NCBI GenBank assembly: GCA_902766825.1
Contig: CACXFB010000028.1
Coordinates: forward strand, 1 to 64,000
DNA: 64,000 nucleotides
Direction of reading: 5' to 3'
From: an uncultured Lachnospiraceae bacterium
GTDB lineage: Bacteria > Bacillota > Clostridia > Lachnospirales > Lachnospiraceae
Both the position numbers and the translations under genes were made by a program. The notes beneath the pieces are model-generated. The model was not told the origin of the DNA and searched no databases. It saw nothing but the letters and a program-made list of their open reading frames with translations. Positions 1 through 64,000 of this stretch are shown here, one piece after another. Within the stretch, counting starts at the first letter, position 1. Every line of letters starts with the position of its first letter.

Positions 1-297
1 AAAAAGAAAGATGAAAAATCCCTAGTAGTCCTTGGCGGAAAATTACTAGGGAAAAAAGAGAAATGAAAAATCCCTAGTAGTCCTTGGAGGAAAATTACTA
101 GGGAAAAAAGAAAAATGAAAAATCCCTAGTAGTCCACGGCGGAGAATTACTAGGGGAAAAAGAGAAATGAAAAATCCCTAGTAGTCCTTGGAGGAAAATT
201 ACTAGGGGAAAAAGAGAAATGAAATTTTCCTAGTAGTCCATGGCGGAGAATTACTAGGGAAAAAGGAAAGATGAAATTTCCCTAGTAGTTCCCAGCG
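1..297. repeat. 52-bp-period tandem hairpin repeat array
   Basis: Six units start their palindrome at 20, 72, 124, 176, 228 and 280, an exact 52-bp spacing. Each unit is a 32-nt hairpin with arms CCCTAGTA and TACTAGGG around 16 nt (inner TCC/GGA with a variable 5-nt loop), plus a 20-nt purine-rich spacer on the + strand. Unit 5 has one change in its left arm. Unit 6 keeps only its left arm and runs into the terminator at 303. The array touches the window edge, so it may continue leftwards. The period is not a multiple of three and every unit contains TAG, so it is not coding. On the - strand each hairpin is followed by a T-rich stretch. Confidence 0.9.
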
Positions 298-302
298 AAA
301 AA

Positions 303-339
303 AGCATCCCCGAAAACCTATAAGGATTTCGGGGATGCT
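303..339 (-). terminator. Rho-independent terminator of the chemoreceptor gene
   Basis: Perfect 13-bp stem (AGCATCCCCGAAA at 303-315 with its complement at 327-339) and an 11-nt loop. Read on the - strand it is followed by a run of T. It lies about 20 nt past the stop codon of the chemoreceptor. Confidence 0.85.
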
Positions 340-358
340 AAAATATTGTTCAAATGTT

Positions 359-2803
359 TTACAAAGTGAAATTACTAATCATTTCATCTAATTCGGATAC
401 AACTTTCTTACATTCATTTACCTGCTCGGAACTGTTTGATGTCTCCTTAACCATCTCAGAAGTTTTTGTTGCGATACTGTTAACGCCTGCAGCAGATTCA
501 TTTACTGCAGTATTGATTCCGTTAATTGCATACATTATCTTTTCAAGATCTTCATTGAGAGTTTCAATACTGTCTTTGATTTGAGTCATGCTGGTTCCAA
601 ATGTGTTGGCATCGTTCTTATATTGACCGCTTACCTTGCCAAACTCTTTGTAATCAGACAAAACATTGGTCTCTAGGAATGCTGTTGTGTTAGTCAGGCA
701 TTCAGACATCTGGCTGACTGCATTGTTAATCTCGTCAACGATGCTGCTGATGCTGTTAACAGCGTCTGAGGTCTGATTTGCAAGGTTGCTTATTTCGTTG
801 GCAACTACTGAGAAGCCTTTACCTGCATCTCCGGCTCTTGCAGCTTCAATTGATGCGTTAAGTGAAAGCATGCTTGTCTGGTCGGATATTGACATGATGG
901 TGTTGGTAAGTTCGTTAATCTTAGTTACTGCATAAGAAGCGTTAATTGCTTCCTCTGATTTGGCTTTAACATCTTCGTAAAGCTCAATTGTTCGTCTGCT
1001 TGCATCTTCGGTTGTTGAAGCAAGTTCGCCTGCTCTTGCATAGATTTCTTTTGAAAGATTTGTACCTGCGTCCGCTAATTTGTCAATCTCTTTTGCGTTG
1101 TCACGTACACTTTCGATATTCAATGAAATAGAAGATGTGCTTGATGCAGCTTCCTGCATTCCTGCTGCAAGTTCTTCTGTTGTTGCTGAATTGTCATCAC
1201 AAACTTCTCCGACCTGGTCGATTGTAACCCAAAGGTTGTCAATGTTTTTGTCAATTCCCTGACTGGCATTGGAAATAGCAGTTGCTATCTCATGAAGATT
1301 ACTTCGTGTTTTTGTTACAGCTTTAGCTATAAGTCCTATCTCATCAGAACGTTTTTCGAGCTTATCAGAAGAAGCATATGATGAAAAATCGTAATTAGCG
1401 GTTCTGTTGATAATAGGTACGAGCTCATGAAGGGCTTTTAACATATACATTGTGAACAGTGACACAAGGATAATCGCGATTATTATACAGATAACTCCGT
1501 ATATAATCAGGGATCTTCTCATGCTTGTTACCGATGACATGAGTTTATTTTTGTCTGCGGTTACTATTACAATGTTACCTGAACCGGTAAACGCATATCC
1601 TGCAACTTTATCTTCGCCTTTATATTCGTATGAGCATGATCCGTTAGGAACATCCTTGCCAGCTTCAAGGTCAGAAACGATACCTTTAACAGCTGCGTTT
1701 TCAACAGGTTGTCCTATCTTTTCAGGTGTCTTGTGATAAAGCATTGTGCCATCCGGTGAAACCATATATGCGTAAGAACCTTCAACGCCTGATATTTCAA
1801 TCTTTCCTATAAGCTGATCGTAATCAATATCTATAAGCTTGTCATAGTCAGCTGTTACAAGAACTATATTTCCGGTATCGGTAAATGAGTAACCTGCAAG
1901 CTTTATGGCATCTTTGTATTCATATATAACATAGCCGTCTTCAACTTTTTTTCCTGCCTGAATGTCGGCAACGATACCTTTAACAGCTGCATTTTCGACA
2001 GGCTGTCCAATCTTCTCTGGGTTGGTGTGCCAAAGCATTGTGCCGTCAGGAGCAACCATATATGCGTATGAACCTTCTACCTGATCAATTTCTATGTTAC
2101 CAAGCAAGGTGTCAAAATCTATTTTCATAAACTCATCGTAATCCGCAGTAACTATAAGAATGTCACCGTTTGCGGTAAATGAGTAGCCTGCAAGTTTTTG
2201 AGCTCCCTTGTATTCATAAAGAATAGATCCGTCTTCAACCTTTATGCCTTTTTTTAGATTTGAAACAATACCTTTAACGGCGGCATTTTCTACCGGCTGA
2301 TTAATCTTTTCAGCCTTAGGGTGCCAAAGCATTGTTCCGTTAGGTGAAACAAGGTATGCATATGAGCCGTTTACGTTATTAATCGTAACATCTTTTAATA
2401 ACTGTGTAAGTGTGTCAACAGAGGCATCTTCACCGCCTGTGGCTATATCTATGCTTTGTGCGGTTTGCTGTGCTAAATCGAGTGCGTAGGATTTGTAGAC
2501 TGATTCGCCAAACTGTCTTGAGAAGTTAATTGAAATTGCCGCTTCCTGTGCAAGATTTTTAGCATAGCCTCCATATGCCTGTTCACCGAATTCGGTCGCA
2601 AAGTCAACGCCCTCAGCGGCCTCTTCAGCCAGGTTTTGTGCATAGTTGAGATATGTTTTTTCCATAGCATTTGATGCGCACCTTGATGCGACAAATACCT
2701 GGATAATAACTGTAAGAAAGACAATTACACTGATTAAAAATGCGATTTTGGTACTCATTCGAGAATGTATTGGTACCTTCTTATAACTTGTTGTATTACC
2801 CAT
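359..2803 (-). CDS. Methyl-accepting chemotaxis protein with three Cache-like repeats
   Basis: An 814-residue chemoreceptor that should sense a ligand outside the cell and signal to the CheA/CheW array inside. TM1 is at about 18-40 and TM2 at about 432-454, followed by a HAMP region and a cytoplasmic signalling domain with the conserved hairpin tip ([12 protein letters not shown], then [11 protein letters not shown]). The extracellular part is unusual. A Cache-like module with [13 protein letters not shown] and [13 protein letters not shown] is repeated three times, with GSYAY at residues 146, 244 and 342 (98-residue period). Before it a short helical segment (YAxNLAQEAA type) is also repeated about three times at 54-120. 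The start is supported by GGAGGAAT just upstream. The gene stands alone; no other che genes are in the window. Confidence 0.93.
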
Positions 2804-2840
2804 TCCATTATTCCTCCAATTCCATTATGTACACGAATCT

Positions 2841-2869
2841 ATTATACTCTCATTTGAGTGTTTACACAA
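2841..2869 (-). promoter_or_regulatory. Candidate promoter for the chemoreceptor
   Basis: On the - strand TTGTGT, 17 nt, TATAAT; the -10 is perfect and the -35 matches three of six bases. It lies about 40 nt upstream of the start codon. Confidence 0.45.
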
Positions 2870-3007
2870 TAGTGCGCTTGTGTAAAAGTGCTAAAAATAT
2901 ATACAAAAACGAGAGTTTTATAGGTGTTTTCTACATGGGGATTTCGTACTGGAATAGTTATAATTAAATAGTTAAAATGAGTACAGACTTAAGAGGTACA
3001 AGATGAA

Positions 3008-3736
3008 ATGAAAAGAAGGAAATTTAAAATATCTTTACTAATGGCGTTACTGCTTTTCCTTTCCGGATTCATCATCTATTATTTTATGCCGGAACAAAAA
3101 GAGAAAGATACTGATATCAGGTATGTGGCCCAAAGTAGCGTCAAGGATTATGTTTTATCCTTATCATATGAGGGGGAGCCATATTGTGTTCTTAACAATA
3201 ATTATCCTTATTTTGACGAAGATGACATAACAACCGATGAATATGAAGAGTACTCACCACTTGACGACCTTGGACGATGCGGTGTTGCAAAGGCAAATAT
3301 TTCATCATTTACAATGCCTACAACAGAGCGTGGTGCAATCGGACATGTAAAACCTTCGGGCTGGCATACGGTCAAGTATAACGGAATAATCGAGGGAAAC
3401 TATCTTTATAACAGGTGCCACCTTATTGCATATGAACTTGCAGGGGAAAATGCAAATGAAAAGAATCTTATAACAGGCACGAGATACTTAAATATTAAAG
3501 GTATGCTGCCTTTTGAAAATAAAGTTGCAGCTTATGTTAAAGATACAGGTAATCATGTGCTCTATAGGGTAACACCTGTATTTAAAGATGATGAAGCGGT
3601 TGCAAGAGGTGTAATTATGGAGGCATATTCGGTTGAAGATAAGGGGGAGGGAATCTGTTTTTGCGTATATGCATTTAACGTTCAACCGGGAATAGAGATT
3701 GATTATTTGAATGGCGAAAGCAGACAAATAGTGTAA
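3008..3736 (+). CDS. Membrane-anchored DNA/RNA non-specific endonuclease
   Basis: 242 residues: an N-terminal anchor (about 8-26), then a domain resembling the NucA/EndA (Endonuclease_NS_2) family. The active-site segment reads YNRCHLIAYELAG at 134-146, where His138 matches the catalytic His of the (D/N)RGH motif; the usual Gly is Cys137. A following NEKNLITGTRYLN segment carries the conserved Asn region. Family members degrade nucleic acid outside the cell, for uptake, nutrition or biofilm DNA turnover; which applies here cannot be told. The start at 3008 follows AGAGG at 2992; the ATG at 3003 hits a stop after one codon. Monocistronic by spacing. Confidence 0.82.
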   Translation: MKRRKFKISLLMALLLFLSGFIIYYFMPEQKEKDTDIRYVAQSSVKDYVLSLSYEGEPYCVLNNNYPYFDEDDITTDEYEEYSPLDDLGRCGVAKANISSFTMPTTERGAIGHVKPSGWHTVKYNGIIEGNYLYNRCHLIAYELAGENANEKNLITGTRYLNIKGMLPFENKVAAYVKDTGNHVLYRVTPVFKDDEAVARGVIMEAYSVEDKGEGICFCVYAFNVQPGIEIDYLNGESRQIV

Positions 3737-3750
3737 TAATTGTTTTTTTG

Positions 3751-3759
3751 TGATATAAT
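3751..3759 (+). promoter_or_regulatory. Extended -10 promoter element
   Basis: TGATATAAT fits the TGnTATAAT extended -10, which can work without a good -35, and none is seen. It lies 37 nt before the phosphatase start, which has its own AAGGAG. Confidence 0.5.
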
Positions 3760-3796
3760 GGTTTTAGTTATTTTGTTCGCATAAGGAGCGGATTAT

Positions 3797-4801
3797 ATGA
3801 GTAATACCGGCAGAATTTTAAAGTACGAAATGCTGCACAACATAAGAGACCTTGGCGGGATAAGGACAAGAAGTGCGGGCAAAGTTGAAAGCGGACGATT
3901 TATTCGTTGCGGGCATCTGTCAAAAATGTCTGATAAGGACATTCATAAGCTTGCAAAACTTGTTGATACGGTTGTGGATTTTCGAAGCGAGGGAGAGCGT
4001 GCCGAGAATCCGGATATAGATATACCGGGAATAAATTATATAAGTATTCCTATTATGGACAGCCTGACGGCGGGGATAACAAGGGAAAAAGAAGCAGACA
4101 GGAAAATATTTGATAAATTGTTGCTTAAGCCGGATGAAGCCAAAAAGTATATGTGTGATATGTATAAATATTTTGCACTTAATGAAAAAGCTTTGACAGG
4201 TTACAGGCAGTTTATAAATGTACTGCTTGATGAGCACGAAAAAGGTGTGTTGTGGCATTGCACGGTCGGGAAGGACAGAGCGGGGATTGCTACAGCGATA
4301 GTTCTCGAAGTATTGGGTGTTAAGAGAGAGGACATAGTAGAAGATTACCTTCTGACCAATAAGTGCATTAAAGCGGATATCAGGTTTCTTGCGGAATTTG
4401 TGAAAAAACAGGCGGGGACAACGAGTGAATTAGCAGACGAATCATTAGAATATCTGCTTGGTGCAAATGAAGATTATATCAATACATTTTATAAGACAAT
4501 TGATGAAACATATGGGGGATTTAACGGCTATCTTTATGAAGGCTTAAGGCTTGATAAAGAAGAAGTAAGAAGATTTAAAGAAAAGTCGGTTAAAGGCGAA
4601 AAAAGTAATGTAAAATATTATGACAGAGATGATTATAAACCGGTCATAAAAGCCAGTATATGTACGGGCGAAAAGGTCGCCGGATTTAAAAATATTCATA
4701 CGGGGAAAATAGAAGAGATCATGCTTATTGGCAGTGATGCCGATCTTGATAAATTTAAGGCTATGTATGGTATTAATGACGAGATAGCCAAAGAGTATTA
4801 G
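3797..4801 (+). CDS. Tyrosine-protein phosphatase (Y_phosphatase3/DSP type)
   Basis: 334 residues. The N-terminal NIRDLGG motif (15-21), an early conserved Arg segment (SGRFIRCGHLS) and the CX5R signature HCTVGKDRAG (Cys155, Arg161) identify a cytoplasmic phosphatase of the bacterial tyrosine/dual-specificity family. The general-acid Asp is not obvious to me. After the roughly 260-residue catalytic domain there is a tail of about 65 residues (KPVIKASICTGEKVAGFKNI), probably a small appended domain of unknown role. The substrate is unknown; family members act on phosphotyrosine proteins or phosphoinositides. It ends in TAG, showing that TAG is an ordinary stop here. RBS AAGGAG about 10 nt upstream. 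Confidence 0.88.
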   Translation: MSNTGRILKYEMLHNIRDLGGIRTRSAGKVESGRFIRCGHLSKMSDKDIHKLAKLVDTVVDFRSEGERAENPDIDIPGINYISIPIMDSLTAGITREKEADRKIFDKLLLKPDEAKKYMCDMYKYFALNEKALTGYRQFINVLLDEHEKGVLWHCTVGKDRAGIATAIVLEVLGVKREDIVEDYLLTNKCIKADIRFLAEFVKKQAGTTSELADESLEYLLGANEDYINTFYKTIDETYGGFNGYLYEGLRLDKEEVRRFKEKSVKGEKSNVKYYDRDDYKPVIKASICTGEKVAGFKNIHTGKIEEIMLIGSDADLDKFKAMYGINDEIAKEY

Positions 4802-4862
4802 TGGTGTTTTGTTTTTTGTGTTTACTTTAAAAAATTAAATTACAAGAGAGAAGGTTTTTTTG

Positions 4863-5237
4863 ATGGACAAGAAGGAAGCAGCAGTAGAATTAAAACATAA
4901 CGGATTTAACTGTGCACAGGCAGTGCTTTGTGCGTATGAAGATGAACTGGGTGTCCCGCAGGAGATTCTTAAAAAGATTGGTGCCGGATTCGGAGTCGGA
5001 ATGGGATGTATGGAAGCTACATGTGGTGCGCTATGCGCGGCGCAGATGGTTATCGGATTGAAAAAATACGATGACAGACCGATACTTCGTGATGCAGCCA
5101 CTGCTTTGAGATTATTTAATGAAAAATGCGGTGCCACGCTGTGCAAAGATTTAAAAGGAAAAGATACAGGAATTGTTCTTTGTGAATGTGATGACTGCGT
5201 AAGACGTGCGGTTGAGGTAGTTACAGAGATGACTTAA
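4863..5237 (+). CDS. C_GCAxxG_C_C family cysteine-rich protein
   Basis: A 124-residue soluble protein with the spaced cysteines of the C_GCAxxG_C_C family: NCAQAV near 16-21, MGCMEATCGALCAAQ near 47-61, then Cys89, Cys94 and a C-terminal ECDDC cluster. The family is believed to be redox-active or metal-binding, but no reaction is established. The ATG at 4863 is preferred over the in-frame TTG at 4860, since AGAGAGAAGG sits 8 nt upstream of it. It lies 61 nt after the phosphatase and 46 nt before the HD-GYP gene, so it may be cotranscribed with either. Confidence 0.85.
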   Translation: MDKKEAAVELKHNGFNCAQAVLCAYEDELGVPQEILKKIGAGFGVGMGCMEATCGALCAAQMVIGLKKYDDRPILRDAATALRLFNEKCGATLCKDLKGKDTGIVLCECDDCVRRAVEVVTEMT

Positions 5238-5283
5238 GGATATTTTGTTAAAGTATATTATTTTTTCTGTGAGGTGAAAATAT

Positions 5284-8200
5284 ATGTTTGATGAAAGAAT
5301 CTTTGAGAGAAAAAAACTGTATTTGGTGTTGATATTTGCAATGCTGGTTGTCTTTTTATGTGTTGCTTTGGGAAGTAATGCTGTAGGTGTGAAAGGCGAT
5401 AACACATCGGATGATAATAAAAGCAGATTGGCCCTTGACCTGATTGGAGAAGATGCCGGGTATGCAAGTGTGCTCTATAACAACGCTAATGGTCTGCCTA
5501 CATCCGAATCCAATGCCATTGCCATGACTTCGGAAGGATTTATCTGGATTGGCTGTTACAGTGGATTAATACGTTATGACGGCAACAGCTTTGAAAGAAT
5601 TGATTCCACAAAGGGCATAACCAGTGTTGTGAGACTGTATGTGGACAGCAAAGACCGTCTTTGGATAGGAACAAATGATAATGGAGTAGCAGTAAAAGTT
5701 AATGAGGATTATGTTCATTTTAACCTTAACGAAGGGCTTAAGTCAGCGTCAATACGTTCTATTACCGAGGATGATGAAGGCAATATCTACATTGGAACAA
5801 CGCAGGGGGTTGCATATGTAGACAGTGACATGAAACTTCATCAGGTCAGTGAGTCTAAAATTGATAACGTATATGTCAGACAGTTAGTAAAAGGTGAAGA
5901 AAATACTATTTACGGATTGTCTATGGATGGTTCATTTTTTGAAATGAAGGACGGAGAACTTACGTGGTATTATACGGCTGATGAGCTTGGAATAGAAGAT
6001 ATACGTACCGTGCTTCCGGATAGAGACAAACCCGGTAATTTTTACTTTGGAACAAAGCAGTCAAAAATATATAACAAAGGGCTTGCAATGACTACGGACG
6101 GACCGGCTGAAATTGATGTGGCACCGCTACAGTCAATCAATGACATGCAATTTTTTGATGACCAGATTTGGGTATGTGCGGATAACGGAATAGGAATCAT
6201 TAAGGATGGTTCATTTAAGAAAATAGAGAATATTCCGCTTGATAATTCCATTGAGGCAATGATGATGGATTATCAGGGCAATATGTGGTTTACTTCATCA
6301 AGACAGGGTGTAATGAAGATTGTCCCGAGCAGATTCTTTGATTTGTTTGAACAGTACAAGCTTGCTGATGAAGTTGTTAATTCAACCTGCATGTATAAAG
6401 ATTGCCTGTACGTAGGTAAGGATCGTGGTCTTACCGTGCTTAGTAAGGATGAGGTCGTAAAAAGTGTTCCTGTGACAGGTGCCGTATCGGCGTCGGGTAA
6501 AAATATGGACATAACGGATTTGATTGAAGATCTTAAAGATGTCAAGATACGTTCTGTTATAAGGGACAGTAAGGATAATATATGGATTTCAACATTCAGT
6601 GACTTTGGACTTATCAAATTTGACGGAAGTAAGGTTCTTTGTTTTACACAGGAGGATGGACTCCCTTCAGAAAGAGTCAGAATGGTGTATGAGCGATTGG
6701 ATGGAAGTATAGTGGTGGCTTGTACCGGTGGAGTGGTTGTCATAGAAGGAGATACAATAACCAAGGTTTATGATGAGGAATTCGGAATTAATAATACGGA
6801 AGTTCTGACAGTAACACAAGCAGACAATGGTGATATTCTGCTTGGAACTGACGGAGACGGAATATACGTTATAAGCGGTGATAATCTTACACACATTAAT
6901 TATGAGGATGGACTAAGCTCCGGAATTGTTATGCGTATTAAGAAGGATAGAAAGAGAGATTTATTCTGGATTGTAACAAGTAATTCAATTGATTACATGA
7001 ATGAAGATTACGAGATTACAACTGTAAGTGAATTTCCGTATGCTAACAATTTTGATTTATATGAGAACGGTAAAGATCAGATGTGGGTTCTTAGCAGTAG
7101 CGGAATATATGTACTTCCAGTTAGCGAGCTTTTGAAAAATAAAGAAATTGAGCCTGTATTTTACAACAGAAGCAACGGACTTTTGGATATTGCGACGGCT
7201 AATTCCTACAGTGAGCTCACGGATGACGGTAACCTTTACATTGCCGGTAAAGCAGGTGTTGTTAAGGTTAACATCGATGAAGAATTTGATAATGTTAATA
7301 ATATAAAAGTAGCTGTTCCGTATATCGAAGCAGACGGTCAGAGAATATATCCTGACGATGACGGTACGTTTAAGGTAACTGCCAAAGTGGATAAGATAAC
7401 AATACACAGTTTTATGTTTACATATTCATTGACGGATCCTGAAGTAGTGTATTATCTTGACGGTTTTGATAAAACAAAAAATACAATAAAGCGAAGCGAA
7501 CTTGTGCCTATAGATTACACCAATCTTAACGGTGGTGAATACAGCTTTGTAATACAGCTAAAAGATATTAATGGAATAACAGGTAATGAATTCAGGATTA
7601 ACATTGTCAAAGAAAAAAAGATACATGAATACCTGTGGTTCAATATACTGATTATTATTGTATCGGCAGCAATACTTATCGGAATTGTTCTGTTTATTGA
7701 GCAAAGAAAGGTGCGAAAAATCCAGAAAAAGCAGGAAGAACAGAGGATTTTGATTGAAGAGATTACAGAAGCATTTGCGAAAGTAATCGATATGAAAGAT
7801 GCATATACGAATGGTCATTCATTCAGAGTTGCAGATTACACTGTAAAGCTTGCAAAGGAACTTGGGTTTGATGATGAGACGCTAGAAAAATATCACAACA
7901 TTGCACTTTTACATGATATAGGTAAGATAGGAATACCGGCGGAAGTGCTTAATAAACAGGGCAAGCTTTCTGATGAGGAATTTGCTAAAATCAAATCACA
8001 CACATCCCTTGGACACAATGTTCTTAAGGATATAAGTATCATGCCGGAACTTGCGATAGGCGCTCGTTATCATCATGAAAGACCTGACGGAAGAGGATAT
8101 CCTGATGGAATAAAGGGTGATGAGATTCCGTTTGTAGCAAGGATTATCGCGGTTGCGGACACATTTGATGCAATGTATTCCACACGTTCTTATAGAAAGA

Positions 8201-8364
8201 GAATGAACTTTGAGAAGGTCGTGTCAATTATAAAGGATGCAGCAGGAACACAGCTTGATAAAGAAGTGGTTGATGCGTTCCTTAGACTTGTTGACCAGGG
8301 AGAATTCCGTGCACCTGATGATGACGGTGGAGGAACAACGGAAAACATTGATAACATTAAGTAA
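5284..8364 (+). CDS. Two-component-type beta-propeller receptor with HD-GYP c-di-GMP phosphodiesterase output
   Basis: 1026 residues. An N-terminal anchor (about 12-32) is followed by roughly 650 residues of Reg_prop-like propeller blades (repeats such as GFIWIGCYSGLIRYDG, GNIYIGTTQGVAYVD, NIWISTFSDFGLIKFDG). Then come a Y_Y_Y-like domain (about 675-780), a TM segment (about 786-808), a short coiled coil and an HD-GYP domain with HDIGK (about 878) and HHERPDGRGYP (about 930-940). The outside domain should sense a ligand; the inside domain should hydrolyse c-di-GMP. Reg_prop/Y_Y_Y sensors are usually joined to histidine kinases, so the HD-GYP output is notable. Start supported by AGGTGA. It may share a transcript with the Cys-rich gene 46 nt upstream. 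Confidence 0.92.
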   Translation: MFDERIFERKKLYLVLIFAMLVVFLCVALGSNAVGVKGDNTSDDNKSRLALDLIGEDAGYASVLYNNANGLPTSESNAIAMTSEGFIWIGCYSGLIRYDGNSFERIDSTKGITSVVRLYVDSKDRLWIGTNDNGVAVKVNEDYVHFNLNEGLKSASIRSITEDDEGNIYIGTTQGVAYVDSDMKLHQVSESKIDNVYVRQLVKGEENTIYGLSMDGSFFEMKDGELTWYYTADELGIEDIRTVLPDRDKPGNFYFGTKQSKIYNKGLAMTTDGPAEIDVAPLQSINDMQFFDDQIWVCADNGIGIIKDGSFKKIENIPLDNSIEAMMMDYQGNMWFTSSRQGVMKIVPSRFFDLFEQYKLADEVVNSTCMYKDCLYVGKDRGLTVLSKDEVVKSVPVTGAVSASGKNMDITDLIEDLKDVKIRSVIRDSKDNIWISTFSDFGLIKFDGSKVLCFTQEDGLPSERVRMVYERLDGSIVVACTGGVVVIEGDTITKVYDEEFGINNTEVLTVTQADNGDILLGTDGDGIYVISGDNLTHINYEDGLSSGIVMRIKKDRKRDLFWIVTSNSIDYMNEDYEITTVSEFPYANNFDLYENGKDQMWVLSSSGIYVLPVSELLKNKEIEPVFYNRSNGLLDIATANSYSELTDDGNLYIAGKAGVVKVNIDEEFDNVNNIKVAVPYIEADGQRIYPDDDGTFKVTAKVDKITIHSFMFTYSLTDPEVVYYLDGFDKTKNTIKRSELVPIDYTNLNGGEYSFVIQLKDINGITGNEFRINIVKEKKIHEYLWFNILIIIVSAAILIGIVLFIEQRKVRKIQKKQEEQRILIEEITEAFAKVIDMKDAYTNGHSFRVADYTVKLAKELGFDDETLEKYHNIALLHDIGKIGIPAEVLNKQGKLSDEEFAKIKSHTSLGHNVLKDISIMPELAIGARYHHERPDGRGYPDGIKGDEIPFVARIIAVADTFDAMYSTRSYRKRMNFEKVVSIIKDAAGTQLDKEVVDAFLRLVDQGEFRAPDDDGGGTTENIDNIK

Positions 8365-8396
8365 ACTTTGATTATAAATACATTAGAAATTTACAG

Positions 8397-8419
8397 GCGC
8401 CTGTTCATGTGACAGGCGC
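8397..8419 (+). terminator. Weak terminator-like hairpin after the HD-GYP gene
   Basis: GCGCCTGT (8397-8404) pairs perfectly with ACAGGCGC (8412-8419) over a 7-nt loop. The following TGTGTT is a poor U-tract, so termination may be partial. Confidence 0.45.
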
Positions 8420-8463
8420 TGTGTTAAAATAAAGGGGATTTTTTTAGTAACGGAGACAAAAAG

Positions 8464-9444
8464 ATGAATGAAGAATTTACAATTTTATGCGAGGGGTTTA
8501 TAGCTAACAGAGATATAGTAAGGAAGGTTTTTCCGTTTGAGAGTATGTATATGTTACCCGTAAGTGCCAATGTTTTTTCACAGCAGGGTATGTTGGCGGA
8601 TGAATATAAGTTAAAACAGTGCAAGAGAATAGTTGAGTTTAATGCAAGTATTTTTTCAGAGTTTCGAGGTAATGTTGTTGCACCGGTTGCAGCAAAGCTT
8701 TGTCTGACAAGTGAGCCAAAGGAACAGTTTGAAAGAGTCAGTGCAATATATAAAAAGCTGAAAAAATATTATCATGGTTCAAGTTATGTTGCTCTTTTAG
8801 CGTCGATTTTAAATGAGTTAGCTGATGACAGTAATATGGACGAGATAATTGAAAAGGGCAGCAGATTATATTCGAGAATGAAAGAAAACCATCCGTTCCT
8901 TACTTCTTTTGAAGACAGTGTGATGGCGGGATTTCTTGCATTTTCGCAAAAAAGCGATGATGAACTTGTTGATGACATGGAAGAGTGTTATACACTTTTG
9001 CGTGAACATTTTTCAAATAAAAATGCGTTGCAGTCGGTATCTCACATTCTTGCCATGGGTGAGGGTAGTCCCGTACAGAAGGTGGAACGCATGATGCAGT
9101 TGTATGATAGACTTTCTGATGCAGGAAAAAAGTACGGCAAATATTTTGAGTTATCCACTCTTGCAGGATTATCACTTTTGTCGGATGATATCGGAAAGAT
9201 AACAGAATATATAGTTCAGGCGGATGATTTCCTTAGCACGCAGAAGGGATACGGTTTTGCCGGTATTGATAAGAAGACAAGACTTATGCATGCTACTATG
9301 ATTACAGCAGATATGTACTCTAATTCCAAGACTGTAACTGTAGCTGCATCTGCTGCAACCATAGCAATTCTTGCAGCACAGCAGGCGGCATTCTGTGCAG
9401 TTGTAGCGGCTACGAGTACATCAGCTTGTGCGGCGACAAATTAG
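8464..9444 (+). CDS. DUF4003 family protein
   Basis: 326 residues, mostly helical, resembling DUF4003 proteins of Firmicutes, whose function is unknown. The first 280 residues are soluble and helix-rich, with recurring SEPKEQFERV.AIYKKLKKYY and ASILN-type segments. The last 35 residues are an Ala/Ser/Thr-rich hydrophobic tail (TVAASAATIAILAAQQ) that could be a membrane or packing segment. It is the first gene of a tight operon: 17 nt to cbiL, then 14 nt to a Dabb gene. No enzyme motif is seen. Confidence 0.75.
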   Translation: MNEEFTILCEGFIANRDIVRKVFPFESMYMLPVSANVFSQQGMLADEYKLKQCKRIVEFNASIFSEFRGNVVAPVAAKLCLTSEPKEQFERVSAIYKKLKKYYHGSSYVALLASILNELADDSNMDEIIEKGSRLYSRMKENHPFLTSFEDSVMAGFLAFSQKSDDELVDDMEECYTLLREHFSNKNALQSVSHILAMGEGSPVQKVERMMQLYDRLSDAGKKYGKYFELSTLAGLSLLSDDIGKITEYIVQADDFLSTQKGYGFAGIDKKTRLMHATMITADMYSNSKTVTVAASAATIAILAAQQAAFCAVVAATSTSACAATN

Positions 9445-9461
9445 AATAAAGAGGATTTTTA

Positions 9462-10142
9462 ATGAGTAAAGGAATACTATACGGTGTAGGTGTTGGTCCG
9501 GGAGATCCAAAGCTTATGACTTTGGGTGCATATAACATAATAAAAGATAATGAAATAATAGCTGTTGTAGGCAGCAAGCCTCATGAATCTGTGGCATATA
9601 ACATAGCAAAAGGAGCGGTTCCTGACATAGCTGATAAGACAGTTATAGGTCTTGATATGCCAATGAGCAAAGATAAAGAGTATGTCAGTAAAAAGCATGA
9701 GGAAAATGCAAAAATAATCGAAAGCTATCTTATCAGGAATAAAAATGTTGTCTTTCTGACACTTGGAGATGTCAGCTTATACAGTACATTCGCTTACCTT
9801 TGTGAGAGGGTACAAAGAGACGGTTTTACTTGCGAAAAGATAAGCGGAATACCGGCATTTATTGCGGCACTTACTAAGGCGGACGAGCTTTTTGTCAGGG
9901 GCAACAAATCCGTCCACATTCTTACGGGAGAAAGTTTTTTGAAAGAAAAGCTAAAAAAGGATGACTGTTATGTTATAATGAAACCCGCAGGTAATATCGA
10001 AGCAATAAAGCATAAGCTAAGAGAAGAAGAAATGAGTGCATATCCAGTCAGCCGGTGTACAATGGACGGTGAGCAAGTCTATAAAGACATAGATATGTTA
10101 CCTGAAGATGCAGGATATTTTACAGTGATAATAACGATGTAA
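9462..10142 (+). CDS. cbiL: Precorrin-2/cobalt-factor II C20-methyltransferase
   Basis: 226 residues, the normal length for CbiL/CobI. The tetrapyrrole methylase hallmarks are present: the N-terminal GVGVGPGDPKLMTLGA, a central VVFLTLGDVSLYSTF with the conserved GD.S.Y.T, and GIPAFIAA. The enzyme transfers a methyl group from S-adenosylmethionine to C20 of the precorrin-2 ring in cobalamin synthesis. No other cobalamin genes are next to it; it sits between DUF4003 and Dabb genes with gaps of 17 and 14 nt. Either the rest of the pathway is elsewhere or this copy serves another tetrapyrrole. RBS AGAGGA about 8 nt before the ATG. Confidence 0.88.
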   Translation: MSKGILYGVGVGPGDPKLMTLGAYNIIKDNEIIAVVGSKPHESVAYNIAKGAVPDIADKTVIGLDMPMSKDKEYVSKKHEENAKIIESYLIRNKNVVFLTLGDVSLYSTFAYLCERVQRDGFTCEKISGIPAFIAALTKADELFVRGNKSVHILTGESFLKEKLKKDDCYVIMKPAGNIEAIKHKLREEEMSAYPVSRCTMDGEQVYKDIDMLPEDAGYFTVIITM

Positions 10143-10156
10143 CGGAGGACTAGACA

Positions 10157-10459
10157 ATGGTTAAACACGTAATACTTTGGACGCTTAAAGATGAATTTAA
10201 GGATGAGGAAAAAGACCAGATTAAAAAGGGAATTAAAGAGGGACTTGAGGGATTAAAAGGTGTTGTCCCAGGGCTTGTTGAGATTAAGGTTAATATAACA
10301 CCACTTGCAAGCTCTAATTGTGATGTGATGCTTGACTCGGCATTTGAAGATGAAGCATCACTTAAAGGATATGCAGTTCACCCTGCACATGTTCAGGTTG
10401 CAGATACAAAGGTAAGACCATATACAGCATCAAGAGTCTGCATGGACTATGAGGTGTAG
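10157..10459 (+). CDS. Dabb (stress-responsive alpha/beta barrel) family protein
   Basis: 100 residues, a single ferredoxin-like Dabb domain: N-terminal VKHVILWTLKD, central GLVEIKVN and a C-terminal HPAHVQVADTKVRPY. Such proteins form small dimeric barrels; some are enzymes of polyketide or aromatic catabolism, and many have no known role. Third and last gene of the DUF4003-cbiL operon, followed by a strong terminator. RBS CGGAGGA 7 nt upstream. Confidence 0.85.
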   Translation: MVKHVILWTLKDEFKDEEKDQIKKGIKEGLEGLKGVVPGLVEIKVNITPLASSNCDVMLDSAFEDEASLKGYAVHPAHVQVADTKVRPYTASRVCMDYEV

Positions 10460-10520
10460 AAGAACAGTTTTGATATAATAGAGGTTAGTAGCAATGGTCT
10501 GTAATAACAGCACTAAGTTA

Positions 10521-10558
10521 AGACATCTGTCCATAGAAGTGGGCAGATGTCTTTTTTG
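10521..10558 (+). terminator. Rho-independent terminator of the cbiL operon
   Basis: AGACATCTG pairs with CAGATGTCT over a 14-nt loop and is followed by a run of T. It lies about 60 nt after the Dabb stop. Confidence 0.88.
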
Positions 10559-10593
10559 TCTGTAATTATTTCTTTGTTGGCAAAGTGTTAAAA

Positions 10594-10928
10594 ATTCACC
10601 TGAGAGGTGAGAGCAGGCATGTGGTGTGAAAAAATGAGACGGCAAGAAAAAGAAAGAAGTCAAATAATTCACCTGAGAGGCGGGTGCAAGCGTGTGGTGT
10701 GAAAAAACAAGACAGCAAGAAAAAGAAAGGAGTCAAAAAATTCACCTGTGAGGCGGGTGCAGGTGTGTGGTGTGAAAAAACAAGACAGCCAGAAAAAGAA
10801 AGAAGTATAAAAATTCACCTGAGAGGTGAGAGCAGGCGTGTGGTGTGAAAAAACAAGACAGCAAGAAAAAGAAAGAAGTATAAAAATTCACCTGAGAGGC
10901 GGGTGCAAGCGTGTGGTGTGAAAAAACT
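10594..10928. repeat. 73-bp-period tandem repeat array
   Basis: Units begin (ATTCACCTG) at 10594, 10667, 10740, 10813 and 10886, an exact 73-bp spacing; the last unit stops after its GTGTGAAAAAAC. Each unit has a core of about 36 nt, from TTCACC to GGTGTGAA, able to fold, and an A/G-rich spacer of about 37 nt. Units 1 and 4 contain CACCT..AGGTG; units 2, 3 and 5 change this to GGCGGGTG but keep CACC/GGTG pairing. The period is not a multiple of three and no long frame crosses it. It lies in a 660-bp gap after the terminator at 10521 and before the promoter at 10971; nothing else is seen in the gap. Confidence 0.88.
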
Positions 10929-10970
10929 ACGGAACGAATAAGGAATAACGACAGGTTTTTGGTATATTCA

Positions 10971-10999
10971 TTGATAGATTTGGGAAGAGAAGATATAAT
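10971..10999 (+). promoter_or_regulatory. Sigma-A-type promoter for the SDR operon
   Basis: TTGATA, 17 nt, TATAAT. It gives a leader of about 115 nt, A-rich and without obvious structure, before the dehydrogenase start at 11120. Confidence 0.65.
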
Positions 11000-11119
11000 A
11001 AGAGAAGAGATTATTTTAAAGAGAATTTAGAAGAAAATCAAAATAAAAAATCAAAGAAAACAAAGAAAACAAAGAAAACCATTAGGGAAATTCGAAAGTG
11101 AAACGAGAGGATAATAGCT

Positions 11120-11893
11120 ATGAAATATGCAGTAATTACAGGTGCAAGTTCGGGAATAGGAAGCAGTTTTGCAGCTCTTTATGCATCAAAGGGTTATGGA
11201 CTTGTATTAATTGCAAGACGTGAAAAAAGACTTAAGGTAATATCAGATACCCTGAGAGAAAGATATGGCACAAATAGCATAATTATAACAGCGGATTTGT
11301 CGGTTATGGATGAAGTGTATAAGTGTTATGAGTCGGTTAAAGATTTGGATATAGAAGTATTTATTAATAACGCAGGTCTTGGAGAGGCCGGTGCATTTAA
11401 GGATACATGCCTTGATAAAGAGCTTTTTATGGTGGATGTCAATGTAAAGAGTGTACTTGTGTTTTCAAAACTTATGGTTAAGTATTTTGAAAAGAAAGGC
11501 AGTGGATATCTGCTTAATGTGGCATCTTCGGCAGGGTTGCTGCCGGCCGGACCGTACATGGCTGCTTATTATGCAAGCAAGGCCTACGTTGCAAGTCTGA
11601 CAAGAGCTATTGCGGCGGAACTTAAGCTTTCGGGAAGCAATGTATATGTAGGATGTCTTTGTCCGGGACCGGTGGATACCCAGTTTAATGAAGTGGCAAA
11701 TGTTGAGTTTGCACTTAAAGGAATCAGTGCAAAGTATTGCGTAAGTTATGCCTATAAAATGATGAAGAAGAAAAAGACGGTAATAGTACCAAAACTTGAA
11801 CTTAAGATGGCGGTCGTAGGAGGAAAGATTATGCCAGGGAAAATGATGATTCTAATGACTGCAAGACAACAGATGAAGAAGATATCAGGTTAA
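11120..11893 (+). CDS. Short-chain dehydrogenase/reductase
   Basis: 257 residues, classical SDR length. TGASSGIG at 7-14 is the NAD(P)-binding loop, NNAG at 83-86, a Ser in NVASSAG (about 136), the catalytic YYASK (Tyr150, Lys154) and the PGPVDTQF segment. It should be a soluble NAD(P)-dependent oxidoreductase; the Arg-rich IARREKRL after the second strand favours NADP. The substrate is unknown; the overall pattern resembles the DltE/YqjQ-like SDRs. It is followed after 12 nt by the transglutaminase-like gene and is probably cotranscribed with it. RBS AGAGGAT upstream. Confidence 0.9.
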   Translation: MKYAVITGASSGIGSSFAALYASKGYGLVLIARREKRLKVISDTLRERYGTNSIIITADLSVMDEVYKCYESVKDLDIEVFINNAGLGEAGAFKDTCLDKELFMVDVNVKSVLVFSKLMVKYFEKKGSGYLLNVASSAGLLPAGPYMAAYYASKAYVASLTRAIAAELKLSGSNVYVGCLCPGPVDTQFNEVANVEFALKGISAKYCVSYAYKMMKKKKTVIVPKLELKMAVVGGKIMPGKMMILMTARQQMKKISG

Positions 11894-11905
11894 TGGGGGA
11901 TTATT

Positions 11906-12907
11906 ATGAGAATAACAAAGAGTAAAATTTTTATTGTAATTGTTGCGGTGTTTTTAATATGGTGTATTTTCTTTAGAAAGGATTATTTGAATCTTACGGC
12001 AACTGACCAGGCGGATCTAAATACACAGGTTGCCAATCTTTGCAAGGATCATGTTAAGCGCGCAAAGTTTACACTTGATTTTGATTTGTATAATTTTGAT
12101 ATTGAAGATGTAAGAAAGGAACTGGCGTTAACAGATCCTTACGCTGCAAGTAATATAGGACGCTCTTCATGGTCTTGGTATGAAGAGGATGGACATACTG
12201 TCTTTAAAATAAATCTTGGCTATAATGCATCGAAAAAACAGCTTAAAAAAGCGGATAAACGTATAGAAGAGCTGGTTGCCGATATGCAAGGAATGACAGA
12301 CTATGAGAAGATTAAAGCAGCTCACGATTATATTATAATGTATTGTGATTACGGTTTTGATGCACTTGCGTATAAAGGAATTGAACAAGGTCCATACTGG
12401 GCACTTTATCCCGGTAAGACGGTGTGTAACGGATATGCAATGACATTTCTTAGAATTATGCAGTATTGTGACATACCTGCGACTTTTGAAGTGGGTGATA
12501 ATCATGCCTGGAATACAGTATACCTTGACGGATACTGGTACAATATGGACGTTACATGGGATGACCTTGGTGATGATGGTATTTCATATGAATATTTTTT
12601 AAAGTGCGATGATGATTTTTTGCAACATGAACACAAATCATCAGATGCACCGGCTTCTGTAGAGGTAACGGGTAAATCTGCAGAAGAAAACTATAAGATG
12701 TTTCCTAATTACAAGTTAAGATACATATTGATGCTTTTATTAAAGATTGCATTTCCGTTCATTATAGCAGTAGGTCTTGTATGGTTCCAGCTTAAAAGAA
12801 AGCAGCACAAAAGAAAAGTATGGGCAGAAAATCAGAGAAGACTCAGAATGCAGGAGGATTTGGACAGAGAACTTATGAGGGATATGATGAGAAATGCCAG
12901 AAGGTAA
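11906..12907 (+). CDS. Membrane-anchored transglutaminase-like domain protein
   Basis: 333 residues with an N-terminal anchor (about 7-23), an extracellular part and a C-terminal TM (about 271-291) followed by a basic tail. The transglutaminase-like triad is complete: Cys174 in TVCNGYA, His200 in DNHAWN and Asp215 in MDVTWDD. Bacterial proteins of this type act as cysteine proteases or amide-crosslinking enzymes at the cell surface; the substrate is unknown. Linked to the SDR gene by 12 nt. RBS GGGGGA upstream of the ATG. Confidence 0.87.
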   Translation: MRITKSKIFIVIVAVFLIWCIFFRKDYLNLTATDQADLNTQVANLCKDHVKRAKFTLDFDLYNFDIEDVRKELALTDPYAASNIGRSSWSWYEEDGHTVFKINLGYNASKKQLKKADKRIEELVADMQGMTDYEKIKAAHDYIIMYCDYGFDALAYKGIEQGPYWALYPGKTVCNGYAMTFLRIMQYCDIPATFEVGDNHAWNTVYLDGYWYNMDVTWDDLGDDGISYEYFLKCDDDFLQHEHKSSDAPASVEVTGKSAEENYKMFPNYKLRYILMLLLKIAFPFIIAVGLVWFQLKRKQHKRKVWAENQRRLRMQEDLDRELMRDMMRNARR

Positions 12908-12933
12908 AAGAGTGATGTAAGGATAAGAAAATA

Positions 12934-12962
12934 AAGACAAAGAAATACGTATTGTGTATAAT
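12934..12962 (+). promoter_or_regulatory. Candidate promoter for the phosphorelay operon
   Basis: AAGACA, 17 nt, TATAAT; perfect -10 and four of six bases at -35, 47 nt before the first gene. Confidence 0.55.
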
Positions 12963-13009
12963 ATTAATATGGGACATGGGTTTACAAAGAGTTTTGATTG
13001 GAGACGGTT

Positions 13010-13819
13010 ATGAGACTTAAAGTACTTGTTACAGGAAATAGCGAGCGTATTATCGAAAATTTATGCGAGCATTTACGAATGGATCGTAATTATATAACGG
13101 TGGATTGTTGTAACAGAATTGAAATTTTGCCGGATATAATATACAGGGAACTGCCGGACTGCATTATGGTTTGTCTTAATAATGAGAATGCACAGTCTGT
13201 AAAGCAATATGATGTTCTTGAGAATTTTACCCAGACAGGGATGATAAGTATATTTGTCGTTGGAAGGGAAGATGACAGAGAATTGTTTAAACAGAATACA
13301 TCATTGCAGAAGGTGTTCTTTCTTGACAGACCGGTGCCGCTTCTTGCAATGTATCAGAAGATGGGACAGATTGAAAAAGAACTTGAGGATATGAGGAGGA
13401 GAAATCCCAACGGAGTCGAAGAGTTTGTAAATATCAATCAGAATATTGAAAGTAACAAAAAACACATTCTGGTAGTTGATGACGATCCTAATCAGCTGGT
13501 GCAGGTTAAGGAACTGTTAAAGGATTTCTATGAAACCACGCTGGTAAGGTCGGGGGAAGCGGCAATTAAATATCTAAGACAGCATAAAGTTGATCTTGTT
13601 CTGTTGGATTTTTTAATGCCGGAAATGGATGGCCCGACTGTATTTAAGGAAATCAGAAGTTATGAAAAAATAAAGGATATTCCGGTAATATTTCTAACGG
13701 GCATGACTGAGAAAGAGACCGTAACGAGAATAGTATTGAAATTAAAACCGCAGGGTTATCTGGTAAAACCTATAAAGAAGTCGGAACTGGTAGCTAAGAT
13801 AATAGATGTGTTAGGCTAA
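13010..13819 (+). CDS. Response regulator with a degenerate N-terminal receiver and a C-terminal receiver
   Basis: 269 residues. The C-terminal half is a canonical receiver: HILVVDDDPNQ, the phospho-acceptor Asp200 in LLDFLMP, FLTGMT and the KP of VKPI. The first 120 residues have the look of a receiver-like fold (KVLVTGNSERI at the start) but lack the acidic pocket. There is no DNA-binding output, so it is likely a phosphotransfer intermediate or works by protein contact. The ATG at 13010 is preferred over TTG 12998 because GGAG lies 6 nt upstream of it. First gene of a three-gene set with an Hpt protein (12 nt away) and a hybrid kinase. Confidence 0.87.
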   Translation: MRLKVLVTGNSERIIENLCEHLRMDRNYITVDCCNRIEILPDIIYRELPDCIMVCLNNENAQSVKQYDVLENFTQTGMISIFVVGREDDRELFKQNTSLQKVFFLDRPVPLLAMYQKMGQIEKELEDMRRRNPNGVEEFVNINQNIESNKKHILVVDDDPNQLVQVKELLKDFYETTLVRSGEAAIKYLRQHKVDLVLLDFLMPEMDGPTVFKEIRSYEKIKDIPVIFLTGMTEKETVTRIVLKLKPQGYLVKPIKKSELVAKIIDVLG

Positions 13820-13831
13820 GAGGAGGTTAGT

Positions 13832-14434
13832 ATGGAGTACGATTTTAACTGGCTTGTTAGTCTTGGAATTGATATAAATGCAGGAGAAAAATATACAGGG
13901 GGGCAGGACAGGTATGTTTCTGCCCTCCAGCGTTTTTATAAAGCGTATGAAGGTAACTGCGAAAAGATTGAAAAGTTTCTGGATGCCGGGGATTACGATA
14001 GCTATAAGATAATTGTGCATTCACTAAAAAGTAATGCGCTTATGATAGGTGCCGTATCGCTTGGAAAGTCTTTTGAGATGCTTGAAAAAGCTGCTGCAGG
14101 TAAGGATGTATATACCATAGAAGATAATAATGGTATTGTTCTTGAAAATTACAAAAAGCTTATTGTAGGTCTGACTCCTATTGGGGAAATGAAAAGAGTT
14201 ATGGCTGCAGATGAGATTACGGCAGATGAAGCACAAAGGACAGCAGATGAATTGCTTGAGGCGTTAGATGAGTTTGATGATGAGCTTTCAACAAAGCTTG
14301 TAAAGAAACTTTCAGGCTATCCTTTCAGGCTTACTCAAAGGGAAAAACTGAATGAGGCTGCAAGTATGATAGAGGACTTTATGTATGAGGAAGCGGCGGA
14401 TCTTATAAAAGAAATTTATGATACTATTGAATAA
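13832..14434 (+). CDS. Histidine phosphotransfer (Hpt) domain protein
   Basis: 200 residues. An Hpt four-helix domain fills the first 110 residues, with the phospho-accepting His63 in VHSLKSNAL and the downstream IGAVSLGKSFEMLE helix. The C-terminal 90 residues are acidic and helical (DELLEALDEFDDELSTKL) and unassigned. It should shuttle phosphate between the receiver of the hybrid kinase and the regulator upstream. Cytoplasmic, no TM. Spaced 12 nt after the regulator; RBS AGAGGAGG. Confidence 0.88.
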   Translation: MEYDFNWLVSLGIDINAGEKYTGGQDRYVSALQRFYKAYEGNCEKIEKFLDAGDYDSYKIIVHSLKSNALMIGAVSLGKSFEMLEKAAAGKDVYTIEDNNGIVLENYKKLIVGLTPIGEMKRVMAADEITADEAQRTADELLEALDEFDDELSTKLVKKLSGYPFRLTQREKLNEAASMIEDFMYEEAADLIKEIYDTIE

Positions 14435-14455
14435 TGAGTGCAGGAGAAGGTGCTT

Positions 14456-16504
14456 ATGGGTATTAGTTTTCTTAACAAAAAAGAGATTATGTATTGCGGA
14501 CTGGAAAAGGATGAATTTGAGAGCATTGAATCTTTGATAATGGCAAGAAACATTAATCTTGTGTCTAAGGTTTCAGCAGGTATTGCCGTGCTCGGATTGT
14601 TGTTTTTGATGCTGTATAATTTTCTTGGCAGTAAAAACGTATCTGCATACTGGATTTTGATTGTAGGTGGCTTTGTTATATGTCTGTTTACAAATGTTGT
14701 GCATATAATTAACGAGGCAAGTGTGCTTGTATATTGTTATTCTCTCGTTATAGTGGTATTTGCTTACGGAATTGTACTAAGTTTCCTGCCGGATAATATA
14801 GACGATCCTGCTACTGGAATAGTTGTTTTTCTGGCACTTATGCCGCTTGTTATCAACGATAGACCTATAAGAATGGGAACGGTAGTGCTAATAGCTTCGA
14901 TTGTATATTTGTGTGTTGCGTATGAAATGAAAAGCCGCGTTCCGTTTGTTACAGATGTTATTAATGTCGTGACATTTTCAACGCTTGGATTCCTTCTTTA
15001 TATCGGAATGTCCAATCGTAATGTAAAAGAGATTTTTTACGGCATAAAAGCTACCGAAAATGAGAAGCTCAAAGAGGAAGCTTTGGTTGCCGAGAATTCA
15101 AACCGTGCAAAAAGTAACTTTCTTGCAAATATGTCTCATGAAATCAGAACACCTATGAATGCGATAATAGGAGTGGATGAGATGATTTTGCGAGAATCCG
15201 ATAATACCCGGATAACAAAGTATGCTATGGATATAAAAAGTGCCGGTAATACACTGCTTGCAATTATCAATGATATATTGGATGTAAGTAAAATTGAGTC
15301 AGGTAAAATGGAAATTGTACCGGTAAAATATGAAGTGTCGTCCATTCTTAACGACGTTGCCAACATGACAATAAAAAAGGCTCAGGACAAGGGACTTGAG
15401 TTAGAGATTGATGTGGATAGTATGATGCCATCAATTTTATATGGTGATGAACTAAGAATACGCCAGATTATGCTTAATATAATTAACAATGCAATTAAGT
15501 ATACAAAAAGAGGCAGTGTTAAAGTTAATCTGAGTTTTGATAAAGAAAGAAGCAGAATGCATTTTGTGGTAACTGATACGGGTATCGGAATTAAAGAGAA
15601 GGATATAAGTAAACTTTTCAGTTCCTTCCAGCGTCTTGAAGAAACAAAAAACAGGAGTATTGAGGGGACGGGACTTGGACTTAGTATTACAAAAAATCTT
15701 CTTGATATGATGGGAGGAAAAATTAATGTGGAGAGTGAATACGGAGTAGGTTCCGTATTCTCGGTAGAAGTGTCGCAGCTTGTTGTGGACGAAACACCGA
15801 TAGGTGACTTTAAAGAAAATCTTGCAAAGGCAAATGAGGAACATGCGGCATATATTCCTACACTTATGGCACCAAAAGCCAATATTCTTGTTGTGGATGA
15901 TAATGAAATGAATCTCGAAGTTATAGCAGAGCTTTTAAGAGATACGAAGATTAATATCAAAAAGTCGATGTCTGGAGAAAACTGTATTGAGTGGATAAAA
16001 CGCGAAAAATATGATTTGGTTCTCCTTGACCAGATGATGCCGGGAATGTCCGGAACCGAGACACTGACAAAACTTAAGGAAGATAAACTTGCCGATGGTA
16101 TCCCGATAATAGCTCTGACTGCAGATGCTGTTGTGGGGGCAAGAGATAATTATATCAGAGAAGGATTTACTGATTATCTGTCAAAGCCGGTTATGTATGA
16201 AGAACTTGAAAGGGTGTTGATAAAATATCTTGATGAAAGTCTTATAATGACTAAGGAAGAGATAGAAAAAGAACGTGAGAAAGAACAAAAGTCAAAAGAA
16301 GAAGAGCTAAAGGAAGAGAAGGCAGGCAGTACGACAGAAAAGAGAACAGTACTTGTAATCAGTAATTCTACGGAAAAGATGAAAGAGTTAAAAGAATTAT
16401 TTGCAGACAATTATAAAGGGGTGTATATAAGGGATGAACAAAAGGCAAAGAGCTATTTGCAGAAACATGAAGTTGACTTTATAATGAGAGAAAATGCACA
16501 ATAA
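14456..16504 (+). CDS. Hybrid sensor histidine kinase
   Basis: 682 residues from the ATG at 14456, chosen over GTG 14438 because AGGAGAAGG lies at 14442-14450. About six TM segments (40-190) form the sensor with no large outside loop. Then HisKA with His228 (ANMSHEIRTPMN), the HATPase N box (NIINNAIKY) and G boxes (DTGIGI, GTGLGLSI), and a receiver with Asp525 in LLDQMMPGMSG. After an acidic/basic helix (KEEIEKEREKEQKSKEEE) a final segment of about 50 residues (TVLVISNSTEKMKELKELF) begins like another receiver and stops short. With the Hpt and regulator upstream it forms a His-Asp-His-Asp relay. Confidence 0.92.
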   Translation: MGISFLNKKEIMYCGLEKDEFESIESLIMARNINLVSKVSAGIAVLGLLFLMLYNFLGSKNVSAYWILIVGGFVICLFTNVVHIINEASVLVYCYSLVIVVFAYGIVLSFLPDNIDDPATGIVVFLALMPLVINDRPIRMGTVVLIASIVYLCVAYEMKSRVPFVTDVINVVTFSTLGFLLYIGMSNRNVKEIFYGIKATENEKLKEEALVAENSNRAKSNFLANMSHEIRTPMNAIIGVDEMILRESDNTRITKYAMDIKSAGNTLLAIINDILDVSKIESGKMEIVPVKYEVSSILNDVANMTIKKAQDKGLELEIDVDSMMPSILYGDELRIRQIMLNIINNAIKYTKRGSVKVNLSFDKERSRMHFVVTDTGIGIKEKDISKLFSSFQRLEETKNRSIEGTGLGLSITKNLLDMMGGKINVESEYGVGSVFSVEVSQLVVDETPIGDFKENLAKANEEHAAYIPTLMAPKANILVVDDNEMNLEVIAELLRDTKINIKKSMSGENCIEWIKREKYDLVLLDQMMPGMSGTETLTKLKEDKLADGIPIIALTADAVVGARDNYIREGFTDYLSKPVMYEELERVLIKYLDESLIMTKEEIEKEREKEQKSKEEELKEEKAGSTTEKRTVLVISNSTEKMKELKELFADNYKGVYIRDEQKAKSYLQKHEVDFIMRENAQ

Positions 16505-16511
16505 TCTTGAA

Positions 16512-16549
16512 AAATGCACATTAAAATTGTATAATTTTAATGTGCATTT
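16512..16549 (+). terminator. Perfect 17-bp AT-rich hairpin between kinase and chemoreceptor genes
   Basis: AAATGCACATTAAAATT pairs perfectly with 16533-16549 over the loop GTAT. It begins 8 nt after the kinase stop. There is no clean U-tract, so it may be a processing or stability element rather than a terminator. The first arm bases AAAATGCACA are also present as a direct repeat at 16491-16500, inside the kinase's last codons. Confidence 0.5.
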
Positions 16550-16575
16550 ACTGTATTAAGGAGATGATGTTACTT

Positions 16576-17031
16576 ATGAATAAGTCTGATAATATATCGG
16601 AGTTTGAAAGGATTAACAGAACAGCAATACCGGCACATGCACTTGAATCTGTTTTTGCATTTGCGTGCTATATTTATTTTGCAATAAGGGGAGATTATGG
16701 GGCTGGTTATATGTGCATATTTGCTTTGCTTGCATTTGCACCGGTAATCGGAGAGGTAGTTTTTTTTAGAATTAATCATGAGACTACAATGGTTAAGCAT
16801 TTTCTGGCGATGGGATTTGCTGTTTTTTATACATTTGTTTTATTTACATGTAAATCGCCATTATCATTTACACTTGTATTTCCGTTGATGGTTATAGTGT
16901 CAATCTTTAATGATGTTCCTTATATACTCAAAATTGTAAGTGGTGCGGTTCTTGAGACAATAATTGTGATTATCGTAGGAAGCAGCAAGGGAATATGGGG
17001 CTATACCAATTTGGGTAATGCTATGTTGTAG
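16576..17031 (+). CDS. 5' half of an amber-interrupted six-TM chemoreceptor
   Basis: 151 residues with about five TM segments (for example FAFACYIYFAI, FLAMGFAVFYTFVLF, LTFVFP-like stretches and VLETIIVIIVGSS). It ends at a TAG (17029-17031). The same reading frame continues without any shift into the next TM and the signalling domain at 17053-18039, so this is the front part of one 487-codon gene. RBS AAGGAG at 16558-16563; ATGs at 16564 and 16567 are also possible. As it stands it would be a sensor with no output. Confidence 0.7.
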   Translation: MNKSDNISEFERINRTAIPAHALESVFAFACYIYFAIRGDYGAGYMCIFALLAFAPVIGEVVFFRINHETTMVKHFLAMGFAVFYTFVLFTCKSPLSFTLVFPLMVIVSIFNDVPYILKIVSGAVLETIIVIIVGSSKGIWGYTNLGNAML

Positions 17032-17052
17032 CTTTCGACAATACTTTTATCA

Positions 17053-18039
17053 ATGCTTTTCTCAGTTCTTGCAACAATCACACTTGAGCGCAATATGAAA
17101 AAGCGAATGAAGGAAGTTTTAGAGTCAAAGAAAGAGGCAGAAAATTCTCTTGATGTTGTATCTAAGATGTCGGCGTCTCTTAGAGAAGGAATCAATAACA
17201 TATATGCCGAGCTTGAGTTGTTAAAGGAAGCTGCACATAATACCAACACAACAATGGAGGAAGTAAGTCTTGGAGCGGCAGATACCGCACAGGCAGTTCA
17301 GAGCCAGATAATCCAGACAGAGGCAATACAGAATAAAGTAGATGACGTTGACGGAGCAGCTGAAAATATTGCAGGTAATATTTCACATACTCTTCAGATT
17401 ATTGATGAGGCAGATGTGCAGATTAAGACACTTATTGAAAGTGTTGATGTATCGGTGGAAAACGGAAGTATGGCAGCAAGCCGTCTTGAAAAATTAAATT
17501 CTTACATTGATGAGATGAATATGATTATCGAGCTTATTAACAGCATTGCAGATCAGACAAGCCTGTTAGCTCTTAATGCCAACATAGAAGCTGCACGTGC
17601 AGGTGAAGTCGGTAAAGGATTTGCTGTTGTTGCTAATGAGATTTCACAGATGGCAAACCAGACAAGTGAAGCAACGGTACAGATAACACAGCTTATTCAG
17701 AATGTGGGAAGTGCAATAAAAGAAGTTGTTGATGTAATTTATACCATGATTGAGGGTATTAACGATGAGAAAGTTGCGACAGGTAACACTGCAAAAGGAC
17801 TTTCAAATATCAGTAATGATACTCATTCCATCAAGCACAATGTCGAGGCACTTGTTAATTCGATTGATGAACTTAAAGATGCCAACAGTGTTATTGTTGA
17901 TTCGATACAGACAATCTCGGCTATATCACAAGAAGTTAGTGCTCATGCAATGGAGACCAAGGAAGCAGAGGAGAGAAATGTTGAGATTCTTGGAAATGTA
18001 TCCGATGCAATGGAGAATCTCGTTAAGACAGCTCAGTAA
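17053..18039 (+). CDS. 3' half of an amber-interrupted chemoreceptor (MCP signalling domain)
   Basis: 328 residues from the first ATG after the TAG. It begins inside the last TM (MLFSVLATITL), then a coiled linker and the MCP signalling domain with the tip motif SLLALNANIEAARAG and GKGFAVVANEISQMANQTSE. There is no ribosome binding site before 17053 and the frame is the same as the upstream half, so independent translation is unlikely. Intact relatives have both parts in one protein that signals to CheA/CheW. Either a pseudogene, a readthrough gene or a base error. A terminator follows at 18057. Confidence 0.75.
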   Translation: MLFSVLATITLERNMKKRMKEVLESKKEAENSLDVVSKMSASLREGINNIYAELELLKEAAHNTNTTMEEVSLGAADTAQAVQSQIIQTEAIQNKVDDVDGAAENIAGNISHTLQIIDEADVQIKTLIESVDVSVENGSMAASRLEKLNSYIDEMNMIIELINSIADQTSLLALNANIEAARAGEVGKGFAVVANEISQMANQTSEATVQITQLIQNVGSAIKEVVDVIYTMIEGINDEKVATGNTAKGLSNISNDTHSIKHNVEALVNSIDELKDANSVIVDSIQTISAISQEVSAHAMETKEAEERNVEILGNVSDAMENLVKTAQ

Positions 18040-18056
18040 TAATACGAAAACAGTTA

Positions 18057-18085
18057 AACAGTCCGTGAATGCGGGCTGTTTTTTT
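18057..18085 (+). terminator. Rho-independent terminator after the chemoreceptor
   Basis: AACAGTCC pairs with GGGCTGTT (one G-T pair) over an 8-nt loop and runs into seven T. Confidence 0.85.
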
Positions 18086-18116
18086 GCATAAAATATTGTT
18101 AAAATGCTAAAAAATA

Positions 18117-18145
18117 ATGACTTTAACGCTGAATCATTGTATAAT
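18117..18145 (+). promoter_or_regulatory. Promoter for the Fn3/MBG surface protein
   Basis: ATGACT, 17 nt, TATAAT (four of six and six of six). It gives a leader of about 105 nt before the ATG at 18258. Confidence 0.55.
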
Positions 18146-18164
18146 ATGACTAGCAGTTTTTACA

Positions 18165-18235
18165 TATACGCGTTGCAGTATGGGCCTGAGGTAAATGCAA
18201 GGATGCAAAACTTATGACGGCTTCAAAAACGCAAT
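18165..18235 (+). promoter_or_regulatory. Structured 5' leader, possible riboswitch
   Basis: The leader can close with GCGTT (18170-18174) and AACGC (18228-18232), and GCC (near 18184) can pair with GGC (near 18220). It encloses GGTAAATGCAAGGATGCAAA, which partly recalls the GGcAAA...GAcGCAAA core of c-di-GMP-I (GEMM) riboswitches, but the usual P2 stem is not clear. It ends about 10 nt before the AGGAGG, where folding could affect translation. A guess from pattern only. Confidence 0.3.
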
Positions 18236-18257
18236 AAATTACAGGAGGTATAACGTT

Positions 18258-18383
18258 ATGAAGAAATTGATGTCGATTTTGCTTGCACTGGCACTTGTTA
18301 TTACAACGAATGTGACCTTTGCGGCAGCAGCTAACAATGGTCCGTGTGATAAGCCGATTACAGGGGTGGATGAAGAGTTTTAG
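18258..18383 (+). CDS. Signal-peptide fragment of an amber-interrupted surface protein
   Basis: 41 residues: a clean Sec signal peptide (KKLMSILLALALVITTNVTFAAA) followed by a short mature start, ending at a TAG at 18381-18383. The frame is open both before and after this codon and continues to 20759. It has a perfect AGGAGG 9 nt upstream and its own promoter, so translation does start here. Without readthrough the cell would export only a peptide of about 20 residues. Confidence 0.7.
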   Translation: MKKLMSILLALALVITTNVTFAAAANNGPCDKPITGVDEEF

Positions 18384-18392
18384 GTTGCTTTT

Positions 18393-20759
18393 TTGACTAT
18401 CTTTGATGACACTGTATCACAGGAGGGTGGGCAACAAGAGAGAATTAGTTTATTTTCTGATAATACCGTACACAAAGGTGTGATTAAAGGTGCCGAGTAC
18501 GATTTGAAAACAAATACACTTACTTTGACAAATTTTAAGAATACTAAATATGGTATTTCAGCCAATATGATGGGGGATGATTTTAAGATTAAAGTTGTTG
18601 GCAACTGTGAAATTGCCACTATTTTGGTATGGGGGGATGGATATGGCGGAAGCCTTGAGATCACAGGTAACGGAACTTTAACTGTTAATGCCAATAAGCA
18701 AAATAATATAGGTATAGATTTTGAATGTGAGGGAACAAATTCGAAGTTTAAAATTTCAAAAGATGTTACCGTAAAGGCATATGGAAAAGAAAAAGCGGTT
18801 GATTTTTCTTACAGCACAATAAGTAATAAGTCAGGTGTAATGTATGCTGACGGTAAGAGTGTTACCGGCATAGCAGGAGAACAACAGAAAGCGTATATAC
18901 ATAGCATTTCCGGTGTATATGCGGGGAAAAGCCCTATAAATTACGGAATTCAATTAAAGAAAGCATCAGACCCTGATGGTATTTATTCACGTACAGAATA
19001 TGGAGATATTGTGGATGGTGAATGGGTGTCTACAAGTTATGAAATCAGCAAGTATATTTATATAAAACAATTGGGTTGTTATATTAAGGATTACGATGCA
19101 TCTTGTGAGATGTCTTTTGATGAGTTTGAAAAGTCTGATTTTTCAGTTGTAATGGTTAAAGACGATGAGCCTCAAATAATAGAGTCATACAGGGTTAATG
19201 AGGTTCTTCCTGAAGGTTCTTATCATGCTGCATATATGATCAATAATCCTAATGACAGTAACGGATTGTATTATACAACACAGTATATTTATGAGGATTG
19301 TACTGATGATAAGTATAATTATACTTTAAGAAAATTTGAATATAATAATTTAACAGATACATATGTAGAAATAAGTAAAGAGGAGAGAATAAAATATAAA
19401 GATTTAGTGGCAAGGGGTATGACATTTAAATATGGTGCAGACGGCGAACCTGTAAAATTTAACTTTGATAGTGATGAAGACGGTAAAACATATACAAACT
19501 GGGCAGTGAATATGTCAAATGATCCTAACGGTATATATGGTCTTAATGACTATCCGTTAAAAGACGGTTCAGAGGTATACACCATCAAACGCCTTGTATA
19601 CAGCAACGAAAGAAACAGATATGAGGAAGATGAAACATTTAAGGATATAGATTTAACACAGGATGAGTTTGAAAAAGCAGGATACACGTATAAGTATAAT
19701 GAGGTTGAAAAAAATTTTTATGAAAAGTTTGCAATTAAAACATGGCTTGAATTAATGAAAGACAGTAAGGGGAAGAAGTATGCAATAGAGAGTAATAGCG
19801 AGCAAAAGATTTTTGATTTTGCAGAAAATAAAAAAATACAGGTTGGTGATAATACATATTACATATTGACTCCAAGTAATTTAACTTCCATAGATGATCT
19901 TGAAGATTATTCAATGGAAGTTGATACGGAATATTATCATTACTATTATAATGGAACGTCATATATACATAATCCGGCAAGTGCAACTGTAACAGACATA
20001 TCAAAGAGTGGTGTTGCAACTGTGGCAGCTATTGCAAATCAGGTTTACACAGGTAAAGCAATAACACCTGCAGTAACTGTTAAGGTTGGAAGCACGAAAC
20101 TTACCAAGGGAACAGATTATACTGTAGCATACAAGAATAACATTAATGCCGGAACTGCAACGGTTACTATTACCGGTAAGGGTAAGTATAAAGGTTCAAA
20201 GAGTGTTACTTTTAAGATAACAGCTAAGAAGATTACACCGGCTGTAACACTCAGTGCAACTTCGTACAATTATTCCGGAAAAGTAATTACTCCTGCTGTA
20301 ACGGTTAAAGCAGGAAGTAAAGTTCTTAAGAAAGGAACGGATTACACAGTGACTTATGGTGCAGGAAGAAAGAATGTCGGAGCGTATAGTGTTATTGTTA
20401 AACTGAAAGGTAATTATACAGGAAGCAAGGCGGTATCATTTAATATTAATCCTAAAGGAACAACACTTGCCGGTCTTGTAAAGGCATCTAAGGCATTGAC
20501 TGTTAAATGGAGCAAGCAGGCTGCAAAGATGGCAACAACAACAATTAACGGTTATGAGCTTCAGTATTCGACTAATGCGAAGTTTGCTTCAAATACAAAG
20601 AGTGTCAAGGTTTCAGGTGTAAATACTGTTACAAAGAAGATAACAGGGCTTAAAGGCAATACTAAGTACTTTGTAAGAATTCGTACTTTCAAGAAAGTCG
20701 GAACCAAGGTATTCTACTCAGCATGGTCGGCGGTTAAAAATGCTGTTACAGCAAAATAA
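18393..20759 (+). CDS. Main part of an amber-interrupted secreted protein with MBG/Ig-like and fibronectin III domains
   Basis: 788 residues from a TTG with no ribosome binding site, in the same frame as the signal peptide before the TAG. The first 150 residues have a carbohydrate-binding/beta-helix look (GGSLEITGNGTLTVNANK). The middle has four or so similar segments of about 85 residues (such as DPNGIYGLNDY, DPDGIYSRTEYGD, DSNGLYYTTQYI). Two MBG-like repeats follow (YTGKAITPAVTVKVGS... and YSGKVITPAVTVKAGS...), then a C-terminal Fn3 domain ending KNAVTAK. No LPxTG or TM anchor. Likely a secreted adhesin or matrix protein if made at all. Confidence 0.72.
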   Translation: MTIFDDTVSQEGGQQERISLFSDNTVHKGVIKGAEYDLKTNTLTLTNFKNTKYGISANMMGDDFKIKVVGNCEIATILVWGDGYGGSLEITGNGTLTVNANKQNNIGIDFECEGTNSKFKISKDVTVKAYGKEKAVDFSYSTISNKSGVMYADGKSVTGIAGEQQKAYIHSISGVYAGKSPINYGIQLKKASDPDGIYSRTEYGDIVDGEWVSTSYEISKYIYIKQLGCYIKDYDASCEMSFDEFEKSDFSVVMVKDDEPQIIESYRVNEVLPEGSYHAAYMINNPNDSNGLYYTTQYIYEDCTDDKYNYTLRKFEYNNLTDTYVEISKEERIKYKDLVARGMTFKYGADGEPVKFNFDSDEDGKTYTNWAVNMSNDPNGIYGLNDYPLKDGSEVYTIKRLVYSNERNRYEEDETFKDIDLTQDEFEKAGYTYKYNEVEKNFYEKFAIKTWLELMKDSKGKKYAIESNSEQKIFDFAENKKIQVGDNTYYILTPSNLTSIDDLEDYSMEVDTEYYHYYYNGTSYIHNPASATVTDISKSGVATVAAIANQVYTGKAITPAVTVKVGSTKLTKGTDYTVAYKNNINAGTATVTITGKGKYKGSKSVTFKITAKKITPAVTLSATSYNYSGKVITPAVTVKAGSKVLKKGTDYTVTYGAGRKNVGAYSVIVKLKGNYTGSKAVSFNINPKGTTLAGLVKASKALTVKWSKQAAKMATTTINGYELQYSTNAKFASNTKSVKVSGVNTVTKKITGLKGNTKYFVRIRTFKKVGTKVFYSAWSAVKNAVTAK

Positions 20760-20797
20760 ACGTCTGGATTTAGTGCAGATAATATTATAAAATATAT

Positions 20798-20844
20798 AAT
20801 CAGCAGAGCAAATGTGATAGGTCGCAGGTGTTCTGCTGATTTTA
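20798..20844 (+). terminator. Rho-independent terminator after the Fn3 protein
   Basis: AATCAGCAGA (20798-20807) pairs with TCTGCTGATT (20832-20841) over a 24-nt loop, followed by a short T run. Confidence 0.7.
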
Positions 20845-20869
20845 GTGAGAAGTGGAAAAGGAACAGTGA

Positions 20870-23008
20870 ATGAACAGTGGATTTAAAAATGTTGTGCCTG
20901 TGGGAAAAGACAAGGCAGGAATTATATTTAAAGACATAATGATAGGAATCATTATTGCACTTGTATCAATACCGATATCGATGGGGTATTCGCAGGTTGC
21001 GGGACTTCCTGTAGTGTATGGCTTGTATGGAAGCTTATTTCCTATAATGATATATGCAGTGATAACATCGTCACCCCGGTTTGTATTCGGTGTTGATGCG
21101 GCGCCTGCAGCTCTTGTGGGCGGAATGCTGGCGAATATGGCGATAATACCGGGAACACATGAAGCCAGGGAAATAGTTGTGCTTGTAACTGCTTTTGTGA
21201 CTTTGTGGCTGTTTTTGTTTTATATATTTAAAGCTGACAGGCTTATAAAGTTTATATCTCATCCTGTAATGGGAGGATTTATTACCGGAATCGGAATTAC
21301 CATAATTCTTATGCAGATACCGAAATTGTTCGGGGGAGTTTCAGGAACCGGTGAGGCAATAGAACTGATACGTCACATTGTATCTGAGGCTGATAAAAAA
21401 TTTCATATGTTCTCATTTGGCCTTGGTCTAATGACTGTTATTATAATATTGGTTTCAAAAAAAATGTGTCCGAAGCTTCCTATTCAGATTGTTGTAATGG
21501 TTGTTGGTGCGGCGCTTACATATTTTTTTCATATTGACAAATACGGTGTTGCAACTTTGCCTAAGGTGGCGGGCGGACTTCCAAGACCGGTTTTGCCTGA
21601 TTTTACTTTGCTACATAAACATGCCACAGATATTATTCTTCCGAGTATGACAATAGCAATGGTTATTTGTACGGAGACGCTGCTTGCCACTTCAAATAAT
21701 GCACTTAAAAATGATGACAGAATTGAAGGAAGAAGAGAAATACTTGCTTACGGAATGGGGAATCTCATGGCGGCGGCATTTGGAGTATGTCCTGTTAACG
21801 GAAGTGTATCAAGAACGGGGATAGCAGGACAGTACAAGGTACAAAGTCAGGTTATGTCTTTGACTGCAGGTGTAACAATGCTTTTAATTCTGTTATTTGG
21901 AACCGGATTTATTGAGTATCTTCCGGTGCCGGTGTTAACGGGAATAGTTATTGCGGCGCTTATAGGAACATTTGAATTTGATCTTGCGATAAAACTTAAA
22001 AAAGTGGACAAAGAAGAGTACATGATATTTTATGCGGTACTAGCCGCAGTTCTTGTACTTGGAACGGTATATGCGGTTGTCGTCGGAGTTATTATGACGC
22101 AGTTCACATTCATAATAAGACAGTCAAAACCAAAGACAGCATTCCTCGGTGTGGTTGATAATGATGATGGATATCATGATCTGAAAGGGACAATGGGAGA
22201 ATCTGTTCCGATTAAGGATGTTGTTATATACAGATTCACCGGAACACTGTTTTTTGCCAACATTGAACAATTCTGCGATGAACTTTTCTACGGTATAAAA
22301 GAAGATACAAAGGTTATAATAATTGATGCGACAGGAATAGGTAGTGTAGATGTCACTGCGGCCGAAAGACTCGTATATATATATCATAAGTTCAAAGATA
22401 GCGGCAGAAAATTTTATATTGCAGGTCATGTGAGTCATGTAAATGATCAGCTGCATGATTTTGGTGCCGGAGAACTTATTAAAGACGGAGTAGTAAGGTC
22501 GAGAATATCGCTTGCGCTAAGGGCGTGCGGTATTGACAGACCTTATGAAAAGGATCAAGAATATATCTCAACGAAGAGGCCGTTTGCAAAAAGATTTGCG
22601 GAGTTTTCCTGGGCGTACGGAAAACATGCGGATGAGAAGATGCAGGAACTTGTACACACAATAGCACTTGAGATTGCAAGGGAAGGACAAGTGGATGTAA
22701 CGGCTGTATTTGATAAGGAAAAACAGTTGGCAGGAGGGTATTGGAATGACGCCGACGAGGCACTTTTCTTAGGAGAACTTGAGATGGAACTTGCTCTTTT
22801 GGCGCAACAGGGAAGGTTGACAAAAGAGAACGAAGAGACTATAGAAGAAAGTATTTGGACCCGTTACGGTCAGCTTGAAAAGATACTTGAGGAACGCTTA
22901 GAAGGTTCATCTAAAAAGATAGATGTCAAACTGAAAGAACATGAGAGTCGTTTTATGAAAAAGCATCCTAAAGCATATGAGCATTTTCAAAAAGAACATG
23001 AAAGATAA
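20870..23008 (+). CDS. SulP family inorganic anion transporter with STAS domain
   Basis: 712 residues. The N-terminal 400 residues hold ten or more TM segments with the SulP signature near the start (ALVSIPISMGYSQVAGLPVV, then GLYGSLFPIM). A STAS domain spans about 445-560 (FTGTLFFANIEQFCDEL, IIDATGIGSVDVTAAERL). Beyond it is a charged, helical tail of about 150 residues that most SulP proteins lack. The family carries sulfate, bicarbonate or other anions; which one is not visible. Alone in its transcription unit, between a terminator and a DUF1295 remnant. RBS AAAGGAA before the ATG. Confidence 0.9.
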   Translation: MNSGFKNVVPVGKDKAGIIFKDIMIGIIIALVSIPISMGYSQVAGLPVVYGLYGSLFPIMIYAVITSSPRFVFGVDAAPAALVGGMLANMAIIPGTHEAREIVVLVTAFVTLWLFLFYIFKADRLIKFISHPVMGGFITGIGITIILMQIPKLFGGVSGTGEAIELIRHIVSEADKKFHMFSFGLGLMTVIIILVSKKMCPKLPIQIVVMVVGAALTYFFHIDKYGVATLPKVAGGLPRPVLPDFTLLHKHATDIILPSMTIAMVICTETLLATSNNALKNDDRIEGRREILAYGMGNLMAAAFGVCPVNGSVSRTGIAGQYKVQSQVMSLTAGVTMLLILLFGTGFIEYLPVPVLTGIVIAALIGTFEFDLAIKLKKVDKEEYMIFYAVLAAVLVLGTVYAVVVGVIMTQFTFIIRQSKPKTAFLGVVDNDDGYHDLKGTMGESVPIKDVVIYRFTGTLFFANIEQFCDELFYGIKEDTKVIIIDATGIGSVDVTAAERLVYIYHKFKDSGRKFYIAGHVSHVNDQLHDFGAGELIKDGVVRSRISLALRACGIDRPYEKDQEYISTKRPFAKRFAEFSWAYGKHADEKMQELVHTIALEIAREGQVDVTAVFDKEKQLAGGYWNDADEALFLGELEMELALLAQQGRLTKENEETIEESIWTRYGQLEKILEERLEGSSKKIDVKLKEHESRFMKKHPKAYEHFQKEHER

Positions 23009-23063
23009 AGTTTTTTAAAGAAAAGAGGCTTTTCTGTTGCAGCAATCGGAGTAATTGTGATGA

Positions 23064-23369
23064 TTTGTTGATACAGGATTATTTAAGATTGTAAGATGCC
23101 CTAATTATTTTGGGGAAATGCTTTTCTGGACGGGTGTATTTATATCAGGTTTAAATGTCTGTGACAGCATCCCGGCATGGATTGCAGTATTTGCAGGATA
23201 TCTTGGTATTATTTATGTAATGTTCAGTGGAGCAAGAAGACTGGAGGAGCGCCAGAATCGCAATTACGGTAATGATGAAGAATATCAGAAATACGTTAAG
23301 AGTACGCCGATTATGATACCGTTTGTACCAATTTACAGTGTGGAAAAACATAAATGGCTCGTCGGATAA
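23064..23369 (+). pseudogene. C-terminal remnant of a DUF1295 (steroid-reductase-like) membrane protein
   Basis: The frame is open from 23064, after a TGA at 23061, and codes LFKIVRCPNYFGEMLFW, WIAVFAGYLGIIYVMF, RRLEERQNRNY and YQKYVKSTPIMIPFVP. This matches the last 100 or so residues of DUF1295 proteins, where PNYFGE is the hallmark. The first 150 or more residues are missing and upstream bases are mostly SulP. An ATG exists at 23118 but has no proper ribosome binding site and would start inside the conserved motif. I regard it as a dead gene end. Confidence 0.7.
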
Positions 23370-23398
23370 GATAAGTTCACAGAAAAGACACAAAAGAA

Positions 23399-23425
23399 TT
23401 AGCACTCACCTCTTGACAGTGCTAA
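23399..23425 (+). promoter_or_regulatory. CIRCE operator (HrcA binding site)
   Basis: TTAGCACTC, 9 nt, CAGTGCTAA. This is the CIRCE inverted repeat (TTAGCACTC-N9-GAGTGCTAA) with one mismatch in the second arm. HrcA binds CIRCE and represses heat-shock genes. It overlaps the -35 of the hsp20 promoter. Confidence 0.9.
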
Positions 23426-23441
23426 TAATCGGTGCTATAAC
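23413..23441 (+). promoter_or_regulatory. hsp20 promoter
   Basis: TTGACA, 17 nt, TATAAC, a near-consensus sigma-A promoter whose -35 lies within the CIRCE spacer and second arm. The leader before hsp20 is about 55 nt. Confidence 0.85.
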
Positions 23442-23503
23442 TGATATAGAACAAAGGAAAAACATAGAGTTAAGTTTTTAAGCAGAAAAAGGAGGAATGA
23501 CCT

Positions 23504-23959
23504 ATGTTATATCCAAGTATCTTTAACGACAATTTATTTGATGACCTGATGGATTTTGAATTCCCATCATTCAATGCTTTTGACAACATTGACAGAAAGC
23601 TTTACGGAAAGCATGCAGCGCATGTTATGAAGACTGATGTCCGCGAGCATGACGACAGCTACGATATAGATATTGACCTGCCGGGATTTAAGAAAGAGGA
23701 CATTAATCTTTCACTTGAGAACGGATGCCTTAACGTAAATGTGGCAAAAGGTCTTAATAAGGATGAAAAGGACAAGAAAGGTAAGATGATCAGACAGGAG
23801 CGTTATACCGGTTCAATGAGCAGAAGCTTCTATGTTGGTAAGGAGATTACAGTTGAAGATGTAAAGGCTAAGTTTGAGGATGGTGTCCTTACACTTACAC
23901 TTCCTAAGAAGGAGAAAAAAGAGATTAAGGAAAATAACACAATTATGATTGAAGGATGA
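23504..23959 (+). CDS. Hsp20/alpha-crystallin family small heat shock protein
   Basis: 151 residues, standard length. An N-terminal region rich in Phe/Asp (FNDNLFDDLMDFEFPSF) is followed by an alpha-crystallin domain with the DIDLPGFKKEDINLSLE strand, ERYTGSMSRSFYV and the FEDGVLTLTLPK motif. The C-terminal IxI-like tail reads TIMIEG. It is an ATP-independent holdase that forms oligomers and keeps unfolded proteins soluble. CIRCE and a strong promoter upstream imply HrcA control. RBS AGGAGG. Confidence 0.95.
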   Translation: MLYPSIFNDNLFDDLMDFEFPSFNAFDNIDRKLYGKHAAHVMKTDVREHDDSYDIDIDLPGFKKEDINLSLENGCLNVNVAKGLNKDEKDKKGKMIRQERYTGSMSRSFYVGKEITVEDVKAKFEDGVLTLTLPKKEKKEIKENNTIMIEG

Positions 23960-23989
23960 TGAAACATTTTTGATATCCTCATAATTGAT

Positions 23990-24047
23990 AATCCCCTGTG
24001 AAACTCAAAGGACATTAATGTCAGACTTCACAGGGGATTTATTTTTT
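23990..24047 (+). terminator. Rho-independent terminator of hsp20
   Basis: AATCCCCTGTGAA pairs perfectly with 24027-24039 over a 24-nt loop, followed by a T-rich run. It lies between the converging hsp20 and phosphoesterase genes. Confidence 0.85.
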
Positions 24048-24064
24048 CAAATTATTAAATAAAA

Positions 24065-25168
24065 CTATTCAGGTATTATATCGATAACACCATACTCGGA
24101 AAATGTGCCGGTCTTGAACTTGATTGCCCAGTCTGAAATACCGGAATTGACTATGAAAGTTGTGTTATTTCGTTCTTCTAATCCATAGGTTGCATCATTT
24201 GAACCGATAAGTTCCCCGATAGGGCCTATAGGTATGAGTTGACCGCCGTGGGTATGACCTGATAGGACGAGGTCGGTATCGGTCGCAGATTCGTTGTCAT
24301 AATCATTTGGCTGGTGATCCAGCATTATGATGTATTTTGAAGTGTCAAGTCCCTCCATCAGTCTGGAAGCTTCAATTCTATCAGTTTGAGTTCTATCCTG
24401 TCTTCCTACAATATAGAAACGGTCATCAATCAGAACTGTTTCATCCTGAAGAAGGATAATATTATTCTTTGCCAGCTGCTCCTCAAGTTCTGCTACAGTG
24501 AAATTACGATAATTAAAATAGCCTTTGTCGTGGTTGCCGTAAATCATGTAGATACCGTAGGTGGAGTCCATTTTTCCCAATGCCTCGCAGGATTTTATCA
24601 TATCCTCTTTTGTGGTGTCATCATCCACGAAATCGCCGGTAAAAAGGATTATGTCAGGGTTGGTTTTCTGTATTGTTTCAAGATGCTTTGCAAAACCATC
24701 TGCATGGAAGGTTGCTCCCACATGCGAATCTGATATCTGAACAATACGAAGAGGTTTGTCTCCCAGATTCTTCTGGGTTTTTATTGTATAATCCGTCTCC
24801 CGGACATGATGTACATTGTACCAGCCTTTGCCAAGATAAACTGCTGTCAGCAAAAGAGCAATAAGGGTATATATGTATGTTGCGGGCTTCTTCTTTGCAA
24901 GTCTGCCGATTATCAGACCAACAAGGTCACAAAGTCCGAGAAAGAAGGCGATATGAACCAGAACCACCATGGTATTAACCATACTTACAATACAAAATAT
25001 AATGATAACTGCTATAGGTATTAATGCCGCTACCGCAATGTAGGGACGGCACTTGTTCTGATAAATTTTTTTCAGGAACCCAAACCTGAGCACTCCGGCA
25101 ACCGGATAAATAATTACCAGCAGGGCAATCAGGATAAAAGCAAGAGTAACACCGATTAATCTAAGCAT
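24065..25168 (-). CDS. Membrane-anchored metallophosphoesterase (YkuE-like)
   Basis: 367 residues. Three or four TM segments fill the first 115 residues, then a calcineurin-like phosphoesterase domain with the metal-binding set: QISDSHVG, LFTGDFVDDD, YGNHDKGYF, MLDHQP and LSGHTHGGQ. Relatives such as YkuE and the UDP-2,3-diacylglucosamine hydrolase-like proteins work at the membrane on lipids or cell-wall material; the substrate here is unknown. Transcribed against its neighbours, divergent from the pilus operon with about 295 nt between starts. RBS AAGGAG before the start. Confidence 0.9.
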   Translation of the reverse strand: MLRLIGVTLAFILIALLVIIYPVAGVLRFGFLKKIYQNKCRPYIAVAALIPIAVIIIFCIVSMVNTMVVLVHIAFFLGLCDLVGLIIGRLAKKKPATYIYTLIALLLTAVYLGKGWYNVHHVRETDYTIKTQKNLGDKPLRIVQISDSHVGATFHADGFAKHLETIQKTNPDIILFTGDFVDDDTTKEDMIKSCEALGKMDSTYGIYMIYGNHDKGYFNYRNFTVAELEEQLAKNNIILLQDETVLIDDRFYIVGRQDRTQTDRIEASRLMEGLDTSKYIIMLDHQPNDYDNESATDTDLVLSGHTHGGQLIPIGPIGELIGSNDATYGLEERNNTTFIVNSGISDWAIKFKTGTFSEYGVIDIIPE

Positions 25169-25286
25169 AAGTTTGTTCTCCTTGAGAGCATAATAGTATT
25201 TTTCATTATAAATGCAATAAATATATTTTACAATAAAATGATGGTAGAATTAATTTGTTACTATAGTGTTAACTGTGCACAAACCT

Positions 25287-25316
25287 ATGGCAAAATGAAT
25301 TAAAAAGTTGTATAAT
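25287..25316 (+). promoter_or_regulatory. Candidate promoter of the pilus operon
   Basis: ATGGCA, 18 nt, TATAAT. Perfect -10, four of six at -35. The leader to the adhesin start at 25464 is about 140 nt. Confidence 0.5.
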
Positions 25317-25360
25317 GAAATAAATCCATCAAGAGATTGTGACGATAATATTTGTGAAAA

Positions 25361-25401
25361 TTATGCATATTCAACAATCGTGGTGCGTATAAAATGCATA
25401 A
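25361..25401 (+). other. Inverted repeat in the pilus leader
   Basis: TTATGCAT (25361-25368) and ATGCATAA (25394-25401) form an 8-bp stem with a 25-nt loop inside the predicted leader. It is followed by A-rich sequence, so it is not a terminator; it could be a binding site or an mRNA hairpin. Confidence 0.4.
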
Positions 25402-25463
25402 ACAAAAAAATGTGTTAGTTGTTCAAATATATCAGGGGAAGATACAAGGCAGGTGAGACAATA

Positions 25464-28400
25464 ATGAATAACAAAAAAATCAGGATAAAAAGTTCGACGA
25501 GATGTTATAGAGACCGTTTTATAGCCATGATTCTGGTTGCCAGTCTGTTGATATCCATGGCAGGAATCACAGATTTTATAAGAAACAAAGAAAGTATAAC
25601 CAAAGTACAGGCAGCGGCTCATAATCTGGCTGTCGGAGATTACATATATCTTTATACGGCATTCATTAGTGGTGATAATGAAAGAAACTGGCAGAGTGAT
25701 AGTGCTAAGATTTATTTTAGATACTGGAATGGTTCAGAACAGAAGGTGCTGGCTGAATCTGTTTCTGAGGATTATGTAAGAGTACAGGTTACCCAGGCGA
25801 TGAAGGATGCAAATTATTTTCAATGGCATAGATATGGTCCTGATGGTACATCCCGCTGGAATAGGATTGGACGGGATAATAATGATTTTACAATATCATC
25901 TGTACCGGATAATTGTAATGTATTTAAAATTGACGGTTGGGGAGATGGCTCGGAAGCGGGAAGCTGGAAGTCAAATGGTTCATGGCCTGATAGTGGATGG
26001 ATGGCTTCAGGAAACTGGCTGGAGGTTCATACTGATGACCCGTCGGGTGACCCAATTGAAGTTGAACTTAGCGACGATTTCAGGACAAAAATTGGTAATG
26101 GTGATGTTATAGCTGTAAAGGCCACATATTTTGATTATGTTTCAGACTATGAGCATCAGATGGGATGGCTGAATAACTACAGTAATATAAAGGTTAATAA
26201 TTCAACCTGGTTTCCGTTTACGGATTTTAACGAACATATTAGTTCTGTTGCATCGTCAGGTACGGTCAAACTTCCAATGTATTTTGGAAATTTTTATAAT
26301 GACAGTGGCAAATTTAATTACGGCGGCGAGATTTCAGGACTATATAATTACAATGATGCAGTGTCTACTGATACGAGTCAGGCTTACTATGATGTAAATA
26401 ACTCTAATGGACTAGCGGATTACCACCAGTCAATTCAGGGACTGGCAGGCGCTGCACTTGATAGTGATGGAGATATAGTATATTCCGGAACCAATGTAAA
26501 GATGCCTTATTTTGATAAGGCGGGACTTAAAAATGCATCTGTTGCTGATAATAAAGTTTATGCAAAGATAATTGAAAGTTATTTTCCATTTAGAAAGACA
26601 ATAAAACAGACAACATCCGGAGGAGATACAATTGACTATGCAGAGTATTCTTTTGATTCTACAGGTGCGACGGACAATGTATTCTTTAACTGGGATGGAT
26701 TTACACCACAGAGTGTGGGATATGGTGCAGGAACAGATTATGGAGTTATAGATTCAGCATCAAAGTTTGGGGGAAGCAATGATTATGGGATTTTTCCATT
26801 TAATAATTCTGCACTCACTAAGGGTAACAGAGGTGGTAATGATAATACTGATTATGGCTTTGGGGTAAGGCTGGATATAGATTTCTCTGTACCTACCAAT
26901 GGAACTGTAGATGGAACTGCAGGTGGACTTCCGGTTAAATTTGAGTATTCCGGTGATGACGATATGTTCGTGTACTTTGGAGAAAAAGCAGCAGGTGCTG
27001 AACTCGTGCTGGATCTTGGAGGTGCACATAAGCAGGCCGGCGGTTCGATTGATTTTCAGAGTATGACTGCTACGGTAGATAATTCCTATAAATCATATGT
27101 GGATCAAACATATATTGAAGAAGACGGTAATAAAAAAGTTACCCGGATTAATGGTGGTAACAGACTTGACCCGGGTAAAGTATATCATATGACTGTGTTT
27201 TATATGGAACGTGGTCTTGGAGAGTCTAACTTTACTGTAAATTATACTCTTCAGCCGGTGTCTACCGGATTTAAGATGGACAAGACCATTGATACGGGAA
27301 GCGTGGCAGATAGTATAGCAGATGTACTTAAGGAAAAGGAGAGTTTTGAGTACACAGTAAAAAAGTATAGTGGAGAAAATCTTATTAATATTTCTGATGA
27401 TGAGAAATATACAAGGATAAAGAGTGATGGGGTAAGAGTGGGTGACCAGACAGTAAGCACAGGTTCAAAGCTTAATCTTAAAGATAGTGAGGCGGCAGAC
27501 TTTGGAAACTCACTTACGATTAATACCAAGTTAAAAGTGGTGGAGAACCTTGGCAGCAGTAATCCTAAGAATGCATTATTGGAATACTCACCATCCTGGA
27601 GCCTGCATGACTTGAACACAGAGGATGATGTGGGAACGACCGTTGATGAAACACTGATTGAAGAGGATAGCAGTGAAACCTCAGAATTTACTTTGGTTGA
27701 CAGGACAAATCCAAGTGCGGATCCAAATATAGAACTTAGATACGTTAACACTTTGAGTACAACTGACCTGCAATTTAATAAGGAGACAAAGTTTAAGTCA
27801 GACACAAGTAAGAATTACATTGATAATACCAGTACATTCAGTGCAAAGCTGTTGTTGAATCTGGGTGTTAATCTTGTGGATGATGAGGAGGATGCAGGTT
27901 ACGAGTTATATAACGCACCTCTGTACAGTGCCCTTGACGATTCCGGTAAAGCAAATGCGAGGGCAGGCAACGGTAATTACAAGGTATATGCCGGAATAAA
28001 ATATTCGATTAATTCAGGAGCACAACAGACGCTTGGAAATACAGGTACTATACAGTTTAAGTCGGGGGATACGGTTACTATTAAGAATCTGCCAAAAGGA
28101 GCAGGATATCTGATAGTGGAAGATAACCCATCAGACACCAATTATGATACAGGGGTTGTCGTAGATGGAATTGTATCTGTTGGAGAAGCGGCGACTCTGA
28201 CTAACTATTACAATATACCAAAGACTAGTTATACGGTGGAAAAGAAATGGAAACTTCCATCCGGAGCGGATGATACCACCCATGTTCCGGGCAGTGTAAA
28301 GGTTTTGCTCCAAAGAAAAGAATCCGGTCAGGATGATTCAGAATATGCTGATGTTGGAACTGCATTTACACTGACAGGTTCAACGTGGACCCATACCTTT

Positions 28401-29048
28401 ACTCTTCTTGATACGATATCTACAAATAATAAGAGTTATATATACAGGGTAATGGAGATGTCAGGAGATTCGGTAATCGGTACAGGTGAAAGCATAAAGC
28501 TTAACTACGGAAGTCCTGGAGTTAACGGCAAATATGATGTTACATACAGCCATGATATGGGCAATAAAAAATCTGTGATTACCAACACCTATGTACCGGC
28601 AAAAATATCTGTAACCAAGGTTGATGCCACGGATCCTACAACAAAGCTTGGAGGTGTCAGTTTTACACTGGAAAGGCAGGGAGATTCATCATTTGGTACA
28701 GTTACAAAGACAACTCCTACTACCGGAGCATCCCTGGGAATAATAGAATTTGATAATCTGGAGGATGGAACCTATATACTTACAGAGACGGTGGCAAAGG
28801 AAGGGTACTCACTGCTAAAGAGTCCTATAACCATTGTGATTGACAGGAGTGAAGGCGGAAATTGTACTGTTGATGGTGAGACAGTGGCAATAACAGATGA
28901 GACAATTAGTCTGACTGTTAAGAATCAGGCAAAATTCCGATTCCCGGATACCGGTGGAGTCGGCGTGGGCATATACAGGCTTGCGGGATTAATGATGATT
29001 CTGATGGCAGTTATACTATATGTTGTTAGAAGGAGGAGGTGTATATGA
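25464..29048 (+). CDS. Pilus tip adhesin with fibro-slime and Cna-B domains, sortase-anchored
   Basis: 1194 residues. A long signal peptide (hydrophobic AMILVASLLISMAG) leads into an adhesive region. A fibro-slime-like domain lies at about 470-600 (FEYSGDDDMFVYF, LDLGGAHKQAGG). Prealbumin/Cna-B-like modules follow; the last has LGGVSFTLERQ and the E-box LTETVAKEGY, which helps form internal isopeptide bonds. It ends with the sorting signal FPDTGG, a TM and RRRR. A variant LPxTG plus large size and first place in the operon suggest the tip or ancillary subunit. The ATG at 25464 is chosen over 25419, since AGGTGAG lies 6 nt upstream. Confidence 0.88.
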   Translation: MNNKKIRIKSSTRCYRDRFIAMILVASLLISMAGITDFIRNKESITKVQAAAHNLAVGDYIYLYTAFISGDNERNWQSDSAKIYFRYWNGSEQKVLAESVSEDYVRVQVTQAMKDANYFQWHRYGPDGTSRWNRIGRDNNDFTISSVPDNCNVFKIDGWGDGSEAGSWKSNGSWPDSGWMASGNWLEVHTDDPSGDPIEVELSDDFRTKIGNGDVIAVKATYFDYVSDYEHQMGWLNNYSNIKVNNSTWFPFTDFNEHISSVASSGTVKLPMYFGNFYNDSGKFNYGGEISGLYNYNDAVSTDTSQAYYDVNNSNGLADYHQSIQGLAGAALDSDGDIVYSGTNVKMPYFDKAGLKNASVADNKVYAKIIESYFPFRKTIKQTTSGGDTIDYAEYSFDSTGATDNVFFNWDGFTPQSVGYGAGTDYGVIDSASKFGGSNDYGIFPFNNSALTKGNRGGNDNTDYGFGVRLDIDFSVPTNGTVDGTAGGLPVKFEYSGDDDMFVYFGEKAAGAELVLDLGGAHKQAGGSIDFQSMTATVDNSYKSYVDQTYIEEDGNKKVTRINGGNRLDPGKVYHMTVFYMERGLGESNFTVNYTLQPVSTGFKMDKTIDTGSVADSIADVLKEKESFEYTVKKYSGENLINISDDEKYTRIKSDGVRVGDQTVSTGSKLNLKDSEAADFGNSLTINTKLKVVENLGSSNPKNALLEYSPSWSLHDLNTEDDVGTTVDETLIEEDSSETSEFTLVDRTNPSADPNIELRYVNTLSTTDLQFNKETKFKSDTSKNYIDNTSTFSAKLLLNLGVNLVDDEEDAGYELYNAPLYSALDDSGKANARAGNGNYKVYAGIKYSINSGAQQTLGNTGTIQFKSGDTVTIKNLPKGAGYLIVEDNPSDTNYDTGVVVDGIVSVGEAATLTNYYNIPKTSYTVEKKWKLPSGADDTTHVPGSVKVLLQRKESGQDDSEYADVGTAFTLTGSTWTHTFTLLDTISTNNKSYIYRVMEMSGDSVIGTGESIKLNYGSPGVNGKYDVTYSHDMGNKKSVITNTYVPAKISVTKVDATDPTTKLGGVSFTLERQGDSSFGTVTKTTPTTGASLGIIEFDNLEDGTYILTETVAKEGYSLLKSPITIVIDRSEGGNCTVDGETVAITDETISLTVKNQAKFRFPDTGGVGVGIYRLAGLMMILMAVILYVVRRRRCI

Positions 29049-29154
29049 TGTATGAAAGATGAGGAGATAAAAACATAGACAAGTATGATTATAAGAAGGA
29101 AAACAAAGAAAATTAGAATTAAAAAAAGATTACGAATGTAAAGGAGAGATGACA

Positions 29155-31329
29155 ATGAAAGAAAAAAGAATAAAGAAGCTTTTGTCAGGAATGTTACAGA
29201 TGGCATTGATTATTTCAATGTTTACGGTTCCGGCAAAAGCAGATGATGTTATTAATACCAGTACGAATGTATCCCTCACTATTCACAGATACGAGTACAA
29301 TGGAAATGAAACATTACAGGCAGGCACAGGAGAAACGTCTGATGCAGCCAATATACCGACGGGAAGTACACCTCTTGACGGAATCGGCTATACCGTGTAT
29401 AAGATAGCAGATATATCGCAGGATAACAGTGTAAGTATTAAGTATAATGTTTTATCAGATTTACAGACAGCTTTTGGAAGCACCACCATTGATGCGTCAA
29501 CATCAGGAAAGACTCTTTATGATATGGCTGCTGTTAAGACGGTTTTGGATGGAAGAAGTGCAGCAAAAGCATTAGATGCCAATACGGCTAATGTCACAGC
29601 AGAAAAATTTACTTCATCAGGCAGTGTCACATTTAGCAATTCAGAGCTTAGCGGACAGGGATTGTATCTGGTTGTGGAGACAACCACAATTCACACTCAG
29701 ACGGCAGATCCTTTCCTTGTATCACTGCCGACAACTACCGGAAGTGGTGAGGATTGGTTGTATGAAGTGCATGCATATCCAAAAACAGCAACTAATGATG
29801 GCGAAATTACAATAAAAAAGAATATTATTACTGCAGGAACAACAGGTGCAGGAACTGCAATTGACGGTGCATCATTTTATATTCAAAAAGAAACATCTCC
29901 CGGTTCGGGAGTTTGGAATATAGTAACTGCTGATAAAAATGCTGCTCCGATAGGAACAGCAGGTCTTTTAACTATTACAGATGCATCTGCCGGAGTTACC
30001 GTGGCTTATCTGCCAACAGGCTCATATAGAGTTGTGGAAGTATCAGCACCTGCAGAGTCTATTACTGACAGCAGTTTATCATATCCGTTTACTATAGATG
30101 CATCGGGAAATGTAACAAGTTCCAGCGCAAACTTTTCGTCAGAAGTCTTCACAATTAAGAACGAAGTTCCGACAGTAGAAAAAAAGGTACTTAAAAAGGG
30201 CGGTAATATTAATAATGCCGGTGACTGGGCTGATGTTGCAGATTATAACATTGGAACAGGTAAGGATGATAAAATTACTTTCCAGGTTGCAGTAACGATT
30301 CCATCTAACATTGATAAACTTAAGACGTACAAGATGGTTGATGAATTTGATTCTGCTCAGTTTAATCAGGTGGCTGCAAGTGATGTGGATATAATATTCT
30401 ATTCCGACAGGGCAGCAGGAACAACTGTAGCTGCGGCAACTCTTGGCTTTAATAAAGCAACGGCATTTAGTACCGGCGCTACAGGCTGGACAATTGATTT
30501 ATCATCTATAAATAATGCATTAAAGACTAACATTGTTAAGGAAGTTGTTGTTAATTACACCACAACATTAAAGAGTACAGCAGTAATTGCAGGAGAAGGT
30601 AATATTAATACAGGTAAAGTTGAATTCACCAATCATATTTATCCTATATCAGATCCGCAGATGCCGGTTCAGAATCCGAAGGATGGTTCAGATCAACCTT
30701 ACGAGGACAGAACAATTGTTACCGATCAGGCAGCAGTATATACTTTTGGGCTGGGACTGGTAAAAAGCTTTGAAGGTGGTGATACTTCATCATTACACGC
30801 CAAGTTTGATCTTTACAGAAAGGCATACTCTGATGAATCAGGTACTACCATTGGTGGCGTTACTAATCTTATAAAGTTAAACAGCACACCTTATGAGACG
30901 GGTAATGATGGAAAGATAAGCATTACAGGAACAGGCTTAGGATTAGCTAATGGAACGAATACATATTACTTTGTAGAGACTGAGACGGCAGACGGATATA
31001 ACCTGCTTAAAGAGCCGGTGGCTGCAGATGTAAATATTACATATTCTAAGACTGCATTTCTTCAGACAATTACAGTTAACAGATATAACAGTGACGGAAC
31101 GCTTAAGGAGACACTTACCAGTATAACTACAACCCAGGCAGCGACAGCAACAAGCTATGAAGGCGGTTCGGGATACACGCAGGCATCTGTAGGAGTTGTC
31201 AACAAGAAAGGATTTACACTTCCTAAGACAGGTGGAAGGGGAACCTTGATTTTCACAATTATCGGTCTTGTCCTTATGGCAGGCGGTGTAGGTATCTACT
31301 TTAAGGGAAGAAAGAAAAAAGCCAACTAG
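29155..31329 (+). CDS. Major pilin subunit (isopeptide-forming, LPxTG)
   Basis: 724 residues from the ATG at 29155; the ATG at 29149 falls too close to the GGAGAG. Signal peptide (about 12-30), then an N-terminal pilin domain that ends in the pilin motif DWLYEVHAYPK, whose Lys a class C sortase would join to the next subunit. Two or three Cna-B/SpaA-like domains follow (E-box YYFVETETADGY near the end), then LPKTGG, a TM and a KGRKKK tail. This is the shaft of a covalent Gram-positive pilus. About 105 nt after the tip gene; followed by a strong hairpin before the sortase. Confidence 0.92.
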   Translation: MKEKRIKKLLSGMLQMALIISMFTVPAKADDVINTSTNVSLTIHRYEYNGNETLQAGTGETSDAANIPTGSTPLDGIGYTVYKIADISQDNSVSIKYNVLSDLQTAFGSTTIDASTSGKTLYDMAAVKTVLDGRSAAKALDANTANVTAEKFTSSGSVTFSNSELSGQGLYLVVETTTIHTQTADPFLVSLPTTTGSGEDWLYEVHAYPKTATNDGEITIKKNIITAGTTGAGTAIDGASFYIQKETSPGSGVWNIVTADKNAAPIGTAGLLTITDASAGVTVAYLPTGSYRVVEVSAPAESITDSSLSYPFTIDASGNVTSSSANFSSEVFTIKNEVPTVEKKVLKKGGNINNAGDWADVADYNIGTGKDDKITFQVAVTIPSNIDKLKTYKMVDEFDSAQFNQVAASDVDIIFYSDRAAGTTVAAATLGFNKATAFSTGATGWTIDLSSINNALKTNIVKEVVVNYTTTLKSTAVIAGEGNINTGKVEFTNHIYPISDPQMPVQNPKDGSDQPYEDRTIVTDQAAVYTFGLGLVKSFEGGDTSSLHAKFDLYRKAYSDESGTTIGGVTNLIKLNSTPYETGNDGKISITGTGLGLANGTNTYYFVETETADGYNLLKEPVAADVNITYSKTAFLQTITVNRYNSDGTLKETLTSITTTQAATATSYEGGSGYTQASVGVVNKKGFTLPKTGGRGTLIFTIIGLVLMAGGVGIYFKGRKKKAN

Positions 31330-31370
31330 CAGGTTGTAAAGTAAGGCTGGTGTATGAGCCTTGAGAAAAA

Positions 31371-31422
31371 AGATTACATATGCAGACCGTAGTTATCTAT
31401 GGTCTGCATATGTAATCTTCTT
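31371..31422 (+). terminator. 22-bp hairpin between pilin and sortase genes
   Basis: AGATTACATATGCAGACC (31371-31388) pairs perfectly with 31401-31418, and four more pairs close a TTAT loop. The tail TCTTCTTG is U-rich but not a pure run, so it may let some transcripts through. Only a weak TATAAT (31463) with a poor -35 is seen before the sortase. Confidence 0.7.
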
Positions 31423-31523
31423 GTCCATTTTGCGAAAGGTTTTAATTGTATGAAATATAGGGTATAATTTTAAGGAATACAATGTATAAAAGCATATAAA
31501 AACAATGAATATAAAATAAAATA

Positions 31524-32432
31524 ATGCAATCAAAAAATTATAATAAATCTATGAAAAACAAAAAAAACAAATCAAAGGTTAAAATAAAAATCAATAAGAA
31601 TAATATTCCGCTCTTCATTTTCTGCCTCATTATTTTTCTGACAGGCCTGGGGATTTTCATGTACCCTTTTGTGAGCAATATGATTAACAGACACAATGCA
31701 TCTGAAGCGATAACAGATTTTGATAAGCAGATTGCGGACATGGATAAAGATGATATTGATGTAATCAAACAGGCTGCAAAGGAATACAATCAACAACTCG
31801 AAAATGCGGTTCTTACAGGGGATGAGGAGAAACAAAGTTATAAAGACATAAGCGGAGTGGACAAGGTCATAGGATATATAGTAATCCCTAAGATTGATGT
31901 TAATCTGCCTATATACAGCGGAACCAGTCCCGAGGTCTTAAAGAAAGGTGCGGGGCATATGCAAAATTCCTCTTATCCTTTGGGAGGTTCAGGCACGCAT
32001 TGTGTTCTGACAGGTCACAGGGGTCTTCCAAGTGCCGTGTTATTCACTGACCTTGATAAGGTGGAACCGGGGGATGAATTTTACCTGCATGTGCTCGATG
32101 AGGTATTGGCTTATCAGGTGGATAAAATAAAAGTTGTGGAACCGACGGAGGGAACGGATTTGGGAATTGTTGAGGGAAAGGATTATTGTACTCTGGTGAC
32201 CTGTACCCCATATGCAATTAATTCCCACAGGCTGCTGGTACGCGGAACGAGAGTGGAATACAGTGAGGCACATCAGAATGATGAGGGTAAGACACAGTTG
32301 CAATCAGGTTCATTTACCAAAAGAGTTGTGGATGTGTGGCCATGGCTTTTAATAGCATCTGTAGTTATTCTGGGGGCTGAGGCGATAATATTTATAATGA
32401 TTATAAGAAAGGGCAGAAAGGAAAAGGAGTAG
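31524..32432 (+). CDS. Class C (pilus) sortase 1
   Basis: 302 residues. N-terminal TM (about 29-52), catalytic core and a C-terminal TM (about 272-296), the arrangement of pilin polymerases. His165 is in LTGHRGLP, Cys227 in TLVTCTPYA and the catalytic Arg (236) in NSHRLLVRG. It should join pilin subunits through the Lys of the YPK motif. No clear ribosome binding site precedes the ATG at 31524; an in-frame ATG at 31551 is equally possible. It sits after the hairpin that follows the major pilin, and its stop lies 5 nt before the MoxR start. Confidence 0.93.
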   Translation: MQSKNYNKSMKNKKNKSKVKIKINKNNIPLFIFCLIIFLTGLGIFMYPFVSNMINRHNASEAITDFDKQIADMDKDDIDVIKQAAKEYNQQLENAVLTGDEEKQSYKDISGVDKVIGYIVIPKIDVNLPIYSGTSPEVLKKGAGHMQNSSYPLGGSGTHCVLTGHRGLPSAVLFTDLDKVEPGDEFYLHVLDEVLAYQVDKIKVVEPTEGTDLGIVEGKDYCTLVTCTPYAINSHRLLVRGTRVEYSEAHQNDEGKTQLQSGSFTKRVVDVWPWLLIASVVILGAEAIIFIMIIRKGRKEKE

Positions 32433-32437
32433 AAGAT

Positions 32438-33388
32438 TTGGAATCATATATTTACGCACTTTATGTGATAGATGAAGTTAAAAAAGTTATATTGGGAAAA
32501 GATGAGTGCATCAGAAAGGTAATGGCAGCAATTCTTGCAAAAGGACATATTCTTATCGAAGATATTCCGGGAGTAGGAAAGACAAGCATGGCCCTTGCAT
32601 TTGCAAAAGCCATGGGAATAAAACAGAACAGGGTGCAGTTTACACCGGATGTTTTACCTACTGACATAGTGGGGTTCTCTTTGTACAGAAAAGAGCTGGG
32701 TACTTTTGAATATCAGGAGGGCGCAGTTATGTGCAATCTGTTTTTGGGGGATGAGATTAACCGTACGTCCCCAAAGACCCAGTCGGCACTTCTTGAGGTA
32801 ATGGAGGAAGAGACAGTCACGGTGGATGGTGTTACAAGACAGGTTCCAAAACCGTTTCATGTTATTGCCACCCAGAATCCAATTGGTTCTGTCGGTACAC
32901 AGATGCTGCCTGAATCCCAGCTGGACAGATTTATTGTGTGTATTCATATTGGATATCCTGACAAAAATGATGAGTTAAACATATTGTTAAGCAGAGACAA
33001 CGCCAATCCAATGGCAGAGGTTGAGGCTGTGGTAGATGGTGAGGAACTTTTAAAAATGCAGATGGAGACTGAAAAAATATTTATACATAAAAGTATATAT
33101 GAATATATTGTGGAATTGTCGGACTATACCAGAAAAAACGAAATGATAGAGCTTGGGATAAGCCCGAGAGGAACCCTTGCCATTGTCAGGATGGCCAAGG
33201 CCATTGCATATTTAAATGGTCGAAACTATGTTGTTGCATCGGATGTGACAGAGATTTTTCCGGATGTGGCATATCACAGGCTTATACTAAGTTCCAAGGG
33301 AAAACTAAATAATCTTACGGTGAATGAAATAATTAAGGACATAATAGAAAAAGTTAAAAGACCGGCACCGGTCAAAACGGTAGGATGA
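32438..33388 (+). CDS. MoxR family AAA+ ATPase
   Basis: 316 residues, usual MoxR size. Walker A is GVGKTS (near 47-52), Walker B LFLGDEINR (near 104-112), then SALLEVMEE, the sensor IATQNP and the LPESQLDRF Arg-finger region. MoxR ATPases act as chaperones with DUF58 and membrane partner proteins. The start is a TTG, placed by the AAGGAG at 32424-32429 that lies within the end of the sortase gene. Tightly packed with the DUF58 gene (7 nt). Confidence 0.92.
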   Translation: MESYIYALYVIDEVKKVILGKDECIRKVMAAILAKGHILIEDIPGVGKTSMALAFAKAMGIKQNRVQFTPDVLPTDIVGFSLYRKELGTFEYQEGAVMCNLFLGDEINRTSPKTQSALLEVMEEETVTVDGVTRQVPKPFHVIATQNPIGSVGTQMLPESQLDRFIVCIHIGYPDKNDELNILLSRDNANPMAEVEAVVDGEELLKMQMETEKIFIHKSIYEYIVELSDYTRKNEMIELGISPRGTLAIVRMAKAIAYLNGRNYVVASDVTEIFPDVAYHRLILSSKGKLNNLTVNEIIKDIIEKVKRPAPVKTVG

Positions 33389-33395
33389 GATAATA

Positions 33396-34529
33396 TTGAA
33401 GAATAAATTTTTATATGTGATTGTTGTTATAATTACGGTTCTGTTATGTGTATTTATGGGTTCAAAAACATCAGGTATGGTGTTGGCCTGTGAGATTATG
33501 CTGATACCGGCAATGGTTGTTTTACCGGTTTATCTGGCGTTTAAAATGGAAGCGGGAATTGAAATACCATATTTTCATGTAAAGAAGAACAGCGGATTTG
33601 TTATCAATGTAAGATTAAAAAATAAATCTTTATTTCCCATAAGTGTGTGTAAGGTGACCATAAGATGCATTAATAATTTTACAGGCAAAGAATATTTTTT
33701 TTCAAGAAAGATAATGCTGGATGGCAAATCGCAGGAGGTTTTGGGATTTGAATTTAAATCAGAATACTGCGGTAAATACGAAGTGATTCTTGATGAAGTA
33801 AAGATTTACGATTATTTCAGGGTGTTTTCCTATAATAAAAAAATGGTTAATGTTACGGATGAGATAATGGTTCAGCCGTTGCTTGGACGAATATTCATTG
33901 GTGGAAATGCAGCTATGAAGTCAAAACATGAATGGGAACAGTATTCACATACCAGCAGCGGAGAGGATACTTCGGAAGTGTTTGATGTTCATGAGTATAG
34001 ACAGGGGGATACTTTCTTAAAGGTTCATTGGAAACTAACCGCCAAGACTGACGAATATCTTGTGAAGGAATACAGTAAGCCTCTTGAAAACATGATTTTT
34101 CTTTTTGCGGATCTGAGGTGGAACAGTGAGGAGGTTATCACTGCAAAAATAGTGGATAATTTTTTTGAAATCCTTTCTGCACTTTCCTGGTCGTTGACCT
34201 GGGAGGGGATGAGCCATGTTGTCGTGTGGCATGCCGACAATAAGAAGGAGAACAAATATATTGAATCGGAAAACAACAATATAATGCTGGCACATGTGGA
34301 ATATGAGAAAGATGTCTACAGCATGATTGAGAGGATGTTTGATATGGGGCTTCCTGAAGATGATGTTGATGTTAAAAGAGAATACATTAATAATAATGAG
34401 CAGATTAAGGAACATAACAGTCTTATGGTTGACATGATGGGAAGAGTATATAGAGGAGATGTCTGTATCAAGAAATTTGATGTTGATAAAGTGGAAGAGG
34501 AAATAATGGAATGGAAACTGGAAATTTAG
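33396..34529 (+). CDS. DUF58 domain protein
   Basis: 377 residues with two TM segments at the N terminus (about 3-20 and 28-46), a beta-rich middle and the DUF58 hallmark EYRQGDTFLKVHWKLTAK followed by VKEYSKP. DUF58 proteins often pair with MoxR and carry a von Willebrand-like fold. It probably starts at TTG 33396 (AGGATGAG upstream). The 3' end overlaps the next gene by 19 nt, which suggests translational coupling. Its place between two pilus sortases is inferred to link the module with pilus assembly or wall anchoring. Confidence 0.88.
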   Translation: MKNKFLYVIVVIITVLLCVFMGSKTSGMVLACEIMLIPAMVVLPVYLAFKMEAGIEIPYFHVKKNSGFVINVRLKNKSLFPISVCKVTIRCINNFTGKEYFFSRKIMLDGKSQEVLGFEFKSEYCGKYEVILDEVKIYDYFRVFSYNKKMVNVTDEIMVQPLLGRIFIGGNAAMKSKHEWEQYSHTSSGEDTSEVFDVHEYRQGDTFLKVHWKLTAKTDEYLVKEYSKPLENMIFLFADLRWNSEEVITAKIVDNFFEILSALSWSLTWEGMSHVVVWHADNKKENKYIESENNNIMLAHVEYEKDVYSMIERMFDMGLPEDDVDVKREYINNNEQIKEHNSLMVDMMGRVYRGDVCIKKFDVDKVEEEIMEWKLEI

Positions 34530-37030
34530 CACAGCATGAGCTTTATGTGACAGGATACCGGCTTACCTGTAATAACAAAAAGGCTGCCTGGCGACATTCG
34601 TCTGCGGTGGCTGTTGACATAATTACCATGGCAGTGCTTGTCTGGATTTTTGTAATGGCTGTTGTGGGAACAATTCTGGATTCCTATAACATTAGTATTG
34701 ACAATAGACTTTTGCAAATAACCTTTATTATTTTTTCTCTTTTCTTTTCAATCCGATACAATTTCATTCTTTTGATATCAAAGGAAAAAAGGAACGGAAA
34801 AATAATGAGTTTTTTCTTTGCCGGTTTACTGGCAGGAGTGTTTATATTATCTGCCACTCTCCTGAGAAACAATATTTCAGCGGGAATAAGAAGCATAACA
34901 GATGATGTAATCATAAGGTTAAACACAACCTATGGGGGAAGCATTCCGCTTGTCAACAGCACAGGCAAGGGCAAAGAGCAGGTATTTATCTTCGTGGGAT
35001 TTATTATTACGTGGATAGCTGCAAGAGCAATAATATTAAAGAGAGATAATCTTAGAATAGCAGCCGTTCTCTTCCCTGTTTTTATATTGTGTGGAATTGG
35101 TGGAGGGAAAATAAGCAGTATTCATGGGGTAATGATGGCATATGTTGTGGTAACTATCACTGTTATCTCGGGAATCAGACGTTACAGATCACTTTGGGGA
35201 GAAAAGAAGAGCGATAACTATAACTGCAATCACAGGATGGATGTCATGATCCGGGTCAAAGTACTGATTGTAAGTATTCCGGCAATGTTTGTGGTGATTA
35301 TTTTGTCCACCGCAATACTTGCAAAGCCGTTGTCGGTACCGCTTGGAAAATTGTCTGATGCAACCTACGACATCAGGGTATCAGGAGTGAGAATGATTGG
35401 CGAATTACTGCCAAGGCTATATGATACCAACGTGACACTTTTGGCAGAAGGTGTAGGCGGAGGTGTATCAGGTGGTATACTTGGTGAACTTGAGGGCACA
35501 TTTTATACCATGAAAGAAAATATTAAAGTAACCTGCAGTGAACTTCCCGGGGAAACGGTTTATCTGAAAGGATATGTAGGATCACAGTATGACACCGACC
35601 GTTGGATTAATGATGACGAAAAGGGATATCTTGATACTTTGAGACATTGGTCTACCCAGGGCGATGCACAAAGTTATGTTTATAATATTCCATTTTTGCG
35701 AATGGCATATGCAGTGGATTTGCTGGGGGGTGACTATAAATCCTATGAACCGTCATATATATCAGTGGAATCAATGGATGAAAACATTTCCTATACCTAT
35801 ATACCCTACAATGTGTATATCAATGATTATTACCGGATAGGTGGCGGTGATGCATACGTTATCGGACAAAGTGAGTATGAGAATACTTTTCCATGGTTTT
35901 ACGGGGAGGATGTCAAGGAGGTTATGGCACAATACAGAAAGTACACTGATAAAACAGGTAAGTACAGTGTGTTAGATGAGGTTGAGGCATCCTATGAATA
36001 CTTCGTTAAAGCGAATGACGTTAAATATGACAAGGAGAATATGGAGAGACTTTATGACCTTTGCGAGGAAAAGATAAATGAGTGGGATAATAAGATAAAA
36101 CCGGATATGACAAAGGTTCAAAAAGATGAACTCCTGGAAGAAAAAATTGATGATGTTACCAATTTTATCAGGAAAACTCTGTGGGAAAACGCTGCATTTG
36201 AATCTAAGGCGATTAAACTGCCGGAGGGTGAAGATTACGTTAACTACTTTTTATTTGAAAAAAAGCAGGGAGATTCTACGGCATTTGCCTCTGCCGCAAC
36301 AATTATGTTCAGGATGTTTGACATTCCTGCAAGATATGTTGAGGGTTATGTTGCTCCGGTAAATATTTTTCAGGCTGATGAAAATGAAGAGTATTATGCC
36401 ATACTTCAGGATGATAATGCTCATGCGTGGGTTGAAATATATGTTTCAGGTTCAGGCTGGACGCAGGTTGAAACCACGCCGGGATTTGAAGGAAGAATAT
36501 CTAATCTGGATATGCCGCAGGATTTAAAGGACAAAGAGGAAGATAAGACAGATTCTAAGGATGAGGCGGGCAACGATGAAAATGAGTCCGCAAAGGGTAT
36601 GAGCACCGGTAAAAAAACAGCATATCTGACAATAATCCTGTTGTTTCTGATAATCATTTTTCTTATAGTCAGACATATGGTTACATACCGTGCCAGAAGA
36701 GGTAAAATAGGAGCAAAGGATGACGAGGCAAAGGTAAAAAGAATATTCTACAGCTTCTATGATGTGTTGATTTATGACGGATTTGATTCAAAAATTGATA
36801 CAACATCAGGGGCATTTGTTTGTGAGATTGCCAACAGGTACCCGGAATTTGAAATCAATGAAGTAAAAAAATACATGAATATTGTGCTGTGTACCCATTA
36901 TGGGCCGGATAAGCCTTCAAAGGAAGATGTACAGCTGTCTGAAAAGATGTATGAAAAGCTTGTGGAGACGGTTTATAAAAGGCTTGGCAGACGAAGAAGA
37001 ATTGGTTTTAAACTATGGAAGGCATTCTAG
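34511..37030 (+). CDS. Large membrane transglutaminase-like protein (DUF3488/TgpA type) with Ser at the Cys position
   Basis: 839 residues. Six or so TM segments in the first 270 residues, an outside region, a transglutaminase-like domain (about 575-660), a TM (about 700-718) and a cytoplasmic tail with a DUF4129-like segment. In homologues the domain reads GYC.HFASA; here it is QGDSTAFASA, so residue 589 is Ser instead of the catalytic Cys. The His (DNAHAWVEIY) and acidic (VETTPGFE) positions remain. It may therefore be non-catalytic, or a scaffold. Overlaps DUF58 by 19 nt; a sortase follows after 50 nt. Confidence 0.85.
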   Translation: METGNLAQHELYVTGYRLTCNNKKAAWRHSSAVAVDIITMAVLVWIFVMAVVGTILDSYNISIDNRLLQITFIIFSLFFSIRYNFILLISKEKRNGKIMSFFFAGLLAGVFILSATLLRNNISAGIRSITDDVIIRLNTTYGGSIPLVNSTGKGKEQVFIFVGFIITWIAARAIILKRDNLRIAAVLFPVFILCGIGGGKISSIHGVMMAYVVVTITVISGIRRYRSLWGEKKSDNYNCNHRMDVMIRVKVLIVSIPAMFVVIILSTAILAKPLSVPLGKLSDATYDIRVSGVRMIGELLPRLYDTNVTLLAEGVGGGVSGGILGELEGTFYTMKENIKVTCSELPGETVYLKGYVGSQYDTDRWINDDEKGYLDTLRHWSTQGDAQSYVYNIPFLRMAYAVDLLGGDYKSYEPSYISVESMDENISYTYIPYNVYINDYYRIGGGDAYVIGQSEYENTFPWFYGEDVKEVMAQYRKYTDKTGKYSVLDEVEASYEYFVKANDVKYDKENMERLYDLCEEKINEWDNKIKPDMTKVQKDELLEEKIDDVTNFIRKTLWENAAFESKAIKLPEGEDYVNYFLFEKKQGDSTAFASAATIMFRMFDIPARYVEGYVAPVNIFQADENEEYYAILQDDNAHAWVEIYVSGSGWTQVETTPGFEGRISNLDMPQDLKDKEEDKTDSKDEAGNDENESAKGMSTGKKTAYLTIILLFLIIIFLIVRHMVTYRARRGKIGAKDDEAKVKRIFYSFYDVLIYDGFDSKIDTTSGAFVCEIANRYPEFEINEVKKYMNIVLCTHYGPDKPSKEDVQLSEKMYEKLVETVYKRLGRRRRIGFKLWKAF

Positions 37031-37080
37031 GTATAGAAATGAAATAGGCAGGACCAAAGTATGGAATTGGAGTGGCTTAC

Positions 37081-38166
37081 ATGAAGAATAAAAGAAAAAC
37101 CATAATAGCGGCTATATTTTTTCTGGCAGGTGCAGCTTTAGTTGCATATCCCTTTTGCATGGACAGATGGGCACAGTATCGGAGTTCAAAAGTCATTGAT
37201 GAATTCATGAATGACCTGGATCAAATGAGAGAAGTTGTGGAGAATGAGAAACTTGAGGATTTACTTGAGATGGAGGCATCAGGGGAAGATGTGGAGAATG
37301 AGGAAACTGACGGGGAGAGTAAACAAGCTGATGAGGAAACTGACAGGCTCCTTCAATTATACAAAGACATGTGTGCGTACAACAGACAGTTATATGCAGA
37401 CGGACAGTCCGGCCTTAAGGATCCGTTTTCGTATGAGACGCCTTCATTTGACCTGACGGAATATGGCTTTAGTAATAATGTTATCGGAATAATTGATATT
37501 GATAGTATGGACGTTCACCTGCCATTATATTTGGGTGCAAATAAGGAAAATATGAAAAAAGGTGCTGTTGTAATGGGGCAGACATCAATGCCTACCAGAC
37601 AGACTAATACAAATATGGTTGTGGCTGCGCACAGAGGCTATCGGGGGATAAAGATGTTTCGGGAGATTGAAAATGTTCAGGTGGGAGATGTTATTAAAGT
37701 TACTACCCCTTTTGATACGTTGATTTACAGGGTTACGCAGACAAAAGTGATTTTACCTGAACAGGTGGATGAAACCTTAATCAGGCCGGGGGAGTGCAGG
37801 ATTACCCTTCTTACCTGCCATCCCTACACAAAGAACTCTCACAGATATCTTGTGTATGCAAAGAGGGAGGATGCAGGCAATTCATCAGAACAGCCCCTGG
37901 AAGATGACAATGAATCATCTAAAGAGCACAGGGCGGATGAAGAAAATAATGTAGTTGAATCAGAAAAAAAAGAAGCTGCAAATCAGAACGACGATACGAC
38001 CGTACAATCTGCGGATAACAAAAAAACGGGAACAGGGGAGGCTGCACGGATTAAGGATGATTCAGATTTGATGATTAATCTGGAAAAATATTTGCCTGTA
38101 GCAGGAATTGTGGTTATAATTATTATGATTGTTGTGGGATTTTTCCTCACAAACAAAAAGAATTAA
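37081..38166 (+). CDS. Class C (pilus) sortase 2
   Basis: 361 residues. The start is the ATG at 37081, since GGAG is 8 nt upstream of it (GTG 37072 overlaps that site). N-terminal TM, then an acidic insertion (about 50-95), the sortase core with His184 (AAHRGYRG), Cys246 (LLTCHPYTK) and Arg255 (NSHRYLVYA), a long acidic linker and a C-terminal TM. It differs from sortase 1 in its HPYT active-site loop and the 80-residue linker, so it may have another substrate, such as the FPDTG tip protein (inference). Last gene of the pilus locus. Confidence 0.9.
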   Translation: MKNKRKTIIAAIFFLAGAALVAYPFCMDRWAQYRSSKVIDEFMNDLDQMREVVENEKLEDLLEMEASGEDVENEETDGESKQADEETDRLLQLYKDMCAYNRQLYADGQSGLKDPFSYETPSFDLTEYGFSNNVIGIIDIDSMDVHLPLYLGANKENMKKGAVVMGQTSMPTRQTNTNMVVAAHRGYRGIKMFREIENVQVGDVIKVTTPFDTLIYRVTQTKVILPEQVDETLIRPGECRITLLTCHPYTKNSHRYLVYAKREDAGNSSEQPLEDDNESSKEHRADEENNVVESEKKEAANQNDDTTVQSADNKKTGTGEAARIKDDSDLMINLEKYLPVAGIVVIIIMIVVGFFLTNKKN

Positions 38167-38188
38167 TTACACATAGGAGGTATTTTTG

Positions 38189-38866
38189 ATGAAGTATGAT
38201 ATCCAGGGTGGAAATCTGCCGGTAGTAATCTGTACACTTGAAGCCGGGGAAAAGATAATAACCGAAGGTGGCGGAATGACATGGATGTCACCTAATATGC
38301 AGATGGAAACAACAGGTGGCGGAATAGGTAAGATGTTTGGAAGAGCGTTTTCGGGTGAATCAATATTCCAGAACATTTATACCGCTAAGGGCAAGGAAGG
38401 AATGATTGCTCTTGCATCAAGTTTTCCGGGAAGTATTAAGGCTTTTGAAATCAGTCCTGATAAACCAATGATTCTTCAGAAGAGCGCATTTTTAGCATCA
38501 GAGCAGGGTGTAGAGCTTTCAGTACATTTTAAAAAGAACTTTGGAGCAGGTCTATTTGGTGGAGAGGGCTTTATCATGCAGAAAGTATCCGGCAATGGTC
38601 TTTGTTTTGTGGAATTTGATGGTCATGTTGTGGAGTATGATCTTGAGGCAGGTGAACAGATGGTTATTGATACAGGTAATCTTGCAGCCATGACAGCTAC
38701 ATGTACAATGGAGATTCAGTCTGTTCCGGGACTTAAGAACAAGTTTTTAGGAGGAGAAGGATTATTTAATACAGTGGTGACCGGACCGGGACATATATGG
38801 TTACAGACGCTTCCTGCATCAGGAATGGCATCAGTTCTTTCAAAGTATATTGCAACAGGTAACTAG
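38189..38866 (+). CDS. TIGR00266/AIM24 family protein
   Basis: 225 residues. It has the family pattern of a beta-rich fold: VVICTLEAGEKIITEGGGM at the start, the Gly-rich GGGIGKMFGRAFSGES and GFIMQKVSGNGLCFVEFDG. No signal peptide or TM. Function is not established for bacterial members; some are linked to stress or membrane repair. The ATG at 38189 is preferred over TTG 38186 (AGGAGG, 8 nt spacing). It is 22 nt after the second sortase and may be in the same transcript. Confidence 0.85.
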   Translation: MKYDIQGGNLPVVICTLEAGEKIITEGGGMTWMSPNMQMETTGGGIGKMFGRAFSGESIFQNIYTAKGKEGMIALASSFPGSIKAFEISPDKPMILQKSAFLASEQGVELSVHFKKNFGAGLFGGEGFIMQKVSGNGLCFVEFDGHVVEYDLEAGEQMVIDTGNLAAMTATCTMEIQSVPGLKNKFLGGEGLFNTVVTGPGHIWLQTLPASGMASVLSKYIATGN

Positions 38867-38973
38867 TACCGGACGTATTAATCCGGCTGTTTTGTGATAG
38901 TAATACAGTCACAAAGTAATGAATAAAATTGAATATGATGTAATAGTATTATTAAAAAACAACAGGTATTTGT

Positions 38974-40113
38974 ATGGATATTTATGTTGTGCAAACAGGA
39001 GATACCATAGATTTAATTGCAGAGCGCGCAGGTGCTGATGTACAAAAGATTATATATGATAATCAGCTTGTATACCCATTTGCTCTTGCAGTGGGGCAGG
39101 CATTGTTGATTGATGATAATACGGCTGCTAAGGATAGGCGAAGCTTGTATGTGAACGGCTTCGCCTATCCTTTTATCAGTGGCTGGGTTCTAAGGCAGAC
39201 GTTGCCATATCTATCCGCTATTTCATCCTTTTCTTATGGATTTACCCCCGAGGGGGAACTGATAGACCCTGTTCTTGCGGATGATTTCATTATAGAAGAA
39301 GCCCTTGATGCCGATGTGCGTCCTATACTTACTCTTACTCCTTTTGGAGAGGATGGTAAGTTCAATAATTCCCTTATAAGTGTGGTTGTAAATGATGCAG
39401 CCGTTCAGGCAACTCTGATTGATAATCTTATAAATAAAATGTACGAGAAGGGATTTAAGGGAGTTAATATTGATTTTGAATACATTTTAAAGGAGGACAG
39501 GGACGCATTTACCGCGTTTGTTGCTGCAACCGTTGCACGAATGAGGCAGGAAGGCTTCGATGTGAGTGTTGATCTTGCACCTAAGAATTCTTCGACGCAG
39601 CAGGGGTTACTGTATGAGGGGAAAGACTATGCAGCTCTTGGAAGAATTGCTGACCATGTGCTTGTAATGACGTATGAATGGGGGTATACATATGGACCGC
39701 CGATGGCAGTTGCGCCTATTAACCAGGTAAGAAAAGTTATAGAGTATGCTGTGACGCAGATAGATTCAGATAAAATAGACCTCGGGATACCAAATTACGG
39801 TTATGACTGGCCACTTCCGTATGAGAGAGGAAAGACCAAAGCCAAAACTATAGGTAATGTTGAGGCTGTCAGGATTGCCATAGATAATGGGGCGCAGATA
39901 ATGTTTGATGAAACAGCAATGTCCCCTTATTTCACATACACGGACAGTGAGGGGACATTGCATGAAGTCTGGTTTGAAGATGTTAGAAGCATGAGTGCAA
40001 AATTTAATCTTATAAAAGAATTTAATCTGCGGGGAGCGGGTTACTGGCAGCTCATGCAGTTGTTTAGGGCAAACTGGGTTTTGCTTAATCATGAATTTGA
40101 TATCATCAGTTAA
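38974..40113 (+). CDS. LysM-GH18 glycoside hydrolase (spore-cortex-lytic YaaH/SleL-like)
   Basis: 379 residues. One LysM domain (about 2-46, DIYVVQTGDTIDLIAERAG) and a GH18 catalytic barrel. The acid/base Glu169 lies in GVNIDFEY, and YGYDWPLPY and YWQLMQ are typical of the YaaH/SleL branch that cuts N-acetylglucosaminidic bonds in peptidoglycan. No signal peptide, as in spore-coat members. Spore formation by this organism is not shown. Its stop overlaps the converging feoB gene by 8 nt. No strong RBS; the start is chosen by the LysM. Confidence 0.87.
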   Translation: MDIYVVQTGDTIDLIAERAGADVQKIIYDNQLVYPFALAVGQALLIDDNTAAKDRRSLYVNGFAYPFISGWVLRQTLPYLSAISSFSYGFTPEGELIDPVLADDFIIEEALDADVRPILTLTPFGEDGKFNNSLISVVVNDAAVQATLIDNLINKMYEKGFKGVNIDFEYILKEDRDAFTAFVAATVARMRQEGFDVSVDLAPKNSSTQQGLLYEGKDYAALGRIADHVLVMTYEWGYTYGPPMAVAPINQVRKVIEYAVTQIDSDKIDLGIPNYGYDWPLPYERGKTKAKTIGNVEAVRIAIDNGAQIMFDETAMSPYFTYTDSEGTLHEVWFEDVRSMSAKFNLIKEFNLRGAGYWQLMQLFRANWVLLNHEFDIIS

Positions 40114-42457
40114 TTCCCAGAATAAACAGACCGACAAGCTGCATTAAAAATGCCATAAACCAGGCAATAACGCACTGCCAGATTACAAGTGTAAATGCCC
40201 ATTTTGCACCAAGTTCTCTCTTGACGGAAGCTATTGCCGCAATACATGGTGTGTATAAAAGAGAGAATATAAGCATTGATGCTGCGGTAAGAGAAGTAAT
40301 GGCGTTGTCAACGGCACCGTTAAAGAGTATTTCCATTGTGGAAACGACACTTTCTTTTGCAATAAATCCACTGACGAGTGAAACAATAATTCTCCAGTCA
40401 CCAAGGCCGACCGGTTCCATGACAGGAGCAAATACTCCGGCTATGTTGGCAAGAATGCTTTTTTCCGTATCGGAAACCATGTTCATATATGGGTCGAAGC
40501 TCTGTAAAAACCATACGAGAATGGTTGCAATAAGTATTACGGAAAAAGCTTTCTGCAAAAAGTCCTTTGCTTTCTCCCAAAGTAAATGAACAACATTTAA
40601 CGCACCCGGAAGACGGTAGTTAGGAAGTTCCATTACAAAAGGAACTGCTTCGCCTCTAAACAGCACATTTTTATATATAAACGCTACAAATACACCTGTA
40701 ACGATACCGAGAAGATACAGACCTGTCATAATTAATCCGCCTCTTTTCGGGAAAAATGCATTAACAAAAAATGCGTATATCGGCAGTTTTGCCGTACAAC
40801 TCATAAATGGTGTAAGAAGAATCGTCATCTTTCTGTCACGCTCACTTGGAAGTGTACGAGTAGCCATAACTGCCGGAACGCTGCACCCAAAACCTATGAG
40901 CATAGGAACAATACTTCTGCCGGAAAGACCGATTTTACGAAGTATTTTATCCATGAAAAATGCAACACGGGCAATGTAACCGCTGTCTTCTAAAAGTGAT
41001 AAGAAGAAGAACAGGGTAACGATAATCGGCAGGAAGCTTAGTACACTTCCAACACCGGTAAATATTCCGTCTATAATCAGGCTGTGCATGCCCTTGTTGA
41101 CACCGGCACTTGTCAGTGCGTTGTCCGTAAGAACGGTTAGTTTATCTATGCAGTATTCAAGTATTTCCTGCAGACCGGCACCTATTACGTTAAAAGTCAG
41201 GTAAAATACGAGAGCCATTATACCGATAAAAGCAGGGATTGCAGTATATTTGCCGGTTAAGAAACTGTCGATTTTACGACTTCTTATGTGTTCCTTGCTT
41301 TCAGTTGGTTTTGTTACGGATTCACTGCATACTTTTTTTATGAAAGAAAAACGCATATCGGCGATTGCGGCACTTCTGTCAAGACCGCGTTCTTTTTCCA
41401 TCTGGTGTACGATACGTTCCATTGATTCGGCTTCTTCTTCGTCAAGGTTAAGTCTGTCGGTTATAAGATTGTCACCTTCGATAACTTTGTCTGCCGCAAA
41501 ACGAAGAGGAAGTCCGCCCGCCTGGGCATGATCTTCTATAAGGTGGCATATTCCGTGGAAACAACGGTGAAGTGCACCTTTGTTATCATTTTTACCGCAA
41601 AAATCTATCTCGACCGGTTTTTCCTGATAGTATGCCACATGAATTGCATGTTCAATTAATTCCTCTATACCCTCGTTTTTTGCAGCGGATATTGGAACTA
41701 CCGGAACACCTAACATGTGTTCCATCTTATTAACATCTATGCTTCCGCCATTAGAGGTAAGTTCGTCCATCATGTTAAGTGCAACTACCATTGGAATATC
41801 CATCTCCATAAGCTGGAGGGTAAGATAAAGATTACGTTCGATGTTGGTAACATCCAGTATGTTGATAATCGCGTGAGGCTTTTCGTCAAGAACGAAGTTA
41901 CGCGATACTATCTCCTCGTTAGTGTAAGGAGACATTGAGTAGATGCCCGGCAGGTCGGTTATGACGGTATCCGGATGATCTTTTATCGCACCGTCTTTTC
42001 TGTCTACCGTGACTCCCGGGAAATTACCTACATGTTGTCTTGAGCCTGTAAGCCTGTTAAAAAGGGTGGTCTTACCGCAATTCTGATTGCCGACAAGTGC
42101 AAATCTTATTGTCGTTCCACTAGGAAGCGGAGTTCCGCTGCCCTTAGGGTGAAATTTTCCGCCTTCACCAAAGCCCGGGTGTTCGGTTTTCTTTTTTGTG
42201 GCTTTTTTGTCCACGTTAGTATCGGCATCGGTTACGGGGGATACTTCTATAAGATTGGCATCCGCAAGACGAAGGGTAAGTTCATATCCGTGCAGACGCA
42301 GTTCCATAGGATCTCCCATAGGTGCAAATTTTATAAGGGTAACTTTTGTACCCGGAATTATGCCCATGTCAAGAAAGTGCTGCCTAAGAGCACCGTCGCC
42401 TCCAAGCTTTTCTACACGCACCGTCTGACCGGGTTTTATATTATTTAATGTATCCAT
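40106..42457 (-). CDS. feoB: Ferrous iron transporter, FeoA-FeoB fusion
   Basis: 783 residues. FeoA-like SH3 domain at 1-75 (KPGQTVRVEKLGGDGALRQ, HFLDMGIIPGT), a polar linker, then FeoB: G1 GNQNCGKT at 123-130, the FPGVTVDRK switch, G3 DLPGIYS, and about ten TM segments with the Gate motifs (FGCSVPAVMATR). It takes up Fe(II) across the cell membrane. FeoA is normally a separate small protein; the fusion is known in some Firmicutes. RBS AGAGGA upstream. Its 3' end overlaps the GH18 gene by 8 nt, and no terminator lies between. Confidence 0.95.
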   Translation of the reverse strand: MDTLNNIKPGQTVRVEKLGGDGALRQHFLDMGIIPGTKVTLIKFAPMGDPMELRLHGYELTLRLADANLIEVSPVTDADTNVDKKATKKKTEHPGFGEGGKFHPKGSGTPLPSGTTIRFALVGNQNCGKTTLFNRLTGSRQHVGNFPGVTVDRKDGAIKDHPDTVITDLPGIYSMSPYTNEEIVSRNFVLDEKPHAIINILDVTNIERNLYLTLQLMEMDIPMVVALNMMDELTSNGGSIDVNKMEHMLGVPVVPISAAKNEGIEELIEHAIHVAYYQEKPVEIDFCGKNDNKGALHRCFHGICHLIEDHAQAGGLPLRFAADKVIEGDNLITDRLNLDEEEAESMERIVHQMEKERGLDRSAAIADMRFSFIKKVCSESVTKPTESKEHIRSRKIDSFLTGKYTAIPAFIGIMALVFYLTFNVIGAGLQEILEYCIDKLTVLTDNALTSAGVNKGMHSLIIDGIFTGVGSVLSFLPIIVTLFFFLSLLEDSGYIARVAFFMDKILRKIGLSGRSIVPMLIGFGCSVPAVMATRTLPSERDRKMTILLTPFMSCTAKLPIYAFFVNAFFPKRGGLIMTGLYLLGIVTGVFVAFIYKNVLFRGEAVPFVMELPNYRLPGALNVVHLLWEKAKDFLQKAFSVILIATILVWFLQSFDPYMNMVSDTEKSILANIAGVFAPVMEPVGLGDWRIIVSLVSGFIAKESVVSTMEILFNGAVDNAITSLTAASMLIFSLLYTPCIAAIASVKRELGAKWAFTLVIWQCVIAWFMAFLMQLVGLFILGIN

Positions 42458-42525
42458 ATTATCCTCTTATTTTTTGAAACGTACATCAATATAATGTGCG
42501 TTGTAAATAAACTGTTCTGATAGTC

Positions 42526-42553
42526 ATTTTAATGGGATTTTGATTAATGTCAA
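42526..42553 (-). promoter_or_regulatory. Candidate feoB promoter
   Basis: On the - strand TTGACA, 16 nt, TAAAAT. It lies about 70 nt upstream of the feoB start. No full 19-bp Fur box was recognised in the gap. Confidence 0.55.
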
Positions 42554-42678
42554 TAAATGATATGCGTATAAGGCACAAATAATTAGTAAAACAAATAGCC
42601 GGAATGTAATTATATATTGATGTAATGAGGTTCGTATGTTAGAATGTTCTTTGGAAAAAATACTTAATGGTGATAAAT

Positions 42679-44055
42679 ATGAAAAGTTCTTTTAAATTAA
42701 AAAAAATATCATCCATTCATTTGATACCTGTAAGTTTTCTTATAGCAATATTGATAGGAACGATTCTTTTGATGTTACCAGTTGCATCCGCAACAGGAAA
42801 GTCTACTGATTTCCTTACAGCATTATTTACGGCAACAACATCTGTGTGTGTGACAGGCTTGGTTGTTGTTGATACCTACAGCCACTGGAGCATGGCAGGG
42901 CAGATGATTATACTTTTTCTGGTTCAAATCGGAGGCCTTGGAATAATAACCGTTATTTCGATGGTAATGGTTGTGGCGCAAAAAAAGTTTTCTCTTGGAG
43001 ACAGAAAAATGCTTCAAGATGCATTAAATCTTAATACCGATGTCGGAATAGTGAAGTTTTTGATAAAGATTTTTAAGGCAACACTTATGGTGGAAGCGAT
43101 TGGTGCAGTGCTTTATTCAATTAAGTTTATACCGAGATTTGGTGTTGCAAAAGGAATATGGGTTTCAATATTTAATTCGGTATCGGCATTTTGTAATGCG
43201 GGTATGGATGTTATGGGACCTGACAGTCTTATGGTATACAGATCAAGTCCGCTTGTGATGTTTGTTACGATGACTCTCATCGTGATGGGTGGTCTTGGAT
43301 ATGTTGTATGGTTTGATGTATATCATAACGTAAAAGACGGCATTAAGAAAAGGTTTGACTTAATACAGATATTCTGGAGGTTCAATGAGCATACGAAAAT
43401 CGTCCTTGTTGTGACGTTTGTTCTTATATTTGCAGGAGCTGCGGTGTTCTTTGTAACAGAGTACAATAATCCTACGACCATGGGACATATGCAACCGGGT
43501 GAGAGAGTAATGAACAGCCTGTTTGAATCGATTACGCTAAGAACTGCAGGATTTACGACATTCGGACAGGAAAATCTTACTGGAATGTCATGTATATTTG
43601 CATATGTGCTTATGTTTATAGGTGGTTCGCCTGTAGGAACGGCGGGAGGAATAAAGACGGTTACGTTTTTCCTGGCATTTTTCAGTGTTGTGTCATATAT
43701 AAGGGAAGAAGAAGGAACAGTTGTATTTAACAGAAGAGTAACGGAAGATGCCATGCGAAAGGCAACGGTAATTGTGGCTGTAAGTTCGTTTACGGTACTT
43801 GTTTTAACGCTGTTGTTAATTGCGGCAAATCCGATGCCTGTTGCGGATGCACTGTTTGAGATAATAAGCGGCTCCGCTACAGTCGGACTTACAAGAGGAA
43901 TGACGGGAACACTTAACAGCCTTGGAAGGGTTGTGGTAATATGTGCAATGTATCTTGGAAGAATAGGACCTATATCGATGGCAATCTTTTTTGCAAACAG
44001 AAGAAGCAAGAAAGGTGCAAACAGATATGTTGAAGGAAAGTTTTACGTAGGTTAG
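42679..44055 (+). CDS. trkH: TrkH/KtrB family potassium uptake protein
   Basis: 458 residues from ATG 42679 (GTG 42667 is an alternative; GGTGAT serves as RBS for the ATG). The four-fold M-P-M layout is present, with filter loops TTSVCVTGLVVVDT, VSAFCNAGMDVMG, TLRTAGFTTFG and GSATVGLTRGMTG. It is the K+-translocating membrane subunit and needs the TrkA protein encoded 36 nt downstream. About 220 nt from the divergent feoB start. Confidence 0.93.
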   Translation: MKSSFKLKKISSIHLIPVSFLIAILIGTILLMLPVASATGKSTDFLTALFTATTSVCVTGLVVVDTYSHWSMAGQMIILFLVQIGGLGIITVISMVMVVAQKKFSLGDRKMLQDALNLNTDVGIVKFLIKIFKATLMVEAIGAVLYSIKFIPRFGVAKGIWVSIFNSVSAFCNAGMDVMGPDSLMVYRSSPLVMFVTMTLIVMGGLGYVVWFDVYHNVKDGIKKRFDLIQIFWRFNEHTKIVLVVTFVLIFAGAAVFFVTEYNNPTTMGHMQPGERVMNSLFESITLRTAGFTTFGQENLTGMSCIFAYVLMFIGGSPVGTAGGIKTVTFFLAFFSVVSYIREEEGTVVFNRRVTEDAMRKATVIVAVSSFTVLVLTLLLIAANPMPVADALFEIISGSATVGLTRGMTGTLNSLGRVVVICAMYLGRIGPISMAIFFANRRSKKGANRYVEGKFYVG

Positions 44056-44091
44056 TATAGGGTAATAAAATGAAAGCAGGTGATTGATTAT

Positions 44092-44736
44092 ATGAAAAAA
44101 ACAGTTGCTATACTTGGACTTGGAAAGTATGGTGAAAGTCTTGCACAGTATATGTATAAAATGGGATCGGATGTCCTGATAGTAGATATAAATGAGGAGA
44201 AGTTAAAAGAATTGTCTTCAAGCTGTACTTCCGCAATAAGAGCGGATCTTACCAATGAAGATGAGGTATTGGCCCTTGGTCTTAAGAACATGGATGTTGT
44301 TGTAGTGGCCATGTCCGGTAATCTTGCGGCAAGCATTATGTCCGTGTCGGTTGCAAATGAGCAGAATGTTCCTGTAATTGTAGCCAAGAGTAACTCTGAC
44401 AGAATGACATCAATTCTTAAGAAAATTGGAGCTGATAAGATTATTGTTCCGGAAAGACTAGGAGCAAGACAGTCGGCGATGATATTATCTTCGGATAATT
44501 TCCTTGATTATTTTGAGGTTGATGAAAACCTGTGTATGGTTGAAATGAATCCGCTTGCAAGATGGGTAGGAAAGAATATTATCGACCTTGATCTTAGAAA
44601 AAAATACAAGGTAAACGTAGTAGCGATTAAAAGCGGTGTGAACTGGGTAGTGATTGACCCGAAAAAACCACTTAAAAAAGATGATGAGTTACTTATAGTA
44701 GTTGAGCAGTCCGAACTTAGAAAAATTAAAGGCTGA
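44092..44736 (+). CDS. trkA: TrkA/KtrA family potassium uptake regulator
   Basis: 214 residues from ATG 44092 (AGGTGA with 8-nt spacing; GTG 44080 overlaps the RBS). RCK_N Rossmann domain with LGLGKYGESLA (near 8-18) and the acidic IVDINEE; then RCK_C in the last 80 residues. It forms an octameric ring that binds nucleotide and gates the TrkH channel. Directly follows trkH. Confidence 0.93.
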   Translation: MKKTVAILGLGKYGESLAQYMYKMGSDVLIVDINEEKLKELSSSCTSAIRADLTNEDEVLALGLKNMDVVVVAMSGNLAASIMSVSVANEQNVPVIVAKSNSDRMTSILKKIGADKIIVPERLGARQSAMILSSDNFLDYFEVDENLCMVEMNPLARWVGKNIIDLDLRKKYKVNVVAIKSGVNWVVIDPKKPLKKDDELLIVVEQSELRKIKG

Positions 44737-44757
44737 CAGTATTAAGGAGATGGTAAA

Positions 44758-45234
44758 ATGGCAAAAATATTAGTAGCATATTTTTCAGCAAGCGGGGTTA
44801 CACAAAAGCTTGCAAAGAGACTTGCAACGGTAGTAAACGGTGATTTGTTCGAGATTGTTCCTGCTAACCCATATACCAATGAAGATTTGGACTGGGAAAA
44901 CTCCAAGAGCAGAAGCTCCGTGGAGATGAGCGACAGAAGCTGCCGCCCACAGATAAGTTCTGTAGCAGATAACATTGAGCAGTATGATGTAATCTTTGTG
45001 GGATTTCCAATCTGGTGGTACAGGGAGCCTTCAATCATAGATACATTTATGGAAATGTATGATTTTGCGGGAAAGACTTTAGTTCCATTTGCTACATCGG
45101 GATCGAGTGAAATCGGTGACTCAGGTAAGAATATGCAGGCGCTTGCAAAAGGTGCAAATGTGGTTAGTGGCAAGAGGTTTGATGCAGGTGTATCTGAGGA
45201 CGAGCTTGCAGACTGGGCATCGCAGTGGATATAG
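44758..45234 (+). CDS. Flavodoxin
   Basis: 158 residues. The P-loop YFSASGVTQKLA (8-19) binds the FMN phosphate, and FPIWWYREP (about 83-91) packs on the flavin ring. It matches the flavodoxin_4-like group, electron carriers or small FMN reductases in the cytoplasm. First of three closely spaced genes with two small membrane proteins, 18 nt before the next. RBS AAGGAGA. Confidence 0.9.
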   Translation: MAKILVAYFSASGVTQKLAKRLATVVNGDLFEIVPANPYTNEDLDWENSKSRSSVEMSDRSCRPQISSVADNIEQYDVIFVGFPIWWYREPSIIDTFMEMYDFAGKTLVPFATSGSSEIGDSGKNMQALAKGANVVSGKRFDAGVSEDELADWASQWI

Positions 45235-45252
45235 AAAGAAAGGACGTTAGTT

Positions 45253-45594
45253 ATGGCATGTTTTTTAGTACCTGCCGCAGAGGCAGTTGTAACAAAGGTT
45301 GCAGAAGTTTCAGTAGGACAAGAAAAAAAGAAGAATTCATTTGTAAGCAGGCTTTCATGGCTTCGCAATATGCTTCTTGGCGGATCTGTTCTTTTAGCTT
45401 TTGAGCACGTATGGCACGGAGAGATTACACCATTTTTTCCATTCCTTACTGCAATGTCTTCTAAGGCAGATGCAGCGGAAATGTTTAAGGAGATGGGAAC
45501 AGTCGGAGTTTCAATGGCACTTTTAATTACCGGCGTATGGGTAATGATGGTGAAAGCTGCAGACAGAATTTTGGCAAGAGAGGAGAAGAGATAA
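45253..45594 (+). CDS. Small membrane protein of unknown function
   Basis: 113 residues, two TM segments (about 38-56 and 83-103). The N-terminal stretch (MACFLVPAAEAVVTKVAEV) is hydrophobic too. No family recognised. It sits between the flavodoxin and another small membrane protein, whose ATG overlaps its stop (TAATG), implying translational coupling and a joint role. RBS GAAAGGA. Confidence 0.7.
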   Translation: MACFLVPAAEAVVTKVAEVSVGQEKKKNSFVSRLSWLRNMLLGGSVLLAFEHVWHGEITPFFPFLTAMSSKADAAEMFKEMGTVGVSMALLITGVWVMMVKAADRILAREEKR

Positions 45595-45917
45595 TGACTT
45601 TACTAATCTCAGTTTTTGCGGCGATTGCTGTAACTGTTATATGGTATACAAATGAAACGGCAAGAAAGATGAAGATATCGTATCTTTGCTGGATGTTTTG
45701 GGGAGCATCGCTTATGTGGCTTGTAGATGCCATATTTGAGTATGTTTCCGAACCGGAGGAATATTTTAATCCGGCCGTAAAAGATATGTTAAATGATGCA
45801 TTCCTTGGATTGTGTGTTGTTGCACTTGCACTTGTTATCTGGATTGTATCGGTACTTGTAAGTGACCCTTTGGGAGTTGTAAAAAGACAGCTTAAAGAGG
45901 AAGAAGCTAGAGAGTAA
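45594..45917 (+). CDS. Small membrane protein of unknown function, coupled
   Basis: 107 residues with three TM segments (about 2-18, 27-45 and 70-92) and a charged end. Its ATG shares the A of the preceding TAA, so it is read by coupling; the longer frame from 45537 is not needed. Not recognised as a known family. Perhaps a partner of the previous protein. Confidence 0.72.
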   Translation: MTLLISVFAAIAVTVIWYTNETARKMKISYLCWMFWGASLMWLVDAIFEYVSEPEEYFNPAVKDMLNDAFLGLCVVALALVIWIVSVLVSDPLGVVKRQLKEEEARE

Positions 45918-45996
45918 TAGGAGTATCAGCCTATTGTAAATAAAAGCGCACAGTGGTAAGCTCAAATTGTAGTTTAAAATATTTTGGAGGTATTTT

Positions 45997-48369
45997 ATGA
46001 GAAAACAATTAAAGGGCTCTCTTGCGCTTTTTTTAGCGGGAGGCTTACTGGTTTGCAACACCGACAATGCAGCGTTTGCCAAGGCAAAAACATCGGATGA
46101 CAGTCGTACTGTATATGGGGGTAGCATTAAGACTGTTAAATCTGATAAGAAGAGCGGTAATAACGCTGTAGCACAACAGGTCGAAAAAGACTCGGATAAG
46201 GATGGGGTGGCAGATTATCTTGAAGAGTATTTTGGTACAAGTAAGTATAGGTCAGATACGGACAGAGATGGAATATCTGACTATGATGAACTGTTTGTTT
46301 TGAATCTTAATCCGAAAAAAAAGGATTCTGATTCGAACGGGAAAAATGATGGCAGTGAAGACAGTGATAAGGATGGTCTTAGTAACTCATATGAGATTAA
46401 GAATAACATGGATCCTGCCAAAAAAGACAGTGACAGTGACGGGCTTAGCGACCGCGATGAATTGAAAAAATATTCAACCAATCCGCTTGAATATGACACA
46501 GACGCCGATGGTGTGTCAGACGGCTCTGAGCTTGATTATGAAAGCGACCCACTTAATGCCGATAAGAAATTTAATATAAGTGTCAGTCCTGAAACGGTTG
46601 ATGACGTGGTTATTGATGCGACAGTGAACGGGAAGCAGGCGGAGTCTTTAAGCGTAACAAAATATGAAGATGATTTTGTATTTGAAGATTCCATCGCAGG
46701 ATATCTTGGAAGCGCATATGACGTAGATGTTGACGGACAGATTAAAAATGCAACAATTGAGATTTCACTTGATAATATTGATGTAAGCGGTAAATGCAAG
46801 CCTACAATCTACAGCGTTGATGAGCAGAATCAGACACTTAAAGAATTAAAGACATCGTTAGTGGATAATAAGACAATTGCAACTGCAAAAGCGACTGTAA
46901 ATGAATCTGCAACCTATGTTCTTGCTGATAAGAATGAACTCGGTAATGTGAGCATGGTAAAATTGGCAACACCTATGCTTGCTGCATCCGGCACGGCATC
47001 GTATGACAGTGATTATGACGGAAGACCTGACAGCGGGGACTTATCACCTAACAATAATCATTTTACGGGAAAACTCGATACAGGATATTCAAAGCCGGAT
47101 GTTGCCTTTAACATGGATTACAGATGGTTCTTTGGCAATAATACAATCTATAACAAAGACTTAAGTGTTATTTCAAGTCTGTTATCATCTGCAGTGTATG
47201 AAAGCAATACATTAAGTATAAAGGATGCATCCGGAAATGATACAACAGCAGGAAAGACACTTCCTAATGTGCTTTCTTATTTTGGAATGTCAAAGACCAA
47301 GGTCGTTAAGCTTAAGGATACATACACAGATTCACATGTGTCTGATGTCGGACTCGGATACAGAACGGTTGAATATAACGGAGTTACCAAAAATGTGGTC
47401 GCTGTTGTTGTAAGAGGAACCAATGGAACAATTGAAGAATGGTCAAGTAACTTTGATATAGGTAACAAATCTAAATTCTCTTCTACCGCAGACTGGGTAA
47501 CGGTTAATAATCATCAGGGATTTGATGTGCCGGCAAACAGAATAATGAAGATTGTTACAAAGTATCTGAATGATAATAATCTTAATGCAAGTGATTGTAC
47601 TTTCTGGATTACCGGACACTCAAGAGGTGGAGCAATAGCCAACATAATAGGTGCATATTATGAGAAAGCCGGCAGGGAATGCTTCACATATACATATGCT
47701 TCACCTAACACCACAATGAACACAAATGTTTCAACATACAGAACAATATTTAATATAGTTAACGGTGATGATTTTGTTCCTTGTCTTCCTATGCAGAAGT
47801 GGGGATACAAAAGATACGGACGAAGCGCGGTTGTAAGTGTCGCTGATAACTACGAAAAGAAGTGGGAAGACCTTACGGGAATATGGGACTATGATCCTGA
47901 TACTTTTGGAATGCAGGATACTGTTGATGAACTTGCAGGAATTATTAAGAGCGGCGATGTAAGAACACATGCATACAAGCTTACTTGTAAATGCCATGGT
48001 GACGGATCACTTAACAACATTACCATAACCAATTACGGAACTTCAAAGAGCAGCAGGGAAAAAGCAATAGCAAAAATTCCTGCAAATGCACTTCCTCATT
48101 GTGCAATAACAAGATATAACGGATGGGGAATATTCGGATGGGACTTTAAAGTGTGTCAGACACCTGAGTATTTCATGCAGCTTATAGCGGCACAGATGGC
48201 AGGAACAATTACAACAAAACAGTTCGTAATGGACCTTAACATAGCAGACAGATATGAGAGTGCAAAGACAGCATTGATAAAGTCTGCAATAGGAGGACTT
48301 GAACATCCGCATTATACGGAATCCTACTATATACTTGCAGACAATATCCAGGCTGATAAGTTCTCTTAA
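45997..48369 (+). CDS. Secreted lipase-like protein with thrombospondin type 3 calcium repeats
   Basis: 790 residues. Signal peptide (about 6-28), then five TSP3-like Ca-binding repeats at about 66-190 (DSDKDGVADYLEEY, DTDRDGISDYDELF, DSDKDGLSNSYEI, DSDSDGLSDRDELKK, DTDADGVSDGSEL). A beta-rich domain (about 195-330) follows. A class 3 lipase-like alpha/beta-hydrolase domain spans about 350-640, with Ser542 in GHSRGGAIA and an Asp in VNGDDFVP. Likely a calcium-stabilised exoenzyme acting on esters; the substrate is unknown. No wall anchor seen. RBS GGAGG. Convergent with the GH13 gene, only 13 nt apart. Confidence 0.87.
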   Translation: MRKQLKGSLALFLAGGLLVCNTDNAAFAKAKTSDDSRTVYGGSIKTVKSDKKSGNNAVAQQVEKDSDKDGVADYLEEYFGTSKYRSDTDRDGISDYDELFVLNLNPKKKDSDSNGKNDGSEDSDKDGLSNSYEIKNNMDPAKKDSDSDGLSDRDELKKYSTNPLEYDTDADGVSDGSELDYESDPLNADKKFNISVSPETVDDVVIDATVNGKQAESLSVTKYEDDFVFEDSIAGYLGSAYDVDVDGQIKNATIEISLDNIDVSGKCKPTIYSVDEQNQTLKELKTSLVDNKTIATAKATVNESATYVLADKNELGNVSMVKLATPMLAASGTASYDSDYDGRPDSGDLSPNNNHFTGKLDTGYSKPDVAFNMDYRWFFGNNTIYNKDLSVISSLLSSAVYESNTLSIKDASGNDTTAGKTLPNVLSYFGMSKTKVVKLKDTYTDSHVSDVGLGYRTVEYNGVTKNVVAVVVRGTNGTIEEWSSNFDIGNKSKFSSTADWVTVNNHQGFDVPANRIMKIVTKYLNDNNLNASDCTFWITGHSRGGAIANIIGAYYEKAGRECFTYTYASPNTTMNTNVSTYRTIFNIVNGDDFVPCLPMQKWGYKRYGRSAVVSVADNYEKKWEDLTGIWDYDPDTFGMQDTVDELAGIIKSGDVRTHAYKLTCKCHGDGSLNNITITNYGTSKSSREKAIAKIPANALPHCAITRYNGWGIFGWDFKVCQTPEYFMQLIAAQMAGTITTKQFVMDLNIADRYESAKTALIKSAIGGLEHPHYTESYYILADNIQADKFS

Positions 48370-48382
48370 AAGATAATAAGAA

Positions 48383-50131
48383 TTATTTAATATCGATTAC
48401 AATAACATCGTAAGGCTTAAGCGTGCCGTCAAACGTACTGTTATTTACAAGGTTAATTATATCGCAGTTGTTACCCGCAATATCCGATATGACGGATGAC
48501 GGTAACGTGCAGGTCTTACGATTATTATGTATTATAACAGCCCCCTTTGTGTGGGCTGTTTCTCTTTTTATGAGAATCACGTCATTTTCATCATCAGTAT
48601 ATACGGATGAGATTTCACCATCAGTTATCCAAGGGTATTCTTTTCTTAATTGGATGAGTTTTTTATAATATTCAAACAGTTCTAAATCCTGTTTTTCTTT
48701 ATCCCACAGCATTCCTCTTCTGCAATCAGGATCAGCGCCTCCGGTAAGTCCTACTTCATCACCGTAGTAAATCATGGCGGCACCAGGCATAAGAAGCTGG
48801 AGGGCAGCAGCAATTCTAAGTTTGTTTTTGCTGTTGTTGCAGGTGTGAAGGAAACGTGTAGTGTCATGGCTGTCAATCAGATTAAGAAGAGCTTTGTATG
48901 CCTCTTTGTGACTGTTGCCGCGCATCCATCCCATCTGACCGACGAAACCGGAAGCGTTAAGACGTTTGGTATTGATAAAGTCGGCAACACAAGTCTGAAA
49001 ATGATAATTCATTACGCTGTCCCATTCGTCACCTTCAAGAAAATCACCGGCATAGTGCCATATTTCGCCTACAATAAGACAGTCGCTTTTAACTGACTTG
49101 ACCGCCTTGCGGAATGCTTTCCAAAAGTCATGGCTAATCTCATCACCTACATCAAGACGCCATCCGTCGATGTCACATTCCTCTATCCAGTATTTGCCCA
49201 CATTGATGAAATATTCTCTTGTAGCAGGATTTGAGAGATTAAGTTTAGGCATGCCGTAGTAGTATGAAAATGTTTTAAAATTCGGTTTGACTTCATGAGT
49301 CTGCACAACAGGATAATCTTCGATATAGTACCAGTCGCAGTACTCTGACGCGGCACCTTTTTCGATGACATCTTTAAAGGCAAAGAATTTTGTTGAGGTG
49401 TGGTTAAACACTCCGTCAAGAATTACTTTCATGTCAAGACTGTGCGCCTTTGCAACCAGTTCCTTAAGATCTTCTTTTGTGCCAAAAGAAGAGTCTATTA
49501 TCATATAGTCGTTAGTGTCGTATTTGTGACTTGAATCCGATTCAAAGACAGGCGTCATGTATACTACATCAGCACCAAGTTCCTTTATGTGGTCAAGCTT
49601 GCTAATAAGTCCTTTCAGATTACCTTTAAGATTATCCGTGTGATGTATAGGCGTCTTATACCATACATCATCAGGTACATCCTCAGTTGTTGCAAAGCGT
49701 GACGGAAAGATCTGATACACTACTGAGTTTTTAGCCCACTGCGGCACATCAAAACATTCCTCTTCGCGAAGGTTCTGTGGTAAATCGAACATGTAACCGT
49801 TATCATTTATCGGTTCATCGAAAAAACGATAGTTGCCATAGTATATTTTTTCACCATCATAACTTGTTATCTCGAAGAAATATCTAAGGCATATTACATC
49901 CACATCCGTCTCAACTTCATAGTAATCGTGGTAAGTACCGCTTGCGATTTTTTTCATAGGGATACATCTTCTTGTATCATTAAGATGAAGGGGCAGATAC
50001 TTGTCACGATAATGCAGGCTTGCGGCGACGATATCGTCCTTTTTGACTTGTAACCTGAAAAGGAATTTTCCCTTGGAAAGAGCGTAGCAGAACCTCTTAT
50101 CCATGCTGTGATAAATTGCTGATAACTCCAT
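48383..50131 (-). CDS. GH13 alpha-glycosidase (neopullulanase/cyclomaltodextrinase-like)
   Basis: 582 residues. N-terminal beta domain (1-125, CBM34-like), then a GH13 barrel: region I DGVFNH (239-244), region II DGWRLDVGDE with nucleophile Asp327, region III GEIWH with Glu356, region IV DSHDTTR with Asp423. The MPKLNL motif is typical of GH13_20 enzymes, which cleave cyclodextrin, pullulan or maltodextrin in the cytoplasm. No signal peptide. Stands alone on the - strand. Confidence 0.92.
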   Translation of the reverse strand: MELSAIYHSMDKRFCYALSKGKFLFRLQVKKDDIVAASLHYRDKYLPLHLNDTRRCIPMKKIASGTYHDYYEVETDVDVICLRYFFEITSYDGEKIYYGNYRFFDEPINDNGYMFDLPQNLREEECFDVPQWAKNSVVYQIFPSRFATTEDVPDDVWYKTPIHHTDNLKGNLKGLISKLDHIKELGADVVYMTPVFESDSSHKYDTNDYMIIDSSFGTKEDLKELVAKAHSLDMKVILDGVFNHTSTKFFAFKDVIEKGAASEYCDWYYIEDYPVVQTHEVKPNFKTFSYYYGMPKLNLSNPATREYFINVGKYWIEECDIDGWRLDVGDEISHDFWKAFRKAVKSVKSDCLIVGEIWHYAGDFLEGDEWDSVMNYHFQTCVADFINTKRLNASGFVGQMGWMRGNSHKEAYKALLNLIDSHDTTRFLHTCNNSKNKLRIAAALQLLMPGAAMIYYGDEVGLTGGADPDCRRGMLWDKEKQDLELFEYYKKLIQLRKEYPWITDGEISSVYTDDENDVILIKRETAHTKGAVIIHNNRKTCTLPSSVISDIAGNNCDIINLVNNSTFDGTLKPYDVIVIDIK

Positions 50132-50339
50132 GTGTAAACCTCCGCATTTTTTTTAAAATATTATATAACAGGACTACATTTAATTACATACTTTTTATGT
50201 ATAAGTAAACAAATATTATTCGTGAAAATAATTGTAACAAACGGTGAATATTATGTGAAAAGTCTTGTTAAAAACAAAGGGATAAATTATTATTGCATCA
50301 ACAACAAAAAAGCGATAGCGCAGGAAAGGAAGGATGAAT

Positions 50340-51059
50340 ATGATGAACAGAAAAATGATTTTAAGAAAACAATTCAAAACAGCACTTATTGCAGGTGCAA
50401 TGTCATTGACAGCATTAGCATTTGGCGCATGTGGAAACAATACCTCCGACTCAACTTCAACTTCATCTCAGACAGCAGGGACATCATATTCATCCGCGCT
50501 GGCTGCAAGTACTAATTTTACCGAAAGGGATTTAGAGCAGAGCGCAGACACAACGGATGCCGTAAATGTTACTTTAAATGACGGTGAAGTATATACGATA
50601 TCAGATGCAGGAGTATATGTTCTTAGCGGCAGTTATACAGATACAACAATAGTTGTTGATGCGGATGATTCAGACAAAGTTCAGCTTGTGGTTGACGGAC
50701 TTACAATTACTAATTCGAATCTGCCGGCGGTGCTTGTAAAGAATGCCGACAAAGTATTTGTTACAACAACGGATGCGGGCGCAGAATTTACCGTAGAAGA
50801 TAAGTATTCATCTTATGATGACATAGATACAGATGCAATAGATTCCAACGGAGATTTGTATATTAACGGAGGAACAATAGATATAACAGCCAATTCACCG
50901 TTTGATTATGATGGAACGGGTGAACTTAACGGGGGAGATGTCACAACTAACGGAACAAGTGTTACCGAGCTTACCAACCAGATGATGGGTGGCGGTGGCA
51001 TGGGAGGACCGGGAGGTCAGATGTCAGGTCGTGGCGGAAACCGCGGGGGAATGAGATAA
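50340..51059 (+). CDS. Lipoprotein with Cthe_2159-like carbohydrate-binding domain
   Basis: 239 residues from ATG 50340 (50334 lies directly on the AGGAAGG). A signal peptide with lipobox AFGAC makes the Cys the lipid-attachment residue, followed by a Ser/Thr linker. The Cthe_2159-like beta-helix domain follows (ISDAGVYVLSGSYTDTTIVV, VQLVVDGLTITN, GDLYINGGTIDITA) and ends in a Gly/Met tail (GGGGMGGPGGQM). Most relatives are about twice as long, so the domain looks shortened. It may bind acidic sugars such as polygalacturonate. Strong terminator downstream. Confidence 0.82.
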   Translation: MMNRKMILRKQFKTALIAGAMSLTALAFGACGNNTSDSTSTSSQTAGTSYSSALAASTNFTERDLEQSADTTDAVNVTLNDGEVYTISDAGVYVLSGSYTDTTIVVDADDSDKVQLVVDGLTITNSNLPAVLVKNADKVFVTTTDAGAEFTVEDKYSSYDDIDTDAIDSNGDLYINGGTIDITANSPFDYDGTGELNGGDVTTNGTSVTELTNQMMGGGGMGGPGGQMSGRGGNRGGMR

Positions 51060-51092
51060 GCCTTTCTTTTTCATAAATCCAATATATATATA

Positions 51093-51132
51093 AGCGCCGG
51101 CGGGATATAACAATCCTGCCGGCGCTTTTTTG
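51093..51132 (+). terminator. Rho-independent terminator after the lipoprotein gene
   Basis: AGCGCCGGCGGGAT pairs with ATCCTGCCGGCGCT (one G-T pair) over a 6-nt loop, followed by a T run. Confidence 0.93.
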
Positions 51133-51152
51133 TCGCATGAATAAATACATTG

Positions 51153-51161
51153 TGATATAAT
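51153..51161 (+). promoter_or_regulatory. Extended -10 promoter of the MATE gene
   Basis: TGATATAAT, a perfect TGnTATAAT, with no good -35; 42 nt before the start at 51203. Confidence 0.5.
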
Positions 51162-51202
51162 TAAATTAATTATACCGTAATCAAAAAGGGACTTATTTCA
51201 AC

Positions 51203-52531
51203 ATGACCGTTACAGGAAACTCAGAAAAATCAATTATAAAAGAACTGATATTTTTATCGGTACCGGCAATGACCGAGGAGATTCTTAATACATTGCTTCA
51301 ATATGTGGATACGGCCATGGTGGGGCATCTTGGTGAAAATGCAACTGCTGCGGTAAGCACCACAACAACAATAGGATGGCTCATCGGAGGATTCCTTCAT
51401 TCAATCGGAATAGCACTTCTTGCGCTCATGTCAAGGAGCGTTGGTGCCGGCGATGATGACAGGGTTAAAAGACTTGCTCATCAGGCAGTTGTTCTGACTG
51501 TGCTTATAGGTGCCATGGTAGGAGGAGTGTTCCTTTTTCTTGCAAAATACATCCCACGCTGGATGTCGGCTGATGTGGCGGTACGCCATGATGCGTACAT
51601 GTACTTTTTTATAATCAGCATTCCGATGATTTTTCGGGCATCTGCACTGATTCTGGGATCGTGTATAAGAGCAACGCTTGATACTAAGAGCCCGATGGTG
51701 GTTAATATACTTGCCAATGTAATCAATATACTACTTGACTGGATTCTTATATACAAAATGTCCATGGGAGTTATCGGAGCGGCATGGGCAACGGCAGCAT
51801 CTTATACGGTAGCGGGAATACTGATGTTTGCTGTATTTGCAAGAAAGAAGAAGTTTGAGTTTTCATTTAGGAAATTGTCTTTTGATGCAGGGCTTCAAAA
51901 AGATATAGCCAAAGTTGGACTTCCGGCGGCGGTTACTCATATGACATCTTCACTTGGTTACGTAGTGTTTGCAGGACTTGTTTCGGGCATGGGAATTACA
52001 ACATTTGCGGCCCATTCAATAGCGGTAAATGCAGAGACTATAGTGTATATTCCGGGGTATGGATTAAGCGGTGCGACCTCTGCCATGATAGGCGTGGCCT
52101 ATGGTGCAAATGATGAGGATAAGCTGTACAAAATCATTAAAGCGGCTGTGGTGATTACAATCACTATAATGATTGTTAACGGCGGGCTTTTGTACTGGTA
52201 TGCAAAGCCGCTGATGAGGGTGTTTACAGAGAGTGAGAGAGTAATAAGTCTGGGAGCCAAAATGCTTAGGATGGTGGCGTTTAGTGAACCTTTTTTCGGA
52301 CTTATGATTGCGATGCAAGGGGTTTTTTACGGGATGGGTAAGACTCTTAATGTGTTTGTTATCGAAGTATTTTGTATGTGGGGAATACGTATATTATGTA
52401 CTGTAATATGTGTAAAGGTTTTTGAAACATCACTTACGGGAGTCTGGTATTGCATGATTGCGGATAATATATGCAAAGCAATTTTGCTGTCTTTATCCAT
52501 GGTTGTGTTTATGCGAAAACAGTGGCGTTAA
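51203..52531 (+). CDS. MATE family efflux transporter
   Basis: 442 residues, twelve TM segments. Signature parts: LSVPAMTEEILNTLLQYVDTAMVGHLG in the first helices and the second-half repeat AAVTHMTSSLGYVVFAGLVSG; GMGITTFAAHSIA is typical. It should export cationic drugs or metabolites using Na+ or H+. The gene has its own promoter and a terminator before it; the radical SAM gene follows after 43 nt. No regulator nearby. Confidence 0.92.
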   Translation: MTVTGNSEKSIIKELIFLSVPAMTEEILNTLLQYVDTAMVGHLGENATAAVSTTTTIGWLIGGFLHSIGIALLALMSRSVGAGDDDRVKRLAHQAVVLTVLIGAMVGGVFLFLAKYIPRWMSADVAVRHDAYMYFFIISIPMIFRASALILGSCIRATLDTKSPMVVNILANVINILLDWILIYKMSMGVIGAAWATAASYTVAGILMFAVFARKKKFEFSFRKLSFDAGLQKDIAKVGLPAAVTHMTSSLGYVVFAGLVSGMGITTFAAHSIAVNAETIVYIPGYGLSGATSAMIGVAYGANDEDKLYKIIKAAVVITITIMIVNGGLLYWYAKPLMRVFTESERVISLGAKMLRMVAFSEPFFGLMIAMQGVFYGMGKTLNVFVIEVFCMWGIRILCTVICVKVFETSLTGVWYCMIADNICKAILLSLSMVVFMRKQWR

Positions 52532-52574
52532 AGAAGATAGTTATAATCATCTTTTATGATGATGGGAGGTTAAC

Positions 52575-53786
52575 ATGAACAGGTATGAAGTACATTGTGG
52601 CGTTGACGACGAAATAAGAAACGTCCTTAAAGGAATCAGCACAGATAAGTATATTGATTACATTGCGGGAAAAGGTGAAAAGATAACACATGACCTTGAA
52701 CAAGACAGGTATTACATTAATACATTTTTTCCATCATTTCCGGGAAAACACTGGGATGTTTATATGGCAGGATTAAAAAAAGTAGGTGAAGGAAAAAGAG
52801 TTCCTTTTCAGACAGATCTTGTTGTCACAGGAAGGTGTCATTGTGACTGCTGGCATTGTTTCAGAGCGAAATACAGTGACTCTAATGAACTTGGTATAGA
52901 GACAATCAGGCAGATAATCGGCGACCTTGAAAAACTCGGTAACAGTGTTGTTGGCATCACGGGCGGAGAACCTATGCTTCGCAAAGATATTGTGGACATA
53001 ATAAAGATGATTCCTGATTCTATGGAGGGGCAGATTTACACTACGGGTATAAATATTAATGATGAGTTTGTTGAAAAGATAAAAGGAACAAGTCTAAGAC
53101 GATGCATAATAAGTCTTGATCACTATGATGAAGAAGTTGTGTGTAAAACACGTAACAGTAAACGAGCATTTTCAGATGTAATAAATGCTGTTGCTGCGTT
53201 GAAGAAAGGTAATATTTATGTGTCGTTAACCATATGCATCAATAAAGATATTATTACACTTGATGACCTTTTTAAATACGTGGAATTTGCTAAGGAATTA
53301 GGTGTAAATGAAATAAGAATGGTATCAACTATATCGCAGGGAAAACTAGAAGGTAAGAATTTTGCAAAAGATCATCTTTATGCCATGAAAATTATACGTG
53401 AAGTAAAGAAAAAAACGTCTAATGACCCATCATATCCTGCAATAGTTAATTTTGGTGAGATTGAAAGTGCAAGATATTTAGGATGCGGTGCCGGTGTTAA
53501 TTATATTTCTGTTAATGCAGACGGCAGTGTGACCCCGTGTGTATCGGTACCACTGTCTTTTGGTAATGTAAATGAGGATACATTTGAGAATATCTACAAT
53601 GACATGGGAAGATTTTTCCCTAAAGCATCATGCTCGTGTGTTGGAATGGCGACTGATTTAATCAGAAAAAAGATGAATATTGAGACTGAAAACCCACCAT
53701 TTGATAAGGAAACATCAATTGAGATAATAAGTAAATGTCTCTGTTCGATGAGGTCGTCGGACTTTTTTGAAAAAGCATGTAAGTGA
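52575..53786 (+). CDS. Radical SAM/SPASM-like protein
   Basis: 403 residues. After an 80-residue N-terminal part the 4Fe-4S motif CxxxCxxC is Cys88, Cys92, Cys95 (CHCDCWHC), followed by GITGGEPMLRKDI, the SAM-binding GGEP. The end has SPASM-like cysteines (GCGAGVNYISVNADGSVTPC, FPKASCSCVG, SKCLCSM) that may hold extra clusters. Such enzymes modify peptides or other substrates. No small precursor peptide is seen next to it, so the substrate is unknown. RBS GGGAGG. 43 nt after the MATE gene; could be cotranscribed. Confidence 0.88.
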   Translation: MNRYEVHCGVDDEIRNVLKGISTDKYIDYIAGKGEKITHDLEQDRYYINTFFPSFPGKHWDVYMAGLKKVGEGKRVPFQTDLVVTGRCHCDCWHCFRAKYSDSNELGIETIRQIIGDLEKLGNSVVGITGGEPMLRKDIVDIIKMIPDSMEGQIYTTGININDEFVEKIKGTSLRRCIISLDHYDEEVVCKTRNSKRAFSDVINAVAALKKGNIYVSLTICINKDIITLDDLFKYVEFAKELGVNEIRMVSTISQGKLEGKNFAKDHLYAMKIIREVKKKTSNDPSYPAIVNFGEIESARYLGCGAGVNYISVNADGSVTPCVSVPLSFGNVNEDTFENIYNDMGRFFPKASCSCVGMATDLIRKKMNIETENPPFDKETSIEIISKCLCSMRSSDFFEKACK

Positions 53787-53788
53787 AA

Positions 53789-53815
53789 TGTATAAACAAA
53801 TAATTTGTTTATACA
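53789..53815 (+). terminator. Perfect 12-bp AT-rich hairpin after the radical SAM gene
   Basis: TGTATAAACAAA pairs with TTTGTTTATACA over the loop TAA, right after the stop codon. No long T run follows; it may be a weak terminator or an operator for the downstream promoter. Confidence 0.5.
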
Positions 53816-53830
53816 AAATAGACAAAAAAG

Positions 53831-53860
53831 TTGATGAAAAGGTGAAAAGTATGGTATAAT
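53831..53860 (+). promoter_or_regulatory. Promoter of the PAS-EAL gene
   Basis: TTGATG, 18 nt, TATAAT with an extended TGG before the -10. It lies 44 nt before the GTG start. Confidence 0.65.
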
Positions 53861-53903
53861 TGTGAAAAATGTTTGCTAAAATATCGTGAATGGTGGTGGT
53901 AGT

Positions 53904-56399
53904 GTGAACGTTACTGATAGCAATTATGATGTGATATCCGATGATATAAAAAATTCTTTCGATAACATGCCTGGGGGCGTGCTGATAATTGCTGATATCA
54001 AAAGGAAACATATTGTTTATGCCAACAATTCAGCAGTGAGAATTTTTGAATGCGAAGACAACAGGGATTATTTTTTTGCTCAGGATGTATCTTTTATGAA
54101 TCATATTCATAAAGATGATGTCAGACTTGTAGCCAATGAGATTAAGAGACAGGTTGGTTCAAAGATGATTGGAACGTTTCATATCAACCATCGTATTGTT
54201 ACCGGCAAAGACCATGTAAGATATGTTGAGACATATGGAAATATAGTGGAAAATGAGAAGTATGAAAGACTTATATATGTGTTTGTGGCTGATTATCAGA
54301 CAAGACCGGTCTCATATGATATTGACAAGATAACAGGTCTTGAGGGGATGAGAGGATTTCTTGCGGATTCCACAAGACTGTTAAATGAGAATACCATGTT
54401 TGATAATCCGCTTAAGTATGTATTTCTTCATTTTAATATTATTAATTTCAAACTTTTAAATATAAAATACGGTATAGACGTAGGAGATGAGATTTTAGCC
54501 GAGATAGCCAATAAACTCAAAATGTGTTTTGAGGGTGACCTTATATCAAGATTTTCTGATGACCATTTTGTTGTGCTCACAAAAGCTGATGATATTGAGC
54601 ACAGGATAATAACTGCTCTTGACGGTTTTCACTCCATAAAAAAGGGAATGGGAGTTGAAGGTAAGGTCGGTATTTATCGTATTAACAACAATGAGGAAAT
54701 AAATCCTGCCGTTGCCTGTGATATGGCCAAGGTGGCTTGTGACAGCATAAGAAAGAGTTCTGACAGATTATTTGCATATTTTGTGCCTAATCTTACGGAT
54801 AAACTTGAGATATCTGAGTACGTAGTTGAACATATTGATGAGGCTGTTCAAAACGAATATATAAAAGTATACTACCAGCCGGTTGTAAGAACAATATCCG
54901 GCGCTGTATGTGGAATGGAAGCACTTGCAAGGTGGGATGATCCTAAGATGGGATTTTTGTCCCCGGCATTTTTTATAACAGCGCTTGAAGACAGCAGGAA
55001 GATATACAAGCTTGATATTTATATGGCGCAAGCTATATGCAAAAATTACAGAGAACGCGTTGATAATAATGAGGTTGTGGTTCCGGTTTCGTTTAATATT
55101 TCAAGAATGGATTTCTTTGCCTGTGACATATTCAGTGAAATTGAAAAGGTAGTTGAAAAATATCAGGTACCTCGCAACATGATTCATATTGAGATAACTG
55201 AGAGCATCTTTATGCATGATGCGATTGAGATTAATCATAAGATAGAAAAGTTTCATGACAAAGGCTATCAGGTGTGGATGGATGACTTCGGAAGCGGGTA
55301 TTCTTCACTTAATGTTCTAAAGGATTACCGGTTTGATGAGATTAAAATTGATATGGAGTTTCTTACATCATTTTCTGACAGATCAAAAAACATTATTACA
55401 TCCACAGTTGATATGGCTAAAAAGATAGGAATACAGACACTTGCTGAAGGTGTTGAGACAAAGGAACAGTTTGAATACCTTAAGAATATTGGATGCGAAA
55501 AGGTTCAGGGATACTATTTTGGTAAACCGGCTCCGTATGATGAGGCGATAAGACATTGTAAGGAGAAAGGACTTAAAATAGAGGGCGGAATGTGGCGCAA
55601 CTATTATGATACGGTTGGTCGTGTGGATTTCATGACGGATATGCCACTTGCTGTATTTGAGGATGATGGTAAAACATTTCATTTTCTTTTTGCAAATGAT
55701 GCCTATAAAGCTGTGCTTGAAAGCATAGGTAATCCAAGTCTTGAGGTGGCGGAGTACAATATTAATTCACCACTTAGTCCTATGGCTAATATATTCAGAG
55801 GCTTTGTTCAAAAGCCTATTAAATCAGGCAAGGAAGAAGTAATAACGTACCCGTCAAAGAATCAGTATGTAAGACTTGCAGTGCGTACTATTGCCCAGTG
55901 TAATGACCGTTATATTCACCTTGCAAGTATAACAAATGTTACAAGAAATGTTGACAAACAGTCACAGGAAAATCTTGACAAGATGATTCGCAATATTTAT
56001 CTTTTGTATGATGACATCAGACATGTGGATTTGGAAAATGATTGTTTAGTCAATGTCATAGATGGTGCACATGCAAAAATACTGTACGATGTAGAAGCTA
56101 CAAATATAGAATTCTGCAATAAAAGAATACATCCGGATGACAGGGATAAGTATATTGGTTTTACTGAGTACAAGGCACTTAAAGAAAGAATAATAAAAAG
56201 TAACGTTGGATATATTTCTGATTATTTCAGAACAATTGATAAGAGCGGAAAATATGTCTGGAAAGTGCATACACTGCTTATGTTGCCTAAGACACATGAG
56301 AGTCAGTTTATACACTGTATTAAGACGGCATCATTTTGTAATGAAGATGTAGCTGTAAGTCTTATGAAAAGATTAAATAAAGAAAGAGGCTATGACTAA
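53904..56399 (+). CDS. PAS-GGDEF(degenerate)-EAL c-di-GMP phosphodiesterase
   Basis: 831 residues from the GTG at 53904, which has GGTGGTGG before it; the GTG at 53886 has no RBS. PAS-like domain (about 8-130), a GGDEF-like domain whose signature is RFSDDHF, so it should not make c-di-GMP, and an EAL domain with GMEALARW (Glu near 339), ITESIFMH, DDFGSGYSSL, TLAEGVETKEQ and KVQGYYFGKPAP, all conserved, so it should hydrolyse c-di-GMP. Two more PAS-like segments (about 565-830) form a C-terminal tail. Cytoplasmic. The rubredoxin gene follows after 19 nt. Confidence 0.92.
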   Translation: MNVTDSNYDVISDDIKNSFDNMPGGVLIIADIKRKHIVYANNSAVRIFECEDNRDYFFAQDVSFMNHIHKDDVRLVANEIKRQVGSKMIGTFHINHRIVTGKDHVRYVETYGNIVENEKYERLIYVFVADYQTRPVSYDIDKITGLEGMRGFLADSTRLLNENTMFDNPLKYVFLHFNIINFKLLNIKYGIDVGDEILAEIANKLKMCFEGDLISRFSDDHFVVLTKADDIEHRIITALDGFHSIKKGMGVEGKVGIYRINNNEEINPAVACDMAKVACDSIRKSSDRLFAYFVPNLTDKLEISEYVVEHIDEAVQNEYIKVYYQPVVRTISGAVCGMEALARWDDPKMGFLSPAFFITALEDSRKIYKLDIYMAQAICKNYRERVDNNEVVVPVSFNISRMDFFACDIFSEIEKVVEKYQVPRNMIHIEITESIFMHDAIEINHKIEKFHDKGYQVWMDDFGSGYSSLNVLKDYRFDEIKIDMEFLTSFSDRSKNIITSTVDMAKKIGIQTLAEGVETKEQFEYLKNIGCEKVQGYYFGKPAPYDEAIRHCKEKGLKIEGGMWRNYYDTVGRVDFMTDMPLAVFEDDGKTFHFLFANDAYKAVLESIGNPSLEVAEYNINSPLSPMANIFRGFVQKPIKSGKEEVITYPSKNQYVRLAVRTIAQCNDRYIHLASITNVTRNVDKQSQENLDKMIRNIYLLYDDIRHVDLENDCLVNVIDGAHAKILYDVEATNIEFCNKRIHPDDRDKYIGFTEYKALKERIIKSNVGYISDYFRTIDKSGKYVWKVHTLLMLPKTHESQFIHCIKTASFCNEDVAVSLMKRLNKERGYD

Positions 56400-56418
56400 A
56401 TAGAAAGGACGTGGAATT

Positions 56419-57039
56419 ATGGACAAAAAAGCAATGTATAAGTTGTCGTACGGATTGTTTATTCTGACAACAAAGGTAGGAGACAAGGATAACGGATGTG
56501 TAATCAATACTGCGATTCAGGCAGCATCTGAACCAAATCAGATAAGTATAGCGGTTAACAAAGCCAATTATACTCATGACATGATATTTGAAAGCGGTGA
56601 GTTTAATGTTTCGGTTATAAGTAAGGATGCAAAGTTTGATCTGTTTAAGAGATTTGGATTCCAGACGGGAAGAGAAGTGGACAAGTTTGCAGACTATAGT
56701 AATATGACAAGGTCGGGTAACGGAATCTATTATATTACTGAAGGAACCAACGCATTTATCTCGGTTAAAGTTGAAAAAACAGTGGATCTGGGATCTCATA
56801 CAATGTTTATCGGTACAATTACGGATATGGTTGTACTTGCTGATACAGCTTCTGTGACGTATGAGTATTATCTTGAGAATATTAAGCCAAAGCCTGAGGC
56901 AGTTGGTACAACTTCCGACGGACAGACAATATGGCGTTGTATTATTTGTGGATATGAATATGTAGGAGAGGAATTACCGGAAGATTTCATTTGTCCTATA
57001 TGTAAACATCCGGCATCGGACTTTGAAAAAGTGAAGTAG
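56419..57039 (+). CDS. Flavin reductase-rubredoxin fusion (high-molecular-weight rubredoxin)
   Basis: 206 residues. A flavin-reductase-like FMN domain (1-150; LSYGLFILTTKVGDKDNGCVINTAIQ) followed by a rubredoxin domain with two CxxC pairs (WRCIICGYEYVG and FICPICKHPASDF). Such Hrb proteins of clostridia pass electrons from NADH systems to flavodiiron proteins that remove oxygen or nitric oxide. Cytoplasmic. RBS GAAAGGA. Terminator 8 nt after the stop. Confidence 0.93.
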   Translation: MDKKAMYKLSYGLFILTTKVGDKDNGCVINTAIQAASEPNQISIAVNKANYTHDMIFESGEFNVSVISKDAKFDLFKRFGFQTGREVDKFADYSNMTRSGNGIYYITEGTNAFISVKVEKTVDLGSHTMFIGTITDMVVLADTASVTYEYYLENIKPKPEAVGTTSDGQTIWRCIICGYEYVGEELPEDFICPICKHPASDFEKVK

Positions 57040-57046
57040 ATATGTG

Positions 57047-57075
57047 GGACCTTTCAGCGGAAAGGTCCTTTTTCT
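57047..57075 (+). terminator. Rho-independent terminator after the rubredoxin gene
   Basis: GGACCTTTC pairs perfectly with GAAAGGTCC over a 4-nt loop, followed by a T-rich run. Confidence 0.92.
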
Positions 57076-57155
57076 TTTTCTAATGCAATAGATATGGACA
57101 TTCGGTTTTATGTGGGGTATAGTTGTTGTATTATCAGAAAAAGGATGGAGAAATA

Positions 57156-58172
57156 ATGGATCTGTTATTAAATTTTTTATTGTTGTTAGTGGGTTTCGTG
57201 CTTTTAGTAAAAGGAGCGGATTTTTTTGTGGATGGAAGCTCGAGCGTAGCTAAGATATTAAGAATACCATCTGTTATAGTCGGTGTTACCGTTGTGTCTC
57301 TTGGAACATCGCTTCCTGAGCTTGCAGTCAGTACAACGGCTGCATTAAAAGGAGCTAATGAGATTGCTCTTAGTAACGTAATTGGTTCGAATATGTTCAA
57401 TTTCATGGTTGTGCTTGGTGTGACAGCGATTATATATAAGAAGGGAGTTCCTGTAAAAGAATCATTACTTAAGGTTGAATTCCCTCTTAATATTGTTGTC
57501 ACACTTGCGCTCATAATCATGTCTATGGATATCTTTATCAGAAGCGGGATTTTTAAGATAAGTAAGATTTTTAAGCCTGTAAACAAAGAAATACCTACAG
57601 GTACTATTTCAAGAATAGACGGAATAATGCTTCTTATTGTATTCATTGCGTTTATGGTATATACGGTAAGAGCAGCAATTAAAGCAAGAAATGAAGCAGC
57701 AGATAAAGAGGAAGAGGGCAAGAACAAGAGTGTAGTTGTTGCGATTGCTCTTATAGTAGTTGGAATTGTAATGATTAAATTCGGTGGTGATTTTGTCGTA
57801 AATGCAGCTCAAAAGATTGCAACTGCATTTGGAATGAGCCAGACACTTATCGGGCTTACCATAGTTGCCTGCGGAACATCACTTCCTGAACTTGTAACAA
57901 GCGTTGTTGCAGCTAAAAAAGGTGAATGTGACCTTGCAGTAGGTAATGCAGTTGGTTCAAACCTTTTCAATATGTTATTTATACTTGGAGTATCAACATC
58001 AATTCATGCAGTGGATGTATTTGCGGCATCTGTTGTAGATCTTTGCGTGCTTTTGTTCATGTGTATTGTGGGAACGATTTTCTGCAAGAGAAAGAACAGC
58101 ATCAATGCAGGAGAGGGAGCTATTATGACGGGAATGTACATTTTATATATTGTATATGCAATAATACGATAG
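57156..58172 (+). CDS. Calcium/sodium antiporter (CaCA family)
   Basis: 338 residues from ATG 57156 (GGAG 5 nt upstream). Ten or so TM segments with the two inverted alpha repeats: VSLGTSLPELAVSTTAALKG with SNVIGSNMFNF, and VACGTSLPELVTSVVAAKKG with GNAVGSNLFNM. It exchanges cytoplasmic Ca2+ for Na+ or H+ (YrbG-like). The gap to the ATPase gene is 11 nt. Confidence 0.95.
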   Translation: MDLLLNFLLLLVGFVLLVKGADFFVDGSSSVAKILRIPSVIVGVTVVSLGTSLPELAVSTTAALKGANEIALSNVIGSNMFNFMVVLGVTAIIYKKGVPVKESLLKVEFPLNIVVTLALIIMSMDIFIRSGIFKISKIFKPVNKEIPTGTISRIDGIMLLIVFIAFMVYTVRAAIKARNEAADKEEEGKNKSVVVAIALIVVGIVMIKFGGDFVVNAAQKIATAFGMSQTLIGLTIVACGTSLPELVTSVVAAKKGECDLAVGNAVGSNLFNMLFILGVSTSIHAVDVFAASVVDLCVLLFMCIVGTIFCKRKNSINAGEGAIMTGMYILYIVYAIIR

Positions 58173-58183
58173 GAGATTGAAAA

Positions 58184-59677
58184 ATGCCGGTTTTTGATTT
58201 TAAGAATTCACCAGTGGAAAAGAAAGAGGCTGTATGCACATATACAACCTTTGTATCACATGAAAACAGTGCCAGTGCCGATAAGCCTATTTTTGTTATT
58301 GAAAATAACAGGGACTGGAGACATCATTCAAACGGAATATTTACCAACTTTAATGCAAGAACATCATTTGAGTTTGAGACCGACGAAGGTACTGTCAGTG
58401 CAGATATATTAAAGATAGACGTAAGATTTGTTAACCTCTTAAAATGGCTTGGGGAAAATCGTATCAAGGTGCGTCTGTCGGGAAAGAATACACCTGAAGG
58501 TTATTGTGTATATAAGATAAGAGAGCTGGCGTTTGGCGGCGGAACAAAGCTGTCATCAGAGGACGGATTTTTGCAGTATATGATAGAGAGACTTCTTGCA
58601 AGTGAGCCGCCTGTAATTAAGGATACAGACGATGAGGATGACGATGATTTTGACGAGAGCGGCGATGATATGAAGATTACGAGTATTCAGAGTATCACCG
58701 ACTTTCTTGCGTGTGCAGGAAGAACACTGCCGGATAACATCTGTCTTTGGGCGAGAAGAAATCTTGCTGTGGCAAAGTCACATGAGGTTTCGCCTGAAGA
58801 AAGACGTCACGCTCAACGAGCACTCTCTATAATGTTAAATATTCAGTGGAAGAGCAATTTCTTTGAATCAATTGACCCTGTAAGGGCAAGACAGATTCTT
58901 GATGAAGAGCTTTATGGAATGGAGAGTGTAAAGCAGAGAATTATAGAGACGGTAATCCAGATTAACCGTACACATACACTTCCTGCATACGGACTTCTTA
59001 TTGCAGGACCTGCAGGAACAGGTAAATCACAGGTTGCTTATGCGGTAGCAAGAATACTTAAGCTTCCATGGACAACACTTGATATGAGCTCAATTAATGA
59101 TCCTGAGCAGCTTACGGGAAGTTCAAGAGTATATGCGAATGCTAAGCCGGGAATCATTATGGAGGCGTTTGAGGCATCAGGAGAGTCTAATCTCGTATTT
59201 ATCATAAATGAGCTTGATAAAGCAAATGCAGGCAAAGGAAACGGCAATCCTGCAGATGTATTGCTTACGTTGCTTGATAACCTCGGATTTACCGATAACT
59301 ACATGGAATGTATGATTCCGACTGTCGGAGTGTATCCGATTGCCACTGCAAATGATAAGAGCAAGATAAGTGCACCTCTTATGTCGAGATTTGCGGTAAT
59401 TGATATACCGGATTACACAAAAGAAGAGAAACAGATAATCTTTACTAAGTTTGCACTCCCTAAAATTCTTAAAAGAATGGGAATGAAAGAAGAAGAGTGT
59501 GTGGTTACGCCGGCAGGTGTTGCGAGCGTTGTTGAGCTGTATTCACATACTACAGGAATAAGAGATTTAGAGCAGGCAGCAGAGCATATTGCGGCAAATG
59601 CGCTTTATCAGATAGAAGTAGACCATGTGGATAAGGTGATCTTTGATGAGAACGGAGTAAGAAAATTGCTCGGTTAA
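58184..59677 (+). CDS. Lon-like AAA+ ATPase lacking a protease domain
   Basis: 497 residues. The first 140 residues are unassigned; an acidic linker (DDEDDDDFDESGDD) follows. The AAA+ core resembles Lon: DEELYGMESVKQRIIETV, Walker A GPAGTGKS (275-282), Walker B VFIINELDKA and ATANDKSKI. In Lon the Walker B is LLDEIDK; here Asp is Asn342, while Glu343 stays. The C-terminal end is the AAA lid (GIRDLEQAAEHIAANAL); the Ser-Lys protease domain is missing. It may act as an unfoldase or regulator. RBS AGGAGA. Between the antiporter (11 nt) and cinA (35 nt). Confidence 0.8.
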   Translation: MPVFDFKNSPVEKKEAVCTYTTFVSHENSASADKPIFVIENNRDWRHHSNGIFTNFNARTSFEFETDEGTVSADILKIDVRFVNLLKWLGENRIKVRLSGKNTPEGYCVYKIRELAFGGGTKLSSEDGFLQYMIERLLASEPPVIKDTDDEDDDDFDESGDDMKITSIQSITDFLACAGRTLPDNICLWARRNLAVAKSHEVSPEERRHAQRALSIMLNIQWKSNFFESIDPVRARQILDEELYGMESVKQRIIETVIQINRTHTLPAYGLLIAGPAGTGKSQVAYAVARILKLPWTTLDMSSINDPEQLTGSSRVYANAKPGIIMEAFEASGESNLVFIINELDKANAGKGNGNPADVLLTLLDNLGFTDNYMECMIPTVGVYPIATANDKSKISAPLMSRFAVIDIPDYTKEEKQIIFTKFALPKILKRMGMKEEECVVTPAGVASVVELYSHTTGIRDLEQAAEHIAANALYQIEVDHVDKVIFDENGVRKLLG

Positions 59678-59712
59678 TATAGGAAAATGCTTTTTTGAAC
59701 GGAGAAACTTAT

Positions 59713-60225
59713 ATGGAAAATGATTTCGGGACGGTTCATGCAAAATATAAGAAGATTGTCACAAAACTTATAGAAGAAAAAATGACTGTATCGACCATGG
59801 AAAGCATTACAGGAGGATTAATTGCCTCTATGATTACGGATAATGAAGGTTCTTCTGCCGTAATTAAAGGGGCATTTGTCACATACTGTAATGAAGCCAA
59901 GGTCAAACAGGGTGTAGATGAACGAATTATAGAGGAATATGGCGTGTATTCGCATGAAACGGCTAATGCAATGGCTAAGGCATGTATGGACGCATATGGG
60001 GCTGATATAGGAATCGGAGTGACCGGAACAGCAGGAAATATTGATCCAGATAACAATGACAGTGTACCAGGAGAGGTGTATTTTTGCGTTAAAATTCATT
60101 CAGATATACATGAAGGGTATATAAAATTACCTGTTTTGAGTGACAGATTATTATATAAGCTGGCAATTGCTGGCAAAATTGCGGAAACTTTGCTCGAAAA
60201 AATGAGCAAAAAATATAGAGACTAA
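59713..60225 (+). CDS. pncC: CinA-C family nicotinamide-nucleotide amidohydrolase
   Basis: 170 residues from ATG 59713 (GGAG 9 nt upstream; TTG 59695 precedes that site). Conserved STMESITGGLIASMIT, FVTYCNEAKV, SHETANAMAKA and IGVTGTAG. CinA-C proteins deamidate nicotinamide mononucleotide to nicotinate mononucleotide in NAD salvage. Stand-alone form, without the N-terminal MoCF-like domain. In a row with the Lon-like ATPase and peroxiredoxin. Confidence 0.9.
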   Translation: MENDFGTVHAKYKKIVTKLIEEKMTVSTMESITGGLIASMITDNEGSSAVIKGAFVTYCNEAKVKQGVDERIIEEYGVYSHETANAMAKACMDAYGADIGIGVTGTAGNIDPDNNDSVPGEVYFCVKIHSDIHEGYIKLPVLSDRLLYKLAIAGKIAETLLEKMSKKYRD

Positions 60226-60259
60226 AAAGTCTATAATGTAGCAAAAGGAGGAACAACGT

Positions 60260-60931
60260 ATGTGTGAAACAACAAACGTAATGCCGTTAATTGGGGATAA
60301 GGCGCCACAGTTTCGGTGCATGACAACGAAAGGTAAAATTAATTTCCCTGAAGACTATAAGGGAAGCTGGGTGGTATTCTTCTCACATCCGGCAGATTTT
60401 ACACCGGTATGTACAACTGAATTTATCGCGCTTGCAAAAAGGAATGAGGAATTTAATGAATTAAATACAAAGCTTTTAGGTCTTTCTATTGATTCATTGC
60501 ATTCACATCTGGCATGGGCCAAAAACATTGAAAGTATTGACTGGAAGGGTGAAGGAACTGTTGTGATTCCGTTCCCTATAGTCGCGGATATAAGTATGAG
60601 TGTAGCTAATAAATATGGGATGTTACAGACAGTTGCAAAGACTCAGACTGTAAGAGCTGTGTTTATAATCGATCCTGAGAGTATTATAAGAGCGATAATG
60701 TATTACCCTATGTCCACAGGAAGAAATATCGATGAGATTATAAGAGTGATACAGTCGCTTCAAAAGCATGATAAAGAGAATGTGTCGACTCCTGTTAACT
60801 GGGTACCGGGAGAAGATGTTGTCCTAGGCTCTCCGCTTACGCTTGAAGAAGCACAAAAAAGAGTTGATGACGGCAAGGAAGATATTATCCCATATGAGTG
60901 GTATCTTACCGCAAAGAGGGACAAAGAGTAG
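60260..60931 (+). CDS. 1-Cys peroxiredoxin (Prx6/AhpC-TSA family)
   Basis: 223 residues. The catalytic motif PADFTPVC has peroxidatic Cys51; the long C-terminal domain (VSTPVNWVPGEDVVLGSPLT) is of the Prx6 type. No second Cys is seen in the C-terminal part, so it is probably a 1-Cys enzyme that reduces peroxides with an outside thiol. Cys2 and Cys20 are extra. RBS AGGAGG. Probably part of oxidative defence along with the rubredoxin. Confidence 0.93.
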   Translation: MCETTNVMPLIGDKAPQFRCMTTKGKINFPEDYKGSWVVFFSHPADFTPVCTTEFIALAKRNEEFNELNTKLLGLSIDSLHSHLAWAKNIESIDWKGEGTVVIPFPIVADISMSVANKYGMLQTVAKTQTVRAVFIIDPESIIRAIMYYPMSTGRNIDEIIRVIQSLQKHDKENVSTPVNWVPGEDVVLGSPLTLEEAQKRVDDGKEDIIPYEWYLTAKRDKE

Positions 60932-61003
60932 ATAATAATCGATTAATGGCAATATGGATGTTTTACACGGAGAGAATAATTCGAAAGGAAGTGTAGAGAA
61001 CTT

Positions 61004-62461
61004 ATGGAGAAGGAATGGAGAAAAATTATAAATAAAGGTGTAGTATCATTGGCTGTGGGGGCGATGGCGTTAAGTGTGGTAGCATGTAGTAATAAGGATG
61101 CTAAAGATGAGGAAGAGGTAAGCAATAAGGGGAATGTAGTTCAGACTGAAGGAAACGGTGAAGAGTATATAGAAAATGAATGCTTGGATGAGTTTGAACT
61201 TTTGCAAATAGAGGAAGAGGATAGTGGTGTTACGTATCCTAATTGGATGTATTGGCAAAAAGAAAAAGATGTGGCGTTTGCGGTAGGAGATCTTGACGGG
61301 AATACATGTGGTATTTATGGCTATAAGGGGGCGGTTTCAAACCTTGTTGTTCCATCCAAAATTGGCGATAAAAATGTAATAGTTTTCAGAGGATTTGGTA
61401 AGTGTGATAATAATCAGCTTGAAAGTGTTGAAATAGAGGATGGGGAAGTTGATATTGTCAATATTTCTTTTAAAGATTGTAAGAAGCTTAAAAGTGTAAA
61501 ACTGCCTGATGGACTGACGAATATTTCATATGAAACATTTGAAGGATGCGAGAACCTTGAAGAAATAATTGTTCCAGATTCTATCGGGATGGTGGACGGC
61601 GATATACTATCAGGAACCAAATGGTATGAAAAACAATTGGATGGACCGTTATATTTGGGAAAGTGTTTGTTGGGGTACAAGGGAATTATTCCAATGAATT
61701 ATACTTTGAATGTTAAAGAAGGGACAAAGGTTATTTCAGCTGGTGCATTTGAAGGCAGTGGCCAAGAAAATTTAGTGAAAGTTGAATTTCCGGATAGCTT
61801 GGAACGAATTGATGTATGTGCTTTCGCTGGTTGTAAAAATATTGAATCAATAAAGCTTTCCGGAAATGTAACTGTTGAATCATTTGCTTTTGAAGGATGC
61901 GAAAAACTTGCGCAGATTGAAGCGGGTGATGATGTTAAATGTGTTGGCAGCCATATTTTTGAAAATACTAAATGGTTGAAAAATCAGCCTGACGGGATGG
62001 CGTGTATTGGAAAAACTGTTATATCTTTTAACGAATCAGATAATATGCAGGAAGGGTATGAGGTAGTTATAAAAGAGGGAACTAAATGTATAGCGGGAGT
62101 TGCTTTTATGGACTGTAAAAAGCTGGGAAGTGTTATAATGCCTGATGGTGTTACAGATATAGGCGACAGTGCTTTTTATGGATGTTCAAATCTAAAAAGT
62201 GTTCAATTGCCTGATACTTTAATCAGAATTGATGATTGTGCTTTTGAATGTTGTGAAGAGCTAAAGGAGATAACTATACCTTCATCAGTAGAGTATATAG
62301 GTGGTTTGGCTTTGGGCTACAGATTTGTTGATTGTGCTCCAAATGACTACGGCGGTATGTATGAGCCTGTTGATTTTGAGTTTGTAATACATGGACAGAA
62401 AGGTTCATTTTCTGAGAAATATGCAAAAGATAATGGATTTAAGTTTGTAGCGGAAGAATAA
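61004..62461 (+). CDS. Lipoprotein with BspA-like leucine-rich repeats
   Basis: 485 residues. A lipoprotein signal (VVSLAVGAMALSVVAC, Cys at about 26) followed by an acidic linker, then about ten BspA-type LRR_5 repeats of 23 residues (for example CKKLKSVKLPDGLTNISYETFEGC, split here across its ends, and CSNLKSVQLPDTLIRIDDCAF). The end has an FSEKYAKDNGFKF-like piece, usual for the last repeat. A surface protein, possibly for binding host or food glycoproteins. A terminator follows. No clean RBS; AAGGAAG lies 13 nt upstream. Confidence 0.9.
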   Translation: MEKEWRKIINKGVVSLAVGAMALSVVACSNKDAKDEEEVSNKGNVVQTEGNGEEYIENECLDEFELLQIEEEDSGVTYPNWMYWQKEKDVAFAVGDLDGNTCGIYGYKGAVSNLVVPSKIGDKNVIVFRGFGKCDNNQLESVEIEDGEVDIVNISFKDCKKLKSVKLPDGLTNISYETFEGCENLEEIIVPDSIGMVDGDILSGTKWYEKQLDGPLYLGKCLLGYKGIIPMNYTLNVKEGTKVISAGAFEGSGQENLVKVEFPDSLERIDVCAFAGCKNIESIKLSGNVTVESFAFEGCEKLAQIEAGDDVKCVGSHIFENTKWLKNQPDGMACIGKTVISFNESDNMQEGYEVVIKEGTKCIAGVAFMDCKKLGSVIMPDGVTDIGDSAFYGCSNLKSVQLPDTLIRIDDCAFECCEELKEITIPSSVEYIGGLALGYRFVDCAPNDYGGMYEPVDFEFVIHGQKGSFSEKYAKDNGFKFVAEE

Positions 62462-62479
62462 ATAGCGATAGATAAATAT

Positions 62480-62526
62480 ACCGCTCGCGAAGTCAGTTTA
62501 ATAATGACTTTGCGGGCGGTTTTTTT
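62480..62526 (+). terminator. Rho-independent terminator after the LRR lipoprotein
   Basis: ACCGCTCGC pairs with GCGGGCGGT (one G-T), and an inner AAGTCA/TGACTT extends the stem; it runs into seven T. Confidence 0.93.
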
Positions 62527-62715
62527 ATATAAACAATTTTGAAAAAAAGTGTTATGAATAATATACAAAAAGCAAATGTAATAAAACGACATATTTCACA
62601 ATGGTTTAGGCATATAATGTATATAATGCACAAAAATAAAAAATATATTGAAATAAAGTTTGTAAATAATTATATTAAAAATGTAGTTTATTTGAAAGGA
62701 AGGTAAAAGGAAGTA

Positions 62716-64000
62716 ATGATTGGAAGAACAAAGAAAAAAGCCGGAGCACTGTTTTTAGCTTTGGTAATGACAATGTCGTTGTTTGATTCTTTTGGTATGG
62801 TGCAAACAGCTGATGCCAAAAGCACGAGCATGGCGGTAGCTTCAGAATCGTATTATGTTACGGGTGGAAGTTATGATGAACACGCTACGGGATTTTTGGG
62901 GGTAAACCGAAGCAGTGTATATGAGGACATGTCGATTACGCAGGATGAATTTGAGGAAATGTACGATGATGAAGAGATTTTCTCTGACAGTAACAGCGGT
63001 CCTAAGATGGCTGTAAAAGGTACATATCCAAGTGCAGTCGATAATTCGAATTCAAAGTATTTCCCTGCTATAGGTAATCAGCAGCAGGTAGGTTCATGTG
63101 TATGCTGGGCTGAAGTATATTATGCATTTACATATGCTAACTGCAAGGCAAAAGATGTTCCTGCTACAGGAAAGAATATAATGTCGCCGGCATTTGTGTA
63201 TAATCAGGTAAAATACACAGGAGGAGGAACGTGGTCATCAGCCGCAATTAATGTTTTGATGACGGAAGGAGTTCCTTCGTTCAGTAGTGCAGATTTTGAA
63301 ACATATTATAACGAAGATGGTAACAAAACGTGGTTCCCTAGTAAAACAATATGGCAGGAAGCTGAGAAGAACAGACTTACATCATATGTTCATTTAAGTG
63401 ATCCGGCTCAGATAACATCTCCGTACGATAATGATATCGATGATATGAAGAAATATCTAAGCGAAGGATATCTTATTACATTCGGCTCCATGGTTGATGG
63501 ATGGGAATATGTAAGAATACCGAGCGGTTCATCACATTCGGGAGAATGGATTGTAAAATCGGCACGTAATGCACAGGGCGGACATCAGATGACTATCGTA
63601 GGATATGACGATAACATTTACTATGATATCAATGGTGACGGTACTATTCAGGATGCGGAAAGAGGAGCATTTAAGATTGCAAATTCATGGGGTACAACAT
63701 ATAAAAACAAAGGATTTATATGGGTTTCGTATGATTCGTTAAATGCTCGTTCTGCTGTTTTATCAAGCAACTCTAACAGAATTGCATCTATGAGTGATTT
63801 TTATGTACAGTATGTAGAAGCAGGAGGAACAAAAGGTTCTGGTGTGGATCTTGTTCTTAATCTTAACACAGCAACAAGAAATCAGGACAGAATTGAAGTA
63901 ATTGCAAAGAATTCTTCAAACAAGACATATAAAGCTGTTTTTACTGCAACAAACGAGCATAATTATTATTCATATTCTTTGGATGGAAAAACATACGCCT
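62716..64000 (+). CDS. Secreted papain-like (C1) cysteine protease, partial at the window edge
   Basis: 428 residues up to the edge, still open. Signal peptide (about 8-34), a prosegment-like part (35-115), then a C1A-type protease: Gln (NQQQVGS), catalytic Cys130 (CVCWAEVYYAF), His290 (GGHQMTIVGYDD) and Asn323 (ANSWGTTYKNKGF). Between His and Asn there is an EF-hand-like loop, DINGDGTIQDAE. After the domain a beta-rich region begins and is cut off; wall-anchoring or binding domains may follow. A lectin-like or Ig-like tail is common in relatives. RBS AAAGGAAG. TATAAT boxes at 62613 and 62622 may be its promoter, without clear -35. Confidence 0.9.
   Translation, partial: MIGRTKKKAGALFLALVMTMSLFDSFGMVQTADAKSTSMAVASESYYVTGGSYDEHATGFLGVNRSSVYEDMSITQDEFEEMYDDEEIFSDSNSGPKMAVKGTYPSAVDNSNSKYFPAIGNQQQVGSCVCWAEVYYAFTYANCKAKDVPATGKNIMSPAFVYNQVKYTGGGTWSSAAINVLMTEGVPSFSSADFETYYNEDGNKTWFPSKTIWQEAEKNRLTSYVHLSDPAQITSPYDNDIDDMKKYLSEGYLITFGSMVDGWEYVRIPSGSSHSGEWIVKSARNAQGGHQMTIVGYDDNIYYDINGDGTIQDAERGAFKIANSWGTTYKNKGFIWVSYDSLNARSAVLSSNSNRIASMSDFYVQYVEAGGTKGSGVDLVLNLNTATRNQDRIEVIAKNSSNKTYKAVFTATNEHNYYSYSLDGKTYA

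What the first reader, a model, noticed from the sequence alone, without database searches (positions are those of the whole stretch)
25287..38166. Pilus locus enclosing a MoxR-DUF58-transglutaminase module between two class C sortases
Gene order: tip adhesin, pilin, sortase, MoxR, DUF58, transglutaminase-like, sortase. Distances from the first sortase onward are 5, 7, -19 and 50 nt, so the triad is part of the operon and not a chance neighbour. MoxR-DUF58-TgpA triads are widespread but have no settled role; here they are tied by position to covalent pilus assembly. The triad could be a chaperone or scaffold for sortase or pilin at the membrane. This is the best candidate in the window for an undescribed system.
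Basis: partly seen in the sequence, partly recalled or inferred. Interest (0 to 1): 0.72.

Follow-up and report, generated by a model that had tools for sequence, protein, structure and literature searches.

The report
Pilus operon with dead-transglutaminase assembly module
In some gut bacteria the genes that build a covalent surface fibre (a sortase pilus) travel with a three-gene ATPase and membrane-protein module whose 'transglutaminase' has lost its catalytic cysteine, so it is probably a dedicated assembly helper and gives a first handle on what these widespread unexplained triads do.

Summary
The window holds tip adhesin, major pilin, class C sortase, MoxR, DUF58, TgpA-like membrane protein and a second class C sortase, co-directional and tightly packed from the first sortase on. 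It is not a one-strain accident: I found the arrangement in 22 loci (Lachnospiraceae, including Blautia, plus Gemmiger and Ruminococcaceae records). Sortase-1 and TgpA-like trees each group these loci as one clade with matching branch orders. In 397 Lachnospiraceae genomes all six TgpA-like proteins of this type lie in such a locus; other triads are separate paralogues.

New here: the transglutaminase nucleophile Cys is missing in all 22 (21 Ser, 1 Ala), while nearly all unlinked TgpA-like proteins keep it, including two paralogues in the window's own genome. Canonical transglutaminase crosslinking is therefore unlikely. Best explanation: a dedicated pilus-assembly module in which a cysteine-less TgpA-like ectodomain holds pilin or sortase, coupled to a cytoplasmic MoxR/DUF58 ATPase. 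It recalls SipA, the inactive signal-peptidase homologue needed for streptococcal pili. A role in pilus biogenesis is strongly inferred; the mechanism is not shown. A second, separate cysteine-less TgpA clade sits beside other large surface-protein and ECF-transporter genes.

The parts
25287..25316 (+). promoter-like hexamers (ATGGCA-18-TATAAT) upstream of the tip gene
   Evidence: consensus scan only; the number of promoter matches in the region is no more than in shuffles
25419..29048 (+). tip adhesin: SpaA/Cna_B domains, weak fibro-slime match, C-terminal FPDTG sorting signal; ATG 25464 is the likelier start
29149..31329 (+). SpaH/EbpB-type major pilin: GramPos_pilinD1, isopeptide D2 domain, YPK pilin motif, LPKTG sorting signal
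31370..31419 (+). 23-bp perfect hairpin between pilin and sortase 1, no clear T tract; stems of 14 bp or more at the same place in 6 of 10 other loci tested
31524..32432 (+). class C (pilin-polymerising) sortase SrtC1, TLVTC catalytic motif, two TM segments
32438..33388 (+). MoxR AAA+ ATPase, Walker A (PGVGKT) and Walker B (GDEINR) motifs intact
33396..34529 (+). DUF58 protein: two N-terminal TM helices, beta-sandwich domain, C-terminal DUF58 part
34511..37030 (+). TgpA-like polytopic membrane protein: 7 N-terminal TM segments, ectodomain about 276-703 with transglutaminase core 536-660, 1 TM, cytoplasmic tail; no catalytic Cys
36275..36277 (+). codon of Ser589, at the position of the transglutaminase nucleophile Cys; His638 and Glu654 are kept
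37072..38166 (+). second class C-like sortase SrtC2, TLLTCHPY motif, DPF lid motif

Best explanation
This is a sortase-pilus operon with its own assembly module. SrtC1 polymerises the pilin, and MoxR, DUF58 and a transglutaminase-like membrane protein that lacks the nucleophile Cys work with SrtC1 as one unit. Inferred mechanism: the extracellular fold of the TgpA-like protein binds pilin (or SrtC1) at the membrane in a form ready for polymerisation, without making a bond itself. Its cytoplasmic tail and the membrane-bound DUF58 protein connect it to the MoxR ring, whose ATPase cycle remodels or resets the complex, as NorQ does through NorD. Shown by computation: gene order, its conservation, co-inheritance, and loss of the Cys. 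Inferred: a role in pilus biogenesis, physical contact, lack of catalysis, ATP-driven remodelling.
For: Same set in 22 loci; in L055 the two sortases and the triad form a contiguous block with no pilin gene next to it. Pilus TgpA proteins form one clade (SH-aLRT 100), SrtC1 one clade (99); distance-matrix correlation SrtC1-TgpA r=0.87, equal to MoxR-TgpA 0.87. Genome G655 has two diverged pilus loci whose sortases and TgpA fall consistently into two different subclades. No triad was seen in 44 control class C sortase loci of the family. Nucleophile Cys absent in 22 of 22 (21 Ser, 1 Ala); His and Glu kept; own-genome paralogues keep GYC. DUF58 and TgpA are one open reading frame in Gemmiger (L056, L058, L059) and L051, which argues for direct contact. 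Fold: TgpA periplasmic domain is the top PDB match. Precedents: SipA, PMC4049620; NorQ/NorD, PMC13036017.
Against: No experiment; no complex could be modelled. Loss of Cys happened once in this clade, so the 22 loci are one evolutionary event, not 22. Ser is kept at the position (18 of 19), which a purely structural protein would not need, so Ser chemistry is not excluded. L048 carries a triad of this clade with no pilus gene on its 7.6-kb contig. Most class C sortase pili in the family do without the triad.
Confidence: 0.6

Rival explanations
1. The TgpA-like protein is still an enzyme, using Ser589 with His638 and Glu654 as a serine acyl-transferase or protease on pilin, sortase or peptidoglycan.
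For: Ser in 21 of 22 pilus loci although the proteins are only about 25-50% identical to the window's; His and Glu invariant.
Against: Ala in G030/L052, whose locus is otherwise intact. In the second Cys-less clade the position is Ser, Ala or Asp. From general knowledge, Cys-to-Ser changes in papain-fold enzymes usually abolish activity.
Confidence: 0.15
2. The module acts on the cell envelope, not on the fibre: it opens or remodels the wall, or senses envelope state, so that a polymerised pilus can be anchored and passed through.
For: Unlinked triads are widespread (82 of 150 genera have a TgpA-like match) and P. aeruginosa TgpA is critical for viability (PMC3507681), so the ancestral role is probably in the envelope. 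The second Cys-less clade sits near other surface-protein genes.
Against: SrtC1, the polymerising sortase, tracks the triad as closely as its own members track each other, while SrtC2, perhaps the anchoring sortase, is replaceable or not seen.
Confidence: 0.18
3. The triad is a passenger: a general envelope operon that became linked to the pilus genes and spread with them.
For: Linked genes can be co-inherited without functional coupling; the locus is found in few genomes (5 of 397).
Against: It lies inside the pilus genes, next to SrtC1 or one sortase away in every locus, over deep divergence; this type of triad is not seen elsewhere apart from L048; the active-site change coincides with the linkage on the tree.
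Confidence: 0.05

Closest known systems
SpaA/Ebp-type sortase pili (class C sortase pilus islands of corynebacteria, enterococci, streptococci)
   Same: tip adhesin, SpaH/EbpB-type major pilin with LPXTG signal, class C sortase
   Different: no MoxR-DUF58-TgpA module is part of the known islands (my knowledge; none in 44 control loci of the family either)
SipA of the Streptococcus pyogenes FCT pilus region (PMC4049620)
   Same: by hypothesis works like it: an enzyme fold without its catalytic residues, encoded in a sortase pilus cluster
   Different: signal-peptidase fold, single small protein, no ATPase partner; not homologous
TgpA and the PA2875-PA2872 operon of Pseudomonas aeruginosa (PMC3507681; PDB 6g49/6g4h)
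   Same: same protein family and ectodomain fold, membrane protein in an operon
   Different: TgpA keeps the catalytic triad and showed transglutaminase activity; no sortase or pilin
PFNA operon of Bifidobacterium (PMC6803598, PMC8430577)
   Same: AAA-ATPase, DUF58 and transglutaminase genes next to a large FN3 protein
   Different: with a Ser/Thr kinase; no sortase or pilus mentioned in PMC6803598
NorQ/NorD and other MoxR-VWA chaperone pairs (PMC13036017, PMC9976466)
   Same: MoxR ATPase working through a partner protein on a membrane-protein target
   Different: target is a metalloenzyme; partner is a VWA protein with a MIDAS motif, whereas the DUF58 alignment here shows none

Membership tests
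Sortase-dependent (class C) pilus operon | major pilin with pilin family match and LPXTG-type signal | tested here: met
   NF033902 170.6 bits, LPKTG, YPK
Sortase-dependent (class C) pilus operon | class C sortase next to the pilin | tested here: met
   NF033745 266.9 and 173.3 bits, cut-off 160
Sortase-dependent (class C) pilus operon | covalent pilin polymers on cells | not testable with these tools
   needs immunoblot or microscopy
MoxR-DUF58-TgpA triad | three adjacent co-directional genes of these families | tested here: met
   DUF58 is below the Pfam cut-off, supported by position and alignment
Active transglutaminase (Transglut_core enzyme) | Cys-His-Asp/Glu triad | tested here: not met
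   Cys position is Ser589; His638 and Glu654 present
TgpA-like protein family (fold, not activity) | N-terminal TM bundle, transglutaminase-fold ectodomain, one C-terminal TM | tested here: met
SipA-like pilus chaperone | signal-peptidase fold | tested here: not met
   transglutaminase fold instead; similar only in the proposed way of working
Class C sortase with DP(F/W) lid | lid motif before the core | tested here: inconclusive
   absent from every SrtC1 read, present in nearly every SrtC2; but many control class C sortases of the family also lack it

The most novel reading that the evidence does not exclude
Cysteine-less TgpA proteins with MoxR and DUF58 are a general class of ATP-powered cell-surface assembly machines that arose at least twice: once for sortase pili (this locus) and once for other large surface proteins beside cohesin/dockerin-like, DUF4430 and ECF-transporter genes. 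In the pilus case this would be a dedicated cytoplasmic ATPase driving covalent pilus assembly, a process usually taken to need none.
Probability: 0.35. Interest if true: 0.87.

Novelty: new variant of a known kind. Interest (0 to 1): 0.72.

Why it matters
MoxR-DUF58-transglutaminase triads are widespread in bacteria and their function is unsettled. Here one lineage of them is tied to a defined, visible product, a covalent pilus, so the function can be tested by blotting for pilin polymers. Loss of the Cys separates binding from catalysis and suggests that part of this large family works as non-catalytic assembly factors. For pilus biology it would add a second kind of inactive-enzyme helper after SipA, and a possible energy input from the cytoplasm.

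Tried and rejected
Lid lead: I suspected that triad-linked SrtC1 had uniquely lost the autoinhibitory DP(F/W) lid; many unlinked class C sortases of the family lack it too, so it is not specific. Transglutaminase crosslinking of pilins: rejected as the leading idea because the nucleophile Cys is missing. 'Present only in one strain' and 'equally common next to unrelated genes': both rejected. A class-wide survey of 391 genomes gave no further locus of this type, so it seems restricted in range, though Ruminococcaceae were thinly sampled and a search centred there was not possible. Literature: no paper in the held library joins sortase, MoxR, DUF58 and transglutaminase; most subscription papers are not covered. 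The DUF58 structure search returned only generic beta-sandwich matches.

Full report
1. What is in the window. From 25419 to 38166, all on the + strand, lie a tip adhesin, a SpaH/EbpB-type major pilin, a class C sortase, a MoxR ATPase, a DUF58 protein, a TgpA-like polytopic membrane protein with a Transglut_core domain, and a second class C sortase. Gaps from the first sortase on are 5, 7, -19 and 41 nt (50 nt if the last gene starts at ATG 37081). Between pilin and sortase 1 there are 194 nt with a 23-bp perfect hairpin. Hairpins of 14 bp or more, unrelated in sequence, stand at the same place in 6 of 10 other loci tested, so differential expression of pilin and assembly genes is likely (inference). 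The genes on either side (metallophosphoesterase on the - strand upstream, AIM24-family and GH18/LysM genes downstream) do not look like part of the system.

2. Is the arrangement conserved? A scan of one genome per species with the TgpA-like protein gave 27 loci. In 18 of them tip and/or pilin, SrtC1, MoxR, DUF58 and TgpA occur together in this order (SrtC2 comes after TgpA or between SrtC1 and MoxR, or is replaced or not seen), and L055 has the two sortases and the triad without a pilin gene. Adding the window and two loci of genome G655 gives 22; some are near-duplicates (L047/L053/L060, L050/L062, L058/L059). Sources include Lachnospiraceae MAGs from rumen and gut, Blautia sp. MSJ-19 (L057), Gemmiger formicilis (L056, L058, L059), a Ruminococcaceae MAG (L049) and a Eubacteriales record (L054). 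In an even sample of 397 Lachnospiraceae-level relatives (334 genera), matches to a profile of this TgpA type split sharply: six loci in five genomes score over 800 bits, the rest 409 or less. All six of the former are in pilus loci; four of the latter that I read are free-standing triads with no sortase nearby. An even sample of 391 genomes of the class gave no further case. The window's own genome has two other triads, on contigs C7 and C97, not next to sortases.

3. Is the triad generally near class C sortases? No. In 150 genomes of 150 genera, 82 have a TgpA-like match and 85 a class C sortase match, but only G030 has the same arrangement; G097 has a DUF58-TgpA-sortase run with LPQTG proteins of a different type. 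In 44 control class C sortase loci of the family (L070-L109, L112-L115; a few are short contigs) no MoxR or TgpA gene was seen. So this is a special lineage of pilus locus, not a common feature of sortase pili.

4. Co-inheritance. The TgpA proteins of the pilus loci form one clade (SH-aLRT 100) nested among Cys-bearing triads; the one further member is L048. SrtC1 forms one clade (99) among class C sortases, SrtC2 another (96) on a deep separate branch with a few sortases of other loci, and the replacement sortase of the L050/L052/L053/L062 group a third (98). SrtC1 and TgpA trees share the groupings L051+L057 (with L048 in the TgpA tree), L179+L055, L056+L058, L052+(L050, L053), and window+L044 with L043 outside. 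Distance correlations: SrtC1-TgpA 0.87, MoxR-TgpA 0.87, DUF58-TgpA 0.93, SrtC1-DUF58 0.89, pilin-TgpA 0.70; none was reached in 2000 shuffles. Shared species ancestry contributes to these values; the two diverged loci in one genome, G655, whose genes split consistently, show that the unit is inherited as a block.

5. The missing cysteine. Aligned to Cys-bearing relatives, the pilus TgpA proteins read G-[DYS]-S-x-x-[FY]-A where the others read G-[YF]-C-x-[HY]-[FY]-A: Ser in 21 of 22, Ala in one (G030/L052). Against the crystal structure of P. aeruginosa TgpA the Ser falls on the Cys of GFCAHYA. The His and Glu of the triad are invariant. Controls: Cys in 26 of 28 family loci and 28 of 29 class loci not next to a class C sortase (two class loci repeat family loci), and in both paralogues of the own genome. 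The three exceptions, with G097, form a separate clade (99). A profile of that clade found 16 more loci, every one without the Cys (Ser, Ala or Asp). Loss of the Cys therefore has at least two origins.

6. Structure. The TgpA-like protein has seven predicted N-terminal TM segments, a long ectodomain, one TM and a cytoplasmic tail. An AlphaFold2 model (mean pLDDT 74.5, pTM 0.47, 15 sequences) has the TgpA periplasmic domain as top PDB match (6g4h, E 3.9e-8). The DUF58 model (pLDDT 77.5) has two N-terminal helices and a beta-sandwich; its DUF58 part is modelled poorly and PDB matches are generic. DUF58 and TgpA are a single reading frame in Gemmiger and in L051, which suggests direct contact; frame errors are not excluded for single records, but three Gemmiger records agree.

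7. Mechanism. Sortase 1 and the triad are the constant core; sortase 2 is movable, replaceable or not seen. The helper most likely acts with SrtC1 on polymerisation. Without the Cys, thioester chemistry at the usual site is out. The simplest reading is a binding protein: the cleft of the ectodomain holds a pilin segment or SrtC1, and MoxR, through DUF58, drives binding and release. Precedents are SipA, an inactive signal-peptidase-like protein essential for S. pyogenes pilus polymerisation (PMC4049620), and NorQ/NorD, a MoxR ATPase that remodels a membrane target through a partner (PMC13036017). The conserved Ser leaves a serine enzyme possible. None of the binding or ATP steps has been shown.

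8. Novelty. Both halves are known kinds; their fixed combination and the Cys-less TgpA were not found in the held literature, which lacks most subscription papers. I call it a new variant of a known kind.

Noticed in passing
L111, L145, L205-L220, L036, L110: A second clade of MoxR-DUF58-TgpA triads, all without the nucleophile Cys, many beside large secreted proteins: cohesin or dockerin-like (L111, L145, L206, L212), DUF4430, alpha/alpha-toroid, Big_2/choline-binding repeats, and in L211 CbiQ/EcfT, double ABC ATPase and ECF S-component genes (similar-looking genes in L205, L210, L218). It may be a surface capture system for a vitamin such as a corrinoid.
   Followed up: partly
L035 3995-5326 (- strand); similar in L050, L053, L060, L062: A small SpaA-domain protein with an LPQTG signal and TM fused to a sortase domain in one polypeptide, downstream of the replacement sortase: possibly a base pilin with its own anchoring sortase.
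   Followed up: no
L056, L058, L059, L051: DUF58 and TgpA-like protein are one reading frame.
   Followed up: partly
L048 1234-5832: A triad of the pilus clade (Cys replaced by Ser) with no pilus gene on its 7.6-kb contig.
   Followed up: no
window 31370-31419: Long perfect hairpin between pilin and sortase 1, with sequence-unrelated hairpins at the same place in 6 of 10 other loci; possible RNA processing or attenuation site.
   Followed up: partly
L063 13499-18794: A second tip-like and pilin-like gene set directly after sortase 2.
   Followed up: no
G000:C57 (L039 10621-14812): The genome's only other match to the class C sortase family (102.7 bits, below cut-off) lies about 1.5 kb from a 640-aa PTEEPT-repeat protein with an LPQTG signal.
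   Followed up: no
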